From Alphaproteobacteria bacterium (lineage in GTDB: Bacteria > Pseudomonadota > Alphaproteobacteria > Micropepsales > Micropepsaceae), in contig JAHFQC010000014.1 of assembly GCA_023259375.1 (NCBI GenBank), positions 1 through 64,000 of the forward strand: a stretch of DNA of 64,000 nt. Direction: 5' to 3'. The position numbers and the translations under genes were made by a program. Shown one piece after another: positions 1 through 64,000 of this stretch. The stretch's first letter is position 1, and every line of letters begins with the position of its first letter. The notes under the pieces are model-generated. The model had not been told where the DNA came from. It searched no databases and worked only from the letters and a program-made list of their open reading frames with translations.

Positions 1-648
1 TTTGCAGCGGCATCAGGGCACTGTCAGAAACCGGACTGCCTTGATGCTTTGTTCCCCGTGGAAATTGGCGGCGACAAGCACATCGCCGAAATGGCGCACG
101 TTATCCCGCATGGCGACGCCGGGCCGCGTTTCGAGGACCGCCCGGCTGGCGATTACGACGCGGACTCGTTTGAGAACCTGATCCTACTGTGCCCAACATG
201 TCATACGAAAATCGACAAGGACCCCGAGGCCTACCCACGCAACATCCTGCTCGATTGGAAGCAGAGCCACCTTGCGAATCTGGCGCTTAAGCAAGGCATC
301 AGGTCGTATGACGAGCGCGCTCAGGTTCGGGATGCCGTGACCGGCATACTGGCGGAAAACAGGGCAATCTGGGAACGCTATGCTCCTGTTGATGGGTCAA
401 AGTTCGAGTACGACCCGGAGTCTGAGGCAGCGTCGGCGTGGAGCCAGCGGATGAGGAGCGTCATCCTGCCGAACCACTACCGGGCCCAAGCGATCATTGA
501 GGCAAATCTGAAGCTTGCGACCGACGAGGAGCGACGCACTTTCGCGGACTATCAAGAACACGTCCGCGGGCTATCAGAACGACACGTTTGCGGTGTCGCT
601 GGTCGCGCTATTTGTTTTCCGGCGGCGATGGAAGGTATTTTCGGGTGA
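1..648 (+). CDS. HNH endonuclease family protein, 5' end cut by window edge
   Basis: The reading frame is open to base 1, so the N-terminus lies outside the window. A CxxxxC pair (CQKPDC) at about bases 22-39 and a later CPTCH form a likely zinc knuckle. Between them are AHVIPH and ENLILLC, which give the His-Asn-His order of an HNH nuclease. The remaining roughly 130 residues are helical and charged, with no domain I can name. The stop overlaps the GTG of the next gene (GTGA), so translation is probably coupled. Role in defence is inferred from the operon partners. The HNH fold is fairly sure; the substrate is unknown. Confidence 0.75.
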   Translation, partial: FAAASGHCQKPDCLDALFPVEIGGDKHIAEMAHVIPHGDAGPRFEDRPAGDYDADSFENLILLCPTCHTKIDKDPEAYPRNILLDWKQSHLANLALKQGIRSYDERAQVRDAVTGILAENRAIWERYAPVDGSKFEYDPESEAASAWSQRMRSVILPNHYRAQAIIEANLKLATDEERRTFADYQEHVRGLSERHVCGVAGRAICFPAAMEGIFG

Positions 649-1286
649 ACTGGCAGGTAAAATACGCTCTCGCCAATTTCTCTAAACCGGGCGAACGTTC
701 AAAAGCAGTGCATGTAGCGGGCGACCTGATCAAGATCTCGACTCCGGACCGACCGGATGTATTCGCCGCGATTGCTGCACATGAGACGATCAATATAGAT
801 GCGGCTATTGGCTACCGAGAGCAGTTCGAGAATCTGGACTTCCTATGTGGTTACCGCACCAGTTGCGTCTGGGAAGGCGACGCGATTCGTTACCTTGAAG
901 AGAATCGCGTGGGTTGGGGAAGTTTTGGCACGCTCGGCTCGGCTGCCTTAGACGGCGATGCAAATACTGCGTCTCACAAGATCTACAAATTTTCGGACAG
1001 GCTCATTCGGCAATATGGCCCCGTGGCGGACGTCGTCCGGGAATTTGATCGGGTTTACCGTGTTTCGCTTAGGACCGGAACTACGCTCCGGATCGGGATG
1101 CTAGCGGAGTACGAGCCTACCGCTGATGCTGTCCGGAGCCTCTGGGATCGATTTGGCCCAGTCAACATTGCTTGGAACATCAATCCAAGCGGAACGCCGT
1201 CGCCCGAGGCGTTGGAGGCGGGACGTGAACTCGGATGTGAGGTGATGAAATGGGACGACCTGAGGGAGCGCCTGAGGAAGGCTTGA
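645..1286 (+). CDS. Conserved protein of unknown family, middle gene of an HNH/nucleotidyltransferase operon
   Basis: About 213 residues, taken from GTG at 645, which overlaps the upstream stop by four bases; an earlier in-frame ATG at 588 would lie inside the HNH gene. No signal peptide or membrane segment is visible. The centre has the aromatic-rich stretch FLCGYRTSCVWEGDAIRYLE and a Gly-rich GWGSFGTLGSA. The C-terminal third ends in VMKWDDLRERL, an alternating alpha/beta pattern. I do not recognise the family. Both neighbours overlap it by four bases, so the three products probably act together. Confidence 0.6.
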   Translation: MNWQVKYALANFSKPGERSKAVHVAGDLIKISTPDRPDVFAAIAAHETINIDAAIGYREQFENLDFLCGYRTSCVWEGDAIRYLEENRVGWGSFGTLGSAALDGDANTASHKIYKFSDRLIRQYGPVADVVREFDRVYRVSLRTGTTLRIGMLAEYEPTADAVRSLWDRFGPVNIAWNINPSGTPSPEALEAGRELGCEVMKWDDLRERLRKA

Positions 1287-1612
1287 TGACGGCAAATGAC
1301 GTTGCCGCCCATCTTTTGACGTCATGCAAATCCCTGGCAGGGTTCGAGTCATACATGTTCGGCTCGACGCTCAGCGGTGTCGGGCAGGACATAGATATCC
1401 TCGTCGTTGGCCCATGTGGCGAACCCCTGACCAAACTCAAATGTGAGTTAGGTTTGGCGGGCGAGAGCTTGCCGCTGCACTTGCTCTATATGCTGCCATC
1501 AGAGGCCAACCACACGCGGTTCGTGGCGAGGGAAAAATGTGTTTCGCTGGCGTTACTGGCCGACCAGGACGGCGATTGTCATCTCCATGAGTCCTTGGTC
1601 ATTAGCGGATGA
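1286..1612 (+). CDS. Minimal nucleotidyltransferase-like protein
   Basis: The ATG at 1286 overlaps the previous stop (ATGA). The protein has 108 residues. FGSTLSGVG (about 25-33) followed by DIDILVV (35-41) matches the GS...DxD pattern of the polymerase-beta-type nucleotidyltransferases (MNT/KNTase group): the Gly-Ser holds the triphosphate and the two Asp bind metal. It is much shorter than CD-NTases of CBASS systems and resembles the MNT halves of toxin-antitoxin or defence modules. The third acidic residue is not obvious, so it could modify a partner protein or be inactive. Confidence 0.65.
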   Translation: MTANDVAAHLLTSCKSLAGFESYMFGSTLSGVGQDIDILVVGPCGEPLTKLKCELGLAGESLPLHLLYMLPSEANHTRFVAREKCVSLALLADQDGDCHLHESLVISG

Positions 1613-1851
1613 CAACATGGCAATCGACCCAAGGCTTTCTGGACGATTTCCGAGGCGGGCCTGCTTCAATGAGATGGAGAGGGGCGCATTCCCGAAGCTT
1701 GTTTGCGATACGCGCACCCTTATGGCGAGTAGCAACGCCGTTGAGAATTCGCGAATCCAGCCCCTTGACCCTGGTGGTATCGCAGTTGGTATGGGTTTGG
1801 AGCCTGAGCAGAAAGGGCAATAGTTACAATGCGAAATCAACCCTGTTGACC
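1613..1851 (+). other. Intergenic stretch without a convincing gene
   Basis: Short overlapping frames exist on both strands but none shows a domain, a ribosome site or codon use like its neighbours. One plus-strand frame ends in the residues TIEWE, which is the guaA-derived repeat rather than a gene end. The region separates the HNH operon from the arabinan locus. Confidence 0.5.
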
Positions 1852-1866
1852 ATCGAGTGGGAGTGA
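1852..1866 (+). repeat. guaA 3'-end-like attachment site, copy 1
   Basis: ATCGAGTGGGAGTGA encodes Ile-Glu-Trp-Glu-stop, the usual C-terminus of GMP synthase (GuaA). Identical bases recur at 11862 and, with one change, at 23509, all in the same direction. The guaA 3' end is a known integration site for genomic islands, so this is read as an att copy left by an island. No guaA gene body precedes it here. The site lies 46 bp beyond the end of the response regulator gene. Confidence 0.65.
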
Positions 1867-1912
1867 GGGGCGTAATACTGGCGCGGATATGGTGGGCGTG
1901 CGCAGTGTGTGG

Positions 1913-2632
1913 TCATATCGAAAAACGTTCGCGGAACTGGCGGGCGCTGCGGCGGCTCATGAGGAGAGGCTCTTCGATATTGTGCATGTATACGGCAAAT
2001 CCGCCGGTCTCGTGTTTTTCCAGCCGGTCGACGTGCTCGCAATTGACAATGGCAGAACGCTGAATTCGATAAAAAGTGTCTTGCGGCAGATCCTGCTCCC
2101 ATTCCCTCATCGATTTGAGCACGGTGCCGATCGAATTGCCGCCGACGATGACCCTGGTGTAATCGCCCTCGGCGAGGATGCTGTCGATGCTGGCGACTTT
2201 CACGAAGCGGGCGTGGCGGCCGATGGTGAGAAGGATCGAATCTGACATCCTCAGTCCGACCGTGGAGGGCTTCAACTGTATCCGGTGCAAAAAGCGGTCA
2301 AGCGCCGCGCCTAAGCGTTGCTGGCGAACCGGCTTGGTCAGGTAATCGAGCGCATTCACCTCGAACGCTCTGAGCGCGAACTCCTCATAGGCGGTGACGA
2401 AGATGACCCAGGCTTCGACGGGTATGCGCTCGAACAGCTCGAACCCCGAAGCGCTGGGCATCTGCACATCGAGAAAAATGAGCTCGGGTTTGAGCGCCTG
2501 AATGCGTTCGACGGCCTCCTCCACCGATGCGGCCTGGCCGATGATCTCGAACTGCGGGTAATCGCGCAGCATGTATTCAAGTTCGTTGCGCGCGATGCGT
2601 TCGTCGTCGACGATCAGGGCGGTATGGGTCAT
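1913..2632 (-). CDS. LytTR-family response regulator
   Basis: 239 residues from the ATG at 2632, which overlaps the kinase stop by four bases; an upstream in-frame start would lie deeper in the kinase gene. The N-terminal receiver domain shows LIVDDER, the phospho-acceptor Asp in LIFLDVQMP and the Lys of YLTKPV. The C-terminal LytTR DNA-binding domain runs from about residue 140 (VGLRMSDSILL to RSARQF). With the membrane kinase it forms a two-component system divergent from the arabinan TonB receptor, the most likely target. Confidence 0.9.
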   Translation of the reverse strand: MTHTALIVDDERIARNELEYMLRDYPQFEIIGQAASVEEAVERIQALKPELIFLDVQMPSASGFELFERIPVEAWVIFVTAYEEFALRAFEVNALDYLTKPVRQQRLGAALDRFLHRIQLKPSTVGLRMSDSILLTIGRHARFVKVASIDSILAEGDYTRVIVGGNSIGTVLKSMREWEQDLPQDTFYRIQRSAIVNCEHVDRLEKHETGGFAVYMHNIEEPLLMSRRSARQFRERFSI

Positions 2633-3720
2633 GTCAGTGTCTCCGGCGTCAACTGAAGCTCGATTTCGGCGACAACCCATCCATCCGCTTCGTTCACGCG
2701 GAACGTATGCCGGCCCGGGAATGCTAGTTCCAGGCGCTCGGTGATGTTCTTGAGGCCGATGCCGGTGTCTTCATACGAATGGTCGTGCTTCGGCACCAGA
2801 TGACCTGAATTCGATACCCGGATGTTCAAAGTCTGCTTTTTGCGGGTGATTTCGATCAGCAGCTTGAGCGGCATGATGCCGGACTTCATGCCGTGCTTGA
2901 CGGCATTCTCCACCAACGGATGGATCAAGAAGCTCGGCAGCGCAATGGTGAGGGCGGAAGGATCCACTCGGACTTCCGCATCGAGCTGCTGCTCGAAGCG
3001 CGTACGCTGGATCGCAAGGTAGTTCTCGATGGCTTCGAGTTCGTCGCCCACTGTCCCTTCGCCGCCATGCCCGTCGAGGGAATAGCGCAGAAAATCGGCG
3101 AGTTCGGAAACCATGCGGCGGGAGCGCTGCGGATCTTCTAGGATCAGGCCGCGAATGGCGTTGAGAGTATTGAACAGGAAGTGAGGGTTGAGCTGGTAGC
3201 GCAGCATGCGAAGTTGCGCTTGATGGGCGAGGCTCTTGGCTTCCCGTGCGTTCTCGCGTTCGAGCGCCGCTTGCCGCCAGTAATCGAGGCCGAACGAAAC
3301 GCAAGAAACGAGGAACAGCGTCGTTCCGCTTGCCAGTCCTCCCTGGAACGTCAACGACACCCAATTCATCGGTACGCCGATCCAGTGTGGCAGTCCGAGT
3401 AGTTGGATCACGAAGTGTGCAATCGTGATCCACAGCGCGCCGCCGAGGAAGCACAGTATCGGCGGAGCGAGATAGAGCCAGAGCGTGTGGCCGCGGTCTC
3501 TGATGCCCGCATAGATCAGGCATATTGCAATATTGGTAGTGCAGGCGCTGCCGTTATAAAGGAATTCCCAGGTGGCGATATCGAGGGCTTGGTAGGTCGG
3601 CGCACGGCTGATCCAGTCGATGCCGTTGGCGACTGCGATCAACAGATACGCGCCCGCGATCACCGACACCATCAGGCGAAGATTGTGTTTGTTCAATTCG
3701 GCCGAACTTGGCAGATGCAT
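2629..3720 (-). CDS. Membrane sensor histidine kinase, LytS/AlgZ type
   Basis: 363 residues from the ATG at 3720, chosen because GGAGG lies 10 bases upstream; a longer version from 3846 lacks such a site. Four or so hydrophobic segments occupy the first 160 residues. The His_kinase box YQLNPHFLFNTLNAI holds the phospho-His, followed by the N box (HPLVENAVKHG), SNSG and GIGLKN of the ATP-binding domain. There is no periplasmic sensor domain of note, so the signal is probably membrane-borne or relayed. It is translationally coupled to the LytTR regulator. Confidence 0.9.
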   Translation of the reverse strand: MHLPSSAELNKHNLRLMVSVIAGAYLLIAVANGIDWISRAPTYQALDIATWEFLYNGSACTTNIAICLIYAGIRDRGHTLWLYLAPPILCFLGGALWITIAHFVIQLLGLPHWIGVPMNWVSLTFQGGLASGTTLFLVSCVSFGLDYWRQAALERENAREAKSLAHQAQLRMLRYQLNPHFLFNTLNAIRGLILEDPQRSRRMVSELADFLRYSLDGHGGEGTVGDELEAIENYLAIQRTRFEQQLDAEVRVDPSALTIALPSFLIHPLVENAVKHGMKSGIMPLKLLIEITRKKQTLNIRVSNSGHLVPKHDHSYEDTGIGLKNITERLELAFPGRHTFRVNEADGWVVAEIELQLTPETLT

Positions 3721-4086
3721 GATCGCGCTTCCTCCGGCACGACGCGGCTGGCGCATTTTCGAATCGTTGTTGCCGAACACGATACGCCTCAAGCCGATAA
3801 CGCTACCATCATCTTCCGCATTTGTAGACGCGTGAGAAGTAGTCAATAGGTTGCACCATGTTGGGCTCTGTCGCGCGTCGCGAGAGTGAGGCTTGTCGAC
3901 AACACTTCACCATTTTCATCATCATTGCCGAGACAGTTTTCGATAAGCGGTCGCTACTATCGACGAGCGGTCATCGGCACTGCTGTGCGACAAGAAACAC
4001 TCGTTGCATTTATATGGGACGCGTCGGAAAGTGCCCGAAGAAATTGTCTGAGTAATCAGACATGTAAAATGGAGCTGGGAGGGATC
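3721..4086. promoter_or_regulatory. Divergent control region with a 7-bp inverted repeat
   Basis: This gap between the kinase (minus) and the TonB receptor (plus) must hold both promoters. A perfect inverted repeat TGTCTGA-GTAA-TCAGACA at 4045-4062 sits just before the receptor's ribosome site (GGGAGGG at 4078-4084). It could be an operator or a 5'-leader hairpin. No gene is apparent. Confidence 0.45.
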
Positions 4087-7023
4087 ATGCTCGGTAAAAA
4101 GCTACTGGCTTGTTCGGTATCGGCGATGGCACTGATGACCGGGGCCGCGATGGCGCAATCCGATCAAGTGGAAACCGTCGTCGTGACCGGTATTCGGGCG
4201 ACGATCGCGCAGGGTTTGGACATCAAGCGCTCGTCGAGCCAAGTCGTTGAATCGGTTATCGCCGAAGATATCGGCAAGCTGCCCGACAATAATATCGTCG
4301 AGGCGCTGCAGCGTTTGTCCGGCGTGCAGGTGACCAACCGCGGCTCGGGTCAGGTTGGCACTATTTATATCCGCGGCTTAGGCGACATCGAAACCACCTG
4401 GAACGGCCGCAAGCTGTTCACCTCATCGGGACAATACTTCTCGATGCAGGATATGCCGGCGACTTTGGTTCGCGGCTTGGACGTCTACAAGACCCGCGAA
4501 GCGAACCAGATCGAAAGCGGCATTGCCGGCCAGCTGAACGTCTCGTCCTATCGCCCGTTCGATTTCGAAGGTTTCAAGCTGACCGGTGCGGTAACCGGTA
4601 CCTATGAAGAAAAGCGCGGCGCATTCGATCCGAACCTCGGCCTTCTGGTCAGCGATCGCTGGAAGACGTCGATCGGCGATGTCGGCGTTCTGGCCAACGT
4701 GTCTTGGTCGGTCGTGCGGTTCCGCGATGAAAGCTCGACGCCGGGCGCCCTGGTGCCGTTTGCCACCGAAGCTGGTTTCGCTGGTGCCAACATTCCCCAT
4801 GTCGACGGTCTTACCGATGATGGTTGCATGGGCAATTGGGGCCCGCTGGAGCGTATTTTTAACGGCGATTGCCGTGCGCCCGATACGCGGACCGCGGTCA
4901 GAGGCGATCTTCAAACGCTGTGGGAGCCGGGTACGCCGAGCGGTTTGTCGGAAAAAGCCGGCGCAACGCTCCACATGGTGGCGACCAATCAGGACGTTCC
5001 TTACTACCTGTCGCGTGACGCCGTGTTCCAGAGCGACTTCACTGGCAAGCGCACGCGCCCGAACGCGAATTTGGCGGTCCAGTGGGCTCCGAACGAGCAT
5101 TCCACCTACACCTTGGAAGCCATGTACAACGGCTTCCGCAACGAGACGTACAACAACCTGTTGTTCAGCTTCGTCGATTGGTGGGGTGATTTCGCGGGCG
5201 CCAATCCGGCCATCCAGCCTGCCAGCAGCTTCACCCTGTACAAAGATACCAACGTCATGAAGACGCGCCATGTCGGCAACGTCTATGACTTCAACAGCGG
5301 TGACCTGACGGTCGCGAAGACCAACAGCTATGTCTACGGCCTCAATGCCAAGTGGGATCTGACCGATCGCTTGAGCGCGACCGGCGACATCTCCTATCAG
5401 GCGAGCCAGTACAACACGACCTTCACTGCCATGCGCATTGAGCGCGGCGCGCCGGAAATCAATGTCGATTACAATGCCGGCGGCGGCATCATGGCGTTCA
5501 ACTTCGGTTCGACGCAGAACCGTCTGACCGATCCGAGCTTCTGGAATACCGCCCAGCTCTACGACAACGAAAATCACACCAAGGGCGAGGCCTATACGGT
5601 CGCCTTCGACGGCAAGTATGACACCAAGGGCCTTCTGGGCATTGTCAAGGATGTCAAGTTCGGCGTCCGTCATGACAACCGCAATGCGGCGGAGTCGTAT
5701 CGCCAGGCCAGCGGCTACTTCAACGAACCGTTCACGTCGGTCGATAAGGGCGCGTACCGTATCAACGACGCGTTCTTCAACGGCGTTTCCGACGTTCCCC
5801 ATTCGTGGATCAACCTCGATGGCCGTTGGGTGTACGACAATATCGGCAAGTTGCGCGCGCTTTATGCCACTGATCCGCAAGGCCGAGGCAATGATCTGGT
5901 TAGCCCGCGCCTGCACGAGATGTTCCAGACCTTCAAGATCACCGAAATGAACACCGCGGTGTATCTGGAAACCGATCTGGAGCACGACGTCTTCGGCCGT
6001 CCGCTGACCGTCAATGCCGGTGTGCGCTGGGTGCAGGTCAAGGACAACATGACGTTCTACGACCACACCGACTTCATCGCGAATGGCACGCATAACGCCT
6101 CGTCGGGCAGCAACTATGCCGCCAAGTGGCTGCCGAGTGTGGCCGTGGCGTACGAGCCGACCGACGACATCAAGCTGCGCGCCAACTATGGTGAGACGCT
6201 GCGTCGTCCGGGCTTCACCGATCTCAACCCTACCTACATCCTTAATGCCGACGTGACCAAAGTGGGCTATGCCACCGGTTCTCGAGGCAATCCGGATCTG
6301 AAGCCGGTCCATGCCAAGAACATCGACCTGACCGCGGAATGGTATTTCGCTCCGTCGAGCGCCATTTACGGCACTGTGTTCCGCCGCGATCTGGACAACA
6401 TCATCGTGACGGAAAATGTCGCGAAGGTGTTCCCGGGCGATGCCATCAAGAACCAGTACAACACCAACAACTTCATCATCGTCGAGCCGATGAATGCCTC
6501 GAAGGGGCACCTGAAGGGTATCGAACTCGGCGCCGTCTACTTCCCGGACTTCCTGCCGTCGTTCATGGACGGGTTGGGCGTTCAGGGCAGCTTGACGGTT
6601 CTGAGCTCGTCGCAGAATACGCCTGTGACCGACTCCACCACCGGTAACGTGGTGTCGTACCTCGTCGAGCCGATGTGGGGTGTGTCGCCGCTGTCCTACA
6701 ACCTCACCGGTATCTACGAAAAAGACGATTTCGGTGCGCGTCTGTCCTATGTCTGGCGTTCGAAGTTCCATTACAGCAACGAGGCCGCTTCGTTCGGCAA
6801 CCCGCTTGGCATCTGGCGTCGCGCGGAGTCCAGCCTCGACTTCCAGCTCAGCTACAAGGCCTGGGACGGCGTGATGGTCACCTTCGACGGAACCAACCTG
6901 CTGAACGCCAAGCAGAAGCAGTACTACCACGGCGCCGGTCAGGGCGATCCCGAGGTCACCGATTTCGGTACCGCGCTGTTCAGCCGGACGTTCTCGATTG
7001 GTCTGCGTTACTCGACCAATTGA
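4087..7023 (+). CDS. TonB-dependent receptor of the arabinan locus
   Basis: 978 residues from the ATG at 4087, preceded by GGGAGGG; the reading frame continues upstream but only this start gives a clean signal peptide (MLGKKLLACSVSAMALM, cleavage near AMAQS). A TonB-box-like VETVVVTG is followed by a plug domain (about residues 45-170) and a barrel ending in FSIGLRYSTN. The Caulobacter/Xanthomonas-type plug start SSQVVESVIAEDIGKLPDNN is typical of receptors for plant glycans. Followed by GH43, GH51 and a pentoside symporter, it probably imports arabino-oligosaccharides across the outer membrane. Confidence 0.9.
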   Translation: MLGKKLLACSVSAMALMTGAAMAQSDQVETVVVTGIRATIAQGLDIKRSSSQVVESVIAEDIGKLPDNNIVEALQRLSGVQVTNRGSGQVGTIYIRGLGDIETTWNGRKLFTSSGQYFSMQDMPATLVRGLDVYKTREANQIESGIAGQLNVSSYRPFDFEGFKLTGAVTGTYEEKRGAFDPNLGLLVSDRWKTSIGDVGVLANVSWSVVRFRDESSTPGALVPFATEAGFAGANIPHVDGLTDDGCMGNWGPLERIFNGDCRAPDTRTAVRGDLQTLWEPGTPSGLSEKAGATLHMVATNQDVPYYLSRDAVFQSDFTGKRTRPNANLAVQWAPNEHSTYTLEAMYNGFRNETYNNLLFSFVDWWGDFAGANPAIQPASSFTLYKDTNVMKTRHVGNVYDFNSGDLTVAKTNSYVYGLNAKWDLTDRLSATGDISYQASQYNTTFTAMRIERGAPEINVDYNAGGGIMAFNFGSTQNRLTDPSFWNTAQLYDNENHTKGEAYTVAFDGKYDTKGLLGIVKDVKFGVRHDNRNAAESYRQASGYFNEPFTSVDKGAYRINDAFFNGVSDVPHSWINLDGRWVYDNIGKLRALYATDPQGRGNDLVSPRLHEMFQTFKITEMNTAVYLETDLEHDVFGRPLTVNAGVRWVQVKDNMTFYDHTDFIANGTHNASSGSNYAAKWLPSVAVAYEPTDDIKLRANYGETLRRPGFTDLNPTYILNADVTKVGYATGSRGNPDLKPVHAKNIDLTAEWYFAPSSAIYGTVFRRDLDNIIVTENVAKVFPGDAIKNQYNTNNFIIVEPMNASKGHLKGIELGAVYFPDFLPSFMDGLGVQGSLTVLSSSQNTPVTDSTTGNVVSYLVEPMWGVSPLSYNLTGIYEKDDFGARLSYVWRSKFHYSNEAASFGNPLGIWRRAESSLDFQLSYKAWDGVMVTFDGTNLLNAKQKQYYHGAGQGDPEVTDFGTALFSRTFSIGLRYSTN

Positions 7024-7105
7024 TGTGTTGGGCCCGGCTGCATCGTGTGGCCTGGCCTCGTTTCTTCCGGGGGGCGCGAGCGCAAACCCCGGAAGTTGAA
7101 ATGGT

Positions 7106-7133
7106 TGGCCCTTCCTCCCCCCCGGAGGGGCCA
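7106..7133 (+). terminator. GC-rich hairpin after the TonB receptor
   Basis: Arms TGGCCCTTCC (7106-7115) and GGAGGGGCCA (7124-7133) pair over ten bases with one G-T wobble. No T-run follows directly. It may attenuate transcription between the receptor and the GH43 gene. Confidence 0.35.
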
Positions 7134-7269
7134 CCGTGACGCGGGCCTCTTTTCTAAGGCGGCAATACGGCCTGATGCCAATCGGTCGATTGCCGCCTAT
7201 TTTGTAGCAACGATCGGGTCTGGTCTGAGTGTCTGTACCGGCCTGTTGGAATTTCAGCGGAATGCCATC

Positions 7270-8289
7270 ATGACCGTAAAGCACGCGATCGCCGTCATTG
7301 CCGCCGTGATGTTCGGTGGCGTTTCCTGGGCCGCCACGACCTCGGAGGTCGACATCCACGATCCCGCATTCGGCAAGGATGGCGCTCACTACTATCTCTA
7401 CAGCACCGGGCCGGGTGTTCCGTTCTACAGTTCCAAGGATCGCGTTCATTGGACTACGCGCGGCCGGGTGTTCGCGACCGAGCCGTCGTGGGCGCGCAGC
7501 GTTGCGGCCGGCTTTGATGGCCATGTCTGGGCGCCGGATGTCAGCTATGCCGGCGGCAAATATTATCTCTACTATTCGGTTTCGAGTTTCGGAAAGAACG
7601 ATTCCGCGATCGGCGTAACGGTCAACAAGACGCTCGATCCCGCTTCGCCCGATTACAAATGGGAAGACCAAGGCATTATCGTGCGCTCTGTGGAGGGACG
7701 CGACAACTGGAATGCGATCGATGCCAATGTGATCGATGACGCCAACGGCACGCCGTGGATGACGTTCGGCTCGTTCTGGTCCGGCATCAAGCTGGTAAAA
7801 CTCAATCCCGACCGCATTCATATCGCCGAGCCGCAACAGTGGCACACCATCGCGGCGCGCCCGCATGCCGGAGCCGACGTCAAAACACCGGGCGACGGGG
7901 CGATTGAAGGTCCGTTCCTGTTCCGAAAAGGCGACTACTACTATCTTTTCGTTTCGACCGGCTACTGCTGCCGCGGCAAGGCCTCGACCTATCGCGTTGC
8001 CGTTGGCCGCGCCAAAACGATTACCGGGCCGTATCTCGACAAGGCCGGCATGGACATGGCCAAAGGCGGCGGCACGCCGCTCGTCTCCGAGAATACCAAG
8101 TGGGCCGGCTGGGGCGGGCAGGGCGTCTACAGCTACGACGACAAAGACTTCATCGTCATGCACGCCTATGAAGCGGCCGATAACGATTTTCATCGCTTGA
8201 AGGTTTTGCCCATCTCCTGGGACGCGGCCGGTTGGCCCTCCGTTGATGGCCGCACTCTCGACACGTTCCACGCTCCTCTGACGAAGTAA
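7270..8289 (+). CDS. Secreted GH43 arabinan endo-1,5-alpha-L-arabinosidase
   Basis: 339 residues from the ATG at 7270, the start that yields a signal peptide (cleavage near SWAATT). The five-bladed propeller shows the GH43 triad: Asp31 in DIHDPA, Asp151 in NAIDANV, and Glu213 in AIEGPF. FGSFWSGIKL and GYCCRGKASTYRVAVGR are typical of endo-arabinanases rather than beta-xylosidases. It should cut the 1,5-linked arabinan backbone in the periplasm or outside (EC 3.2.1.99). The symporter follows after 6 bases, then GH51, so it is part of an operon. Confidence 0.88.
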   Translation: MTVKHAIAVIAAVMFGGVSWAATTSEVDIHDPAFGKDGAHYYLYSTGPGVPFYSSKDRVHWTTRGRVFATEPSWARSVAAGFDGHVWAPDVSYAGGKYYLYYSVSSFGKNDSAIGVTVNKTLDPASPDYKWEDQGIIVRSVEGRDNWNAIDANVIDDANGTPWMTFGSFWSGIKLVKLNPDRIHIAEPQQWHTIAARPHAGADVKTPGDGAIEGPFLFRKGDYYYLFVSTGYCCRGKASTYRVAVGRAKTITGPYLDKAGMDMAKGGGTPLVSENTKWAGWGGQGVYSYDDKDFIVMHAYEAADNDFHRLKVLPISWDAAGWPSVDGRTLDTFHAPLTK

Positions 8290-8295
8290 CGGCAC

Positions 8296-9651
8296 ATGAT
8301 CACCGCGGCAAAAAACAAACTTTCGCTTCTTGAGAAGATCGGCTTCGGCAGCGGTGACGCCGCCGTGAACATCGTCTGGTCGGCGCTGGCGATCATCATC
8401 ACCTTCTTCTACACCGACGTGTACCGGCTGAAGGTCGAAGACCTTGTCCTGCTCGGCCTCTTGCCGCGTCTGATCGACGCCTTCGCCGACGTGGCGATGG
8501 GCATCTTCACCGACGGGCGCACCACGCGCTGGGGCCGCTACCGGCCTTATCTGTTCCTGTTTGCCGTGCCGTTCGGCCTCAGCGTCGTGCTGACCTTCAC
8601 CACCCCGGACCTGCCGTATATGGGCAAGCTGATCTGGGCCTACTCGACCTACACGCTGATGATGGTGATCTTCACCACCGTCACCATCCCCTACATCTCG
8701 CTGCCCGGCGTGATCACCGACGATCCCAAGGAGCGGCTTTCGGCCAACGGCTATCGCCTGTTCTTCGCCAAAGGCGCTTCGCTGATGGTCAACATCTTCG
8801 TGCCGATCTTCGCCGCCCGCTGGGGGCAGGAGCACCTGGCGCAAGGCTATCACATTGCCATGATGGTGATGGCGGGGCTGGCGACGCTGATCTTCTTCTT
8901 TTGCTTCTTCACCACCAAGGAGCGGGTGCAGCACAAGACCAAGCCGATGCCGGTCTTCGCGCAGGTCAAGCTTCTGTTCGGCAACAGCCAGTGGCAGATC
9001 CTGTTCTGGGCCTGCATCATCGGCACCACCGGCTACATCATCCGCGGTTCGCTCGGCTTCTATTACGCCAAGTACTATCTCGGCGGCGACGCCAATTTGC
9101 TCGCCACCTTCGTGGCCGTCGGCATTGTCGGCAATATCCTCGCCATGGTGGTTTCGACCTGGCTGACCAAGGTGTTCTGCAAAGTCCAGGTGTTCCGCTG
9201 GTCGCAGATCATCACCTTCGTGCTCTGCGTGGCGATGTACTTTCTGGTCGGACCGCACGACGTCATGCCGGCGCTGGTGATGTACTTCTTCATCAATTTA
9301 ATCGTCGACCTGCAGGGGCCGGTGTTCTGGTCGGTCATTTCGGAAGCGGTGGATTACGGCCAGGTCAAAACCGGCAAGCGCGTCGCCGGCCTTGCCTTCG
9401 GCGGCATCTCCTTCGCCCAGAAGGCCGGCATGGGCATCGGCGCCGGTGTGGTGGCACTGCTGCTGCTGGCGTTCCATTACCAGCCGGATGTCGTGCAGAG
9501 CCAATACACCCTCAACGGTATCGCCTTATCCCTGACGGTGATTTCGGGCGTCTTCCAGCTCGGAATGGGTCTTTTGATGTACGGCTACTTCATCACCGAC
9601 AAGTATTATAACCAGAACATCCGCCAACAGGTGACGGAACAGACGCCATGA
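8296..9651 (+). CDS. GPH-family pentoside:cation symporter (MFS)
   Basis: 451 residues and about 12 membrane helices. The start KLSLLEKIGFGSGDAAVN and LPRLIDAFADVAMGIFTD followed by TRWGRYRPY are signatures of glycoside-pentoside-hexuronide symporters (XynB/MelB group). It lies 6 bp after GH43 and overlaps the GH51 gene by four bases (ATGA). It probably carries arabino-oligosaccharides through the inner membrane for the cytoplasmic arabinofuranosidase. Confidence 0.87.
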   Translation: MITAAKNKLSLLEKIGFGSGDAAVNIVWSALAIIITFFYTDVYRLKVEDLVLLGLLPRLIDAFADVAMGIFTDGRTTRWGRYRPYLFLFAVPFGLSVVLTFTTPDLPYMGKLIWAYSTYTLMMVIFTTVTIPYISLPGVITDDPKERLSANGYRLFFAKGASLMVNIFVPIFAARWGQEHLAQGYHIAMMVMAGLATLIFFFCFFTTKERVQHKTKPMPVFAQVKLLFGNSQWQILFWACIIGTTGYIIRGSLGFYYAKYYLGGDANLLATFVAVGIVGNILAMVVSTWLTKVFCKVQVFRWSQIITFVLCVAMYFLVGPHDVMPALVMYFFINLIVDLQGPVFWSVISEAVDYGQVKTGKRVAGLAFGGISFAQKAGMGIGAGVVALLLLAFHYQPDVVQSQYTLNGIALSLTVISGVFQLGMGLLMYGYFITDKYYNQNIRQQVTEQTP

Positions 9652-11537
9652 CCAGAACCATTACCGTTCATGCCGATAAGCCCGGTGCGGCGATCAACCC
9701 GCAAATGTGGGGTCTGTTCTTCGAGGATATCAACTTCGGCGCCGATGGCGGGCTCTATGCCGAGCTGGTCGAGAATCGCAGCTTCTCGTTTCCCGATCCC
9801 CTGACCGGCTGGCAGAAGATCTCGCCCAGCAAGGCGCGCGGCACGCTCTCGATTGAGAGCAAGGATGCGTTCGCGGCCTATCATCCGCGCTATGTGCGCC
9901 TGCAGTCGGAAGGGGCTGATGCGTTCGGCATTGCGAATGAAGGCTTCCGCGGCATGGGTCTCAAGGCGGGCGAGGGCTGTGACCTCACCCTGCGCCTGCG
10001 CTGCGTGTCGGGCACGCCGGCGCTGCGCGTGGCGTTCTATGCCGAGAACGGCACATTGCTTGAGCAGATCAAGCTCGAAAATCTCCCTGCTACTTGGGAC
10101 CAGCGGACGGCGGTGCTGCGTCCCGCGGCGAGCGACGTCAAAGCCAAGCTCTATCTCCTGCTCGACGGCGCCGGCACGGTCGACATCGATCTCGTCTCGC
10201 TGTTCCCGCAGGCGACGTGGAAACGCCGCCCGGGCGGACTTCGCGCCGACATGGTGCAAGTGCTGGCTGATATGAAGCCCGGCTTCCTGCGCTTCCCCGG
10301 CGGCTGCATCGTCGAAGGCAGCGAGCTCGATAAGCGCTATCCGTGGAAAGCCACCATTGCGCCGGTTGAGGAGCGTCCGCTCCTGATCAACCGCTGGAAC
10401 TACGAGTTCCTGCATCGTCCGGCCCCGGATTATTACCAGTCTTTCGGCCTCGGCTTTTACGAGTATTTCCTGCTCTGCGAAGACATTGGCGCCGCGCCGA
10501 TGCCGATCATCAATTGCGGTATGGCCTGTCAGTTCAATTCCGGCGAACTGGCGCCGATGGAAGAAATCGACAGCTTCATTCAGGACGCGCTCGATCTGGT
10601 CGAATTCGCCAACGGTCCGGCCTCGTCCGAATGGGGCGGCAAGCGCGCCGCCATGGGCCATCCGGCGCCGTTCCATCTCACTATGCTTGGTATCGGCAAC
10701 GAGCAATGGGGCGCGCAATATATTGAGCGCCTCACCGCCTTCGTCACTGCGTTCCGCGCCAAGTGTCCCGAGATCAAGCTGATCGCGTCCGCCGGTCCCG
10801 AACCGGCCGATGAGCGGTTCCAGTATCTCTGGCCGCAGTTCCGCGCCCTCGGCGTCGATATCGTCGACGAGCATTGCTATGCGCGTCCGCCGTGGTTCTA
10901 CGCCAACACCCATCGTTACGATCAATACGACCGTAGCGGTCCCAAGGTGCTGTTCGGGGAATACGCCGCGCAAAGCGACAAGATGGTGAGCCCCAACAAC
11001 GTCAACGATCTCGAATGCGCGCTGGCCGAAGCCGCCTATATGACGGGCCTCGAGCGCAATGCCGATGTCGTGGCTATGGCCGCCTATGCGCCGCTGTTCG
11101 CCCATCGCGATGCCTGGCAATGGATGCCCGATCTGATCTGGGTGGACAATCTCTCGGTCGTGCGCACGCCGAACTATTACGTGCAGCAGCTCTTTGCGAC
11201 CAATCGCGGTGATGTGGTGCTGCCGGCCGAACTCACCGAAGCCGAGGACGAGCGGTTCTTCGTCAATGCCGTGCGCGAAGCCGGAAGCGGCGACGTCATT
11301 CTGAAGATCGTCCATCCCGGCGATGGGACCGAGCAAGTCACCATCGTCCTCAATGGTGCCACCGCCGTTGTGGCGAGCCAGACAGTTTTGTCCGGCGCCA
11401 GCTTGGCCGATCGCAACAGCTTCGACGAACCCGAGAAGGTCGCCCCGCAACGCGCAGCGGTCACGCTGATCGGCAACAGCATCGGCCTCAGGCTGAAGGC
11501 CCATTCCTTGACGGTCTTGCGTATCAAGACGGCTTGA
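9648..11537 (+). CDS. GH51 alpha-L-arabinofuranosidase
   Basis: 629 residues with no signal peptide, so probably cytoplasmic. The N-terminal strand NPQMWGLFFEDINFGADGG is typical of the family. A beta-rich insert (about 55-190) resembles a carbohydrate-binding module as in larger GH51 enzymes. The barrel carries the acid/base Glu352 in GNEQWG and the nucleophile Glu438 in LFGEYAAQ. It should release arabinose from imported arabino-oligosaccharides (EC 3.2.1.55). It is the last gene of the arabinan operon, overlapping the symporter by four bases. Confidence 0.9.
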   Translation: MTRTITVHADKPGAAINPQMWGLFFEDINFGADGGLYAELVENRSFSFPDPLTGWQKISPSKARGTLSIESKDAFAAYHPRYVRLQSEGADAFGIANEGFRGMGLKAGEGCDLTLRLRCVSGTPALRVAFYAENGTLLEQIKLENLPATWDQRTAVLRPAASDVKAKLYLLLDGAGTVDIDLVSLFPQATWKRRPGGLRADMVQVLADMKPGFLRFPGGCIVEGSELDKRYPWKATIAPVEERPLLINRWNYEFLHRPAPDYYQSFGLGFYEYFLLCEDIGAAPMPIINCGMACQFNSGELAPMEEIDSFIQDALDLVEFANGPASSEWGGKRAAMGHPAPFHLTMLGIGNEQWGAQYIERLTAFVTAFRAKCPEIKLIASAGPEPADERFQYLWPQFRALGVDIVDEHCYARPPWFYANTHRYDQYDRSGPKVLFGEYAAQSDKMVSPNNVNDLECALAEAAYMTGLERNADVVAMAAYAPLFAHRDAWQWMPDLIWVDNLSVVRTPNYYVQQLFATNRGDVVLPAELTEAEDERFFVNAVREAGSGDVILKIVHPGDGTEQVTIVLNGATAVVASQTVLSGASLADRNSFDEPEKVAPQRAAVTLIGNSIGLRLKAHSLTVLRIKTA

Positions 11538-11861
11538 GCGGAAGTAAGGTCCTCCTCACGCTCCCTATCGTGTGCCATCTGCGCCCTTATAATCGTTCGG
11601 TGGCCGCCGTGGAAACGGCTCATGAGCGGTAGGTACCTGATGAGGCGACTGTGGCACGTGGTGTCCTTTGCCGATTCTGGCGCCTCTGTTGATGGCAGGT
11701 CTATCGCAAAGGTACCGGCATGCTATGACTGTGCGTGTGTCCAACCAGCTATGCGCCTCATCCGGTTGCGAATGACGTGTCCCGCATAGGCGATCTTGAG
11801 CATGGTATTTTTCATGCTGTTGGGTGTTATTAAGTTATTGAGAAGAAAGAGAAGTATCATT
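11538..11861. other. Intergenic stretch between convergent genes
   Basis: No frame here has a recognisable domain or ribosome site. The stretch separates the GH51 gene from a guaA-like repeat and the CE15 gene on the other strand; it may hold remnants of island sequence. Confidence 0.4.
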
Positions 11862-11876
11862 ATCGAGTGGGAGTGA
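11862..11876 (+). repeat. guaA 3'-end-like attachment site, copy 2
   Basis: ATCGAGTGGGAGTGA, identical to the copy at 1852. The bases after it share pieces with those after copy 3 (CTGG-rich block with CACCAGCTG, then CTCGAA and TTTGCAG/TTCTGCA), as expected if both mark island ends recognised by related integrases. No integrase remains next to it. Confidence 0.62.
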
Positions 11877-11884
11877 GGCACTGT

Positions 11885-11913
11885 CTGGTGGCAGCACCAG
11901 CTGCCGCCACCAG
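11885..11913. terminator. Imperfect hairpin next to att copy 2
   Basis: CTGGTGGCAGC (11885-11895) pairs with GCTGCCGCCACCAG (11900-11913) apart from three extra bases. Placed between convergent genes, it could end transcription or be part of the integrase-binding arm region. Confidence 0.35.
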
Positions 11914-11965
11914 GCGAAGCTCGAAATTTGCAGCTCAGATGAACCAATGCTGAGAGCAGTGATTG

Positions 11966-13513
11966 TCACTGGGCTGGCGGTCTGTGGCCGATAAATTTGT
12001 CGGCCCACTGCAGGAAGTATTTCACGTTAGGCTGATCGGTGTGGCCGCCGTCGTGCTGGCGCCACGCCAACTGTCCGTCCAAGAGACCAGTGTTGACTGG
12101 CGGCATCTTGGCAGTGTGTTCGTCGTTGCCAAGTCCGATGTCCTTGGCACCCAGCAATTTGAACACGGCTCCGGCGTTGATGGCCGCCATGAAGCTGCCT
12201 TGCTGATCGAGCCAATGGGCATCGCCCTTTTCCGGGATACCATAGCTGACAAAGGTCAGACGCGGTGCGCAGAGCGCAAGCAGCTCATTGGAATCGACCG
12301 GCAGGTCGTTGGGTGTCAGGGCGGCGGGGACCGCTGCCGCGGCACCGTATTTGAGGAAGTTGCCGGCCATCCAATAATATTCGCTGCCGGTAAGATTGGT
12401 CAGGTCCTCGCCCCAGTAGCGCCGCATCGGCGTGGCGCCGCCTTTGCCGGAAGAGCCGATCAGCACCATGGCAAAACGCTTGTCGAACGCCATGGTGACG
12501 AGGGCCGCCTTGCCGTAGCGCGATACGCCTTCGATTCCGACATGATGGGCATCGATCGCCGGATCGCTGGCCAGATAGTCGAGACCGCGGCTGGCGCCCC
12601 AGGCCCAGGCCCGCAGCGCACCCCAATCGTCGGGCTTGCGCGGCAGGCCCTTGTTGACCAGACCGATAATGCCGCTGGTGAGGCCGGCGCCGTTATCGGC
12701 TTGAACGCTGGCCGGGTCGAGAACGGCATAGCCCCAGCCGTCGGCGATCAGTTGTTGGGTCGACGGCGGATCGCCATCCATGACCGGCATCCGCGCCATC
12801 GGCGCCGGCTTGATCAATGCATAGGCTTGATGGCGTTCGAAAACGGCTTTCAAGCTCGGATCCTGCTTGACCAGCAGCGCTTTCATCGCGGCGTCGATTT
12901 TCTCGAGTTCGTCGCGGGCGGGCTCGACCGGATTGGGGAATTCGCTGCGGCCGAACATCATCAGCAGCGGAACCGGGCCATTGGCGTTGGCCGGAACCAC
13001 CACGGTCATCGCGATGTCGACGCGAATGCCCGGAGTGGCCGCGTTGTCGACGTGACCGACCAGCTTCTTGGCGATCACGGGAAACATGCCGACCCGCTCG
13101 TGATCTTCGGCCACGACGCGCCAGGTCACCGCCGGGACGTTGGTCGGCACGCGGCCGTACATCTCGCGCGAAAAATCCTCGATCAGTTCGGCACGCCGCG
13201 CGGCCCACTGGGTCGGCGTGGTGACTTTGCGGCCGTCCTTGAACGTCAACGGATCGGGCAAAGGATAAGGATTGGCGACAGCGGCATTATACGAAGCATG
13301 GTTCGGGGCTTTTTCATTGCCGCTCGGCTCTGGACGCATGGCAGCGATGCCGAGTTTTTGCATCATCAATGCGCGGTCCTGATCGGCCGTCAGGGTCTGC
13401 GGTGCCGGCAATTTTGCGATGGGGGCGGCGCCGGCCGAAAGCGCCAATAGGCAAACCGCGGCGGTCGCTAGTCCAAGACGTATAGTGTGTGGCCGTGCAG
13501 GCGTGCTGTGCAT
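11966..13513 (-). CDS. CE15 glucuronoyl esterase (first copy)
   Basis: 515 residues; GGGAGGAG lies a few bases before the ATG. A signal peptide ends near SAGAAP. The alpha/beta-hydrolase core has the CE15 nucleophile motif GVSRYGK (Ser331) and the C-terminal RQHDGGHTDQPN (His491). VLDPASVQADNGAGL and WGALRAWAWGASRGLDYL are family hallmarks. The position that carries the acidic residue in fungal enzymes reads GSSGKGG, so the acid probably comes from another loop, as known for many bacterial members. It should cleave esters between 4-O-methyl-glucuronate of xylan and lignin alcohols. It is divergent from a TonB receptor. Confidence 0.85.
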   Translation of the reverse strand: MHSTPARPHTIRLGLATAAVCLLALSAGAAPIAKLPAPQTLTADQDRALMMQKLGIAAMRPEPSGNEKAPNHASYNAAVANPYPLPDPLTFKDGRKVTTPTQWAARRAELIEDFSREMYGRVPTNVPAVTWRVVAEDHERVGMFPVIAKKLVGHVDNAATPGIRVDIAMTVVVPANANGPVPLLMMFGRSEFPNPVEPARDELEKIDAAMKALLVKQDPSLKAVFERHQAYALIKPAPMARMPVMDGDPPSTQQLIADGWGYAVLDPASVQADNGAGLTSGIIGLVNKGLPRKPDDWGALRAWAWGASRGLDYLASDPAIDAHHVGIEGVSRYGKAALVTMAFDKRFAMVLIGSSGKGGATPMRRYWGEDLTNLTGSEYYWMAGNFLKYGAAAAVPAALTPNDLPVDSNELLALCAPRLTFVSYGIPEKGDAHWLDQQGSFMAAINAGAVFKLLGAKDIGLGNDEHTAKMPPVNTGLLDGQLAWRQHDGGHTDQPNVKYFLQWADKFIGHRPPAQ

Positions 13514-13851
13514 GATCTCCTCCCTGGAACGTCGGTCTGCTTGCCGACGACACTACATCGTTTAAGGCGCCGTATTCCTCCGCGAATGTTGTGGCGTCGG
13601 TGCCGCAGCCCGCACCAAGCCGCATGGCTCGCCTGCAAAATCAATTGGCGGAAATTTCCGTGTCATTCGTCCATCTGAAAAATACGGCGCAATTTGCGGA
13701 TTGTGCGCCGGTCTAGCGGCCGACCAGTCTTCTCCATTGGCCGATCGCGCATAACTAATTTGCGGAATTAGTTTCCCCATTCGTTGTTGGCTGATGGCTG
13801 TGCCTGTGAGGCGCGGCGGAGAAGAGAAAACAACCAGGGGAAACCAGAGAT
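13514..13851. promoter_or_regulatory. Divergent promoter region with three AATTTGCGGA-like repeats
   Basis: Between the CE15 gene and the TonB receptor lie three related elements: CAATTGGCGGAAATT at 13642-13656, CAATTTGCGGATTG at 13690-13703, and a perfect inverted repeat AACTAATT-TGCGG-AATTAGTT at 13753-13773. Shared core and near-dyad symmetry suggest binding sites for one regulator. No gene is seen here. Confidence 0.5.
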
Positions 13852-16737
13852 ATGTTAAGCCGGGATATTAGACGCCTGTTGGTCGGAACGGTGAGCGTCG
13901 TCGCTCTGTCCGGGGCGGCCTTCGCGCAAGCCCACAATTCGTCCAGCGGAGCAAACGAGCAGATCGAAACGATCACCGTCACGGGCTCACGTCTCATCAC
14001 CAATGGCAATGACGCGCCGACGCCGTTGACCGTCGTGTCGGTCGCCGATTTGCAGCTCACCACGCCGTCGGATGTTCCCGACGCCCTCAACAAGCTGCCC
14101 GTGTTCATGGGTTCGCGCAGTCCGCGCACGACCGGTGGCGCCAATCAGAACTGGGCCGGCAACGTCCTCAGCCTGCGCAACTTCGGTTCGACGCGTACCT
14201 TGATCCTGCTCAACGGCAACCGCGTTGCCACCACCGACCACGCTGGCAACACCGACGTCAACACGCTGCCATCCGATCTGATGGAACGCGTCGATGTCGT
14301 CACCGGCGGCGCCTCGGCGGTTTACGGCACTGACGCTGTCACCGGTGTGGTCAACTTCGTGATCAATTCCAAATACAACGGCTTCAAGGTCAGCGGTCAG
14401 GGCGGCATTTCCTCGTACGGCGATGACGCGTCCTGGAAAGTGTCGATGGTCGGCGGCATGGATATTCTCGGCGGTCGCGGGCATGCCGAATTCAGCCTCA
14501 ACCATTACAATTCGGACGGCATTTCGACCATGATGACGCGCCCGAATGGTTCGAATATGTACACCATGCCGGGCAACGGCACGGCCGCCAATCCGTTCCA
14601 CCTGATTTCGGATTCGCGTCTGCCGAACTATACCCCGGGCGGCTACATCTCGACCGGTGTGCTGGCCAACAAATTTTTCTGTGCCAACGGCCAGCTTTGC
14701 CCATTTGCGCACGGCGGTGCGTCGGGTACGGCCAATGACGAGATTGGCGGCGACGGTGGCTACGGCGGCGAAGCGGCTCCTGGTGTCAACGCCAATCCGT
14801 GGCTGGTCGCCAGTCTGAAGAACACGCAGTTCTTCGGCCGTTTCGACTACGACGTGACCAAGTACATTCATTCCTATGTTCAGTTCAGCGCGACACAGTC
14901 GACCAGTTTCAACGTCTACTTCCCCAACAATTATGTGATGAAGTACGCGGCGGATAACGCCTATCTGCCGGCTTCGGCCAAGACGCAGTTGGATGCGGCC
15001 GGACAGACGACCTTTACCATGGGCCGTTCGATCCAGAACCAAGTGGGTGGCGATTCCAATGCCTATACCAGCGGTATGACCGTGACGTGGGGATTGGATG
15101 GTACGCTGTTCGACGATTACAAGTGGGACTTCCACTACACCCACGCCAACAACGATCTCAACGAGTCCTCGCCCTACAACATCAATTTCCAGAAGCTCGC
15201 TGCGGCTTCCGATGCGGTGATTAATCCGGCGACCGGCGGTGCCGTTTGCCGCGTGTCGCTAACGAATCCCACACTTTATCCGGGTTGCATCGCGCTTGAT
15301 GCGTTCGGCCCGACTGCGACCACGAACAGCGCCTTCAACTACATCACCGAGGATACGGTGTGGAAGGCGAAGAACACCATGGACGATCTCGGTGCCAACA
15401 TTTCCGGCACTGTAGCCGATCTCTGGGCCGGTCCGCTGAAGATGGCCATGTCGGCCGAGTGGCACCGGATGGCTCTGGAAATCGACAGCAAATATGACCC
15501 AGTCAAGAAAATCGATTGCACCGGCATTAGCGCCCTGGTGTGCGATCCGACCAAAGCGGTGTTCAACAACGTGAATGCGCCGTTGCACGAGGTTTCGGAA
15601 GATGTCACCGAAGTGGCTGCCGAAATGGACCTTCCGCTGCTCAAGGGTCTGCCGTTCGCTCAGGAGGTCGATTTCAACGGCGCGGCGCGGTATGCGCGCT
15701 ACAGCGTCAGCGGCGACGCCATCACCTGGAAGCTCGGCCTCGTGTGGAATGTCTCCGATGAATTGCTGTTCCGCGGCACGCAATCGCGCGATATCCGGGC
15801 ACCCACGCTCAATAATATGTTTGCCCCGATTTCCGCCAACGTGTCGGCGTTCAATGACTATCTCACTGGCGTGACGGGAAACCTGACTCTGCAAAGCATG
15901 GGTAACCGCAACCTGAAGCCGGAAGTCGCGCAGACGGTGACCGCCGGCGCCGTTTATCGCCCGGATTGGCTGCACGGCTTTTCGATTTCGGCCGACTGGT
16001 ACCAGATCATCATCCGCAACGCGATTTCGTCGGTCAGTGGCGGCAGCACGTCGGCGGAAAAACAGTGCATCGCATCGGGCGGCACATCGCCGTTCTGTCC
16101 GTTGGTGATCCGCCCATATCCGATCACCAACACGTCGGCGGCTAATTTCCCAACCATGGTCCTGTCCGAGGCGCTCAACATCTCCAAGACTTCGACGCAC
16201 GGTATCGACCTGGAACTCAACTACGGCACGGATCTGGCCAATTGGTTCGACAGCCTCGCAGGCACGTTGAATATGCGCCTGATGGCTGCGTATCAGCCGA
16301 GCCTGTTGTCGCAATCGATACCGGGAGCGGTCATCACCAATGCCGCCGGTGCGGCGGGCTCTATGGGCGGCGGCGGTGCCGCCAAGCGTCTCACCTTCGT
16401 TGCCAACTACAGCCTCGGTGACGTTACGGTGAACCTGATGGAACGTTGGCATAGCGCCGAACGGCAGAATTCGGATCCGACCTTGATCTTCGCGGCTTCT
16501 AACGTGCCCTCGATCGCGTATACCGACTTGAACCTCAGCTACAAGTTCAAGCTGCGCGATCACGACGAGGACCAGAGTGCCGAATGGTTCCTGTCGGTCG
16601 AGAACCTGTTCAATCAGAAACCGCATATCTGGATGTCGATATCGAACAGTTCGGCCCAGGGTTACTCCTATCCGGCGACGTCCGACGAGGACGTGATCGG
16701 TCGCTACTTCACGATGGGTGTCCGCTACAAGATGTAG
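13852..16737 (+). CDS. TonB-dependent receptor of the CE15 locus
   Basis: 961 residues with a signal peptide ending near AAFAQA. The TonB-box-like IETITVTGSRL is followed by a plug with PSDVPDALNKLPVF, RTLILLNGNRV and VDVVTGGASAVYGTDAVTGVVNFVI. The barrel ends in YFTMGVRYKM, where most such proteins end in Phe. No STN domain is present, unlike its paralogue at 18370-21471, with which it shares plug wording. It is flanked by two CE15 esterases, so glucuronoxylan-derived or lignin-carbohydrate fragments are the likely cargo. Confidence 0.88.
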   Translation: MLSRDIRRLLVGTVSVVALSGAAFAQAHNSSSGANEQIETITVTGSRLITNGNDAPTPLTVVSVADLQLTTPSDVPDALNKLPVFMGSRSPRTTGGANQNWAGNVLSLRNFGSTRTLILLNGNRVATTDHAGNTDVNTLPSDLMERVDVVTGGASAVYGTDAVTGVVNFVINSKYNGFKVSGQGGISSYGDDASWKVSMVGGMDILGGRGHAEFSLNHYNSDGISTMMTRPNGSNMYTMPGNGTAANPFHLISDSRLPNYTPGGYISTGVLANKFFCANGQLCPFAHGGASGTANDEIGGDGGYGGEAAPGVNANPWLVASLKNTQFFGRFDYDVTKYIHSYVQFSATQSTSFNVYFPNNYVMKYAADNAYLPASAKTQLDAAGQTTFTMGRSIQNQVGGDSNAYTSGMTVTWGLDGTLFDDYKWDFHYTHANNDLNESSPYNINFQKLAAASDAVINPATGGAVCRVSLTNPTLYPGCIALDAFGPTATTNSAFNYITEDTVWKAKNTMDDLGANISGTVADLWAGPLKMAMSAEWHRMALEIDSKYDPVKKIDCTGISALVCDPTKAVFNNVNAPLHEVSEDVTEVAAEMDLPLLKGLPFAQEVDFNGAARYARYSVSGDAITWKLGLVWNVSDELLFRGTQSRDIRAPTLNNMFAPISANVSAFNDYLTGVTGNLTLQSMGNRNLKPEVAQTVTAGAVYRPDWLHGFSISADWYQIIIRNAISSVSGGSTSAEKQCIASGGTSPFCPLVIRPYPITNTSAANFPTMVLSEALNISKTSTHGIDLELNYGTDLANWFDSLAGTLNMRLMAAYQPSLLSQSIPGAVITNAAGAAGSMGGGGAAKRLTFVANYSLGDVTVNLMERWHSAERQNSDPTLIFAASNVPSIAYTDLNLSYKFKLRDHDEDQSAEWFLSVENLFNQKPHIWMSISNSSAQGYSYPATSDEDVIGRYFTMGVRYKM

Positions 16738-16844
16738 TGGACGGATTACCACCTCCCCAGGTGGCGTCACTGGCGTCCATACCGACCGGTGTGGACGCAC
16801 CTTTTTTGCAAGCGCATCGCCTGGGAAGAACCAGGGAGGATAAC

Positions 16845-18281
16845 GTGCGTATGAAGGATGCAAAGTGCAGCGTGTCCCGTCGGGCGCTGGTGTGTTTGCC
16901 TGCCGCGCTTTTGATGTACGGAGCGCTGGGCTACGGGGCGGATCACTTCAAGAATTCCGAGGCGCCGCGTCTCGACATGGGCAATCGCCCGCCGAGCGCC
17001 GAAATGCAGAAGCTCACGGCGGAAAACGAAGCGGAACACGCCCGTGAAATGAAGGTTTTAGGCCTCACGGCGCTGCGCAGCGGTCACAACGGGACCAATC
17101 CCGATGCGCCCAATGCGGCCAATTACGACGAGGCTTTGGCGGGGCCGTTCGGCTACTCGCCGGATGTCCTTAAGCTGAAGAGCGGCGATCACGCTGCGAC
17201 TTCTGCCGATTGGTGGAACAAGCGGTGTCCGGAAATCATCGCCGCTGCCGAGGCCGAGCTGTACGGTCGCTTGCCGGCCGTCATTCCCGGCGTCAAATGG
17301 GAGGCCGCTGCTGCCCGCGATGTTACGGTCGGTTCGGTGAAGGCCGTTAGCCGCCGCATCATCGGGCATGTCGACAACTCCGCCTATCCAGCGATCGCGG
17401 TCGACATCCAGATGGAGGAAGCTCTTCCCGCCAATGTCAAAGGCAAGGTGCCGGTCATCATCCAGTTCGGATGGCTGACGCCGCCGATGTTGCCGCCGGG
17501 AGTCAAAATGCCGGCATCGCCGCCGGGCCCGGACTGGCGCGAACAGATTCTCGCGCGCGGCTGGGGCTATGTTGTGCTCGATCCGTCCAGCATTCAGGCC
17601 GACAACGGTGCGGGCTTGAACGCGGGCATCATCGGTCTGGTCAATAAAGGCCAGCCGCGCAAGATGGACGAGTGGGGCGCGCTGCGGGCGTGGGCGTGGG
17701 GCGCTGGGCAGGCTCTCGATTACCTCGCGACCGATCCGCATGTGGCCGCGAATAGGGTCGGAATTTCCGGTCATTCGCGCTACGGCAAGGCGACGCTGGT
17801 GACCATGGCGTTCGATCAGCGCTTTGCGATTGCCTTTATCAGTTCGTCCGGCACTGGCGGCGCCAAGCTGCTCAAGCGGTATTTCGGCGAGACGATCGAG
17901 GACTTGGCGCAGGCCCATGAGTTCCACTGGATGGCCGGCACGTTCATGCGTTATGCCGCCGATCCTTTGAGCGTCAAGGATCTGACCGTCGACGCCGATG
18001 CCGTGCTGGCCTTGTGCGCCCCGCGGCCAATCTTCCTCGGCAACGGATCGATTGCCGCTGGTGATGCGTGGACCGATTCCAAGGGCCAGTTCATTGCCGC
18101 GGTTGCCGCCGGCCAAGCCTATCGCCTGCTGGGCAAGAAGGATCTCGGCACCGACCAATTCCCCGGTACCGGACCCGCTCTCATCTCCGGCGACATCGGC
18201 TTTCGCCAGCATCAGTACGGTCACACCCAGGATCCCAATTGGCCGATCTTCCTGGAATTCGCGGCCAAGCACCTGAAGTAG
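16845..18281 (+). CDS. CE15 glucuronoyl esterase (second copy)
   Basis: 478 residues from GTG at 16845, placed five bases after GGAGG; an ATG two codons later (16851) is the alternative. A leader with SRRALVCLPAALLMYGALGYGA could be a Sec or Tat signal. GHSRYGK gives the nucleophile Ser311 and FRQHQYGHTQDPN the catalytic His. It is clearly paralogous to the enzyme at 11966-13513 (shared VLDPSSIQADNGAGLN, WGALRAWAWGAG), and again SSSGTGG replaces the fungal acid site. It follows the TonB receptor by about 107 bp on the same strand, so is probably cotranscribed. Confidence 0.85.
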   Translation: MRMKDAKCSVSRRALVCLPAALLMYGALGYGADHFKNSEAPRLDMGNRPPSAEMQKLTAENEAEHAREMKVLGLTALRSGHNGTNPDAPNAANYDEALAGPFGYSPDVLKLKSGDHAATSADWWNKRCPEIIAAAEAELYGRLPAVIPGVKWEAAAARDVTVGSVKAVSRRIIGHVDNSAYPAIAVDIQMEEALPANVKGKVPVIIQFGWLTPPMLPPGVKMPASPPGPDWREQILARGWGYVVLDPSSIQADNGAGLNAGIIGLVNKGQPRKMDEWGALRAWAWGAGQALDYLATDPHVAANRVGISGHSRYGKATLVTMAFDQRFAIAFISSSGTGGAKLLKRYFGETIEDLAQAHEFHWMAGTFMRYAADPLSVKDLTVDADAVLALCAPRPIFLGNGSIAAGDAWTDSKGQFIAAVAAGQAYRLLGKKDLGTDQFPGTGPALISGDIGFRQHQYGHTQDPNWPIFLEFAAKHLK

Positions 18282-18317
18282 AGATTGTCCTGCATTCCCC
18301 AATTTGGCAGGGCAAAC

Positions 18318-18360
18318 GGAACACAGACGGCAAACGAGGGCACCCCGCCGTCTGTGTTCC
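18318..18360. terminator. Bidirectional terminator hairpin
   Basis: GGAACACAGACGGC (18318-18331) pairs perfectly over 14 bases with GCCGTCTGTGTTCC (18347-18360), with a 15-base loop. It lies between two convergent genes, 36 bp after the CE15 stop and 9 bp before the TonB receptor's stop, so it can serve both. Confidence 0.75.
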
Positions 18361-18369
18361 AATTCAGAT

Positions 18370-21300
18370 TTAAAACTGGGTGCGCAGACCGAAGGTGAAA
18401 TAGCGCCCGATGACGTCCTGATCGAACGAGGCTGGATAGGCATAGCCCTCCGCGCCGGTGCGGCCGATGCCGATAAACGGCGTCGGCTGCTGGTCGAAGA
18501 GGTTTTCGATGGTGAGCGTTGCCGCGAGATCGGGCGCCTTCGAAATCCGATACTGCACTGCGACGTCGGTGTAGAAAACCTGCGGGACGTTGGCATCGAG
18601 ATAGACGAGCGACGGGTCGGAATTGTTGCGTTCGCCCGAATGCCAGCGTTCCATCCAACTGAACGTGAAAGGCTCGACAGCGAAATCGAACAGCGCCGTC
18701 AGTCGTCCCGATGGGTTGGCAAAGCCCGACGAACTCGCCGCGCCCGCCTGGTTCAACACCGCCGCCCCGGGAATGCCATTCACCGACAAAAGGCTTGGCT
18801 GGTAAGAAAACATCAGCTGCAGATCGCCATGACCCGTGACGGCGTTCCAGACATTGGCGACATCGAAACGATAGGTCAGCTCGGCATCGATCCCATGGGT
18901 CGTCATGATGCCGTTGTTCATCGCTTCTTGGATCACGTAGGACGGAAAATTGGCAGCCGACCTGTCGCTGATGTCGTGGGGCCGGATAACCAGAGCGCAG
19001 TATTTCGAAGTGCCTTGCGAACTGATGCAAGCCTGTTCGGCCGAGGTGCTGCCGCCGTTGACGCTGACGATGACATTGTGGATGCCGATGTCGTACCAGT
19101 CGGCCGACAGGCTCAATCCCTCCAGCCACTTCGGCTGATAAACGAATCCGGCCGTGGTGGTATAGGAGAGTTCGGGTTTGAGGCTGGGATTGGCGCGGAA
19201 GATGTAGGTGCTGGTGCCGCTGATGCCGGTGAGATAATCGGTAAACGCCGTGCTGTTGGCGTTGGCCTGGGCGAACAGGTTGTTCAGCGTCGGGGCACGC
19301 ATATCGCGGGAATAGGTCCCGCGCAGCTTGAAAGCGTCGGTGACGTCCCAGACGCCGCCCATTTTCCATGTGATCGCTTCGCCGCTGGTGCTGTAGCGGG
19401 TGTAGCGGACTGCGAAGTTGGTTTGAAACAGCGAGACCAGCGGCAGGCCGTGCAGCAGCGGAATATTGGTTTCGAAGGCGCCTTCGACGACGTTCTCGGT
19501 CGCTCCCGGCATGGCGGCGACGGCGCCGTTCCAGACTGCAACCGTCGGATTACAGGTCAGCGGATTCTGCGCCTTACAATCGACGGTCTGGGTGGGACTG
19601 AACTGCGAGGCGATTCCGAGCGACACGGAACGGTATTCGAACGACAGCGCCGCATTGACCGGTCCGGCCGCGCTGTCGAGCAGCTTGCCGCTGATACTGG
19701 CGGCGATGTCGTCCATCGTGTTGGTGGTCTTGTAGGCCATCGCGTCGGTCACGTAGCGGAACGCCGCCTTGCTTTCGGCATTGGGGCCGAAGGCGTTGAA
19801 CGGCACGCAACCGGGATAGGCCCCGGCGGCGGCGAGCGATGCCCGGCATACGATCGCGCCGGTCACTGGCGATTGGACCGCATCGAGCGCCGCGAACAGC
19901 AGCTGCATGTTCAGGGTGTCGGGAGACTCGACTTTGAGCTGGGTCTCGCCGCGGGTGTAGTGCAAAGACCAGGCGAGGCCGCCCAACAGAGTTCCGTCGG
20001 CTCCGGCCGTGATGTTGAAATTGCGGCTGTGTCCGTCAGAGATTTCGCCGGTTTCGTCATAAAGCGCCCGCGCCATGGCAAATGCCGGCGTGGTGGCGAG
20101 TGCGGTTTTGGCCGCAGCGGGCAGAAAGGCGTTGTCGGCGGCGATCGTCGTGCTGAAGCTCTGCACATAATAGACGTTGTAGGTGGCCGACTGCGAATAA
20201 TTGGCCTGCAGGAAAACGTGCGCTACCGCATCAATGTCGGCATCAAGCCGCCCGAACCATTGATCGTTTTTGAGGCTTGCGATCAGCCACGGATTGTTGT
20301 TGGCGCCGGGATAGAGGAATTGGCCAAGGCCGCCGTAGCCGCCATTGCCGCCGATTTCGTTGACGCCGTTGGCCGACACGCCATGCTGGAATGGCATCAG
20401 AACGCCGTTGGCGCCGAACTGCTGTCCGGCCAGCGGTCCGCTGGCGATATAGCCGCCGGGCGTCAGCAGGACGTTGCGCACGTCTTTGGCGCGGAAATAC
20501 GGATTCGCCGCGGTGCCGCTGCCCATTTCCATATAAACGTCTTTGCCGAGCGGGCGCGCCATCATGGTGTCGATGCCGTCCGACGAATAGTGCTCGTAGC
20601 TGAATTCGCCGTGCACTTTGTTCGAGCCGAGCGGACCGCCGGCCATCAGGCGGAACCGCCACGAGGCGTCGTCGCCGTAACCGGAAATGCCGCCTTGGCC
20701 GTCCAGGCTGAGGCCGTCGAAATTGCGGTCGATCACGAAATTGATGACGCCGGTGACGGCATCCGATCCGTACACGGCAGACGTGCCGCCAGTCACCACA
20801 TCGATGCGCTGCACGAACGCCTGCGGCACGAGATTGACGTCGATATTGTTGCTGGCGTCGGTTGCGGGCAGCCGTATGCCGTCGAACAGGACGAGGGCGC
20901 GATTGGTCCCGAAGGCCCTGAGATTCAGCATGTTCGCCGACCAGTCGATGGTGTTGCCGCCGGCGGTGCGCTGGTTGCGCGACGACACAAACATCGGAAA
21001 CTTGTTGAGCGCGTCGGGAATGTTCGACGGTGTGGTGGCGGTGAGGGCGCGCAGCGGAAGCGCCGCCAGCGGCGTCGGCGAGGCGTCATTGCTGGTGATG
21101 ACGCGCGATCCCGTCACCGTGATCGTCTCGTGGCTGAAAAGCGGTTCGGCGGCTTCGTGTTCCGGGCTGACGGGGGCGCTCGCCACGATGACCGAGCCCG
21201 AAGCGTCCCGGCTGGCGGCCAGTCCAGTGCCCTTCAACAGAATATCCAGCGCGGCGATCGTGTCGGCAGCGCCGTGCACGCCGTTGGAGTGCTTGCCCTT

Positions 21301-21471
21301 CACATCGTCGACACTGTAGACGAGGTTGACGCCGGTCTTGCGGATATAGTCGTCAAGAGCCGTTCGCAGGTCTTGCGCGGGCAAATCGATCAGGCATGGC
21401 TGACACGCCGCGGCACCGGAAAGTGCTGCAGTACAGAGGATTCCGAACAGAATCGTCCGATAGGCCCGCAT
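18370..21471 (-). CDS. TonB-dependent transducer with STN domain (FecA type)
   Basis: 1033 residues from the ATG at 21471; a GTG seven codons earlier overlaps the GGGGAG ribosome site and is less likely. After a signal peptide comes an STN domain (LIDLPAQDLRTALDDYIRK to SGSVIVAS, about 25-95), which contacts FecR in surface signalling. A TonB-box-like ETITVTGSRV and a plug with PSNIPDALNKFPMF precede the barrel, which ends in FGLRTQF. The FecR and ECF sigma genes lie directly upstream, so the receptor likely signals its own ligand and controls this operon. Confidence 0.9.
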   Translation of the reverse strand: MRAYRTILFGILCTAALSGAAACQPCLIDLPAQDLRTALDDYIRKTGVNLVYSVDDVKGKHSNGVHGAADTIAALDILLKGTGLAASRDASGSVIVASAPVSPEHEAAEPLFSHETITVTGSRVITSNDASPTPLAALPLRALTATTPSNIPDALNKFPMFVSSRNQRTAGGNTIDWSANMLNLRAFGTNRALVLFDGIRLPATDASNNIDVNLVPQAFVQRIDVVTGGTSAVYGSDAVTGVINFVIDRNFDGLSLDGQGGISGYGDDASWRFRLMAGGPLGSNKVHGEFSYEHYSSDGIDTMMARPLGKDVYMEMGSGTAANPYFRAKDVRNVLLTPGGYIASGPLAGQQFGANGVLMPFQHGVSANGVNEIGGNGGYGGLGQFLYPGANNNPWLIASLKNDQWFGRLDADIDAVAHVFLQANYSQSATYNVYYVQSFSTTIAADNAFLPAAAKTALATTPAFAMARALYDETGEISDGHSRNFNITAGADGTLLGGLAWSLHYTRGETQLKVESPDTLNMQLLFAALDAVQSPVTGAIVCRASLAAAGAYPGCVPFNAFGPNAESKAAFRYVTDAMAYKTTNTMDDIAASISGKLLDSAAGPVNAALSFEYRSVSLGIASQFSPTQTVDCKAQNPLTCNPTVAVWNGAVAAMPGATENVVEGAFETNIPLLHGLPLVSLFQTNFAVRYTRYSTSGEAITWKMGGVWDVTDAFKLRGTYSRDMRAPTLNNLFAQANANSTAFTDYLTGISGTSTYIFRANPSLKPELSYTTTAGFVYQPKWLEGLSLSADWYDIGIHNVIVSVNGGSTSAEQACISSQGTSKYCALVIRPHDISDRSAANFPSYVIQEAMNNGIMTTHGIDAELTYRFDVANVWNAVTGHGDLQLMFSYQPSLLSVNGIPGAAVLNQAGAASSSGFANPSGRLTALFDFAVEPFTFSWMERWHSGERNNSDPSLVYLDANVPQVFYTDVAVQYRISKAPDLAATLTIENLFDQQPTPFIGIGRTGAEGYAYPASFDQDVIGRYFTFGLRTQF

Positions 21472-21572
21472 GCCCGTGCCGTATCTCCCCACTCCGTTCG
21501 CATTTATGCTTGTTTGAGAGGCGGGAGTTCTTCGCCGCCCTGCAAATCGGAGTCACGTATTCGACGCAGTGA

Positions 21573-22526
21573 CTAATTGGATATGATGATCGAGGTATTC
21601 GTCTCCTCTACTTTCAGCCGCAGGCCTTTGCGAAGCAATCCCGCAAACGCTTCGGGATTGGTCGCGCGGAACGTGCCACCCATGCGCAGATCGCGCGCGA
21701 GCCCGACCACGACCATTTGCTTTTGGTTGTAGCGGTTGAATTCCTGGGCGATGTCGGCCAGCGTCTCCTGGTTGAAGACGAGTTGACCGCGCCGCCAGCT
21801 TGTGGCGTTTTCGATTTTCTGAGGACTGGTGCCGGTGACGAGCGCGTTTTCCTTGCGGGCGACGACGACCTCGCCGGCCTTGCCGTAGACCATTGCGTTG
21901 TCCGCCGCACCGTTCAGCGCTTCCACCTTGACGCTGCCTTCGATGATGGCGACGTCGACGGAGTCGTTGTCTTTGCGGACCGTGAATTTGGTGCCGACGT
22001 CGGTGATCTTGCGATTGCCGGCGATGACCACGAAGGGATGGCTGGCGTCGTGGACGACGTCGAAATAGGCCTCGCCATGGTCGAGCTTGACGACGCGGCT
22101 GTTGCCATTCTCCTTCGCCGACAGACGCGTATCGGTGTTGAGCTGAATGCCGGTGCCGTCCGTCAGCCGGATGCTTTGAGTTTCGCCGACGCCGGTGGTG
22201 TACCACGTCTCCGGGGTGTGCCAGACCATGACGCCACCGACGCCGATCGCGATGACGAGCAGGAACGCGGCGGCGATGCGCCAAATCATGCGGCCCGAAT
22301 GCTGGATGTGACGGACGGGAACTGGCCGCATCCCCGGCGCGTGCAAGGCCCGCAGGCGATCCGCCCGCCGCCACACGGCCTTCAATTCCAGGTAGGCGAC
22401 GCGATGGTTGGTGTCGGCGTCGAGCCACGCCGTCAGGGCCGCGCGCTCGCTTTCGCTCAAGCCGCGATCTTCGCGAGCTAGCCAACCCGCCGCATCTTCT
22501 TCGTATTTTTTCTGCGACTTCCTCAC
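21573..22526 (-). CDS. FecR-family anti-sigma/signal transducer
   Basis: 317 residues. The N-terminal cytoplasmic DUF4880-like part (AAGWLAREDRGLSESERAAL, AWLDADTNHRVAYLEL) should bind the sigma factor. One membrane helix (IWRIAAAFLLVIAIGVGGVMV, about 80-100) leads to the periplasmic FecR domain (TGVGETQSIRLTDGTGIQLN). The C-terminal region (LADIAQEFNRYN) is the STN-like part that meets the receptor. It overlaps the sigma gene by four bases. Confidence 0.92.
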   Translation of the reverse strand: MRKSQKKYEEDAAGWLAREDRGLSESERAALTAWLDADTNHRVAYLELKAVWRRADRLRALHAPGMRPVPVRHIQHSGRMIWRIAAAFLLVIAIGVGGVMVWHTPETWYTTGVGETQSIRLTDGTGIQLNTDTRLSAKENGNSRVVKLDHGEAYFDVVHDASHPFVVIAGNRKITDVGTKFTVRKDNDSVDVAIIEGSVKVEALNGAADNAMVYGKAGEVVVARKENALVTGTSPQKIENATSWRRGQLVFNQETLADIAQEFNRYNQKQMVVVGLARDLRMGGTFRATNPEAFAGLLRKGLRLKVEETNTSIIISN

Positions 22527-23134
22527 GGTCTGCTCGTCCTCAACGCAATGTAGCGGCGCGCACTGTCGATCAACGGCCGGCGCGTGCCGTAAACGGCCTT
22601 CTTCAGCAGACGCACGCCCTTGGCCACCAGATGTTCCACCGCTTCCTCAGAAATACCCAAATGATGCGCGGTTTCGCGCTGCGACAGGCCCTCGATTTTT
22701 CGCAGCTCCACCACGTCCCGGCACGGATGCGGCAATGCCGCGAGGGCATCCCGCAATAAGCTCAATTCCTCGTGCGCGGCGGTATGCTGCTCGGGCGAGG
22801 GCATATCGTCGGCGAGGTTTGACCATTCAAAGTCGGCAATACGGTCGATGGCGACAACCTGCGCCCGCCTCACTTTGTCGATCATCAGGTTGCGCGCGAT
22901 CGTGAACACGAATGGCCGCGGCGCCAAGGGCCGTTCGCTGCGCGCCGCCTCATAGACCCGAGTCAGCGTCTCCTGGATCAAATCCGGCACGTCATTCTCG
23001 TTGCGCCAGCGAAGATGCAGGTAGCGCAGCAATGCCGGCCTGAGCGGCAAAATTTCGCTCATGAACCACTCGTCCAGATCCTTTTCCATTAAGCCATCTT
23101 GCAGTGGCGTACCTCCGACGGGTTTGCTCTGCAC
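22523..23134 (-). CDS. ECF sigma factor, FecI-like
   Basis: 203 residues from a GTG at 23134; an ATG at 23089 would give 188 residues, and neither has an ideal ribosome site. Region 2 shows DVPDLIQETLTRVYEA and RPFVFTIARNLMIDKVRRAQ. Region 4 shows LPHPCRDVVELRKIEGLSQRETAHHLGISEEAVEHLVAKG. With FecR and the STN receptor it completes a three-part surface-signalling set that presumably senses a glycan or siderophore-like ligand. Confidence 0.92.
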   Translation of the reverse strand: MQSKPVGGTPLQDGLMEKDLDEWFMSEILPLRPALLRYLHLRWRNENDVPDLIQETLTRVYEAARSERPLAPRPFVFTIARNLMIDKVRRAQVVAIDRIADFEWSNLADDMPSPEQHTAAHEELSLLRDALAALPHPCRDVVELRKIEGLSQRETAHHLGISEEAVEHLVAKGVRLLKKAVYGTRRPLIDSARRYIALRTSRP

Positions 23135-23508
23135 CTTATTCCGAAATTATTGATCCTCTCATGCTCGAGACTTCTGCCAACAAGCCAGTACAAGACGAAC
23201 TACGCAGGATAATCCGCAAAAAAAGTGCCCCCGATGGAAAACACCCATTAGGTCTAATCGGGTCTTCTCTTTCGCACACCACTACAATCAGAGGTAGATT
23301 TATCCAGAAAGCGCCGTGCGTCTTTAAGGTAGCTGGTGCGCCGGAATCCGCACATTTGCTACGATCGCGTCGTCATAGTGCAGGGTGTGCCAGCGACAAT
23401 CCGAAATGCAAACGCGTTGAATGCTTTTGCATGGTATTTCTCGTGGTATCGTGACAGGCGTTGTTCCATAACGCATTGTGCACATTGGGAAATTACGGCT
23501 GTTTCATC
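23135..23508. other. Intergenic stretch before the third att copy
   Basis: It should contain the promoter of the sigma factor operon. No conserved coding frame or clear motif was seen. It is relatively AT-rich for this window, as often at island edges. Confidence 0.4.
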
Positions 23509-23523
23509 ATCGAGTGGGAATGA
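23509..23523 (+). repeat. guaA 3'-end-like attachment site, copy 3
   Basis: ATCGAGTGGGAATGA differs from the other two copies by one base (G to A) and still encodes IEWE-stop. An integrase remnant begins about 80-100 bp downstream in the same direction, the usual arrangement of islands inserted at guaA. Confidence 0.72.
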
Positions 23524-23531
23524 TTTGGCGT

Positions 23532-23561
23532 CTGGCAGCGGCTGGCACCAGCTGGCAGCAG
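23532..23561 (+). repeat. Three 10-bp tandem units next to the attachment site
   Basis: CTGGCAGCGG, CTGGCACCAG and CTGGCAGCAG follow one another without gap. They lie between the guaA-like core and the integrase, where arm-type integrase sites are expected. A 10-bp period would place proteins on one face of the helix. Confidence 0.5.
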
Positions 23562-23601
23562 AAGGCCACTAAAGCCCGTAAAACTCGAATTTTCTGCAAT
23601 T

Positions 23602-24305
23602 GTGTCGGGCACCAGGACCGAGCAAGTGCTAACCGAAACCAAGCTGCGTAACCTCAAGGCAAACGACAAGCTTTTCAAAGTGAACGATCGCGACGGCCTG
23701 TACGTGGCTGTCACGCCGGCCTGGGCGATCTCGTTCCGCTACAACTACTCGATCAACGGCAGGCAGGAGACCATTACCTTTGGGCGCTATGGGGTGGGTG
23801 GCATCACACTGTCGGAGGCCCGCGAGCAGCTCGGAGAAGCCAAGAAGATGATCTCGGCGGGGAAGTGGCCGGCCAAGGAAAAGGCACGGGATAAGGCGCG
23901 GGTGAAGGGCGCTGAGACGTTTGGTGCTTGGACTGAAAAGTGGCTGCGCGGCCAAAGACGTTTGCGTGCGGGTCAAGCTATGTATTGCCGTCGCGCTATG
24001 GCACGGACCTACCAATGAGCAGCGCCACGCTCAACCAAGTCTTGTCGCTGACCTACAGATTGGCTCAGAAGGAGGGCAAGTCTCTCGTCAAATTTGGGCC
24101 GCATGATCTTCGCAGAGCTGCGAGCACGCTATTGCACGAAGCCGGGTACAACACAGACTGGATTGAAAAGTGCCTTGCGCACGAACAGCGGGGCGTGCGG
24201 GCTGTCTACAACAAAGCCGAATATCGTGAGCAACGGACCGCCATGCTGCAAGACTGGGCCGATATGATAGACGGATGGATTACTAGGCGGCCACAAGCGA
24301 CGTGA
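23602..24305 (+). pseudogene. Tyrosine integrase, internally deleted and frameshifted
   Basis: The N-terminal DUF4102-type arm-binding domain is intact (LTETKLRNLKANDK, DGLYVAVTP, TFGRYGVGGITLSEAREQL) up to FGAWTEKWLRGQ near 23957. The frame then changes, and in another frame come SYVLPSRYGTDLPMSSATLNQ and the catalytic C-terminus FGPHDLRRAASTLLHEAG with the HxxR box and EKCLAHEQRGVRAVYNKAEY with the final Tyr. Roughly 200 residues in the middle, including the first catalytic Arg, are missing. It must be inactive. Start is GTG at 23602 or 23626. Confidence 0.85.
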
Positions 24306-24345
24306 AACCGGGGCGCGCTGCCTGAGCACCAGACGTTTTGCGCGC

Positions 24346-24501
24346 CTCACCGCCGATCGCCGTCTGCTTGCCGACTTCGACACGTCGGCCCGCGGCTGGA
24401 AGATCAAAGGCGGTACCTACACCGTGACGCGCGCCAAGTCGGCCACGGATGCCGTGTCATCGTCTTCGGCTGTCGTGAAGGCGGCACTGGTAACCCCGTA
24501 A
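24346..24501 (+). pseudogene. 3' remnant of a GH3 glycosidase gene
   Basis: These 52 codons ([31 protein letters not shown], ending VTP-stop) match the C-terminus of the GH3 enzyme encoded at 43856-46105 almost residue for residue, and the DNA is also very similar. Nothing upstream continues the homology. It is the last piece of a second, otherwise lost GH3 gene that abuts the integrase remnant. Confidence 0.85.
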
Positions 24502-24632
24502 GCCACCAAGCATAGCGCGGGGTACGCTGTTCTTATCGCTTCAGCGTACCCCTGGCTCGGTTGAGATGGCTGTTGTGGCCCAGAATGCACCATTTGGCCG
24601 TACCATTTACCCGCCAAGGCGCTAGTGACCCG

Positions 24633-25982
24633 TTATCGGGCGCCGCAGCATTTCTTGTATTTCTTGCCGCTGCCGCATGGGCACGGATCGTTGCGGCCGG
24701 GCGTGGCGTCGGCCTTTTTCCGGTTGGGATGAAGTTCGTTCATGATGTTCGCAGGCGCGCGCTGCTGGCGGAATTCCGAGGCCATGAAGCGCATTGCGGA
24801 ATCGATGTGGGTGAAGAACTTCTTGTAACCCGCACAGAGATAGTTGAGGCCGTATTCGCCGTCCGGCGTGGTGTCGAAGCGGTTGCGCGGACATTCGCCG
24901 TTGCAGGCAAAGCGGACTTCGCATTCGCGGCAGTATTTCGGCAGCGTGTCGGATTTGTCCTTGCCGAATTTTCGCTGCTGCGGCGATGCGATCATGGATG
25001 CCATCGGCTGCTCCATGATGTTGCCGAGTCGGTTTTCCGGAAAGACGTAGTGATCGCAGGAATAGAGTTCGCCGGTGTGCTCGATGGCCAGCGCATCGCC
25101 GCAGGTCGGATTGTAGACGCAAATGCTTTGCGGCATGCCGAGCCAGCTTTCGAGGGCGACATCGAACACCTGCACGAATGTCTTGCCGACGTCCTTCTGC
25201 ACCCATTCGTCGAACACGCCGCACAGGAATTCGCCGAACTGCAGCGAGCCGACCGTGTATTCGCTGACCGCTGCGGCGGCATTCTGTTCCGGACCGGGCT
25301 GCTTGAGGCCGTAAGAATCCGGCACTTCGGTGATCCGCTGCACCAGCGGGATGAACTGGATGAACTGGCTGCCGATCTTCTTGAGGAAGCGATAGACTTC
25401 GACCGGATGGGCGGCGTTCTGGCTGTGCACCACAGTTAAGGTGTTGAAATCGACCTTGTGCCGCTTCAGGCACTCGAGTCCCTCCATCACTTTGTCGAAG
25501 CTCGGCCGGCCGCCTTTGTTGACGCGATAGCAGTCGTGCAACTCCCGGGGGCCGTCGATCGAGATGCCGACCAGAAAGCGGTTTTCCGCGAAGAAGTCGG
25601 CCCAGGCGTCGTTGATCAGAATGCCGTTGGTCTGAAAGCCGTTCTCGATCCGCTTGCCGCCGGCGTGCTTCTGCTGCAGCGCCACGACTTTCTTGAAATA
25701 GTCGACGCCGAGCAGGGTCGGCTCGCCGCCTTGCCAGATGAAGCTGATGGTCTGCGCCTCCTGGCCTTCGATGTACTGCCGGATGAATTCTTCCAGCACG
25801 TCATCGGGCATTGCCCACGACTTGGTGTCGGGAAACAGGTGCTCCTTTTCGAGATAGAAGCAGTACTTACAATCGAGATTGCAGATCGGTCCGGTGGCTT
25901 TGGCCAGCACATTGAAGCCGGGAAGGCGCGCGCCGGTGATGGGACCTTTGTCGCTCATGGAGATTGTCGCTTCCTCGGGCAT
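24633..25982 (-). CDS. Anaerobic-type sulfatase-maturating enzyme (radical SAM) with SEC-C tail
   Basis: 449 residues from the ATG at 25982, preceded by AGGGA; a longer frame from 26165 lacks support. CNLDCKYCFYLEKE is the radical-SAM cluster of anSMEs, followed by WQGGEPTLLG and GISIDGP. SPASM-type cysteines follow (CGDALAIEHTGELYSCDHY, CRECEVRFACNGECPRN), holding two further Fe-S clusters. A C-terminal SEC-C motif (GRNDPCPCGSGKKYKKCCG, about 429-447) is an added zinc module. It oxidises the active-site Cys of sulfatases to formylglycine in the cytoplasm; six Cys-type sulfatases lie downstream. Confidence 0.92.
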   Translation of the reverse strand: MPEEATISMSDKGPITGARLPGFNVLAKATGPICNLDCKYCFYLEKEHLFPDTKSWAMPDDVLEEFIRQYIEGQEAQTISFIWQGGEPTLLGVDYFKKVVALQQKHAGGKRIENGFQTNGILINDAWADFFAENRFLVGISIDGPRELHDCYRVNKGGRPSFDKVMEGLECLKRHKVDFNTLTVVHSQNAAHPVEVYRFLKKIGSQFIQFIPLVQRITEVPDSYGLKQPGPEQNAAAAVSEYTVGSLQFGEFLCGVFDEWVQKDVGKTFVQVFDVALESWLGMPQSICVYNPTCGDALAIEHTGELYSCDHYVFPENRLGNIMEQPMASMIASPQQRKFGKDKSDTLPKYCRECEVRFACNGECPRNRFDTTPDGEYGLNYLCAGYKKFFTHIDSAMRFMASEFRQQRAPANIMNELHPNRKKADATPGRNDPCPCGSGKKYKKCCGAR

Positions 25983-26384
25983 TTTCCGTTCCCTGTCTGA
26001 CCGCATTCGCTTCAGCGTTTTAACGCTATACCAGAACCCCGCAAGCGGGAGCGCGCTTGGATCGATCAGATGTCTGTTTTCGTAAGCATTTGTCCTGATG
26101 TGAGACGGCACGACAGGTGAGGGGTTTTCCTGAGTGGCGTTTGGCCGCTCAGCGCGTACGTTCATCCTGCGGCGCCTGACCGCGGAGCAGGGTGCCTGTG
26201 TAAGACAACGTTGTCAACCGTTCGGCAATATTGTAGGCTGTATCTGGTTCCGGGCCTTGGACGGAGGCCTTTCCGCCCGTCAGCGGCGTCTTAACGCGCT
26301 GGGGCGCCTCGGCTTTCGCCGGAATGGGCCCGGAAAGAAAACGAATACGTGCTGCCACCAAGGCGGCCGGATAGGGAGGTCGAA
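25983..26384. promoter_or_regulatory. Divergent control region, maturase / first sulfatase
   Basis: Besides the LacI-type palindrome at 26204-26215 no other feature is clear. It should carry promoters for both the maturase and the sulfatase, so both may answer to the same repressor. Confidence 0.5.
26204..26215. promoter_or_regulatory. LacI-type operator, site 1
   Basis: Perfect 12-bp palindrome GACAACGTTGTC, 169 bp before the first sulfatase and 221 bp from the maturase start. The central CG and symmetric halves fit LacI-family operators. The same sequence recurs at 29890 and 37756, with a near copy at 48937. Confidence 0.7.
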
Positions 26385-27962
26385 GTGCAAAAACGAGAAT
26401 TCTTGAAGGCTGGCGTTGCCGCGTCGATGTTCGGTTGTCTGGCCGCCGCCACGAACGCAAAACCCGTCAAAGAGGGCAGCCGGTCGGCTCCCAAGAAGAC
26501 CTATAACCTTGTGTTCATCACGCTCGACGACATGAACTGGTCGATGCCGAGCTTCATGGGCGGCAAGAGCGGCCTAACCCCCAATCTCGACAAGCTGGCG
26601 GCGCGCTCGATGCGCTTCGTCAACTGCCGCGCCGCAGTGCCGATTTGTCAGCCGTCGCGCGAAGCGATGATGACGGGACTTTTCCCGACTCACAGCGGTG
26701 CCAGCGGATTTACGCCGATCTATGAAGGCACACCGACGCTCGCTTCGATTCTACATGGCGCCGGCTACTTCACGGCCTGCATCCATAAGGTCGGGCACAT
26801 GTTCCCGCTGAGCTGCTTCCCGTGGGACTATTTCCGCCCCGGCAAGGACCGCAGCCCGAAGGAATACGAAACCCAGGTTCGCATCTCGATCGACGCCGCC
26901 AAGGCCGCGGGCAAGCCATTCTTCGTCTGCTGCAACATCAACGATCCGCATCGGCCGTTCTACGGCAGTCCGGAAGCGGCCAACCTCGATCACAATCTGG
27001 AAGCCGATTACAAGATTCCGCGCGAAGTCGGACCGGATGACGTGTCGGTGCCGCCATTCCTCGAAGATCTGCCGGATATCCGCAAGGAATTTGCGCAGTA
27101 TTCGAACAGCGTGCAACGTCTCGATATGAGCATCGGCCGGATTCTCAAGGTGATCGAGGACCGCGGTTGTGCCCATAACACGATCGTTTTCTTCAGTTCC
27201 GACCACGGCATGCCGTTCCCGTTCGCGAAGGCAACCGGATACGACAGCGGCTCGCGCACGCCGGCACTCGTGTATTGGCCGGGCATGAAGTCGCCCCGGT
27301 CCTTCTCCGAATTAACCCAGAACGTCGACTATATGCCGACCCTTCTCGACATCATGGGGATGCCGCTTCCAGAGCGTCTGGACGGCAAGTCGTGGCTGCC
27401 TCTGATCGAAAGGAATGCGTGGAAGCCGCGTCAGTACGTCGTCACGTCGGTCAACACCCTGTCGAGCGGCATCAATTATCCGACCCGTACGGTTCAGGAT
27501 ATGAAGTACTCGCTGATTTTTTCGCCATGGGCCGATGGAAAATTCCGCTACACGTCGGAGTCGATGTTCGGTCTGACGTTCGCGGCGATGGTAAAAGCCG
27601 CCGAAACCGATTCCAAAATTGCTGCCCGCGTCGAGCAGCTGACGGTCTCGACGCCTTACGCGTTTTATGACCTCGAGGCCGATCCCGGCCAACGCGTGAA
27701 CCTCATTGACCGGCCGGAATACAAGGCGAAAATCGCGGAGATGCAGGCGTTCCTATTGCACCATATGGAGCAAACGGGCGATCCGCAGCTCGAGAATTTC
27801 AAGATCTTCCTCGCCGGCGGAAAGCCCAAGGTCGTGCAGTTCCCGAAGATCTATCGTCTCGAGGACCACACCTATGAGTTCCCGGCCGACCCGGTCTCAG
27901 CCGTGCCGGCCATACAGGAAATCAACAAGGCAAATCAGGCGCTGATTGCCGGAAGTAAGTAA
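26385..27962 (+). CDS. S1 sulfatase 1 (heparan-sulfatase-like)
   Basis: 525 residues from GTG at 26385, five bases after GGGAGG. The leader KREFLKAGVAASMFGCLAAA is a weak Tat or Sec signal. Metal-binding Asp pair in ITLDDMNWS, and the formylglycine site is CQPSR with Cys88. The second signature reads GYFTACIHKVGHM, with HK where most have GK. SSDHG provides the later metal ligands. The build resembles N-sulfoglucosamine or uronate sulfatases more than arylsulfatases, but the true substrate is unknown. First gene of the sulfatase run, likely LacI-regulated. Confidence 0.87.
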   Translation: MQKREFLKAGVAASMFGCLAAATNAKPVKEGSRSAPKKTYNLVFITLDDMNWSMPSFMGGKSGLTPNLDKLAARSMRFVNCRAAVPICQPSREAMMTGLFPTHSGASGFTPIYEGTPTLASILHGAGYFTACIHKVGHMFPLSCFPWDYFRPGKDRSPKEYETQVRISIDAAKAAGKPFFVCCNINDPHRPFYGSPEAANLDHNLEADYKIPREVGPDDVSVPPFLEDLPDIRKEFAQYSNSVQRLDMSIGRILKVIEDRGCAHNTIVFFSSDHGMPFPFAKATGYDSGSRTPALVYWPGMKSPRSFSELTQNVDYMPTLLDIMGMPLPERLDGKSWLPLIERNAWKPRQYVVTSVNTLSSGINYPTRTVQDMKYSLIFSPWADGKFRYTSESMFGLTFAAMVKAAETDSKIAARVEQLTVSTPYAFYDLEADPGQRVNLIDRPEYKAKIAEMQAFLLHHMEQTGDPQLENFKIFLAGGKPKVVQFPKIYRLEDHTYEFPADPVSAVPAIQEINKANQALIAGSK

Positions 27963-27970
27963 TCGTGTGT

Positions 27971-28032
27971 TCTGGCCGGCTTGCCTGCCATTCCTCGCAG
28001 TGAGGAATGCCCCCGGCGGGCAAGCGGCCAGA
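27971..28032 (+). other. Long imperfect hairpin between sulfatases 1 and 2
   Basis: TCTGGCCGGCTTGCC at the left end pairs with GGCAAGCGGCCAGA at the right end, and ATTCCTC with GAGGAAT nearer the loop. No T-run follows. It fills nearly the whole gap, so could act as an attenuator or an mRNA-stabilising element in the operon. Confidence 0.5.
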
Positions 28033-28052
28033 CCTATCCAGGGAAGTAGCCG

Positions 28053-29558
28053 ATGAACGACAACAATATGAGCCGCCGCAACATTCTCGGTGCTTTGTCC
28101 ACGGTCATGGCGACTGCTGCCGTTGCCGGCGGTGCGGCCGAAGCTGCGGCCAAACCGAAGAAGCGCCCGAATATCGTGTTCTTCCTCGGTGAAGGTATCC
28201 GCTTCGACGAATACAGCTTCATGGGCAACCCGATCATCCAGACGCCGAATATCGACCGGCTGGCCCGCGAAGGCGTCGTGTTCAACAATGCCTTCTGCAC
28301 CAACGCGCTGTGCTCGCCGTCGCGTGCGACGATCATGACGGGCGCCTATTCGCACTCGACCGGCGCCGTCAATAACCTGAACAATTTCACCGACAAGAAC
28401 TTCCTGCACATCTCCGACGTGCTGCATGCGCAAGGCTACGATGTGGCGTTCCTCGGCAAGAACCATATCGGCGGCGAGCTGATGGACCACTACTGGGACT
28501 ACTACCTCAGCTATGAAGGGCAGGGGAAATACTACAATCCCCGCATGATTGAAGGCCGCAATGGCAAGTTTGAATCGGAGCGTCAGTTCAACGGCTATAC
28601 CGACGACGTGCTTGGCGATCACGCCGTGAAATGGCTGAACGAGCGCAACTCCGATAAGCCGTTCTGCCTGTTCTTCTGGTTCTATGCGCCGCATGCCCCC
28701 TTCTACCGGGCGCGCCGCCAGGTTGACCGCTTCAACGGCGTGCGGATTCCCAAGCCGTCGAACTTCGACGAAGACTTGGCCGGCTATCCGGGCAAGCCGA
28801 AGGGCGTCGCCAACGCATTCAACAAGATCGGTACCACGCTGCTCGATCCGGTGCGCAGCCTCGAAGAGGTCGTCAAGGATCATTACTGCGGCGTCGAGAA
28901 CAACGACGAGAACGTCGGTCGTGTTCTCAAGGTCCTCACCCAGCAGAACGTGCTCGACGAGACCGCGATCCTGTTCAGCTCGGATCACGGCTTCTTCCTG
29001 GGCGAGCACACCTTCTACGACAAGCGCCTGATGTACGAACCGTCGATTCGGATTCCGATGATCATCCGCTATCCGAATCGCATCAAGGCAGGTTTGCGGC
29101 GTGACGAGATGGTGCTGACCGTGGACATGGCGCCGACCATTTTCGATCTCGTCGGTGCAAAGACGCCGGCCACCGTCGAAGGAAAGAGCATGATGCCTCT
29201 GGCCGAGGGCAAGCCCGCGGGCAACTGGCGCAAGGATTGGCTCTACGAATATTACGAATTCCCGGGGTTCGAGAACGTTCGTCCGTGCCGCGGCGTTCGC
29301 ACCGAACGCTACAAATACATCCACTATTTTTACGAAACCCAGGAATATGAACTCTACGATCTCAAGACCGATCCGGAAGAGATGAATAATCTCTATGGCA
29401 AGCCCGGCTATGAGGCGATCACAAAACAGCTGCAGACGCGGCTGGAGCAGTTGCGGCACGAGTTGAAGGACCACTACGAGTTCAAGCCGACCGCTTATCC
29501 AGAGGCCTTAAGAAAATATATGCCCGACACTCTGCCGACCTCGGGTGGGCGGAGCTGA
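28053..29558 (+). CDS. S1 sulfatase 2
   Basis: 501 residues with a Tat-like leader (SRRNILGALSTVMATAAVAGG). The formylglycine site is CSPSR with Cys87; the second signature is GYDVAFLGKNHIGG, and SSDHGFFLGEH supplies later ligands. The usual N-terminal Asp pair is replaced by LGEGIRFDE, so one calcium ligand differs from the classic set; such variants exist in S1 subfamilies. Full length and in frame. An ATG at 28068 is an alternative start. Probably cotranscribed with sulfatase 1. Confidence 0.87.
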   Translation: MNDNNMSRRNILGALSTVMATAAVAGGAAEAAAKPKKRPNIVFFLGEGIRFDEYSFMGNPIIQTPNIDRLAREGVVFNNAFCTNALCSPSRATIMTGAYSHSTGAVNNLNNFTDKNFLHISDVLHAQGYDVAFLGKNHIGGELMDHYWDYYLSYEGQGKYYNPRMIEGRNGKFESERQFNGYTDDVLGDHAVKWLNERNSDKPFCLFFWFYAPHAPFYRARRQVDRFNGVRIPKPSNFDEDLAGYPGKPKGVANAFNKIGTTLLDPVRSLEEVVKDHYCGVENNDENVGRVLKVLTQQNVLDETAILFSSDHGFFLGEHTFYDKRLMYEPSIRIPMIIRYPNRIKAGLRRDEMVLTVDMAPTIFDLVGAKTPATVEGKSMMPLAEGKPAGNWRKDWLYEYYEFPGFENVRPCRGVRTERYKYIHYFYETQEYELYDLKTDPEEMNNLYGKPGYEAITKQLQTRLEQLRHELKDHYEFKPTAYPEALRKYMPDTLPTSGGRS

Positions 29559-29566
29559 TTTTGGCG

Positions 29567-29598
29567 GGACCCGGTCAACACCTGATGTGGCCGGGTCC
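29567..29598 (+). terminator. Terminator-like hairpin after sulfatase 2
   Basis: GGACCCGG (29567-29574) pairs with CCGGGTCC (29591-29598) around a 16-base loop, followed by AGTCTTCTTG. The T content after the stem is modest. Confidence 0.5.
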
Positions 29599-29727
29599 AG
29601 TCTTCTTGCGTATCGCCAAACAACGTCGCTGCTCGATTTGAATTTACCAGGCGTTTACCAGCGCGAAGGCGGATGCGTGTCATCCCTCACTTCGTTCGCT
29701 GCAGGAATTCCTTTTTCGGGAATTTAC

Positions 29728-29741
29728 TTTGCGCGCGCAAA
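29728..29741. promoter_or_regulatory. 14-bp perfect palindrome TTTGCGCGCGCAAA
   Basis: A strictly symmetric site in non-coding DNA, 149 bp before the LacI-type operator. Symmetry suggests binding by a dimeric regulator. I saw no second copy, so function is open. Confidence 0.35.
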
Positions 29742-29889
29742 CGGAAGGTGCATGCGCAACGCCATGCTTATGATTTCGTAAATCATCGTGCTGTGCCCGC
29801 AGTTGCAGGAATAGCACTCCCGTGTCGTGCAACGTGTTCTATGTTGTCTCTACGGATTGACACCCAGAGACCTGCGTGCAAAATGCAAC

Positions 29890-29901
29890 GACAACGTTGT
29901 C
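29890..29901. promoter_or_regulatory. LacI-type operator, site 2
   Basis: GACAACGTTGTC, identical to sites 1 and 3, 281 bp before the TonB receptor start. It places glycan uptake under the same predicted repressor as the sulfatases. Confidence 0.68.
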
Positions 29902-30182
29902 AATCGAGCAACGGCAATAACAAATAGGGACGGAAACAGGGAAAGGAGCCAGCAAAGCTTCACGCGTCGGTACGCCGCGAGGACATCGATTCTCCGCAGG
30001 CGACGAACTCGGACTTTGAAAATCTCAGCATTCGGGACGGCGCGATTAGGTGTGTACGGGGATTTTCTTCGCGTATCCCGGCTACGGGCAAACAGATTTA
30101 GGCCAGTTTTTCTGCAAGGCACGAAGTGTCGGCTGAGACGGGCTCGGAAGTTTCAAATCGGACTCACAGAGAGGGAAAGCAC

Positions 30183-32714
30183 ATGAACAGGAGTGCTAGG
30201 GCAAATACGAATAGGCAGGTTGATCGCGCGCTGAAAGCTTTGTTGCTGAGCGGTGCCGCCTGTTTCGTTATCGGGACTGCGTGGGCTGCCGATGCACCTG
30301 CCGGCCAGGTTGACGAATCCAAGGTTGTCGATATTTCAGCTGCGAAATTTGCACCGAAGGCAAAAGCCGCCGCCAGTGCCGAAGGCGGCAAAGTTGCGGA
30401 CCAGGCCGGCCCTAAGCAGGGCAAGAAGGGCAAGAAGAACGCTGGCGGGCAGGGCCCGGAAGCCGGTGCGGCCGACAAGACCGAAGGCAAGGTGGCTGGT
30501 AACCGCTCCAACGATCCGACCGGCGGCGCCTCGTCGCTGGTGGTGGCGGCAGGCAATTCGCCTCTCAACAACAACATCCGCATTCGCGGTGTTGGCGCCA
30601 ACGTTCAGTCGATGAGCGTGGAGCAAGACGTTCAGGTCGCCGTCGACGGCGTTGTCCTGCTGCGCGGCATCGAGCGTACGATGAACAGCTATGCGGACTA
30701 TGCCGATCTTCAGAGCGGCGTTGTTCTTTACGGCCCGCAGGGCACGATCTTTAGCAAGAACGCCATTGGCGGCGCTCTCAACATCACCACGCTTGCCCCG
30801 TCGAAGGATCTCACTGCGAAAGGTGAAGTTGGTTTCGGCGAAGCCGGCGAATACCACCAGAAGGGCACGATCTCCGGCGCGTTGAGCGATACGGTTGCCG
30901 TGCGCCTGTCCGCCTTCAACAACAACGTCCCGGGCTATATCCACAACCTCTTTACCGGCAAGGACGACAACAACTCGAACAGCTGGGGCGCCAATACCAA
31001 AGTACTTTGGAATGCAGCCGATAAGCTCGATCTGACTTTCTCGATTTGGTATCGCAACGATCACACCACATGCTGCTCCACGACCGCGGTGCGCATCACC
31101 AATCCGCTGCTGCTAAAGCTTTATGCCGGAATGGGAATGCCGGGGGTCGATGCCACAAAGCCCTTCATCGAGAATGCTAATTACTACGACAACACCAACG
31201 GCGTGAAGTTCGGTTCGCAAGCCGGGGTCTTCTCGCTCCGCGCGGATTACGATCTGGGCAGCGCCAAGCTGTCGGCAGTGACGGCCTATCAGTTCCGCAT
31301 GGTCGATACCTCGTCGGATCGCGACAATATCTACAACACAGTTCCGATCTACACCGGCGGCAATGGCGGCAACTTCTATGCGATGTGGAACGACTTCAAC
31401 AATCGCCTTCGCACCCAACAGTGGTCGGAGGACGTCCGCCTCACGTCGAAGGACGCGGATAGCCGTCTTACTTATGAACTCGGCTTCTATTGGTATCACT
31501 TCAATCTGAGCCAGGAGCAAGGCGATCGCGCGGCGTACTGCAAGGCAGGAACGCTTGGGATGCCCTGCTCGACGCCGAACACTAGCTGGAAGTCCCGCGC
31601 CAGCAATGCGCAGGAAGTCAACGAGGCGTTCTCGCTTTTCGGCGAACTCCAGTATGCGATCACGAACGACTTGAAGGTGTTCGGTGGTCCGCGCGTCATG
31701 TACGAGTCCGTGTCGATGAACGGCGTCTGCTTCCTGCCCCAGACCAATCATCCGACGGATGCGGTCTTCGGAAGCTGCACCAACGGCTTCAAGAAATCCG
31801 GCGACTTATCGGCCACGGGCGACATCGGATTGCGTTACGACTTCGGATGGGGCAGCACCTATGGCCGTGTCACACGCGGCTACAAGGGCCAAGCCTACAA
31901 TATGGGCCCCAAGACGGACTATGCCCATCAGGAGATCATCTCGCCGGAATACAATCTCGCCTATGAACTCGGCGTTAACCTCAAGACTCCTGATAACAAG
32001 TACACGTTCAACGGTGTTCTGTTCCAGACCAATTTCGACAACATGCAAGTCAGCGTGAGCCGTGCCAATTCGATTACCGGCATCACGGACAATATCGTGA
32101 GCAATGCTGGCACGGCTCGCAGCCGCGGTTTCGAAGTCAGCATGCGCCAGGCGCCATTGCAGGGCTTGTCGTTCACGGAAAGCGTGACTTACACCGAGGC
32201 TGTGTTCAACCTCATCGGCAACTCGTGCCCGATCCCGCTGCAGAGCGGCGCCAAGCAGTATGCATCGATGGATGCGGCTCCGGCTGGAGTTTGCTACACG
32301 ATCCCCGGAGACACGACCGTTTATCAGAACAATCTGGGCGGTCAGATGCCGTATTCGCCGAAGTGGAAGATCGCAGTGTCTCCGCGCTATCAGCATGAGA
32401 TTCCTGGAACCGACTACCGGGCCTTCATCCAGGCGTCCGTCAATTACCAGACCCAGCAGAACTTTGACGTGGCGGGTGATCCGGCGCTTTTCCAGAAGGC
32501 CTATACCCTCGTCAATTCCACGATCGGTGTGAACGACAAGGACAACAAGTACCAGCTGTCGTTCAGCGTCAACAACATCTTCAACCAGATGTTCTACACC
32601 AACATGACTCATTTTACGCTCGATCAGACCAAGACGGCGTATGATGACTATCTGGCGCAAATTCCGAGAAATGCACGCCGGCAATTCAGCGTCCGGTTCT
32701 CGGCAAAGTTCTGA
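30183..32714 (+). CDS. TonB-dependent receptor of the sulfated-glycan locus, unusual N-terminus
   Basis: 843 residues from the ATG at 30183, after AGGGAAAG. A signal peptide ends near TAWAAD. Residues about 30-115 are a Lys/Ala/Gly-rich low-complexity stretch (KFAPKAKAAASAEGGK, KQGKKGKKNAGGQG) that replaces the ordinary TonB box and first plug strands. The plug resumes with NNIRIRGVGANVQ, VAVDGVVLLRG and VVLYGPQGTIFSKNAIGGALNITT. The barrel ends in RQFSVRFSAKF. Placed among sulfatases, it most likely imports sulfated oligosaccharides; the basic stretch could contact acidic sugars or the TonB system. Confidence 0.85.
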   Translation: MNRSARANTNRQVDRALKALLLSGAACFVIGTAWAADAPAGQVDESKVVDISAAKFAPKAKAAASAEGGKVADQAGPKQGKKGKKNAGGQGPEAGAADKTEGKVAGNRSNDPTGGASSLVVAAGNSPLNNNIRIRGVGANVQSMSVEQDVQVAVDGVVLLRGIERTMNSYADYADLQSGVVLYGPQGTIFSKNAIGGALNITTLAPSKDLTAKGEVGFGEAGEYHQKGTISGALSDTVAVRLSAFNNNVPGYIHNLFTGKDDNNSNSWGANTKVLWNAADKLDLTFSIWYRNDHTTCCSTTAVRITNPLLLKLYAGMGMPGVDATKPFIENANYYDNTNGVKFGSQAGVFSLRADYDLGSAKLSAVTAYQFRMVDTSSDRDNIYNTVPIYTGGNGGNFYAMWNDFNNRLRTQQWSEDVRLTSKDADSRLTYELGFYWYHFNLSQEQGDRAAYCKAGTLGMPCSTPNTSWKSRASNAQEVNEAFSLFGELQYAITNDLKVFGGPRVMYESVSMNGVCFLPQTNHPTDAVFGSCTNGFKKSGDLSATGDIGLRYDFGWGSTYGRVTRGYKGQAYNMGPKTDYAHQEIISPEYNLAYELGVNLKTPDNKYTFNGVLFQTNFDNMQVSVSRANSITGITDNIVSNAGTARSRGFEVSMRQAPLQGLSFTESVTYTEAVFNLIGNSCPIPLQSGAKQYASMDAAPAGVCYTIPGDTTVYQNNLGGQMPYSPKWKIAVSPRYQHEIPGTDYRAFIQASVNYQTQQNFDVAGDPALFQKAYTLVNSTIGVNDKDNKYQLSFSVNNIFNQMFYTNMTHFTLDQTKTAYDDYLAQIPRNARRQFSVRFSAKF

Positions 32715-32722
32715 GTTGAGAA

Positions 32723-32747
32723 GAGGCGCCGGGGCAACCGGCGCCTC
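32723..32747 (+). terminator. Hairpin after the TonB receptor
   Basis: GAGGCGCCGG (32723-32732) and CCGGCGCCTC (32738-32747) pair perfectly over ten bases around a 5-base loop, followed by TCTTTG. It probably reduces read-through into sulfatase 3, which starts 45 bp later. Confidence 0.7.
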
Positions 32748-32791
32748 TCTTTGCATTTGACATAAGCGGGCTCAATACGCGGGAGAGTGCG

Positions 32792-34324
32792 ATGAGCAAG
32801 ACACTTGAGATGTCCCGGCGCTCGATGATCGGCGCCACGATGATGGTTCCGGTGGCGGCGCAGGCCGGAGCGAAGTCCAAACCGGGGGCTGATAAGCGCC
32901 CCAATTTCCTTTTCATCTTCCCAGACCAATTCCGTTTCGATTGGCTGAGCGGAACACCCGATCTGCCGGTCAAGACGCCGAACCTGGACGCGGTTGCCGC
33001 GCGCGGCGTGCGTTTTCAGAAGGCTGTGGTTTCGGCGCCGGTATGTGCGCCGTCGCGCGCCTGTTTGGCCTCCGGTCGTGAATACGACAGCTGCGGCGTC
33101 GACAGCAATATGGGCGTGTTCCCGTCCACCCAGGCGACCTACTACAAGAAGCTGCGCGACTCCGGCTATTTTGTCGGCGCCTGCGGCAAGCTCGATCTCT
33201 CCAAGCCCAATTTCGACAATGGTCTCGACGGCAAGAACCACATGGTCGAGTGGGGCTTCTCGGACATGATCAATTGCGCCGGCAAAGGCGATGCGGTGTT
33301 CCGCTGGGAAGAGCACCACAAGCCGTTTGAGCCCTACATGGTCTACATGATGAAGAAGGGCGTGGGCGAGATGCACGCGGCCGATCTCGGGCTCCGCGGC
33401 GGCGGCAAGGGCGGCGAGGGCAACAACGCCCAGGGTTACGCCAAGGTTTTTCCCACGCCGCTCGACGATGAGGATTACCAGGACAACTGGATCGGCCGTT
33501 GCGGACTCGATCTGATGAAGAAGTTCCCGGCCGGCAAACCCTGGCATCTGGTGGTGAATTTCGCCGGTCCTCATAATCCTGAGGATATCACGCGGCGGAT
33601 GGAAGCGACGGTTCGCGACCGCAAGTGCCCGGCTCCGAATGACTCCACGGAACTCAATGCCGATACGCACAACGCCATTCGACAGAACTACACCGCGATG
33701 GTCGAGAACCTCGATCGTTGGGTCGGCATCTTCGTTGAAGAATTGAAGCGCCGCGGCGAGTACGAGAACACCATCATCGTGTTCTCGAGCGACCACGGCG
33801 AGATGCTGGGCGATCACAATCGCTGGGCCAAGAACGTTCCCTATGAGGCCTCGATCGGCGTGCCGCTGATCGTCGGCGGTCCGGGCATGAAGCCGCGCAA
33901 GAGCGACGCGCTAGTCAGCATGATCGACATCAGTGCGACGTTCCTCGATTACGCCGGAGCCGAACGCCCCGAAGGCATGACAGCGAAGTCGTTCCGCCCG
34001 CTGCTCGAAGGCAAGACTGACAAGCATCGCGATTACGTCCAGTCGGGTCTCTTCAATTGGCGTCTGGTTGCTGACAGCCGCTACAAGCTGGTGCAGGGCT
34101 TCGATCCCGCGGTTAGGGAACGCGGCGGCAGCGTCGCCAAGGGTAAGGAACTGCCGGTGGTGTTGTTCGATCTCGCGCTCAATCCCGAAGAGACCAAGAA
34201 CTACGCCGCGGCCGAGCCGCAGGTTGTCGAGCGTCTGACGAAGCTGTTGCCGGAACGCAATCCCGATCCGGGTTACGGCGTCGTTACGCCCGAACGTCAG
34301 AAGAACTATGGACCGAAAGGCTGA
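32792..34324 (+). CDS. S1 sulfatase 3
   Basis: 510 residues, Tat-like leader (MSRRSMIGATMMVPVAAQAGA). The formylglycine site is CAPSR with Cys85. IFPDQFRFDWLSG stands in the first metal-binding strand and SSDHGEMLGDH in the later one. The second signature is GYFVGACGKLDLS. DQFRFD/GDHNRWAKN features are common in choline-sulfatase-like and polysaccharide sulfatases. Preceded by a hairpin and followed by a strong terminator, it may form its own transcription unit. Confidence 0.87.
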   Translation: MSKTLEMSRRSMIGATMMVPVAAQAGAKSKPGADKRPNFLFIFPDQFRFDWLSGTPDLPVKTPNLDAVAARGVRFQKAVVSAPVCAPSRACLASGREYDSCGVDSNMGVFPSTQATYYKKLRDSGYFVGACGKLDLSKPNFDNGLDGKNHMVEWGFSDMINCAGKGDAVFRWEEHHKPFEPYMVYMMKKGVGEMHAADLGLRGGGKGGEGNNAQGYAKVFPTPLDDEDYQDNWIGRCGLDLMKKFPAGKPWHLVVNFAGPHNPEDITRRMEATVRDRKCPAPNDSTELNADTHNAIRQNYTAMVENLDRWVGIFVEELKRRGEYENTIIVFSSDHGEMLGDHNRWAKNVPYEASIGVPLIVGGPGMKPRKSDALVSMIDISATFLDYAGAERPEGMTAKSFRPLLEGKTDKHRDYVQSGLFNWRLVADSRYKLVQGFDPAVRERGGSVAKGKELPVVLFDLALNPEETKNYAAAEPQVVERLTKLLPERNPDPGYGVVTPERQKNYGPKG

Positions 34325-34411
34325 TGTGATGGGCCGCCGGTCGGCAGCCCGCATCAGTTTTGCATCAGGCCGGAATAGATGTGCGCTCTCCCCGACATCT
34401 ATAAACTGATC

Positions 34412-34445
34412 GGAGGTCTCGCTGCGCGGGGCCTCCTATTTTTTG
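34412..34445 (+). terminator. Intrinsic terminator after sulfatase 3
   Basis: GGAGGTCTCG (34412-34421) pairs with CGGGGCCTCC (34427-34436), two G-T wobbles, loop CTGCG, then TATTTTTTG. This is the clearest intrinsic terminator in the window. Confidence 0.82.
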
Positions 34446-34488
34446 ATCAGCCGGAGCAGTGAGTTTCAAAGCAATCAAGGAGCGAGAT

Positions 34489-36087
34489 ATGACGGGGTCC
34501 GACGTGAACCGCAGGAATTTTCTCGAAGGTGCAGGTTTGGCAGCCGCTGCCGCCGGTGCGCTGGCGGCCAATGTTCCGGCGCAGGCGGCCGCGATGACGG
34601 GCGCCATCCGCAGTCAGATCGCCAAGCGCTGCAACATCGTGATGTTCATGCCTGATGAGCTGCGGGCCGATGCGCTCGCCTGTTACGGCAACCCTGTCTG
34701 CAAGACGCCGAATTTCGACAAGCTCGCGTCGCAAGGTACGCTGTTCGAGAATTGCCATGTGCAGTATCCGGTGTGCGGCGCCTCGCGTTGCTCGATACTG
34801 ACCGGCTGGCCGACCAGCGTGCGTGGTCATCGCAGCCTGTACTATTTCCTGCGTCCGGACGAACCGAACCTGTTCCGCTATCTGAAGCAGGCCGGTTACG
34901 ACGTGTTCTGGTTCGGCAAGAACGATGCGCTGGCCGCCGAAACATTCTATGACTCCGTGACCTATTGGAGCGAGAACGCCGGCTTCCGCGCCGAAGGCGG
35001 TTTCCCCAATTCCGTTGGTCCCGGCAACACCTTCCTGTTCCCCGCCGGTGGTGACCGCCGCAAGACGCATGACTATCCGCTGGTCAAGGCGGCGATCGAA
35101 ATCATCGAGCGCAAGCAGCACGACAAGCCGTTCTGTATTTTTCTTCCGATTAACAACCCGCATCCGCCGTACACGGCGCCGGCGGATTTCCACAGTCTCT
35201 ATACCAAGACGGCACTCGACGTGGTGCCGCCTGTTACCAAGCGCAAGCCAAGCCATCACCAGGGCATGCGCGAGCTGTACGGTCTTCAGAACCTGCCGGC
35301 GTCAACCTTCCATGATGTCCGGGCGGTCTATTACGGGCAGGTCAGCTACACCGACTGGCTGCTCGGCGAAGTCATGGAGGCGCTGGATCGCACCGGCCGC
35401 AGCGCCGACACCGCGCTGATGACCTTCTCCGATCATGGCGATTACGCCGGCGACTACGGCTTGGTCGAGAAATGGCCGAGCGGGCTCGAGGATTGCCTGA
35501 CGCATGTGCCGCTCATCATCCGCGCGCCCGGCGGCGTTGCCGGTCATCGCGTCAAGGAGATGAACGAGGTCTACGATGTCATGCAGACCAGCATCGACCT
35601 TGCCGGGACGACGACCAATCACACCCACTTCTCGCGCAGCCTGATGCCGCAGTTGCAGGGCGCCGCCGGCGATCCGGGGCGCTGCGCCTTCGCTGAAGGC
35701 GGCTACAATATCTACGAGCCGCAGTGCTTCGAGCCTGTCAACGCGATTTCCGGTATTTATGGCCCCAAGGTGAAGCTGCAGAACTTCCGCCCCGATACGG
35801 TGAGCCGCAGCGCGATGGTCCGGACCCATACGCACAAACTGATCTCGCGGCCCGACGGCGTTTCGGAACTGTACGACCTGAAGCGTGATCCGCACGAGAC
35901 GAGCAATCTTTATGGCGATATGTCCGTTGCCAAGGTGCAGGCGGATCTCTCCGGCAAGCTGCTCAACCACTACATCCGCACAACTGGTATTGCGCCGACG
36001 GACAAGGATCAGCGCGCTTCTCCGATGTTTGCCTCCTCGCGCGAAGCCCCGCCGGCGGATTGGCAAAAAACCGTTCTTGATAAGTGA
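34489..36087 (+). CDS. S1 sulfatase 4
   Basis: 532 residues from the ATG at 34489, six bases after AAGGAG. Tat-like leader NRRNFLEGAGLAAAAAGALA. The formylglycine site is CGASR (Cys96), the less common C-x-A-S-R form. MFMPDELRADALACYG is the first metal strand, FSDHGDYAGDYG the later one, and GYDVFWFGKNDAL the second signature. The carboxylesterase follows after 37 bp on the same strand. Its promoter must lie after the terminator at 34412-34445. Confidence 0.87.
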   Translation: MTGSDVNRRNFLEGAGLAAAAAGALAANVPAQAAAMTGAIRSQIAKRCNIVMFMPDELRADALACYGNPVCKTPNFDKLASQGTLFENCHVQYPVCGASRCSILTGWPTSVRGHRSLYYFLRPDEPNLFRYLKQAGYDVFWFGKNDALAAETFYDSVTYWSENAGFRAEGGFPNSVGPGNTFLFPAGGDRRKTHDYPLVKAAIEIIERKQHDKPFCIFLPINNPHPPYTAPADFHSLYTKTALDVVPPVTKRKPSHHQGMRELYGLQNLPASTFHDVRAVYYGQVSYTDWLLGEVMEALDRTGRSADTALMTFSDHGDYAGDYGLVEKWPSGLEDCLTHVPLIIRAPGGVAGHRVKEMNEVYDVMQTSIDLAGTTTNHTHFSRSLMPQLQGAAGDPGRCAFAEGGYNIYEPQCFEPVNAISGIYGPKVKLQNFRPDTVSRSAMVRTHTHKLISRPDGVSELYDLKRDPHETSNLYGDMSVAKVQADLSGKLLNHYIRTTGIAPTDKDQRASPMFASSREAPPADWQKTVLDK

Positions 36088-36124
36088 CCCGAAGGCGGCA
36101 AGTCGGAAGAGGGACGGGGATACT

Positions 36125-37720
36125 ATGAGCATTCGGTCTTCGCTGATCGCATTCACCTCGGTGGTTTTGACGGCCGTTTCGGCTTTGGCCGCGCCGCAAG
36201 TTGCGGTAACCGGTGGTACGGTTGAGGGCTCAACGGCGAACGGGATCGATGCCTTCAAAGGAATACCCTTCGCGGCGCCGCCGGTCGGTGCTTTGCGCTG
36301 GCGGGCTCCGCAGCCGGTCGCCCCGTGGCAGGGCGTCTATGACGCATCTCGCGACCGGGCGGACTGCGCGCAGGTGAAGTTCAGCTCCAAAGTCGCACCC
36401 TTGGGCGATGTCGGATTGAGTGAGGACTGTCTTTATCTCAACGTCTGGCGTCCGGAAGGCGCGAAGAAGGCGCCGGCGATGGTGTGGCTTCATGGCGGCG
36501 GCTTTGTGAACGGCGGCATTTCGCCGAAGACGTTCGACGGCAAGTACTTTGCGCACAAAGGCGTCGTTCTTGTCAGCGTGAACTACCGCTTGGGGCGTTT
36601 CGGCTTCTTTGCCTTCCCCGGTTTGACCCAAGAGAATCCGGACGAGCCGAAGGGCAACTACGGCTTCATGGATCAGGTCGCGGCCTTGAAGTGGGTCAAA
36701 GCGAATATCGCGCAGTTCGGCGGCGATCCGGACAACGTCACGATCTTTGGCGAGTCCGCCGGTGGTGGGTCGGTCCACGCCATGCTGGCCTCGCCGATGA
36801 CGCAAGGTCTGTTCCACAAGGCCATCATTCAGTCCGGTGGCGGGCGCGCACTGCTGATGGGTGATCGCCTTTTGTCGAAAGACCAGCCAGGACTGCCGTC
36901 GCTCGAAACGATCGGCGTCAATTTTGCCGAGGCCAACGCCATCACCGGAACGGACGCGGCGGCACTGGCGAAATTGCGCGCTTTGCCGGCCGAAACGCTC
37001 GTCGGCACCTTGAACATGATGAAGATCGACGAGAAGACCTACGGCGGTCCCACGATCGACGGCAAACTCGTTGTCGAGTCGCCGCAGTCGGCCTACGAAG
37101 CCGGACGTCAGGCGAAGGTGCCGCTGATGATCGGCGCGACCGATGCCGATTTGAGCCAACTTCATGTCGCCAGTCTCGAAGAGGCGCTGCGCCCGCTCGG
37201 CGATGCGCAAGACGAGGCGCTCAAGGCTTACGATCCCGAAAACACCGGCAATATGAATCTCATCGTCGCCCGCATAGGGGCAGACCAGATGATGATCGAG
37301 CCGGCTCGCTTCACGGCACGGGAATTTTCCAAGCAAGGGCTTCCCGCCTACGAATTCCGCTTCTCCTATGTCGCCAAGGCCGATGTCGCGGATCAGAAGA
37401 ATGGTCCGCGCGCCAAGGCCATTGCTAACAAGGGCGCCCAGCACGCCAGCGACGTCCCGTATGTCTTTGACACGATTTCTGGCGTTCTGGGCGACGAGAT
37501 CGTGCAGCCGGATGCCATCATGGCCTACACGATGAGCACCTATTGGGCGAACTTCGCCAAAACCGGCAATCCGAATGGTCCCGGTTTGCCCAACTGGCCG
37601 GCGTATGACGGCAACGCCGATGTGTTGTTGAATTTCACCGCGACGGGCGAGGCCAAGGCGATGCCCGATCCGTGGAATGTCCGGCTCGACCTCACGGAAA
37701 AGAGCGTTAGCGAGAAGTGA
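36125..37720 (+). CDS. Secreted type-B carboxylesterase
   Basis: 531 residues with a signal peptide ending near SALAAP. The type-B features are EDCLYLNVWRP, WLHGGGFVNG (oxyanion hole), NYRLGRFGFF and the nucleophile elbow FGESAGGGSV (Ser211). HASDVPYVF holds the catalytic His. In a sulfated-glycan locus it may remove acetyl or other acyl groups that hinder the sulfatases and glycosidases; that role is inferred from position. The gene is probably cotranscribed with sulfatase 4. Confidence 0.87.
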   Translation: MSIRSSLIAFTSVVLTAVSALAAPQVAVTGGTVEGSTANGIDAFKGIPFAAPPVGALRWRAPQPVAPWQGVYDASRDRADCAQVKFSSKVAPLGDVGLSEDCLYLNVWRPEGAKKAPAMVWLHGGGFVNGGISPKTFDGKYFAHKGVVLVSVNYRLGRFGFFAFPGLTQENPDEPKGNYGFMDQVAALKWVKANIAQFGGDPDNVTIFGESAGGGSVHAMLASPMTQGLFHKAIIQSGGGRALLMGDRLLSKDQPGLPSLETIGVNFAEANAITGTDAAALAKLRALPAETLVGTLNMMKIDEKTYGGPTIDGKLVVESPQSAYEAGRQAKVPLMIGATDADLSQLHVASLEEALRPLGDAQDEALKAYDPENTGNMNLIVARIGADQMMIEPARFTAREFSKQGLPAYEFRFSYVAKADVADQKNGPRAKAIANKGAQHASDVPYVFDTISGVLGDEIVQPDAIMAYTMSTYWANFAKTGNPNGPGLPNWPAYDGNADVLLNFTATGEAKAMPDPWNVRLDLTEKSVSEK

Positions 37721-37754
37721 CGAAATGCGCCACTTGACGGGCATGTTTGTGATG

Positions 37755-37768
37755 TGACAACGTTGTCA
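37755..37768. promoter_or_regulatory. LacI-type operator, site 3
   Basis: TGACAACGTTGTCA, the fully symmetric 14-bp form, 75 bp before sulfatase 5. The closeness to the start suggests it overlaps the promoter. Confidence 0.72.
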
Positions 37769-37842
37769 AAATTCGGATACGGCGCATAACAATACCGGCC
37801 GAAAACATAGCGTTCCTTTCGGCATTCAGGGAGATGGCTGAA

Positions 37843-39633
37843 ATGGGTATCAAGCAAAGCACGACCACGGGCGCCTCGACGCGCCGGCAAGTTGTAACCC
37901 TCATGGGGGCTAGCGCGGCCGCCGCTCTGTTGCCGATGTCTGTCGCTTCGGCCGCAAAGGTGAAAGGCGCTGCAGCCCGTCCAAACATCGTCCTGATCGT
38001 GCTCGACGACGTCGGCTTTTCCGATCTTGGCGCCTTTGGCTCCGAAATCCGCACGCCGTATATCGACGCGTTGGCCAGGACTGGCCTGCGTTACAATCAC
38101 TTCGACACCAAGGCGATCTGCGCACCCTCGCGCGCCTCGCTGCTGACCGGCCGCAATTGCCAGACCGTCCATATGGAAGACCTGCCGCCGACCCGCGTGA
38201 AAGGGCCTGCGCTGGGCACGCCGATGGGGCAGGGCCTCCTCGATCCGGCCAAGGGACTGGCGGCGAGCGGCGAGATGCCGTTGAACGCCGAGACGCTGCC
38301 GATGGCGTTGAAGTCCGCAGGCTATTCGACCAGTGCTCTCGGCAAGTGGCACCTGTGTCCGATCTACTCCGATCAGCCGGAGCGCAACAAGGTTTGGATG
38401 CCGCTGCAGCGCGGCTTCGACTACTTCTACGGTTTTCTCAGCGGACACTCCGATCAGTATCATCCGCCGATCGTCGAGAACAACAATCCGCCGTTCGATC
38501 CTTTCCGTCCGGGCTATCACATGTCGGTCGATCTGATCGATCACGCCATCACCCAGATGGATCCGGAAAAGGAGCCCGGCAAGCCGAAGTTCCTGTATCT
38601 CGCGATGGGCGCGGCTCATTCGCCGCTGCAAGTCCCCAAGGCCTACATCAATGCCTATCGCGGCCAATACGATCTGGGCTGGGACGCGTTGCGCCAGGCG
38701 CGTTTCGAGCGTCAGAAGCGGATGGGGATCATTCCGGCGTCGACCAAGCTGCCGCCGCGCGAAAAGGGCGATGCCGCGTGGGATTCGCTCGACGATCAGC
38801 ACAAGCGCGTGTTCGCCCGCTTCATGGAGACCTACGCCGGTTTCATCACCCATGCCGACGAGCAGATCGGCCGGCTGGTCAATTATCTGAAAACGACTGG
38901 GCAGTACGACAACACGCTGTTCGTGCTGATCACCGATAACGGCGCGGCTTCGGAAGCTGGTGCCAATGGCGGCTTCTTCCACGAATACAATGAAACCGTT
39001 CCGGTATCCGAGATGTATGCGCATCTCGATGAAGCCGGTGGTCCGTCGACCCAGATGCTTTATCAGCGTCCGTGGGCTTATGCGGGCGATACGCCGTTCC
39101 GCCGTTACAAGCTATGGCCTTACTTCGGCGGTGTGCGCACACCTTTGATCGTCAGCTGGCAGGCGCAGATCAAGGATCACGGCAAAATCCGTTCGCAGTA
39201 TACCGACATCATCGATCTGGCTCCGACGCTGCTTGAAGCGGCGGGCTGTGCGTTCGCTGGCAGCATTGGCGGCACTGAACAGATTCCGGTCGCGGGAAAG
39301 TCGATCGCCAAGACCTTCACGTCGGCGACGGCTCCGACCCGCGATGTCCAGTTCTTCGAACTGCGCGGCAACCGCGCCATTAAGCAGGGCAAGTGGCGGG
39401 CCGTCGCAATGCACAAACTGGGCACCTCTTACGACGACGATCAATGGCAGCTGTTCGACACCGAAGCCGATTTTTCGGAATCGACGGATCTATCGAAGAA
39501 GTTCCCCGCGAAGCTGGAAGAGTTGAAGAAGCTGTGGTGGGCGGAAGCCAAGAAATACACGGATTCCCCTGTGATCGAACCGTTACCCAATCTCTACAAG
39601 ATGAACGGTATCGGCGATGCGTTTGCAGATTAG
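37843..39633 (+). CDS. S1 sulfatase 5 (arylsulfatase-type)
   Basis: 596 residues from the ATG at 37843, nine bases after AGGGAG; an ATG at 37834 touches that site and is unlikely. Tat leader STRRQVVTLMGASAAAALLP. LIVLDDVGFSDLGAFG has the classic Asp pair, CAPSR carries Cys93, and GYSTSALGKWHL is the standard second signature. ITDNG gives the later ligands. This set is that of arylsulfatase A/AtsA-like enzymes. The GH3 gene begins 11 bp later, so the two are cotranscribed. Confidence 0.88.
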   Translation: MGIKQSTTTGASTRRQVVTLMGASAAAALLPMSVASAAKVKGAAARPNIVLIVLDDVGFSDLGAFGSEIRTPYIDALARTGLRYNHFDTKAICAPSRASLLTGRNCQTVHMEDLPPTRVKGPALGTPMGQGLLDPAKGLAASGEMPLNAETLPMALKSAGYSTSALGKWHLCPIYSDQPERNKVWMPLQRGFDYFYGFLSGHSDQYHPPIVENNNPPFDPFRPGYHMSVDLIDHAITQMDPEKEPGKPKFLYLAMGAAHSPLQVPKAYINAYRGQYDLGWDALRQARFERQKRMGIIPASTKLPPREKGDAAWDSLDDQHKRVFARFMETYAGFITHADEQIGRLVNYLKTTGQYDNTLFVLITDNGAASEAGANGGFFHEYNETVPVSEMYAHLDEAGGPSTQMLYQRPWAYAGDTPFRRYKLWPYFGGVRTPLIVSWQAQIKDHGKIRSQYTDIIDLAPTLLEAAGCAFAGSIGGTEQIPVAGKSIAKTFTSATAPTRDVQFFELRGNRAIKQGKWRAVAMHKLGTSYDDDQWQLFDTEADFSESTDLSKKFPAKLEELKKLWWAEAKKYTDSPVIEPLPNLYKMNGIGDAFAD

Positions 39634-39643
39634 GAGAGCCAAC

Positions 39644-42376
39644 GTGTTGCGTAATGAAACAAGCGGCCATCGCCGGAATTTGCGTAAGGCGCTGCTCGCT
39701 GCCGTGTGCGTGCCGTTCTGCTTGGCGGTCACCGGTTCGGCGGTTGCCGAGAAGCCGGTTGCGGTGGCGGCGTCTTCGTCGAAGGTCCCGTCGTTGCTGG
39801 CGCAGATGACACTGACGGAAAAGATGGCGCTGATCCGCGGTGCGGTCGAACCGGCAGCGACGAACCAGGGGCAGCCCGGTTGGCTGGCTGGCGTTCCCCG
39901 TCTCGGCATTCCCGCGGTTCGTCTCTCCGATGGCCCTCCGGGCGTGCTGACGCGCTATCCTTCGGCCGCCCAGATCGCGACCATGGGGCTGGCTGCAACG
40001 TTCAGCCGGGCCGATGCCCGCGACAACGGCATCATCATCGCCGACGAAGCCAATCGTCTTGGTATCGATGTCGCGCTGGAGCCGTTCATCAATTTCGCCC
40101 GCGATATGGAGTTTTCGCGCACCTATAACACCTATGGCGAAGATCCGGTCCTGACCGGCGTGATCGGTGCCGAAGTGATCACCGGCATTCAGGCCCGGGG
40201 CGTGATGGCCCAGGCCAAGCACTTTGTCGGCTACGATACCAATGCCACCGATGTGAACATCGATGATCAGACCTTGCACGAGGTCTATCTGGCGCCCTTC
40301 GCCGACGCCATCAAGGCTGGCGTGTCGTCGATGATGTGCGCCTATAACAAGCTCAATGGCCCATACTCGTGCGGTAATGACGCGCTCCTCAACGGCGTGC
40401 TGCGCCAGGAGATGGGCTTCAAAGGTTTTGTCACCTCCGACTGGGGCGCGGTTCACGATTACGATTACCTCGCCAAGGGTCTCGATCTCGAAATGCCGGG
40501 ATTGCCTGCCGGTGGCGATCCGCTTGGCGGCCATATCAAATCCTATTTCGGCTACACCCCCGCGCCGCACGTCGAGCCGCCCAAGGCGCCCTTTGATGTC
40601 TCGGCCATGTTCCCGGGCACTATTCCGGAAGAGCCGGTGGAGAAATACCGCTTCGGCGGCGGCCATGGCGAAAGCGCGTCGGTCTACCGCAATCTTTGGG
40701 ACGCAATGCAGGATGGCACGGTCAGCGAGGCGATGATCAATCGCGCCGCAGAACGTGTCCTCGGCCAGATGGAACGCTTCGGCTTCCTCGATGGCCGGCA
40801 TGCCGTGTCGGTCAAGACGATGTCCGGTCTCGATATTCCCGCGGTGATCCGCCGCTCCGGTGAGGATGCTGCGGTTCTGCTCAAGAATACCGACGGCATT
40901 CTGCCGCTTGCGCCCGCGAAGTCCGGCAGCATTGCGCTGATCGGCCCGGGCGCCAGGCAGGTAGTTGCGATCGGTAAGGCGGGTGAGCGTTCGATTGGTC
41001 TGCCGGAACGGCAGGTCGGTCCTTATGATGCGCTGCGCCAAGTCATGCCGGGTGCGGATTTGCGTTTGGAAGTCGCCAACGACATGAACGGTACGGCCGT
41101 CCCGGCCGCAGTGCTGTCGCATGACGGCAAGCCCGGACTGGTGCACAAGATTGGCGATGCGGCGGCTGGTGTCGATGCCGCGGTGAATTTCACCAAGGCT
41201 GCCAAGAGTGCATTACCGGCCGGCACCGACCACATCTGGGAAGGGACGCTGACCGTCTCCGAAGCAGGTGCCTATCGCCTCTATGCGCAGACCATGGGTG
41301 CGCGCAGCGCGATCTATGTCGATGGCAAGAAGGTCGCCAAAGGCATGGGCATGAAGGGCGGCAGCATGCATGGCGATACCGTGCAGGCCAATCAGGACAG
41401 CCTTTTGCCGACGCCTGATGGGCTCGACAATGTCCGTGGTGTGGTGGAACTGACGGCTGGTGCGCACAGCATTCGCGTCGTTGCCGAATCCGATACCTCC
41501 GGTTCGCCGGTGGAAGCACGGCTTGCCTGGGTCACGCCGAGCCAGCAACGCGCCAACTTCGATGCGGCGGTCGCCGCTGCGAAAGCCGCCAAGACCGCAG
41601 TCGTCTTCGTCTGGAGCCGTAGCATTCCGTTCTTCGACCTGCCCGGCGATCAGGACAAGCTGGTTGAGGCGGTGGCTGCGGTCAATCCCAACACCATCGT
41701 TGTGCTCAATGTCAGCCAGCCGGTCGCCATGCCTTGGCTTTCGAAGGTCAAGGGCGTGGTTCAGATGTGGTGGCCGGGCGACGAGGGCGGCTGGGCGACA
41801 GCGAACATTCTCAGCGGCAAAAAGAACCCCGCTGGCCGCTTGCCGTTCACGTGGGCTGCTAAGCTCACCGACTATGCCGCCAACGATCCGGCCCATCCGG
41901 AACGGAGCAGCGCCGGCGTCAATGGCAAGACGACCTTCAGCGAAGGTCTTGATGTGGGCTACCGCTGGTTCGACCGTCAGAAGATCACGCCGGTCTATCC
42001 GTTCGGTTACGGCCTCAGTTATACGAACTTCGCCTATTCCGGTTTAAAACTCGCCAAGGCGGCGGACGGCGGGCTCAATGTTTCCTTCACCGTCAAGAAT
42101 ACCGGCGCGGTCGAAGGCGATGAGGTGCCGCAGGTCTATGTTTCGGCACCCTCGAAAGTTCCTGTGGGTGTCGCGTTTGCGAGCAACGCCTTGGTTGGCT
42201 TTGATCGCGTCACGCTCAAAGCGGGAGAGGCCAAGCCTGTCACCATTCACATCGATCGGCGGCGGTTGCAGTATTGGTCAACGGCGCAAAAGCGCTGGAT
42301 CGATGCCGCGGCCGGGCGCACGCTCGTCGTAGGTGCCTCCTCGCGCGATGTGCGCTTACAGGCCTCGACAAAATAG
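39644..42376 (+). CDS. GH3 beta-glycosidase with PA14 domain
   Basis: 910 residues from GTG at 39644, with AGGAG at 39632-39636 overlapping the sulfatase stop. Signal peptide ends near GSAVAEK. The GH3 barrel has LSDGPPG, KHF (192-194) and the nucleophile Asp266 in VTSDWGA. A PA14 domain (about 500-632: WEGTLTVSEAGAYRLYAQ, YVDGKKV) is inserted in the second domain, as in GH3 enzymes with narrow pockets. [13 protein letters not shown] and a fibronectin-III-like domain close the protein. It should trim non-reducing sugars from desulfated oligosaccharides in the periplasm. Confidence 0.9.
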   Translation: MLRNETSGHRRNLRKALLAAVCVPFCLAVTGSAVAEKPVAVAASSSKVPSLLAQMTLTEKMALIRGAVEPAATNQGQPGWLAGVPRLGIPAVRLSDGPPGVLTRYPSAAQIATMGLAATFSRADARDNGIIIADEANRLGIDVALEPFINFARDMEFSRTYNTYGEDPVLTGVIGAEVITGIQARGVMAQAKHFVGYDTNATDVNIDDQTLHEVYLAPFADAIKAGVSSMMCAYNKLNGPYSCGNDALLNGVLRQEMGFKGFVTSDWGAVHDYDYLAKGLDLEMPGLPAGGDPLGGHIKSYFGYTPAPHVEPPKAPFDVSAMFPGTIPEEPVEKYRFGGGHGESASVYRNLWDAMQDGTVSEAMINRAAERVLGQMERFGFLDGRHAVSVKTMSGLDIPAVIRRSGEDAAVLLKNTDGILPLAPAKSGSIALIGPGARQVVAIGKAGERSIGLPERQVGPYDALRQVMPGADLRLEVANDMNGTAVPAAVLSHDGKPGLVHKIGDAAAGVDAAVNFTKAAKSALPAGTDHIWEGTLTVSEAGAYRLYAQTMGARSAIYVDGKKVAKGMGMKGGSMHGDTVQANQDSLLPTPDGLDNVRGVVELTAGAHSIRVVAESDTSGSPVEARLAWVTPSQQRANFDAAVAAAKAAKTAVVFVWSRSIPFFDLPGDQDKLVEAVAAVNPNTIVVLNVSQPVAMPWLSKVKGVVQMWWPGDEGGWATANILSGKKNPAGRLPFTWAAKLTDYAANDPAHPERSSAGVNGKTTFSEGLDVGYRWFDRQKITPVYPFGYGLSYTNFAYSGLKLAKAADGGLNVSFTVKNTGAVEGDEVPQVYVSAPSKVPVGVAFASNALVGFDRVTLKAGEAKPVTIHIDRRRLQYWSTAQKRWIDAAAGRTLVVGASSRDVRLQASTK

Positions 42377-42446
42377 GGCGTCCCGTCCCCCGTAGCTAAA
42401 TGGGACGCCTGGGCGAGAACCGGCGGCTGGCTGTCCGCCGGTTCTC
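42377..42446 (+). terminator. Two hairpins between GH3 and permease
   Basis: GGCGTCCC (42377-42384) pairs with GGGACGCC (42402-42409), and GAGAACCGGCGG (42415-42426) pairs perfectly with CCGCCGGTTCTC (42435-42446). No T-run follows either. They may limit read-through or protect the mRNA ends. Confidence 0.5.
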
Positions 42447-42479
42447 GAAACCCTTTCCAGCAATGTAGAGAGAGACGAA

Positions 42480-43841
42480 ATGATTGCGCCATCCCCGCTT
42501 CCTCCCACTGCGGCCGGTAACGGAGCGCGTGGATCGCTGCGCACCATCGTCATGGTCGTCGGCCTGTTCTTCGCCTGGGGCTTCATCACGGTTCTCAACG
42601 ACCCGCTGATCGCCAAGCTGAAGGGCCTGTTCTCGCTCAACTACACCGAGGCGATGCTGACTCAGTTCGCCTTCTTCCTCGGCTACTTCATCTTCTCGAT
42701 CCCAGCCGGGCAGGTGCTGTCGCGGCTCGGCTATATCCGCACCATTGTTCTCGGTCTTGTCGTGATGGCAGCCGGCTGTCTGTTGTTCGCGCCTGCGGCG
42801 ATGGCGGGAACCTATATCGGATTCCTCGGCGCCTTGTTCATCGTGGCGGCGGGCATCACCACGCTGCAGGTCGCGGCCAATCCCTATATCGCCGTGCTTG
42901 GCCCGGCTGAGACGTCGTCCAGCCGTCTGACGCTGGCGCAGGCGTTCAATTCGCTGGGAACCTTCATCGGCCCGTTCATCGGCGCGATCTTCCTGCTGCA
43001 GAACGGTGTCGCCGCACCCACGGGCGCCAACCCGGAAGCGCTCAAGGCGGCGCGTGTCGCCGAGGCCACGCTGGTGCTGAAGCCGTTCCTGGTCATCGCC
43101 GCAGTGCTCCTGGTGTTCGCACTTCTGTTCTGGTTCAAGCGCCGTGCGCCGGCCCCTTCCACCGGCGGTTCGCAGTCTGGCGGATTCCATGTCGGGCTTC
43201 TGACCAAGTCGCGGCAGATCCTCGGCGTGCTGTCGATCTTCCTCTATGTCGGCGCGGAGGTCGCGATCGGTTCTGGCCTGACCAACTATCTGATGCAGGA
43301 CTCCGTACTCGGCTCTCAGTCGGGCGCGATCGGTAAGTCTGCCGCCGGTCTGATGGGCTCGCTGTTCCACCACGACGTTGCCTTCAACGCCGCCCAGGTG
43401 GCCGGCACCATGGTCAGTATCTATTGGGGGCTGGCGATGGTCGGCCGCTTCATCGGCTCGGCGGTGCTGGCGCGCGTCAATCCCGGCAGGGTCCTCCTGG
43501 TCCACGCTGTTGCGGCGATGGCGCTGGCGCTGGTGTCGTCGCAGACCTTCGGCGTCACGGCCGCGATTGCGGTGCTGGCGATCGGCTTTGCCAATTCGAT
43601 CATGTTCCCGACCATCTTCACCTTGGCCCTCGACGGCCTTGGCGAGGAAACCTCGGGCGGATCGTCGCTGTTGTGCATGGCGATTGTCGGTGGCGCTTTG
43701 ATCCCAGTTGCGTTCGGCGCCCTGGCCGATGCCAAAGGGCTGGCCTTCGCATTGATCCTGCCGGCGGCCTGTTACATGCTGATCGCCATCTACGGCTGGC
43801 TCGCCGCGAGGGGCCTGAAAAATACAGCTTCGAATGCCTAG
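42480..43841 (+). CDS. FucP/GluP-like sugar:H+ symporter (MFS, FHS family)
   Basis: 453 residues, about 12 helices. FAWGFITVLNDPLIAKLK matches the first helix of FucP with its key Asp, while the fourth helix reads TTLQVAANPYIAVLG with Gln where E. coli FucP has Glu, as in glucose/galactose permeases. Fucose, galactose or glucose are therefore all possible. GRFIGSAVLARV and NSIMFPTIFTLALDGLG are family motifs. It lies between two GH3 genes, 14 bp before the second, and should import the monosaccharides they release. Confidence 0.87.
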   Translation: MIAPSPLPPTAAGNGARGSLRTIVMVVGLFFAWGFITVLNDPLIAKLKGLFSLNYTEAMLTQFAFFLGYFIFSIPAGQVLSRLGYIRTIVLGLVVMAAGCLLFAPAAMAGTYIGFLGALFIVAAGITTLQVAANPYIAVLGPAETSSSRLTLAQAFNSLGTFIGPFIGAIFLLQNGVAAPTGANPEALKAARVAEATLVLKPFLVIAAVLLVFALLFWFKRRAPAPSTGGSQSGGFHVGLLTKSRQILGVLSIFLYVGAEVAIGSGLTNYLMQDSVLGSQSGAIGKSAAGLMGSLFHHDVAFNAAQVAGTMVSIYWGLAMVGRFIGSAVLARVNPGRVLLVHAVAAMALALVSSQTFGVTAAIAVLAIGFANSIMFPTIFTLALDGLGEETSGGSSLLCMAIVGGALIPVAFGALADAKGLAFALILPAACYMLIAIYGWLAARGLKNTASNA

Positions 43842-43855
43842 GGCAGGGGAAGACG

Positions 43856-46105
43856 ATGACACGTTCCGAGAAATTTGCCTCTTCGTGTTTGGCGATAGCG
43901 TTAGCTCTTGGTGCTTCGGCCGGGGCGGCCTTGGCTGCGGATAGCAAACCCGCGGCGCGCCCATGGATGAACGCGGCCCTATCGCCCGACGCCCGGGCGG
44001 AACTGGTGCTCAAACAGATGAGCGCCGCCGAGAAGCAATCGCTCGTGCATGGCATCTATCCGATCGCTGTTTCATTCCTGCCGCCCAAACAGATTCCCGC
44101 CGATGCGGTGGGGTCGGCGGGGTATGTGCCGGGCGTGCCTCATCTCGGTATCCCTGCCTTGCAGGAGACGGATGCCAGTCTTGGTATCGCCGATCCCGCG
44201 AATATCCGCTCCAACGACGTGGCGACGGCGTTGCCGTCCAGTCTGGCCACGGCGGCCAGCTTTGATGCCGATATCGCGTACGCGGGTGGCGCTACCATCG
44301 GCAAAGAGGCGCACAGCAAAGGCTTCAATGTGCTGCTGGCCGGTGGCGTGAATCTGGCCCGCGATCCGCGCAACGGCCGCAATTTCGAATATCTCGGCGA
44401 GGATCCGCTTCTCGCCGGTGTGCTTGATGGCGCCCATGTCCGAGGCATCCAGGACCAGCATGTGATCTCGACCGTCAAGCACTATGCGGTCAACGATCAG
44501 GAGACCAACCGCAACTTCATCGACTCCGTTATCGACGAAAAGTCGATGCGGGAGTCCGATCTCCTGGCGTTTCAGATTGCCATCGAACAGGGTAAGCCCG
44601 GTTCGGTGATGTGCTCCTATAACCTAATCAACGGGGTTTGGGGCTGCGGCAACGAATTTCTTCTCAACAAGGTTCTGAAAGGCGATTGGCAGTATCCCGG
44701 CTGGGTGATGTCCGACTGGGGCGCCGTCCATGCGCTCGATTACGCCACGAAGGGGCTCGACCAGCAGTCGGCCGCCGAATTCGACACCAAGCCGTTCTTT
44801 GCCGAGCCGCTCACCCTGGCGCTCAAGAATGGCAGCGTTCCGGCCAGCCGTCTCGATGACATGGCGCGGCGCGTTTTGCGGTCGATGTTTGCCGTGGGTA
44901 TCGTCGATCACCCGCCGGTCAAGCAGCCGGTCGATGCGGCTGCGGGCGCTGCGGCGGCAAAGAAGACGGCCGAGGCGGGCATTGTCCTTTTGAAGAATTC
45001 CGTCGACGTGCTGCCGATTGCCAAAACGGCAACCAAGATCGCCGTGATCGGCGGCAATGCCAACGTCGGCGTGATTTCGGGCGGCGGTTCTTCGCAGGTG
45101 ATTCCTGCCGGTTCTATGGAACTGCCGTTCGGCGGTGGTGGCATCGCCGGGCTGCTCGGCAAGGTCGTGTATCATCCGTCGTCGCCGCTGGAGGCCATCA
45201 AGAAGCTGGCGCCGAACGCGGCGGTGAAGTTCTCCGATGGACGTTATGTTTCCGATGCGGTCCGGCTGGCGAAGTGGGCCGACGTCGTTGTCGTGTTCGG
45301 CACCAAGTGGCAGGCCGAAGGCGGCGACGTGCCGGACCTTACGTTGCCCGATGGTCAGGACGCGCTGATCGATGCGGTCTCCTCCGCCAATGCCAAAACG
45401 GTGGTGGTGCTGGAGACTGGTAATCCCGTCGCCATGCCGTGGATCTCGAAAGCCGCGGCTGTGATGGAAGCGTGGTATCCGGGCGCGCGTGGCGGTGAGG
45501 CCATTGCCGATGTGTTGTTCGGCGTCGTCAATCCTTCGGGCCGTTTGCCGATTTCGTTCCCGGCTGACATTGCCCAGAATCCGCGTCCTCAGATCGCTGG
45601 ATATGACGTCGAGCTTCCCCAGATGGGCGGCGATTTCGACAAGGCCAAGACGATCCCTGTGCGCTACACCGAGGGTGCGGACATCGGTTATCGCTGGATG
45701 GCCAAGAAGGATCTGAAGCCGCTGTTCTCGTTCGGCTATGGCCTCAGTTACACGATGTTTGCTTATAGCAATCTCGCCGTCACCGGCGGCGATACCGTGA
45801 CCGTGGCCTTCGACGTGACCAATACCGGCAGTCAAGCCGGCAAGGATACGCCGCAGGTTTATCTCACCAACGCCGCCGGCGAAAAGACAGCGCGGTTGAT
45901 CGGCTTCAGCAAAGTCGATCTCAAGCCGGGTGAGACCAAGCATGTAGCGCTCACCGCTGATCGCCGTCTGCTTGCTGATTTCGATACGGCGGCGCATGGC
46001 TGGAAGGTCAAAGGCGGCACCTACACCGTGACGCTGGCGAAGTCGGCCACGGATCCGGTGGTGTCGTCTTCGGCGCAGGTGAGCGCAGCGGTGGTGAAGC
46101 CGTAA
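43856..46105 (+). CDS. GH3 beta-glycosidase (second)
   Basis: 749 residues from the ATG at 43856; a much longer frame upstream lies inside the permease and is rejected. Signal peptide ends near [19 protein letters not shown] and the nucleophile Asp287 in VMSDWGAV mark the GH3 barrel; [12 protein letters not shown] and a fibronectin-III-like domain end it. No PA14 insert. Shorter than, and only distantly like, the enzyme at 39644. Its C-terminus is duplicated as the fragment at 24346-24501. Confidence 0.9.
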
Positions 46106-46111
46106 TCAATC

Positions 46112-46173
46112 CCCCGGCCGCACCGGGGAGGTCGGCAAGGGTGTGTCATTGCTTTTGTTTGGCACACCCTGCC
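46112..46173 (+). other. Paired hairpins before tatA
   Basis: CCCCGG (46112-46117) with CCGGGG (46123-46128), and GGCAAGGGTGTG (46134-46145) with CACACCCTGCC (46163-46173, one bulged A). They lie between GH3 and tatA and may separate the two transcripts or set their relative levels. Confidence 0.45.
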
Positions 46174-46190
46174 GTTCTGGAGGAAATGTC

Positions 46191-46382
46191 ATGGGCAGCT
46201 TGAGCATTTATCACATCCTGGTTGTTGCGCTAGTTCTGCTGATGCTGTTCGGCGGCAAGGGCCGTATCTCGGATACGATGGGCGACTTCGCCAAAGGCCT
46301 GAAGAGTTTCCGCAAAGGGCTCGCGGAAGACGTCGATAATTCCCCGGCGAAGAGTGCTTCAGACGAAAGTCCCGCACGCTAA
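46191..46382 (+). CDS. tatA: TatA twin-arginine translocase subunit
   Basis: 63 residues; GGAGG lies eight bases before the ATG. One N-terminal membrane helix ([16 protein letters not shown]) is followed by the amphipathic helix [16 protein letters not shown] and a charged tail. The FG hinge is present. TatA forms the export pore for folded proteins with RR leaders. Finding it alone, between a GH3 gene and a sulfatase, is unusual: tatA normally sits with tatB and tatC. Several sulfatases here carry Tat-like leaders, so it is probably a locus-specific extra copy. Confidence 0.9.
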
Positions 46383-46402
46383 ATCTGTTTTGGAGGGGTG
46401 GC

Positions 46403-47776
46403 ATGAACCGCAGAAAGCTTCTTGGATCGGCGGTGGCCGGGGCGGCTCTATCGATGCTGATCCCGCCGGCGTTCGCAGCCGCGCGCAAGCCGAATTTCAT
46501 CGTCATTTATTGCGATGATCTCGGTTACGGCGATGTCGGCGTTACCGGTGGCACCACCATTCCAACGCCGAACATTGATGCGATGGCCCGAGAAGGCCTG
46601 ACGCTGACCGACTATTATGCGCCGGCCAATCTGTGCACGCCCTCGCGCGCCGGAATGCTGACCGGGCGCTATGCGATCCGCACCGGGTTGGGGCGCGGCG
46701 TCATCATGCAGAACGAGACCCGCGGCCTGCCGCTCTCGGAAGTGACGATCGCCAAAGCCTTGAAGCCGGAATACGTCAGCGCGCTGATCGGCAAATGGCA
46801 CCTCGGCCATACCGGTCCGGCGTGGCCGCCGACCAAGCGCGGCTTCGACCTGTTCTACGGTCTACCGTACAGCCACGATATGGAGCCGCTGAAGCTCTAT
46901 GAGGATACCGGCAAAAACATCACCGAGCTGCCTTTCGAGTATGTGCGCCTGCAGGAGATGTTCTTCGCCCGCGCCGAGAAATTCCTCGAAGAGAACAAGA
47001 ACCGTCCGTTCTTCCTCGATCTCGCCTTAAGCGGACCGCATCTGCCGAATTATCCGTTCGGGCAGTTCGCCGGCAAATCCGCCGCCGGCGCCTACGGCGA
47101 TGTGGTGATGGAGATCGACGACATCGTCGGCCGTCTTCTCGCCAAGCTGAAAGCCTTAGGGATCGACGACAACACGCTGGTGATCTTCACCTCCGACAAT
47201 GGCCCGTGGTTCGAAGGCTCGACGGGCAATTTGCGCCAGCGCAAGGGGGGCGGGGCTTATGACGGCGGTTATCGCGTGCCGTTCGTGGCCCGCATGCCGG
47301 GCCGCATTCCGGCCGGAAGCCGCAGCAACGTCATCGCCATGGGCATCGATTTCCTGCCGACCTTCTGCAAGTTGGCCGGAAAGCCTTTGCCGAAAGGCGT
47401 TCAGCTCGACGGTATGGATATTTCGAACGTGTTGATGCACGGCGCGTCGAGCCCGCATCAGGAACTGCTGCTGTTCAGCAACGAAGATCTCGTCGGTATC
47501 CGCACCCAGGAATGGAAATACACCTCGGCCGATTTCTACTTGGCCAATCTGATGACGTTCAAAGGGCGCGGGTATCCACAGCTCTACGACATGCGCGACA
47601 AGACCGAGAGCTACAGTGTGGCCTCGCTGCATCCCGACATCGCCAAGGCGATGGACAAGCGTTTGCGGCAACTCCAGGCCGCGTTTGCGCCGTTGCGGAC
47701 CACACCCGCGGCGCCTGAGCGTCCAATGCCGAAGAAGCATGTGCCCGAGGTATGGGACGATTTCGGCGCCGACTAA
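46403..47776 (+). CDS. S1 sulfatase 6 (arylsulfatase-type)
   Basis: 457 residues, 20 bp after tatA with GGAGGGG before the ATG. Leader NRRKLLGSAVAGAALSMLIPPAFA is Tat-like. IYCDDLGYGDVGVTGG has the Asp pair, CTPSR carries Cys78, and YVSALIGKWHLGH is the second signature; FTSDNGPWFEGSTG supplies the later ligands. It is compact and resembles arylsulfatase A / N-acetylgalactosamine-6-sulfatase-like enzymes. The mutarotase follows after 11 bp. Confidence 0.88.
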   Translation: MNRRKLLGSAVAGAALSMLIPPAFAAARKPNFIVIYCDDLGYGDVGVTGGTTIPTPNIDAMAREGLTLTDYYAPANLCTPSRAGMLTGRYAIRTGLGRGVIMQNETRGLPLSEVTIAKALKPEYVSALIGKWHLGHTGPAWPPTKRGFDLFYGLPYSHDMEPLKLYEDTGKNITELPFEYVRLQEMFFARAEKFLEENKNRPFFLDLALSGPHLPNYPFGQFAGKSAAGAYGDVVMEIDDIVGRLLAKLKALGIDDNTLVIFTSDNGPWFEGSTGNLRQRKGGGAYDGGYRVPFVARMPGRIPAGSRSNVIAMGIDFLPTFCKLAGKPLPKGVQLDGMDISNVLMHGASSPHQELLLFSNEDLVGIRTQEWKYTSADFYLANLMTFKGRGYPQLYDMRDKTESYSVASLHPDIAKAMDKRLRQLQAAFAPLRTTPAAPERPMPKKHVPEVWDDFGAD

Positions 47777-47787
47777 GGTTGCAGGAT

Positions 47788-48834
47788 ATGACGAAGCAAA
47801 TTCCGGTACGCATTTCTCGCCGCAGCGGCTTGGCCGCTTTGGCGTTCTGTGTGCTGGCATCGGCTTCGGCCTTGGCGGCTTGGACGCCATCCGGTGCGGC
47901 CGGTGATCTGATCGTACTGCAGGGTGATCAGCTCCGCGCCCATATTGCGCCCCAGCGCGGCGGCGGGATGGTCGGCCTGGAATTCCGCTATAAAGGGCAG
48001 TGGATTGAGCTGTTGTACCGCGGGATGGATTTCAGTCCGACTTCGGATTGGGACGGCAAGGCGCCGATCCTGTGGCCGGCGACGGGACGCAACGCGGCAA
48101 TTGATCCCGCTAGCAATGCCAAAAAGCCGGGCTGGATCGCGAACGGCACGTTCTATCCGATGCCGATCCATGGCTTTGCTCGCGATCTGCCGTGGACCGT
48201 TGTGGGAGAGACCGAAACAGCTGCGGGCAAGACCGTCACGTTAAGCCTTGGCGATAATCCCCAGACGCGCAAGCTCTATCCGTTCGGGTTCAAAGTCACG
48301 ACGACCTACACCGTCGGGAAAAATACCGTGACGATCCGTCAGCAGGTGCATGCCGCGGAAAACAATGTGGGGCCGATGCCGTTCTCGATCGGCAATCATA
48401 TGACCTACAACGTCCCGCTGGTTCCAGGCGGCGACGCTGGGGCGGTCACCTTCGACACTCCCGCGACCAAACGGCTCCTCCTCGACGATGGAGGCATTCC
48501 AACGGGAGCCTCCGTGCCGTTTGAGGTAGCTGCTCCACTGCCGCTTACCCAACTCGGCACGCGCAAGGCGTGGTCGCTGACCGGATTCCCGAAAGATGCA
48601 GTTTGGGTCAAAGTGATCGACCCGAGCGGCCTCACCTTGGCGGTATCGCATCGTGAAAGCCGTTCGCCGGCCGGCGATCCCGTCTTTTTCAACTTGTGGG
48701 GAGACCCGCAACGCGGGTTCTTTGCCCCCGAGCCGTGGGCGGGAAAACAGAACTCGCTGGTCACGCAGGACGGAACCGTCCGCCTCGATCCCGGGGCTGA
48801 TTTCGACTGGACGATCATCGTCACGCTCAACTGA
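47788..48834 (+). CDS. Periplasmic aldose 1-epimerase-like protein
   Basis: 348 residues from the ATG at 47788, with a leader of the type SRRSGLAALAFCVLASASALA. The beta-rich mutarotase fold is suggested by HIAPQRGGGMVGLEFRY, PMPIHGFARDLPW (catalytic His region) and SIGNHMTYNVPL. ESRSPAGDPVFFNLWG holds a possible second ligand site. It should interconvert anomers of the freed sugar so that the permease receives the right form. Could also be a hexose-phosphate mutarotase relative with another ligand. Confidence 0.75.
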   Translation: MTKQIPVRISRRSGLAALAFCVLASASALAAWTPSGAAGDLIVLQGDQLRAHIAPQRGGGMVGLEFRYKGQWIELLYRGMDFSPTSDWDGKAPILWPATGRNAAIDPASNAKKPGWIANGTFYPMPIHGFARDLPWTVVGETETAAGKTVTLSLGDNPQTRKLYPFGFKVTTTYTVGKNTVTIRQQVHAAENNVGPMPFSIGNHMTYNVPLVPGGDAGAVTFDTPATKRLLLDDGGIPTGASVPFEVAAPLPLTQLGTRKAWSLTGFPKDAVWVKVIDPSGLTLAVSHRESRSPAGDPVFFNLWGDPQRGFFAPEPWAGKQNSLVTQDGTVRLDPGADFDWTIIVTLN

Positions 48835-48936
48835 CGCTGTCGTCCTCTCTTTGCGACATTGTGCTCGGGATTGATCCCAAATCGGACCACATTTTACACC
48901 GTCTGCCGGTGAATTAATCCTGTTCGTATACCGATT

Positions 48937-48948
48937 GGCAACGTTGTC
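48937..48948. promoter_or_regulatory. LacI-type operator, site 4 (one mismatch)
   Basis: GGCAACGTTGTC differs from the consensus by A to G in the left half. It lies 106 bp before the chemoreceptor gene and is flanked as TGGCAACGTTGTCA. Confidence 0.55.
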
Positions 48949-49054
48949 ATGTCATCGTGCCGGGTGAAACTGGGGACCCCAATTTAGCAGTCGGCGACAT
49001 GCGCATTCCGGTCATTGGAACCATGTCGGCGCGCGCAGAGGGCAGGAGCGGCAA

Positions 49055-50959
49055 GTGACGAGTTTGAAAGATCTTTCGGTCGGGAAAAAGGTGGTGGCAG
49101 CCTTTGTTCTAGTGTTGCTGGCGACCATAGCCCTCGGATCGGTAGCTGTGTTCCGGCTGTCGTCGGTGAAATCGGCGGGCGATCAGGTCTACATCCACGG
49201 CCTGCCTAAAGCTTCGGCGCTGGGCGAGGTCCAGTTGAACATGTCTCGTTACCGCATTCGCCAAGCATCGAGCATCATTCCGGGCTTTTCTGTAAACGGC
49301 AAAACGGGGCAGGCCGCGCTGGATGTTCTGGGCGTCGCCGTTGCCCGTTCTCTTCAGCACAATCGCGAGCTGTCAACAACGCCGGAAGAGATCGCTACCG
49401 CCGATAAGATCGAAACCGCTTGGCGGAACTATATTGCGATGGACAAGACCCTGTTCGCGACCAACCAAGCTCAGGGGCAGAGCGCGGCTGTCAAATACCT
49501 CTTCAAGGGCATGGGCGATCCTTACCAGAACCTTGTCAACATGTGCAAAGCGGCCATCGACGACAATCAGAAGAAGATGGGCGGCCAGTTCGCCTTTGCG
49601 CAAAGCGAATACGATATCGCCCAGATCCTCATTCTCGTTTTCCTCGCCGTGGGCATGGCCCTGTCGGCTGCCTGCGGGATCTGGCTGGTCCGCTCGGTAT
49701 CTTCGCCGCTCAATCGTCTGACGGACGTTGTCGGCGCGATGGCCGGCGGCCGCCGGGACGTGACCATTCCTCATGCCGAGCAGAAGGACGAGATCGGCAA
49801 GCTTGCCACCTCGATGGCGTCGTTCAATCGGCAACTGGTTGCCGCCGAGCAGGCGAAGGAGGAGCAGACCAGGGAGATCGTCTCTTCGATCGGTACCGGT
49901 CTTGACCATCTCGCCCGAGGCGATTTGAACCATCGCGTGACGGCGAAACTGGACGGCGCCTTCGCCAAGCTGAAGGACGACTTCAATCTGGCGATGTCGC
50001 ATTTGCATGAAACCATGAAGACCGTCCTCTCAACGTCGAACGAGATCGCCAACGGGGCAGGAGAAATCTCCCACGCTGCTGAAGATCTGTCGCACCGTAC
50101 CGAGCAGCAGGCGGCCAGCCTCGAGGAGACCGCGGCGGCGCTCGATGAAATCACCGCGACGATCAAGATGACCGCGTCCAACGCCAAGAATGCGTCCCAC
50201 GATGTCGCGAACACGCGGTCGGCGGCGGAAGGCGGCGGGCACGTGGTGGAGACCGCCATTCACGCGATGGACGAGATCGCCCAGTCCTCGAAGAAGATCA
50301 CCGATATCATCGGTGTGATCGACGAGATTGCCTTCCAGACCAATCTGCTCGCCCTTAACGCGGGTGTCGAAGCGGCACGTGCGGGAGAGGCCGGCAAAGG
50401 CTTCGCGGTGGTAGCCTCGGAAGTGCGGGCTCTGGCCCAGCGTTCCTCCGAAGCGGCCAAACAGATCAAAACGCTGATCAACGCCTCGGGCGAGCACGTC
50501 GCCGATGGCGTCAAGTACGTCGGCGAAACCGGTGCGGCGTTGAAGCAGATCGTGAGCCAGGTCGAGGGGATCAATGCGCTGGTCGCCGAGATCGCCAAGG
50601 CGGCAGAACAGCAGGCCACCGGCATTCAGGAGGTGAATGCCGCCGTCGGCCAGATGGATCAGGTCACCCAGCAGAACGCCGCCATGGTCGAGCAATCGAC
50701 GGCGGCCTCGCGCAGCCTGGCGGGTGACACTCAAAGGCTTTCCGAACTCGTGGGGTTCTTTTCGGTTGGTGACACTACCTCATCGCCCCTCCCCAGAACC
50801 GCGGCGGTTACTCCCCCTGTCACCGCCAAGTCCACGAGAAGGCCGCAGGCTCGCTCCGCCAATCCAGGCGGGCCTGCGGCCACCCCTCTGCGCCGGGCGA
50901 GTGCCGGTGCGGCTAGTGCTGTTGCGGCGGATGCTGGACAGGATTGGATCGAGTTTTGA
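49055..50959 (+). CDS. Methyl-accepting chemotaxis protein
   Basis: 634 residues from GTG at 49055, after GGAG. First helix [20 protein letters not shown], a periplasmic four-helix-bundle sensor domain (about 35-185), second helix [22 protein letters not shown] and a HAMP domain. The signalling hairpin has [21 protein letters not shown]. The last residues DWIEF fit the WxxF tether for CheR/CheB. A LacI-type operator lies upstream and the LacI gene downstream, so it probably serves taxis toward the glycan or its sugars. Confidence 0.92.
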
Positions 50960-51182
50960 CGTCGTACGCCGGATCGCCCGCCCTGACATGCTTTTGGGGC
51001 ACGGCAACCCGGCGGCGAGTTTCACTACTGAACGGATGCGGACCAGTCGTCTCAATTGCGGCTGTTTTCAACCTGGCGTATCGTGCATACGGTAGCGTAC
51101 GGTCCTCCGCGTCTTGGTGAAAAATGATTTCGGAAGACGGGTGTACCGGATTTGATCTAGTCCAATTTCGTTAGAGCCCGAT

Positions 51183-52244
51183 ATGCGTAAAACACCCGAA
51201 AAGAAGCGCCGGCCGACGATCAAGGAAGTCGCCAAACTGGCAGGCGTGTCGTTCAAGACGGTCGCGCGGGTGGTCAACGGCGAGGCTGCCGTCAGTCCCG
51301 GTGCACGCGAGGTTGTCGAAAAGGCAATGCAAGAGCTGGGGTACAGCCCCAATGTCTCCGCCAGACAGCTTCGCAGTCACCGCTCATTTCTCATTGCGCT
51401 GGTCGGAGTCAAGCCTTCGAACGAGGCTGCCGCCGCGATGTATCTGGCCCGGGCTCAGCCTGGTGCCCTGCGTCGCTGCAGCGAAGCCGGCTATCACTTG
51501 GTTTTCGAGCAGGTCACGCCCGAAGACGAAATCGCGGTTATCGAGCGTCTGGAGCATTTGCGGGTCGACGGAGTGATCGTGTCGCCGCCGCTTTCGCAGA
51601 GGGCTTCGTTCCTGGCTGCTCTCAAGGCCAAAAATCTGCGGCATGTCCTCGTCGCGTCGGATTTGCACGACGGAGAGACCCCGGTCGTGAAGACCAATGA
51701 CCGGCTTGCCGCGCGCCAGATGACCCAGCTTCTGATCAAGCTAGGCCATCACAAAATCGGTTTCATCCGGGGCGATAGACATTACGCGGGCAAGGAACGC
51801 CTACTAGGCTTTCTCGATGCGCTCGATGAAGCCGGGATTCCCCGGCAGGACGCCTATGTCGCTCCGGGCGATTTCTCGTTCCGCGCCGGCGAGGTTGGGG
51901 CAAAGAAGCTGCTTCAGCTCAAAGACCCGCCGACGGCGATCTTTGCCGGTAACGACGAGATGGCGCTTGGAACCATGGTGGCCGCGGCCCGGCTCGGCAT
52001 CAACGTACCGGATCAGTTGTCGGTGGCGGGGTATGACGACTCCTTGTCGGCGACGGTGGTATGGCCGCAGTTGACCACCGTGCGGCAGCCGATTTCGGAG
52101 ATGGCGGCGCTGGCCGTCGATCTGCTGCTGGACGAGAAGCGATACGGCGAAGCACCCGAAGTGAACCTCGATTCGGCGGTTATCAAGCGCGGCTCGACGG
52201 CGAAGCCTTTCGGTGCCAGCGGTCGCAGCAAAGCCCGAGCATAG
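51183..52244 (+). CDS. LacI-family transcriptional regulator
   Basis: 353 residues. The helix-turn-helix is TIKEVAKLAGVSFKTVARVVN (positions about 12-32), split across the typical LacI pattern, followed by the hinge helix SPNVSARQLRS. The periplasmic-binding-like core has DGVIVSPPLS, HHKIGFIRGD and PTAIFAGNDEMALG. It should bind the GACAACGTTGTC palindromes seen at four places in the window and release them on binding a sugar from the sulfated glycan. Confidence 0.92.
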   Translation: MRKTPEKKRRPTIKEVAKLAGVSFKTVARVVNGEAAVSPGAREVVEKAMQELGYSPNVSARQLRSHRSFLIALVGVKPSNEAAAAMYLARAQPGALRRCSEAGYHLVFEQVTPEDEIAVIERLEHLRVDGVIVSPPLSQRASFLAALKAKNLRHVLVASDLHDGETPVVKTNDRLAARQMTQLLIKLGHHKIGFIRGDRHYAGKERLLGFLDALDEAGIPRQDAYVAPGDFSFRAGEVGAKKLLQLKDPPTAIFAGNDEMALGTMVAAARLGINVPDQLSVAGYDDSLSATVVWPQLTTVRQPISEMAALAVDLLLDEKRYGEAPEVNLDSAVIKRGSTAKPFGASGRSKARA

Positions 52245-52390
52245 GCTCTGCGGTCATTTATGGATCGGTCCAACGTCCTTGTTTCGCTGGTGTCAGTCTC
52301 CTAGGCTTCCGTTGGGATACAAAAAACGGCCCCGTTGGAATTCCGATTGTGCGCATCTGTTGAGGGTGGCGTCTGAGATCACGCGAACAC

Positions 52391-53707
52391 ATGGCTGAGC
52401 ATCCCAATAGGGAGGTGGACGCGCCCGCTTTCCGGCTATGCCACGTCCTCTTTTTCGCCATGGGTGTCGTCGCGGTTCTGCATGAACCCCTGGTCTACAA
52501 GCTCCGGGAGATGTTCTCGCTCAGCTTTACCGATGCGATGCTCACGCAATCGGCATTTTTCCTCGCCTATTTGTTCTTTGCCATTCCGGCCGGCAGCGTG
52601 GTGGCCCGTTTCGGTTACGTCCGCAGCATGGCGTTTGGTCTGACCGCGATGGCGGCCGGGTGCTTGCTGTTCGCGCGAGCGGCCGCGATGGGAACGTATG
52701 GCGGGTTTCTGGTGGCGCTCTTCACGGTCGCTACCGGAATAGTTCTCTTGCAGGTCTCAGCCTCTCCCTATGTCGCGGTTTTGCGATTGCGGCGGAGCGT
52801 CAGCAGCCGGCTTTCGCTGGCCCAAGCGTTCAACTCGCTCGGCCGGGTCATCGGCCCGCTGATCGCCGCTTTTTTCTTTCTCCAGGGGAGCAATGTGGTG
52901 CTGGAGGAGGCCATCGAAGCGGTGGATGCGCGCGCGCCGGCTGCGCTTGCCCCCGGCAAGTCTATGCCGCCGGAGCCCTTTGTCATCATTGCCGTCATTC
53001 TGTTGCTGCTTGCGGCGGTCTTCTGGGCGCGCCGGAGGCAGCAATCACCGCGGATCGCGAGCGTGAGCAAGCCGCTGAGTGGGAGGCTTCTGCGGCAACC
53101 GCGTTTGATGCTGGGTGTGTTGTCGATTTTTCTCTATGTCGGCGCTGAAGTATCGATCGGCAGCGGTCTCACCAATTATCTGATGCAACGCTCGGTGCTG
53201 GCCAGTCAAGCTGGCGTGTTCGGTGCTGCAATCAGCGGAATGCTCGACAACACGTCGTTCCGGAATGTCGAACTTGCGGCGCCGCAAATCGCGGGGGCTA
53301 TGGTCAGCGTCTATTGGGGACTGGCGATGGTCGGGCGTTTTATCGGTTCGGCCGTGCTGGCGCGCGTACCGGCAGGCCGGGTTCTATTCGCACATGCCAT
53401 TGTCGCGGCGGGATTGGCCGTCGCTGCTTCGCAGACCAACGGCGCCGTTGCCGTCATTGCGGTGCTTTCGATCGGGCTCGCCAACTCGATCATGTTCCCG
53501 GCCATCTTCGCGTTGGCATTGGAGGGTCTCGGGGAAGACATCCCGCGCGCGTCAGCGCTCCTCTGTTTGGCGATCGTGGGAGGCGCCGTCATTCCCTTGC
53601 TTTATGGCGCCGTAGCAGACCACTACGGTCTGAGCCTTGCTCTCCTGGTTCCAGCAGTTTGCTATATTGTCATCGCCGGTTACGGCAGATTGGCCGCAAC
53701 CCGATAG
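52391..53707 (+). CDS. FucP-like MFS permease, divergent paralogue
   Basis: 438 residues, about 12 helices, clearly paralogous to the permease at 42480-43841 (shared LGVLSIFLYVGAEV, GSGLTNYLMQ, WGLAMVGRFIGSAVLARV). In the first helix AVLHEPLVYKLR replaces VLNDPLIAKLK, and in the fourth LQVSASPYVAVL replaces LQVAANPYIAVL, so residues at the sugar/proton site differ. It may carry a different sugar or a sulfated/deoxy sugar. Lies 146 bp after the LacI gene. Confidence 0.85.
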   Translation: MAEHPNREVDAPAFRLCHVLFFAMGVVAVLHEPLVYKLREMFSLSFTDAMLTQSAFFLAYLFFAIPAGSVVARFGYVRSMAFGLTAMAAGCLLFARAAAMGTYGGFLVALFTVATGIVLLQVSASPYVAVLRLRRSVSSRLSLAQAFNSLGRVIGPLIAAFFFLQGSNVVLEEAIEAVDARAPAALAPGKSMPPEPFVIIAVILLLLAAVFWARRRQQSPRIASVSKPLSGRLLRQPRLMLGVLSIFLYVGAEVSIGSGLTNYLMQRSVLASQAGVFGAAISGMLDNTSFRNVELAAPQIAGAMVSVYWGLAMVGRFIGSAVLARVPAGRVLFAHAIVAAGLAVAASQTNGAVAVIAVLSIGLANSIMFPAIFALALEGLGEDIPRASALLCLAIVGGAVIPLLYGAVADHYGLSLALLVPAVCYIVIAGYGRLAATR

Positions 53708-53936
53708 AATATGTTGCGGCGTAAATCGGTTGTCGATTCCGTGTGCAGGGTGATTTGCAGAGAATGAAATGCTCCGCAACGCTGCGGCTTTGGCGCAGTT
53801 TTGGTGCCGAATTTCGCAGTGACATCGCTACTGGCGAAATTCCACAGATTACCGTTTGCGAGGGGATTTGAAGCGCTGCATGGCACGTCTTTTCCGGCTT
53901 CGAAAGTGATCACTTTCACCCCAAGCCACTCGTCCA

Positions 53937-54698
53937 CTAAGCGCGTTCTCCGGCCGCTTCCAGTATGAGGCGGGTGATTTCGTTGGGATGGGAAATCAAC
54001 GAGAGATGGCCTGATTTCACTTCGATGGTCTTAGCGCCCATGCGCTTGGCCATGAAGCGCTCGAGGTCTGGGTTGATCGTCCGGTCTTCTGTCGAAACGG
54101 CATAGAAGCTCGGCTTTGACCGCCAGGCCGCGTGCGTGGTTCTGCCCGTAAGCAGCGCCTTGTGGAATGGTTCCTGGACCGCATAAAGCATCTTCGCTTG
54201 CGCTTCAGGCAGATCGCTGGCGAAATCGCGCAGAAACGCCGCTTCGGAGAGACGCCCTTCATCGCCGTCGAAGACAATCCCAGCGGATGCCGGTGGCGTG
54301 GGGTAGGTCTTCGCCAAAGCAGTATAGTCCTCGCCTGCGTCAGGCGCCCGCGCTGCCACATAGACCAGAGACGAGACATTGGGGTGCACGCCCGCCTCGG
54401 TAACGATCATGCCGGAGAAGGAATGCCCGACCAGGACTGTCGGCCCATCTTGCCGGTCGAGCACGCGCTGCGCTGAGGCAACGGCTTCCGGCAGCGTCGT
54501 CAGAGGATTCTGCACAGCAGTGACGTTGAGTCCTACCGCTTGAAGGCGCGAGATCACTTCGGACCAGCACGATCCGTCGGCGAATAACCCGTGCAAGAGA
54601 ACGATGTTGCGCGCTGGCGCAGGCGCAGCGGCCATGCCGCTGAAAGAAGTCAACGAAGCAGCGGCAAGCAATGTGGTCGAGAACGCGCGTCGGTTCAT
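53937..54698 (-). CDS. Secreted alpha/beta hydrolase
   Basis: 253 residues from the ATG at 54698, after AAGGA. The leader MNRRAFSTTLLAAASL has an Arg pair. Alpha/beta-hydrolase features: VLLHGLFADGSCW (oxyanion), VGHSFSG with Ser93, and a C-terminal SGHLSLISHP with the catalytic His. It belongs to the same group as the gene at 56474-57244. Substrate unknown; an esterase or signal-degrading enzyme is possible. Confidence 0.82.
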   Translation of the reverse strand: MNRRAFSTTLLAAASLTSFSGMAAAPAPARNIVLLHGLFADGSCWSEVISRLQAVGLNVTAVQNPLTTLPEAVASAQRVLDRQDGPTVLVGHSFSGMIVTEAGVHPNVSSLVYVAARAPDAGEDYTALAKTYPTPPASAGIVFDGDEGRLSEAAFLRDFASDLPEAQAKMLYAVQEPFHKALLTGRTTHAAWRSKPSFYAVSTEDRTINPDLERFMAKRMGAKTIEVKSGHLSLISHPNEITRLILEAAGERA

Positions 54699-54798
54699 GG
54701 TTTTGTCCTTCGGCCGTGAGAGTGGAGACGTCTGTCGGCGCACCGTACTGTATGTCGACTAGCCGCTTCGTGATTGGATTAGGAACCGTCCTTGCCGT

Positions 54799-54876
54799 TG
54801 ATGCCGCCTTTTCGATGAGATTAGCCGCAACGGCCGGATGAGAGAACATCACGAGATGGGAATCGATCCGGTTGAT
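54799..54876 (-). pseudogene. C-terminal remnant of an alpha/beta hydrolase
   Basis: The 26 codons read INRIDSHLVMFSHP then AVAANLIEKAAS, matching the C-terminal His loop and last helix of the two nearby hydrolases (SGHLSLISHPNE, GSHASLVVHAEEVAAVIEKAS). Nothing upstream or downstream in frame continues the family. Probably left from a tandem duplicate deleted by recombination. Confidence 0.65.
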
Positions 54877-54881
54877 TCCCG

Positions 54882-55826
54882 CTAGGGCTTCAACAAATAG
54901 AGCGTTCCGTTGGGGTAGTCCCACACCGTCTTGTACTGTTTGAGGAAAACGTAACCCAAGCTCAATATCCGAGGTGACGTGACGCCGATACCCTTGGCGA
55001 AAGGCTTTGCCTCCTCGATCGCATGGCTTGCAAGCTTGGCCATTGGGATTGCGGGGCCCTCGCGGAACCGGACCGCAAGGATGTTGAGGTCACCGGTCCC
55101 TTGCGTCGGGCTGACTGCCCCGATGGCAGCGAGATGTTCGAGCGTCGCCGTATCGGCGTAGATGTTGCCGTATTGGCCGGTATCAAGAACCGTTTCGAAG
55201 GCGGCGTCGCCGATCATGGCGGTCAAGACTGGAATATTGGGTCGATTGCGAGTCTGGAAGGGGATGGCGGCGACTACAATCTCGCCCTTCAGGAATGCTG
55301 CAGGTCCACTCTTGTAGAAGGTCGCCTTCAACGCCTTGTAGTCGAACTTCACGGCATAGCCTGCCCAGAACGCATGGCCCAGCCAGCCCAGGAAATCGGG
55401 GGTGATGTGTTCGAGCTGCGTCGCGTCCTGGCTGTAGAGGTTCGTGATGCGATGGTAGGTTAGTCCGCCCGCGAGGCTGACCTTCTCCACGCTGGGACGC
55501 AGGACGATTTCATAAGTCTGGCCGCTGGCAAAATTGCCTCGTCCGATGACGCGCCCCTCGGGGAGCTTGAGGTGATTGTGGTTCAGGCTCAGTGCTTCGA
55601 GCGCGCCGGTATCGAGCAGGAGCTTGCCCTTCACCCCATTGATCTCAGCTTCCACGAACGGGAATTCGCGTACCATGACGAACGGGATCGAGACGACGTC
55701 CCCCTTCATCCGAAATTCAGGAGCAATCTCCGCGTCATGCGGAGCCTGCTGGGCAATGGCGGCCGGGGTGGCGATAGCGTCTGCCAGAACGAGGGCGATG
55801 GCAACGGTGATCGCTGTACGCAGCAT
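54882..55826 (-). CDS. Secreted double retropepsin-like aspartyl protease family protein
   Basis: 314 residues, AAGGAG before the ATG, signal peptide ending near PAAIAQ. Two DTG motifs are visible: LLLDTGALEAL (Asp72) and TVLDTGQYGNI (Asp215), each in a retropepsin-like half, so one chain may form the two-lobed active site that retroviral proteases make by dimerising. Periplasmic peptide processing is possible; activity is not established for many family members. Confidence 0.75.
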   Translation of the reverse strand: MLRTAITVAIALVLADAIATPAAIAQQAPHDAEIAPEFRMKGDVVSIPFVMVREFPFVEAEINGVKGKLLLDTGALEALSLNHNHLKLPEGRVIGRGNFASGQTYEIVLRPSVEKVSLAGGLTYHRITNLYSQDATQLEHITPDFLGWLGHAFWAGYAVKFDYKALKATFYKSGPAAFLKGEIVVAAIPFQTRNRPNIPVLTAMIGDAAFETVLDTGQYGNIYADTATLEHLAAIGAVSPTQGTGDLNILAVRFREGPAIPMAKLASHAIEEAKPFAKGIGVTSPRILSLGYVFLKQYKTVWDYPNGTLYLLKP

Positions 55827-55893
55827 GTAAGCTCCTTTCAGTGTTCCGCGCGTATATCGCCAGTCTGCAGCGAGAACCCGTAATCAGGACGAT

Positions 55894-56388
55894 TTAGCTC
55901 GCACATTCGCGCAGTAAGGTTGTGATTTTCGCGTCGAGATCGCGAGCGACGGCAAGTGCTTGCGCACAGCCATACGGCAGCAGATAGCTCTCCATTTTAT
56001 CATAGGAAAGATGCACGCCATCGAAACGTTCATCAATAAGGACCGTGACTGGAGCATAAGATCCGGCATCGGGGACGTGCTTGACCATTTCCTTCATGAT
56101 GAGTGGGTTGCCCATTACAAACCGCATGCTCTTGGGCGTCTTGGCACCAGTTCCGCGACGCAGGATGGTGCCCAAGTCAAATTCCGCGAACATCATAAGA
56201 CCCGATCGGCCAAGCCCGCTTTGAACAACTCGCTGGAGATCCGGCAACGAATTCGCCGCTCCAGCCGCTTTAAAAAATCGGACTATGTCAGGTTGCCCTA
56301 CCGCCGATTTCAGCGCGGCTACAACAGCATCGAATGGTTTTGAACTCGCAAGGCTGAAACGTTCAACCTCGATCTTGTTTATCGTCAT
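55894..56388 (-). CDS. DUF302-family protein
   Basis: 164 residues, GAGGA before the ATG, no signal peptide. The DUF302 core shows FDAVVAALKSAV near the start, MMFAEFDLGTILR and, near the end, APVTVLIDERFDGVHLSYDKM. Such proteins are often found with redox or stress genes; function unknown. Same direction as the flanking hydrolase and protease genes. Confidence 0.75.
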   Translation of the reverse strand: MTINKIEVERFSLASSKPFDAVVAALKSAVGQPDIVRFFKAAGAANSLPDLQRVVQSGLGRSGLMMFAEFDLGTILRRGTGAKTPKSMRFVMGNPLIMKEMVKHVPDAGSYAPVTVLIDERFDGVHLSYDKMESYLLPYGCAQALAVARDLDAKITTLLRECAS

Positions 56389-56473
56389 CTTGTCCTCGGC
56401 GCGGTTCGATGCGTTCTGTGTTCCCTTAAGCAGGCGCAGGCGCTCCCGGAGTGGTGGGCCGAGAGCAGTATCG

Positions 56474-57244
56474 TCACCTCGCGAGTGAGGCCTTCTCGAT
56501 CACCGCCGCGACTTCCTCGGCATGCACGACGAGCGAGGCATGGCTGCCGGCGACTTCCGTCGTCTGGGCATTCATCTTGGTGGCGAAATACTTCTGGGCC
56601 TCGGGCGCGATCACCTTGTCCTTGGTGCTGATCACGTAGAACGTCGGCTTGTCGTGCCAGGCAGCCGTATCGACCGGGGCCGCGAACGCCGTGTGATTCA
56701 GCGGCAGCTGGTTGTTAGCCAAGCTTTCGGCAATCTGCGGCGGCAGGTCTGCCGCGACGGCCGAAGGAAACACTTTGGGATCGATGGTGAGGTTGCCTTT
56801 GTCGTCGGCGTGAATCGCTGCGGTGCCTTCGGTTGCCGGACCGCTCTGGGCGAGGGCCGCCAAAGACTGCCCGACGTCGGGTGCAAAGGCGGAGACGTAG
56901 ACCAGCGCGGAGACCTTGGGATCGCCACCGGTCTGCGTGATGACGACGCCGCCCCAGGAATGGCCGACGAGAACGGTCTTGCCGTTCTGCTTCGCCAGCG
57001 CTTGTTTGGTGGCATCGACATCCGCGGCGAGGGAGGTGAGCGGATTTTCGACCAGCGTGACGTTGTAACCCTTCTTCGTGAGGATATCGGCAACGGGCTT
57101 CCAACTCGTCTGGTCGACGAAAGCGCCGTGGACCAGGACAATATTGTGGGCCGCGCCCTTAGGCAAATCCGTCGCTTGGGCGGCGGCGGCGAACGCCGCG
57201 CCGGCAATGAAGACGGCAGCGGTTGAAAGGAGAAGGTTTGGCAT
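56474..57244 (-). CDS. Secreted alpha/beta hydrolase
   Basis: 256 residues from the ATG at 57244, five bases after AGGAG. Signal peptide ends near AAAAQA. VLVHGAFVDQTSWKPV, VGHSWGGVVI (Ser96) and VAGSHASLVVH (His) give the triad regions. It is divergent from the AraC-type regulator, a likely controller. Related to the gene at 53937-54698 by shared order ENPLTSL/QNPLTTL and VYVSAFAPD/VYVAARAPD. Confidence 0.85.
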   Translation of the reverse strand: MPNLLLSTAAVFIAGAAFAAAAQATDLPKGAAHNIVLVHGAFVDQTSWKPVADILTKKGYNVTLVENPLTSLAADVDATKQALAKQNGKTVLVGHSWGGVVITQTGGDPKVSALVYVSAFAPDVGQSLAALAQSGPATEGTAAIHADDKGNLTIDPKVFPSAVAADLPPQIAESLANNQLPLNHTAFAAPVDTAAWHDKPTFYVISTKDKVIAPEAQKYFATKMNAQTTEVAGSHASLVVHAEEVAAVIEKASLAR

Positions 57245-57432
57245 TAGAGCTCCTGTCAGCATGATGGACGACGGTGCCGTCGGGGCACTTTGTTCCATCT
57301 GCAGTAATGAATGCGTACGATCACACGATGTGTCCGTGCGCTTAGCAGGACTTAATGTGGAGAGCTCTCGGACGGTAGATCCCAATCGTCCAAGTATTGT
57401 GTCGGATCGTCCGCGCCAATAATATCGGCGCC

Positions 57433-58479
57433 ATGGACATCCTCGCCGAAGTGCTCGATCGCGTTCGCCTTGGCGGGACTTTGCTTTTTCATTTCGAGCT
57501 TGGTCATCCCTGGCGGTTGACGCTACCGCAGCGTCCTTACGCCCTGTTCCATTATCTCAGCCGTGGCACGGCGACCCTCGCCCTCGATCAGGGCCGAGAA
57601 TTCCGCATGACCGCGGGCGACTTCGTCGTCATTTCTCGCGGTGAGCCGCATGAGTTCTATTCGGATCGTCGGACCAAGCCGTTCTCGGTTCAGGATTTCG
57701 ATCGATCGCCTGCGCATCTGGGCGTCGTCCATCACGGTGGCGAGGCGGAGCCGTGTTCGACGATGATCTGCGGCAAGTTCACAATGGCGCGGCCTTCGCG
57801 CGGCAGCGTGCTGGAATTGCTTCCGCCCGTTCTTTTCCTCAAGCCGGCGGAGGACAGCGAGTGGCTCGAGGCGATTCTGCGGCGCATGGTGAGCGAGGCG
57901 GCGCGTGATCGCCCCGGCCAGGGCGTTGCGCTTTCGCGGCTGACGGAGGTGCTCTTCGTCGAGGTGCTGCGAAGCTGGATCAAATCGCTCGCTCCCGGCG
58001 AAGGTGGCTGGCTTGGCGCGATGGCGGATCCTCACATCGGGCCGGCGCTTCAGTTGATCCACGAGCGGCCGGATCGGCCGTGGGCTCTTGACGACCTCGG
58101 ACAACGCGTGGGGCTGGGTCGATCGGCTTTTTCGGCCCGCTTCACCAGGCTCGTCGGCCAATCGATGTACCGCTATCTGGTCGCCCGGCGGATGGAAGAG
58201 GCTGCGTTCTTGCTTGAATCAAGCGACGACGGGATTGCGCGGATTGCGAGCCGTGTCGGCTATGAGACCGTGGCCGCATTTTCGAAGGTGTTCCTTCGCC
58301 ATCACGGCCAGTCGCCTGGACGTTACCGGCTAGATTGCCGGTCTAGTAGCGGCCGAAGGCAAGTGGACGTTCTGGAGGCAGCCGCTTCCGGCGGGATGTG
58401 CGATCGCCATGGGCTAACCGATTCAGGCAATGAGCCGATTAAACCGTTTCCGGATCGACGCGCTGCCAAAGCTCATTGA
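57433..58479 (+). CDS. AraC-family regulator with cupin sensor
   Basis: 348 residues from the ATG at 57433. An N-terminal cupin (FHYLSRGTATLAL, GDFVVISRGEPHEFY) should bind a small effector. The C-terminal AraC double HTH shows WALDDLGQRVGLGRSAFSARF and GIARIASRVGYETVAAFSKVF with GQSPGRYR. About 50 extra residues follow the HTH and overlap the SnoaL-like gene on the other strand by 41 bases. It probably regulates the divergent hydrolase. Confidence 0.88.
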   Translation: MDILAEVLDRVRLGGTLLFHFELGHPWRLTLPQRPYALFHYLSRGTATLALDQGREFRMTAGDFVVISRGEPHEFYSDRRTKPFSVQDFDRSPAHLGVVHHGGEAEPCSTMICGKFTMARPSRGSVLELLPPVLFLKPAEDSEWLEAILRRMVSEAARDRPGQGVALSRLTEVLFVEVLRSWIKSLAPGEGGWLGAMADPHIGPALQLIHERPDRPWALDDLGQRVGLGRSAFSARFTRLVGQSMYRYLVARRMEEAAFLLESSDDGIARIASRVGYETVAAFSKVFLRHHGQSPGRYRLDCRSSSGRRQVDVLEAAASGGMCDRHGLTDSGNEPIKPFPDRRAAKAH

Positions 58480-58834
58480 ACGCGAGGCTATCGAAGAAGG
58501 CGGTTGCTTCGACCAGCTTTTTTTCTTCAAAGCGCATGAACCAAGCATAGGTGTTTGTATAGGGGTGTCCATCCTTTGCGACGCCCGCGCCGTCGAAAAG
58601 TGCGATCACCGTGTCACCGTCGGCATAGAGGTGGCGAATGACGGGCTTGAGACCAACGCTCATACGCGCGTTGAAGGGCTGGATGACTTCGGTCAGGAAA
58701 GCGCTCCGGCTGGTGTAGGTCTTCGATACCGCCGAGTTGCCCGCAATGGTCCAGCTTGCGTTCTCCGCGAGTAATTCGAATGGGCTGCCGGTGCCCGCGA
58801 CCCAGGCTGCGAATTTGTCTTCAACAAGGGCCAT
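58439..58834 (-). CDS. SnoaL-like (NTF2-fold) protein
   Basis: 131 residues from the ATG at 58834 with GAGG before it; a TTG at 58864 is the alternative. The cone-shaped NTF2 fold is suggested by an N-terminal helix (VEDKFAAWVAGTGSPFELLAENASWTI divided over two elements), a strand with VIRHLYADGDTVIALFDG and YAWFMRFEEKKLVEATAFFD. Such proteins isomerise, hydrate or bind small molecules. Convergent with the AraC gene. Confidence 0.75.
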   Translation of the reverse strand: MALVEDKFAAWVAGTGSPFELLAENASWTIAGNSAVSKTYTSRSAFLTEVIQPFNARMSVGLKPVIRHLYADGDTVIALFDGAGVAKDGHPYTNTYAWFMRFEEKKLVEATAFFDSLAFNELWQRVDPETV

Positions 58835-59140
58835 GTTGCTGGCCTCGCGGTTGTCTTGTGCCAAGGTGGTGTCTCCAGGACGTTGGGAAGCACAAATCGC
58901 AATGCCGGGCCTGCTCCCGGCGATGGTCCTTCAATTTCCAGGGTAGGGCGTAAGCGAGCTTTGCGATACCAAACCAAAGTAGGTGGTCGTCGATAACGGT
59001 GTCGGATGGGAAATCGGTTTGAGGCAGGCGATCGTGCACTCAGCCTCTGCACCCGGAGTGTCGGAGCTTGATCTCATTCGCATGGCAAGGCGCACTTGCC
59101 GCGGGCGTTTGGCAGTGCGCCCTACGCAAGGGAGATAGCG
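58835..59140. other. Intergenic stretch
   Basis: It must hold divergent promoters for the SnoaL-like and PNPOx-like genes. Only short frames are present and I see no clear motif. Confidence 0.35.
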
Positions 59141-59776
59141 GTGGCCCATCCCTTCTATGATATCGCGTTCACGCCTGCCGTCACGGCGGAGCAGGAACGG
59201 CGGGGTTCGCGTGCGGCTTATGCCCGGTTGTCAGGTGGCGGGCCCGGGCAGGAGGTGCTGTATGCGCAAGCTAGAACATTCATCACGGCCCGCGACAGCT
59301 TCTATTTGGCCACGGTTTCCGAAACTGGGTGGCCCTATGTTCAGCACCGCGGCGGGGCGGCCGGTTTTGTAAAGGTGCTCGACGCCGCAACGCTCGGCTG
59401 GGCCGAATATCCCGGAAACCGACAATATATCTCGACCGGTAACGCCAAAGCTGATGGCCGTTGCGCGATGATCTTCATGGATTATCCCAATCAGCGGCGT
59501 TTGAAAGCGCTTGGCCATCTCTCCTTTCACGATCGGGCTGCGCGGCCGGAACTTGAAGCCATGCTTGGAATGGACCCGTGGGGACGCGCCCCGGAACACT
59601 ACGCGCTCGTGCGTGTCGAGGCGGTAGATTGGAACTGCCCGAAATACATTACTCCGCGTTTCACGGAGGCCGAGATAACCGCTTCGACGGCCCCTCTTCG
59701 CGCCCGTATCGCGGAGCTAGAGGCGCAATTGGCTGGCTGTATTTCGCCCACCCCTAATCCGAAGGAAACTTCATAA
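59141..59776 (+). CDS. Pyridoxamine 5'-phosphate oxidase-like flavoprotein
   Basis: 211 residues from GTG at 59141, after AAGGGAG. The split-barrel core shows FITARDSFYLATVSETGWPYVQ (cut across strands), ISTGNAKADGRCAMIFMDY and VRVEAVDWNCPKYITPRF, typical of the PNPOx-like/HugZ-type proteins that bind FMN, F420 or haem. A short coiled tail (ARIAELEAQLAG) follows. An SDR remnant comes directly after it; role unknown. Confidence 0.8.
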   Translation: MAHPFYDIAFTPAVTAEQERRGSRAAYARLSGGGPGQEVLYAQARTFITARDSFYLATVSETGWPYVQHRGGAAGFVKVLDAATLGWAEYPGNRQYISTGNAKADGRCAMIFMDYPNQRRLKALGHLSFHDRAARPELEAMLGMDPWGRAPEHYALVRVEAVDWNCPKYITPRFTEAEITASTAPLRARIAELEAQLAGCISPTPNPKETS

Positions 59777-59778
59777 GA

Positions 59779-59944
59779 GTCATTGTGATCACCGGCGGCA
59801 ACAGACGAATTGGTGCCGCAAAAATGCTCGCCTGTTCTGCAAGCCGGACGAGGCGGGGTAGGTCATTGCCCAATTACTGTCGGACGATCTTGGCTGGGTC
59901 AATGCGCAGTCGATCGAGGTATCGGGCGGTACATTTCCTAGTGT
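59779..59944 (+). pseudogene. Short-chain dehydrogenase remnant
   Basis: The first part encodes VIVITGGNRRIGAAK, the Rossmann dinucleotide motif of SDRs. In another frame about 30 bases later comes VIAQLLSDDLGWVNAQSIEV then SGGTF, the normal SDR C-terminus. All of the catalytic middle is missing, so the gene has been deleted and frameshifted. Confidence 0.72.
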
Positions 59945-60050
59945 GCAGCGGCGGCACTCCTCAACCAAGGTATGGCTGTGCCGATAAGTGGGTCGAATGG
60001 TGGGGTGGGCGGACTTCGTCCAGCATGAGGCGAACGTCGGAGTAATCGAC

Positions 60051-60380
60051 ATGACACCCTTCGCCGTCGACGGCATCCAGCCGGCCCTGAATGAGATCCC
60101 TGTTTTTGCAGTGGACGATCTTGTCCGCGTCGCGTCACGTTCGCCGATCGGCCACTACCGTGTGCCGACCTATTTGCGCGGCTGCCTCGGAAAAGTCGTC
60201 CGGGTGATCGAGCCCGCGATGATTGATAACGAGGAAGAGGGCTACGGTCGCAACGCCGGCAACAGACGCCATTATTACCGGGTGGCGTTCGCCATGACCG
60301 AACTTTGGCCCGGATACGGCGGTCCCGCCAATGACGCGCTGGAAATCGAGATCTTTGAAACCTGGCTGGAGCGCGTCTGA
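60051..60380 (+). CDS. Nitrile hydratase/thiocyanate hydrolase subunit, beta C-terminal half
   Basis: 109 residues from the ATG at 60051, with GGAG eight bases before. FAVDDLVRVASRSPIGHYRVPTYLRGCLGKV (in parts) and YYRVAFAMTELWP are the SH3-like barrel of nitrile hydratase beta. It lacks the helical N-terminal half, which is encoded separately at 61009-61338. Overlaps the alpha-type gene by one base (TGATG). Confidence 0.82.
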   Translation: MTPFAVDGIQPALNEIPVFAVDDLVRVASRSPIGHYRVPTYLRGCLGKVVRVIEPAMIDNEEEGYGRNAGNRRHYYRVAFAMTELWPGYGGPANDALEIEIFETWLERV

Positions 60381-61012
60381 TGTCCGAGCATGATCATCCC
60401 CACGAGCCGATTACCAGTGACAGTAAGCCGTCCTACTACGAGATCATGGAAACGGCCGTTCGCGAGCTTCTGATCGGTAAGGGGCTGATCACGGCGAACG
60501 AGATCCGCCACCAGATAGAGGTGCTCGATTCCCGCACGCCCGCTTTGGGGGCGCGCGTCGTCGCCAAGGCCTGGAGCGACCCGACCTTCCGTGAACGTTT
60601 GTTGGCCGACGGCCGTGCGGCGTGTGAAGAACTCGGGATCACCTTCTACGACGATACGCAACTCATCGTTCTCGAGAACACGGAGACGGTGCACAATCTG
60701 ATCGTCTGCACACTGTGCTCCTGTTATCCGCGGCCTGTGCTGGGACTGCCGCCGGATTGGTACAAGGCCAAGCCCTATCGGGCACGCGCGGTGAGTGAGC
60801 CACGCAAAGTTCTGGCAGAGTTCGGCACCATCATTCCGGACGATGTGGAAATCCGCGTCAGCGATTCCACGGCCGTGATCCGCTATCTCGTGCTGCCGCG
60901 CCGCCCGCAAGGAACCGAGGGCTGGTCCGAGGATGAACTCGCCGCCATTGTCACGCGGGACGCCATGATCGGTGTCATTCCCGTCACTGTCGCCGAAAGG
61001 GCTGCGTCATGA
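60380..61012 (+). CDS. Cobalt-type nitrile hydratase alpha / thiocyanate hydrolase gamma subunit
   Basis: 210 residues. The metal claw is VCTLCSCYPRP with Cys110, Cys113 and Cys115; Thr in CTLCSC points to the cobalt type rather than iron. YYEIMETAVRELLIGKGLI and GLPPDWYKAKPYRARAV are family features. The enzyme adds water to a nitrile or to thiocyanate. The two flanking short genes encode the halves of the beta subunit, as in three-subunit thiocyanate hydrolase and toyocamycin nitrile hydratase; substrate cannot be told from sequence. Confidence 0.88.
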   Translation: MSEHDHPHEPITSDSKPSYYEIMETAVRELLIGKGLITANEIRHQIEVLDSRTPALGARVVAKAWSDPTFRERLLADGRAACEELGITFYDDTQLIVLENTETVHNLIVCTLCSCYPRPVLGLPPDWYKAKPYRARAVSEPRKVLAEFGTIIPDDVEIRVSDSTAVIRYLVLPRRPQGTEGWSEDELAAIVTRDAMIGVIPVTVAERAAS

Positions 61013-61338
61013 CCGCAGATTTCGTCAGCCGCCTGCCGAACGACATCGGCGGTGCGGAGGCCGGTTCCATTGTGCAAGTGGATCATGTCCTGGAGCCATG
61101 GGAGAAGCGCTGCCACGCGCTCGCCGATGTGCTCGATTTCAAGAAGATCATCAACACCGAGGAGAAGCGCAAAGGCGTCGAAGCGCTGGGTGCCGATCTG
61201 ATCGGCAAGCTTCCCTATTACGAGCGCTGGATCGTGACCTTCGCGAATATTCTCTTCACCAAAGGTCTTCTGACGCCAACCGAACTTGCTGAGAAGATGG
61301 CTGAGGTCGAAGCGCGTTTCGCGGCGGAAGCAGGATGA
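61009..61338 (+). CDS. Nitrile hydratase/thiocyanate hydrolase subunit, beta N-terminal half
   Basis: 109 residues, overlapping the alpha-type gene by four bases (ATGA). LPNDIGG and LEPWEKRCHALADVL followed by KLPYYERWIVTFANIL and KGLLTPTELAEKMAEVEAR correspond to the helical N-terminal part of beta. It could alternatively act as the accessory/activator protein, which has the same fold. Placed last, an order different from the N-half-first arrangement I know for thiocyanate hydrolase. Confidence 0.78.
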   Translation: MTADFVSRLPNDIGGAEAGSIVQVDHVLEPWEKRCHALADVLDFKKIINTEEKRKGVEALGADLIGKLPYYERWIVTFANILFTKGLLTPTELAEKMAEVEARFAAEAG

Positions 61339-61397
61339 GCAGCGTCGTAGCCGTGCGGACTGACCGGCGATGACCATTCGAATGGAGGCGTAATCAC

Positions 61398-61745
61398 ATG
61401 CATATGATGGATTGGAACGGATATCGCGATCAGGTCCTCGCGGGTGTAGGTGGCCTCAGTAAGCTGTCGCCCGACACGGTGCGCGGTTATGTGACCTTGG
61501 GCGGAGCCGGCACAAAGACTGGGCATCTGGACGCCAAAACGCGCGAGCTTATCGCCTTGGCAGCAGCGGTCACGCTGCGCTGCGACGGCTGTATTACGGT
61601 CCATGCGCAGGCCGCCCAGAAGAATGGCGCCTCTAGGGAAGAAATTGCGGAAGCGCTCGGAGTGGCGATTGCGCTCAATGCCGGGGCGGCACTGGTCTAT
61701 TCCACACGCGCAATTGACGCGTTTTCGGCGCTCGAAGACCTGTAA
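61398..61745 (+). CDS. Carboxymuconolactone decarboxylase/AhpD-like protein
   Basis: 115 residues, GGAGG nine bases before the ATG. The helical CMD fold with LDAKTRELIALAAAVTLRC and the redox pair CDGC followed by ITVHAQAA is the AhpD-type active site. EIAEALGVAIALNAGAALVYS closes the domain. It may act as a peroxidase-linked disulfide carrier; it lies 59 bp after the hydratase genes. Confidence 0.87.
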   Translation: MHMMDWNGYRDQVLAGVGGLSKLSPDTVRGYVTLGGAGTKTGHLDAKTRELIALAAAVTLRCDGCITVHAQAAQKNGASREEIAEALGVAIALNAGAALVYSTRAIDAFSALEDL

Positions 61746-61914
61746 CGCTGCATTTCCTGGCGAAGGGCCGGAGGCCATCGTCTCCGGCCTTTTGCTTGCG
61801 CGCGTCGTAAAGAAGGTCTCGGCTTCCTGTACCAACGTATGATGGCGCTCTTCCCTTCGACCCACGACACTGGTTCCCGTCAACAGTGGTCCGCAGAATA
61901 CGGAAGGGCAGAAT

Positions 61915-62880
61915 ATGGACGACACATCAGAGTCCTTTGGTCCGTCCCGGCGTGACCTGATCGCGGGAATGGCCGCGGCTGGAGCGCTGACATCGCTCGC
62001 CTGGGCCTCACCCGACAGCAGCAACGTTCATATGAAAGGAGATGGGGTAATGGCCACCATCAAGACGAAGGACGGCACCGACATCTTTTACAAGGATTGG
62101 GGGCCCAAGGACGCGCAGCCGGTCTTCTTTCATCATGGCTGGCCGCTGAGTTCTGACGATTGGGACAATCAGATGCTGTTCTTCCTGGCGCAGGGTTTTC
62201 GCGTGATCGCGCATGACCGGCGCGGGCATGGCCGGTCGACGCAGACCGATACCGGCAACGACATGGACACCTACGCCGCCGACGTCGCGGCGCTGACCGA
62301 CGCGCTCGACCTCAAGAATGCGGTCCATATCGGTCATTCGACCGGCGGCGGTGAAGCGGTCCGGTACGTCGCGCGCGCCAAGCCGGGGCGGGTGGCCAAG
62401 GCGATCATCGTGAGCGCCATTCCCCCGATCATGGTCAAAACCGACAAGAACCCCGGCGGCTTGCCCATCGAAGTCTTTGACGGCTATCGCAAGGCATTGG
62501 CCGCCAATCGGGCTCAGCTCTACATGGATATCGCCAGCGGCCCGTTCTATGGCTTCAACCGTCCGGGCGCGAAAGTTTATCCCGGCGTGATCCAGAACTG
62601 GTGGCGCCAGGGCATGATCGGTGGAGCTAAGGCCCAGTATGATTGCATCAAGGTGTTCTCGGAAACCGATCAGACCGAAGACTTGAAGGCGATCACCGTG
62701 CCGACCCTGGTTCTGCACGGCGATGACGATCAAGTCGTTCCGATTGCGGACTCGGCGTTGCTGTCGGCCAAGCTCCTGAAGAAGGGCGAACTCAAGGTCT
62801 ACAAGGGCTTTCCCCACGGGATGCTGACCGTCCAGGCCGATGTGCTCAATCCCGATATGCTGGCCTTTATCCGTTCATAA
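61915..62880 (+). CDS. Tat-exported haloperoxidase-like alpha/beta hydrolase
   Basis: 321 residues. The leader [21 protein letters not shown] is a Tat signal. The mature part starts at Met46 ([18 protein letters not shown]), the usual start of cofactor-free chloroperoxidases/arylesterases. [18 protein letters not shown] (Ser142), [10 protein letters not shown] (Asp) and GFPHGM (His) complete the triad. A full ribosome site AAAGGAG at 62035-62041 stands eight bases before the internal ATG at 62050, so a cytoplasmic form could also be made. It ends 12 bp before the MBL gene. Confidence 0.88.
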
Positions 62881-62892
62881 GGAAACATGGCT

Positions 62893-63807
62893 ATGAAATC
62901 CGCGCTTCGGACGATTGCCGTCGGAGTGAGTCTGGCGTTGTCGCTTAGCAGCGCTGTGGCGACACCTTACGACGCCATCAATGCCGAGGCGGCCACGTCG
63001 GCGATTTCGGCGAAGCCGTTGCGCGGCGGCGTGGTGATGCTGGAAGGCTCGGGCGGCAATATGGTCGCGTTGCCCGGGCCGGACGGCCTGTTTATGGCCG
63101 ATATCGGGATCGCCGTGTCGCAGAAGAAGTTGATGGCGAAGCTGAAGGCCATTCATCCTGGACCAATCAAATATCTCGTGAACACCCATTGGCATTGGGA
63201 CCATACCGACGGCAATGCCTGGGCCCATGCGGCGGGCGCCACCATCATCGCGCAGGCCAATACGGCCAAACACCTGAAGCAGACGATCCGGGTGGAAGAA
63301 TGGGGCCATACCTTTACGCCGGTACCGGCTGCCGGCCGTGTTTCCGAGCAAGTACAGACCGAGAAGGTGATCCCGTTCGGCGGCGAGAATGTGCGCCTGC
63401 GCTATTACGGGCCATCGCACACGGATGGCGATCTTTCGCTCTATTTCACCAAGGCCGATGTTCTGGTCACCGGCGACACGTGGTGGAACGGCCTCTATCC
63501 CTTTATTGATTATGTCGCGGGCGGCAGCATCGACGGCATGATCAAGGCCGCGAATGCCAATATTGCGATGGCGGGAAAGAACACCATCGTCGTTCCGGGA
63601 CATGGGCCGGCAGGCTCGCAGAAGGATCTCATCGCGTATCGCGATATGCTGGTGGCGATCCGTGGCAACGTCGCCAAGCTCAAGAAGGAAGGTAAAACGC
63701 TTGAGCAGGTCATCGCGGCCAAGCCGACCGCTGCCTTTGATGCCCAATGGGGCAAAGCCATCATCAGTCCGGCATTGTTCACGACATTGGTTTATCGCGG
63801 AGTGTGA
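62893..63807 (+). CDS. Periplasmic MBL-fold metallo-hydrolase
   Basis: 304 residues from the ATG at 62893, nine bases after AAGGA; an ATG at 62887 adds two residues. Signal peptide ends near SSAVAT. The metal motif is NTHWHWDHTDGN, with further ligands in GPSHTDGD, VTGDTWW and VPGHGPAG. The HxHxDH pattern fits class B beta-lactamase-like and quorum-quenching or oxidative-detoxification enzymes; substrate not predictable. Likely cotranscribed with the hydrolase before it. Confidence 0.87.
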   Translation: MKSALRTIAVGVSLALSLSSAVATPYDAINAEAATSAISAKPLRGGVVMLEGSGGNMVALPGPDGLFMADIGIAVSQKKLMAKLKAIHPGPIKYLVNTHWHWDHTDGNAWAHAAGATIIAQANTAKHLKQTIRVEEWGHTFTPVPAAGRVSEQVQTEKVIPFGGENVRLRYYGPSHTDGDLSLYFTKADVLVTGDTWWNGLYPFIDYVAGGSIDGMIKAANANIAMAGKNTIVVPGHGPAGSQKDLIAYRDMLVAIRGNVAKLKKEGKTLEQVIAAKPTAAFDAQWGKAIISPALFTTLVYRGV

Positions 63808-64000
63808 GGGAATAGCTTCCCCTGCGGGGATGTGAATCGGCGGCAGAACGCGGCGTCATGCTTGCGTTGCTGTCAGCAGCATTGCACCATTTACGGGAAC
63901 TCCCTGAGCTGGGCCGTGAATGCGCATGCCGGAACGATGGTTTGGTCCCGTTGGGGCAGGTTTGCTCGCATGTGTCATCCTCATAATCGATTTGCTTATC

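Follow-up and report, generated by a model that had tools for sequence, protein, structure and literature searches.

A solo tatA gene beside a sulfatase gene as a candidate accessory component of Tat export in a Micropepsaceae genome

The window, that is the whole 64,000-nucleotide stretch of alphaproteobacterial DNA analysed here, carries a tatA gene placed 20 nt before a sulfatase gene, inside the only sulfatase locus of its genome and apart from the housekeeping tat genes. We propose that it encodes an accessory TatA, co-transcribed with the adjacent sulfatase gene, which joins the housekeeping TatBC and supports Tat export of the sulfatases upon induction of the locus. We put the probability of this reading at about 0.5.

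An earlier note on this DNA had described a solo tatA between a GH3 and a sulfatase gene, 20 bp before the latter. The open reading frame is indeed found there, intact, TatA-type and with a good ribosome-binding site. Its immediate surroundings are the following:

43424-46105, forward strand: GH3 glycoside hydrolase gene; start uncertain, the true gene begins after the mechanical ORF start
46109-46173, forward strand: two tandem hairpins in the gap between the GH3 gene and tatA, lacking a T tract; putative element
46179-46183, forward strand: ribosome-binding site of tatA, GGAGG in the sequence, 7 nt 5' of the ATG
46191-46382, forward strand: solo tatA, 63 amino acids, ATG at 46191, TAA at 46380-46382
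46403-47776, forward strand: S1 sulfatase gene, leader MNRRKLLGSAVAGAALSML, formylglycine motif CTPSR, 20 nt 3' of tatA
47788-48834, forward strand: aldose-1-epimerase-like gene with an RR leader; the ORF opens at 47752, the ATG at 47788 is likelier

The start of tatA lies 85 nt past the end of the GH3 gene (46105), and the sulfatase gene has a GGAGG ribosome-binding site of its own. Neither tatB nor tatC was found near the solo tatA in the sulfatase locus. The region 46106-46200 has a folding-energy z-score of -2.55, and the second hairpin, with its long near-perfect stem, is unique in the window. A terminator between the GH3 gene and tatA was rejected because the hairpins have no T tract; an RNA-stabilising or attenuating element is possible.

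The encoded protein is TatA-type, and from its sequence we predict transport activity with TatBC. In a Pfam profile search it matches PF02416 (TatA_B_E) with 22.2 bits (cut-off 21), while the NCBIfam TatA/TatE models match it slightly below their curated cut-offs (77.8 vs 83 and 47.4 vs 53.9). E. coli TatA aligns with its residues 1-48. The layout comprises a transmembrane helix at about 3-20, an FGG hinge at 20-22, an amphipathic helix at about 23-48 and a short polar tail; a structure model of moderate confidence (pLDDT 68) places helices of the expected lengths at 3-20 and 23-48. Equivalents of E. coli TatA F20, G21 and F39 are kept, Phe40 aligning with E. coli Phe39, and the polar residue at position 8 is His8, as in the housekeeping TatA, including that of relatives. 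The hallmarks of TatB, a Glu8 and an extended C-terminal part, are absent from this 63-residue protein with His8, as are the enterobacterial TatE charges E2/3 and K8 (criterion of PMC5777986), their places being taken by Ser3 and His8. Solo and housekeeping TatA of the genome share 60% identity. Over the 50 codons compared, their genes differ at 15 first, 8 second and 29 third positions; this mostly third-position divergence indicates that the solo tatA is, or until recently was, constrained at the protein level.

The genome (4.67 Mb in 155 contigs, 96.5% complete, estimated contamination 2.7%) has a single TatC, located with an adjoining TatB where contig C141 ends. The housekeeping tatA lies at the edge of contig C143, so that tatABC is spread over two contig ends. 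In the relative G076 these genes, at 87-91% DNA identity, lie together as an uninterrupted tatABC; the housekeeping set is therefore most likely whole and divided by the assembly only. Its presence makes the solo tatA a true extra copy, and the possibility raised in the earlier note, that the genome might hold no other tatA, falls away. There is some chance that C13, the contig that bears the solo tatA, is a contaminant, although in base composition it agrees with the housekeeping genes. Upstream of a very large, oppositely oriented gene lies a third TatA-like gene (C45:51537-51659; L002 1441-1740), which is divergent and has FA in place of the FG of the hinge.

All six S1 sulfatases of the genome are gathered between 26349 and 47776, in a locus of about 0.5% of the genome length; the one other PF00884 match in the genome is weak and lies outside. 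Besides the sulfatase gene next to tatA, the locus contains:

24633-26165, reverse strand: anaerobic sulfatase maturase (radical SAM, SPASM), divergent from the first sulfatase gene
26349-27962, forward strand: S1 sulfatase, KR leader, CQPSR
28053-29558, forward strand: S1 sulfatase, leader SRRNIL, CSPSR
32792-34324, forward strand: S1 sulfatase, leader SRRSMI, CAPSR
34459-36087, forward strand: S1 sulfatase, leader NRRNFL, CGASR
37834-39633, forward strand: S1 sulfatase, leader TRRQVV, CAPSR

The C-x-[PA]-x-R motif is present in all six. By a loose Tat rule five of the leaders qualify, each with RR, and the sixth has KR, which refines the initial count of five or six sulfatases with Tat-like leaders. 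Such leaders are frequent by the loose rule (11 of 41 called genes in the window and, in the family loci, 21 of 233), so a Tat-leader neighbour of tatA is weak evidence. The maturase matches TIGR03942 with 506 bits (cut-off 349); the FGE-type gene of the genome lies elsewhere, at C33. The locus combines an anaerobic sulfatase maturase with Tat-leader sulfatases. The idea that formylglycine is made in the cytoplasm and export through Tat follows is coherent with a locus holding both the maturase and all the S1 sulfatases, most with Tat-like leaders; the maturase in particular lends support to the cytoplasmic maturation, while its C-terminal SecA-type SEC-C zinc motif keeps a link to Sec possible. 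This motif might also physically connect formylglycine formation with SecB or the ribosome. In the literature, we found nothing usable that joins sulfatases with twin-arginine export.

Within the same genus, six other genomes carry an orthologue of the adjacent sulfatase (53-61%); so do four alphaproteobacterial genomes that are more distant, including three sphingomonads (62-66%). Orthologues with an intact start keep the RR in their leaders (G078, G081, G094, G101 and the more distant genomes); in G020 and G004 the ORFs as called have no leader. G078 has, two genes away from its sulfatase orthologue, a homologue of the GH3 gene (60.6%). No tatA was found in the orthologous or other fetched sulfatase loci, whether of the same genus, of sphingomonads or more distant, even by a lenient scan, whose model was built from alphaproteobacterial TatA and could miss distant TatA of other phyla. 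The survey consists of genome samples and covers sulfatase-rich phyla only via loci matching the adjacent sulfatase. The four genomes from outside the family that carry a sulfatase orthologue have one tatA each, and the near relative G076 has neither the adjacent sulfatase nor a second close tatA. G094 has a truncated tatA where one of its contigs ends. We rejected the idea that it had abutted the sulfatase contig of that genome: what precedes the sulfatase there is the tail of another reading frame, devoid of TatA features.

The check proposed in the earlier note, whether solo tatA recurs in other sulfatase loci, thus gave a negative answer in all the loci examined. Only in one genome did we see the pairing, and its arrangement is not conserved across species, judging by the six same-genus genomes and the other loci. 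Relatives with RR-leader sulfatases and no tatA in the locus imply that a dedicated channel is not required for sulfatase export; Tat-leader sulfatases in general appear to do without an extra TatA, and the tatA-sulfatase pair is an accessory feature of the window genome.

Spare tatA copies beside genes of exported enzymes are already known; it is the pairing with a sulfatase that was found in no relative examined. The window gene belongs with the TatA paralogues of substrate operons, being an extra copy beside a gene predicted, by its RR leader alone, to encode a Tat substrate, with the housekeeping tat genes elsewhere. The closest parallel is Campylobacter jejuni tatA2 (cj0786), placed at the end of the nap operon and co-transcribed with nap from the napA promoter (PMC4148689). 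Both are short extra TatA genes lacking tatB and tatC partners, next to known or predicted Tat-substrate genes and with the housekeeping tat genes elsewhere, but the neighbour is a nitrate reductase in one case and a sulfatase in the other (PMC4148689). TatA2 also lacks equivalents of Gln8 and Phe39 and is unable to act alone, whereas the window TatA has the Phe and a polar residue 8; and tatA2 is conserved in four Campylobacter species, whereas the window pairing was seen once (PMC4148689). Despite its position in the nap operon TatA2 is not NapA-specific (PMC4148689), so the position of a gene is no proof of specificity. The tatE gene of Pseudomonas stutzeri, as far as its citation in PMC4148689 goes, is likewise an extra TatA-type gene within a Tat-substrate cluster (nos); it is required for denitrification and accompanies a cofactor enzyme instead of a sulfatase. 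E. coli TatE is a stand-alone TatA-family gene away from tatABC, differing from the window TatA in its charges at Glu2/3 and Lys8 (PMC5777986).

The E. coli tatE gene is not known to lie within a substrate operon. Nearer to the window, the survey of 96 genomes of the family yielded close extra tatA genes in G003, G004 and G034 (two copies), plus the contig-end fragment of G094. The four complete copies all have a Tat-leader metallophosphoesterase as neighbour, and two of them a cupredoxin as well. They resemble the window gene in family, TatA length and Tat-leader neighbour, and differ in having sigma and anti-sigma neighbours and sequences that cluster together (89/51), while the tree does not place the window TatA. 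Their shared cassette consists of a sigma factor, a zinc-finger anti-sigma factor, a Tat-leader calcineurin-like phosphoesterase and the solo tatA (L055 2380-4218, L057 9532-11241, L058 9518-11200 and L059 7901-9562, with the cupredoxin in L057 and L059); G034 holds it twice.

How might an accessory TatA operate here? TatA is the multi-copy pore component and is recruited to the substrate-loaded TatBC receptor (PMC10092561; PMC5102672). The solo tatA, probably transcribed together with the adjacent sulfatase gene, would enlarge the pool of TatA protomers, and its product would join the single housekeeping TatBC receptor when RR-leader sulfatase precursors dock; with no second TatB or TatC in the genome, it must work with that receptor. 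An extra tatA under control of the substrate locus would supply more pore subunits just when the substrates appear, so that Tat export would be supported once the locus is switched on, provided that the sulfatases use Tat and that the added TatA does act as a boost. Of the boosted or dedicated Tat pore first suggested for this locus, we therefore keep the boost, as an even-odds inference. The dedicated pore is not supported, given the lack of a second TatB or TatC, and the conserved RR-leader sulfatases of same-genus genomes and sphingomonads with no tatA in the locus speak against it.

In favour of an accessory TatA we count the 20-nt spacing, the strong ribosome-binding sites, the kept TatA residues and the third-position divergence, as well as the single TatC, the gathering of all S1 sulfatases in one locus and the conserved RR leaders. 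The phosphoesterase-linked solo tatA genes of the family and the C. jejuni tatA2 and P. stutzeri tatE precedents add support. Counted against it are the pairing in one genome, the frequency of Tat-like leaders, the lack of NapA specificity of TatA2, and the two hairpins, which could separate tatA transcription from the GH3 gene. If the boost is real, the locus is another substrate operon with its own TatA, serving polysaccharide degradation and not a respiratory enzyme, and a simple system in which to ask whether TatA supply limits the export of large folded enzymes.

A possible alternative, to which we give clearly lower odds, is that the gene is a passenger: an old tatA duplicate or a transferred gene that reached the locus through a rearrangement or on an island and encodes an ordinary, redundant TatA without any particular tie to sulfatases. 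Solo copies of this kind are found in other genomes: in a sample of 298 Sphingomonadaceae genomes, 23 have two tatA matches and 22 (about 7%; L206-L249) have a tatA copy away from tatC, in varied neighbourhoods mostly with no obvious Tat substrate adjoining. None of these 22 genomes has a sulfatase near its solo tatA. The absence of an orthologous sulfatase locus with tatA also fits a passenger, as do integrase fragments just outside the locus. Against it stands the placement 20 nt before an RR-leader gene within the genome's only sulfatase locus (about 0.5%), unlikely for a random insertion, although this improbability concerns a single case chosen after the fact. The broken integrase itself (23602-24305, forward strand), whose Arm-DNA-bind_3 and Phage_integrase parts are in different frames, borders the sulfatase locus and suggests an old island boundary.

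Unlikely, in our judgement, is a substrate-specialised TatA that prefers large sulfatases which the housekeeping TatA does not serve, forming a dedicated pore on shared TatBC. TatA paralogues can differ in their substrates (PMC4148689; PMC5777986), and in the tree the solo protein falls outside the supported clade that holds the housekeeping TatA of its genome, hence is not a very recent copy. This placement led us to reject a recent duplication of the housekeeping tatA, although a forced grouping of the two is still not rejected (p-AU 0.13). Nor is shared ancestry rejected with the solo tatA genes of the sphingomonads (p-AU 0.40) or with those linked to the phosphoesterase (p-AU 0.37), the alignment of 56 columns being too short for the tree to place the window TatA. 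Relatives, moreover, carry orthologous RR-leader sulfatases and no solo TatA. We are similarly doubtful of a self-contained unit for sulfatase activation and export, in which its own radical-SAM maturase would make formylglycine in the cytoplasm and its own TatA, specialised for the large folded sulfatases, would form mixed pores on the housekeeping TatBC. Finally, it is very improbable that Sec exports the sulfatases, the maturase making formylglycine co-translationally, and that tatA serves other proteins: the SEC-C motif resembles the SecB-binding tail of SecA and one sulfatase has KR in place of RR, but RR followed by hydrophobic residues is seen in five of the six leaders and RR is conserved in the intact leaders of the adjacent-sulfatase orthologues.

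Some further solo tatA genes deserve mention. Among the sphingomonads, 20 of 21 solo tatA sequences cluster in the tree (87/83), with one unrelated long-branch row inside, and many of the proteins carry the sequence SETMGDFGKG. A PhoX phosphatase gene whose product has an RR leader is followed downstream by a short solo tatA of 52 amino acids (L213 1405-3946), and G567 of the same sample has two tandem tatA genes within one tatABC operon (L222 5907-6511). Plasmid-borne relatives, with 24 matching records, were rejected as solo copies: of the five regions inspected, three hold a full tatABC, one (Komagataeibacter) a tatA with tatC nearby, and one (Sinorhizobium) a tatA with neither tatC nor a sulfatase near. 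In three genomes of one alphaproteobacterial genus (L182, L185, L187), a shortened solo TatA with no clear Tat substrate adjoins an undecaprenyl-pyrophosphate-phosphatase-like gene, named by eye from its sequence.
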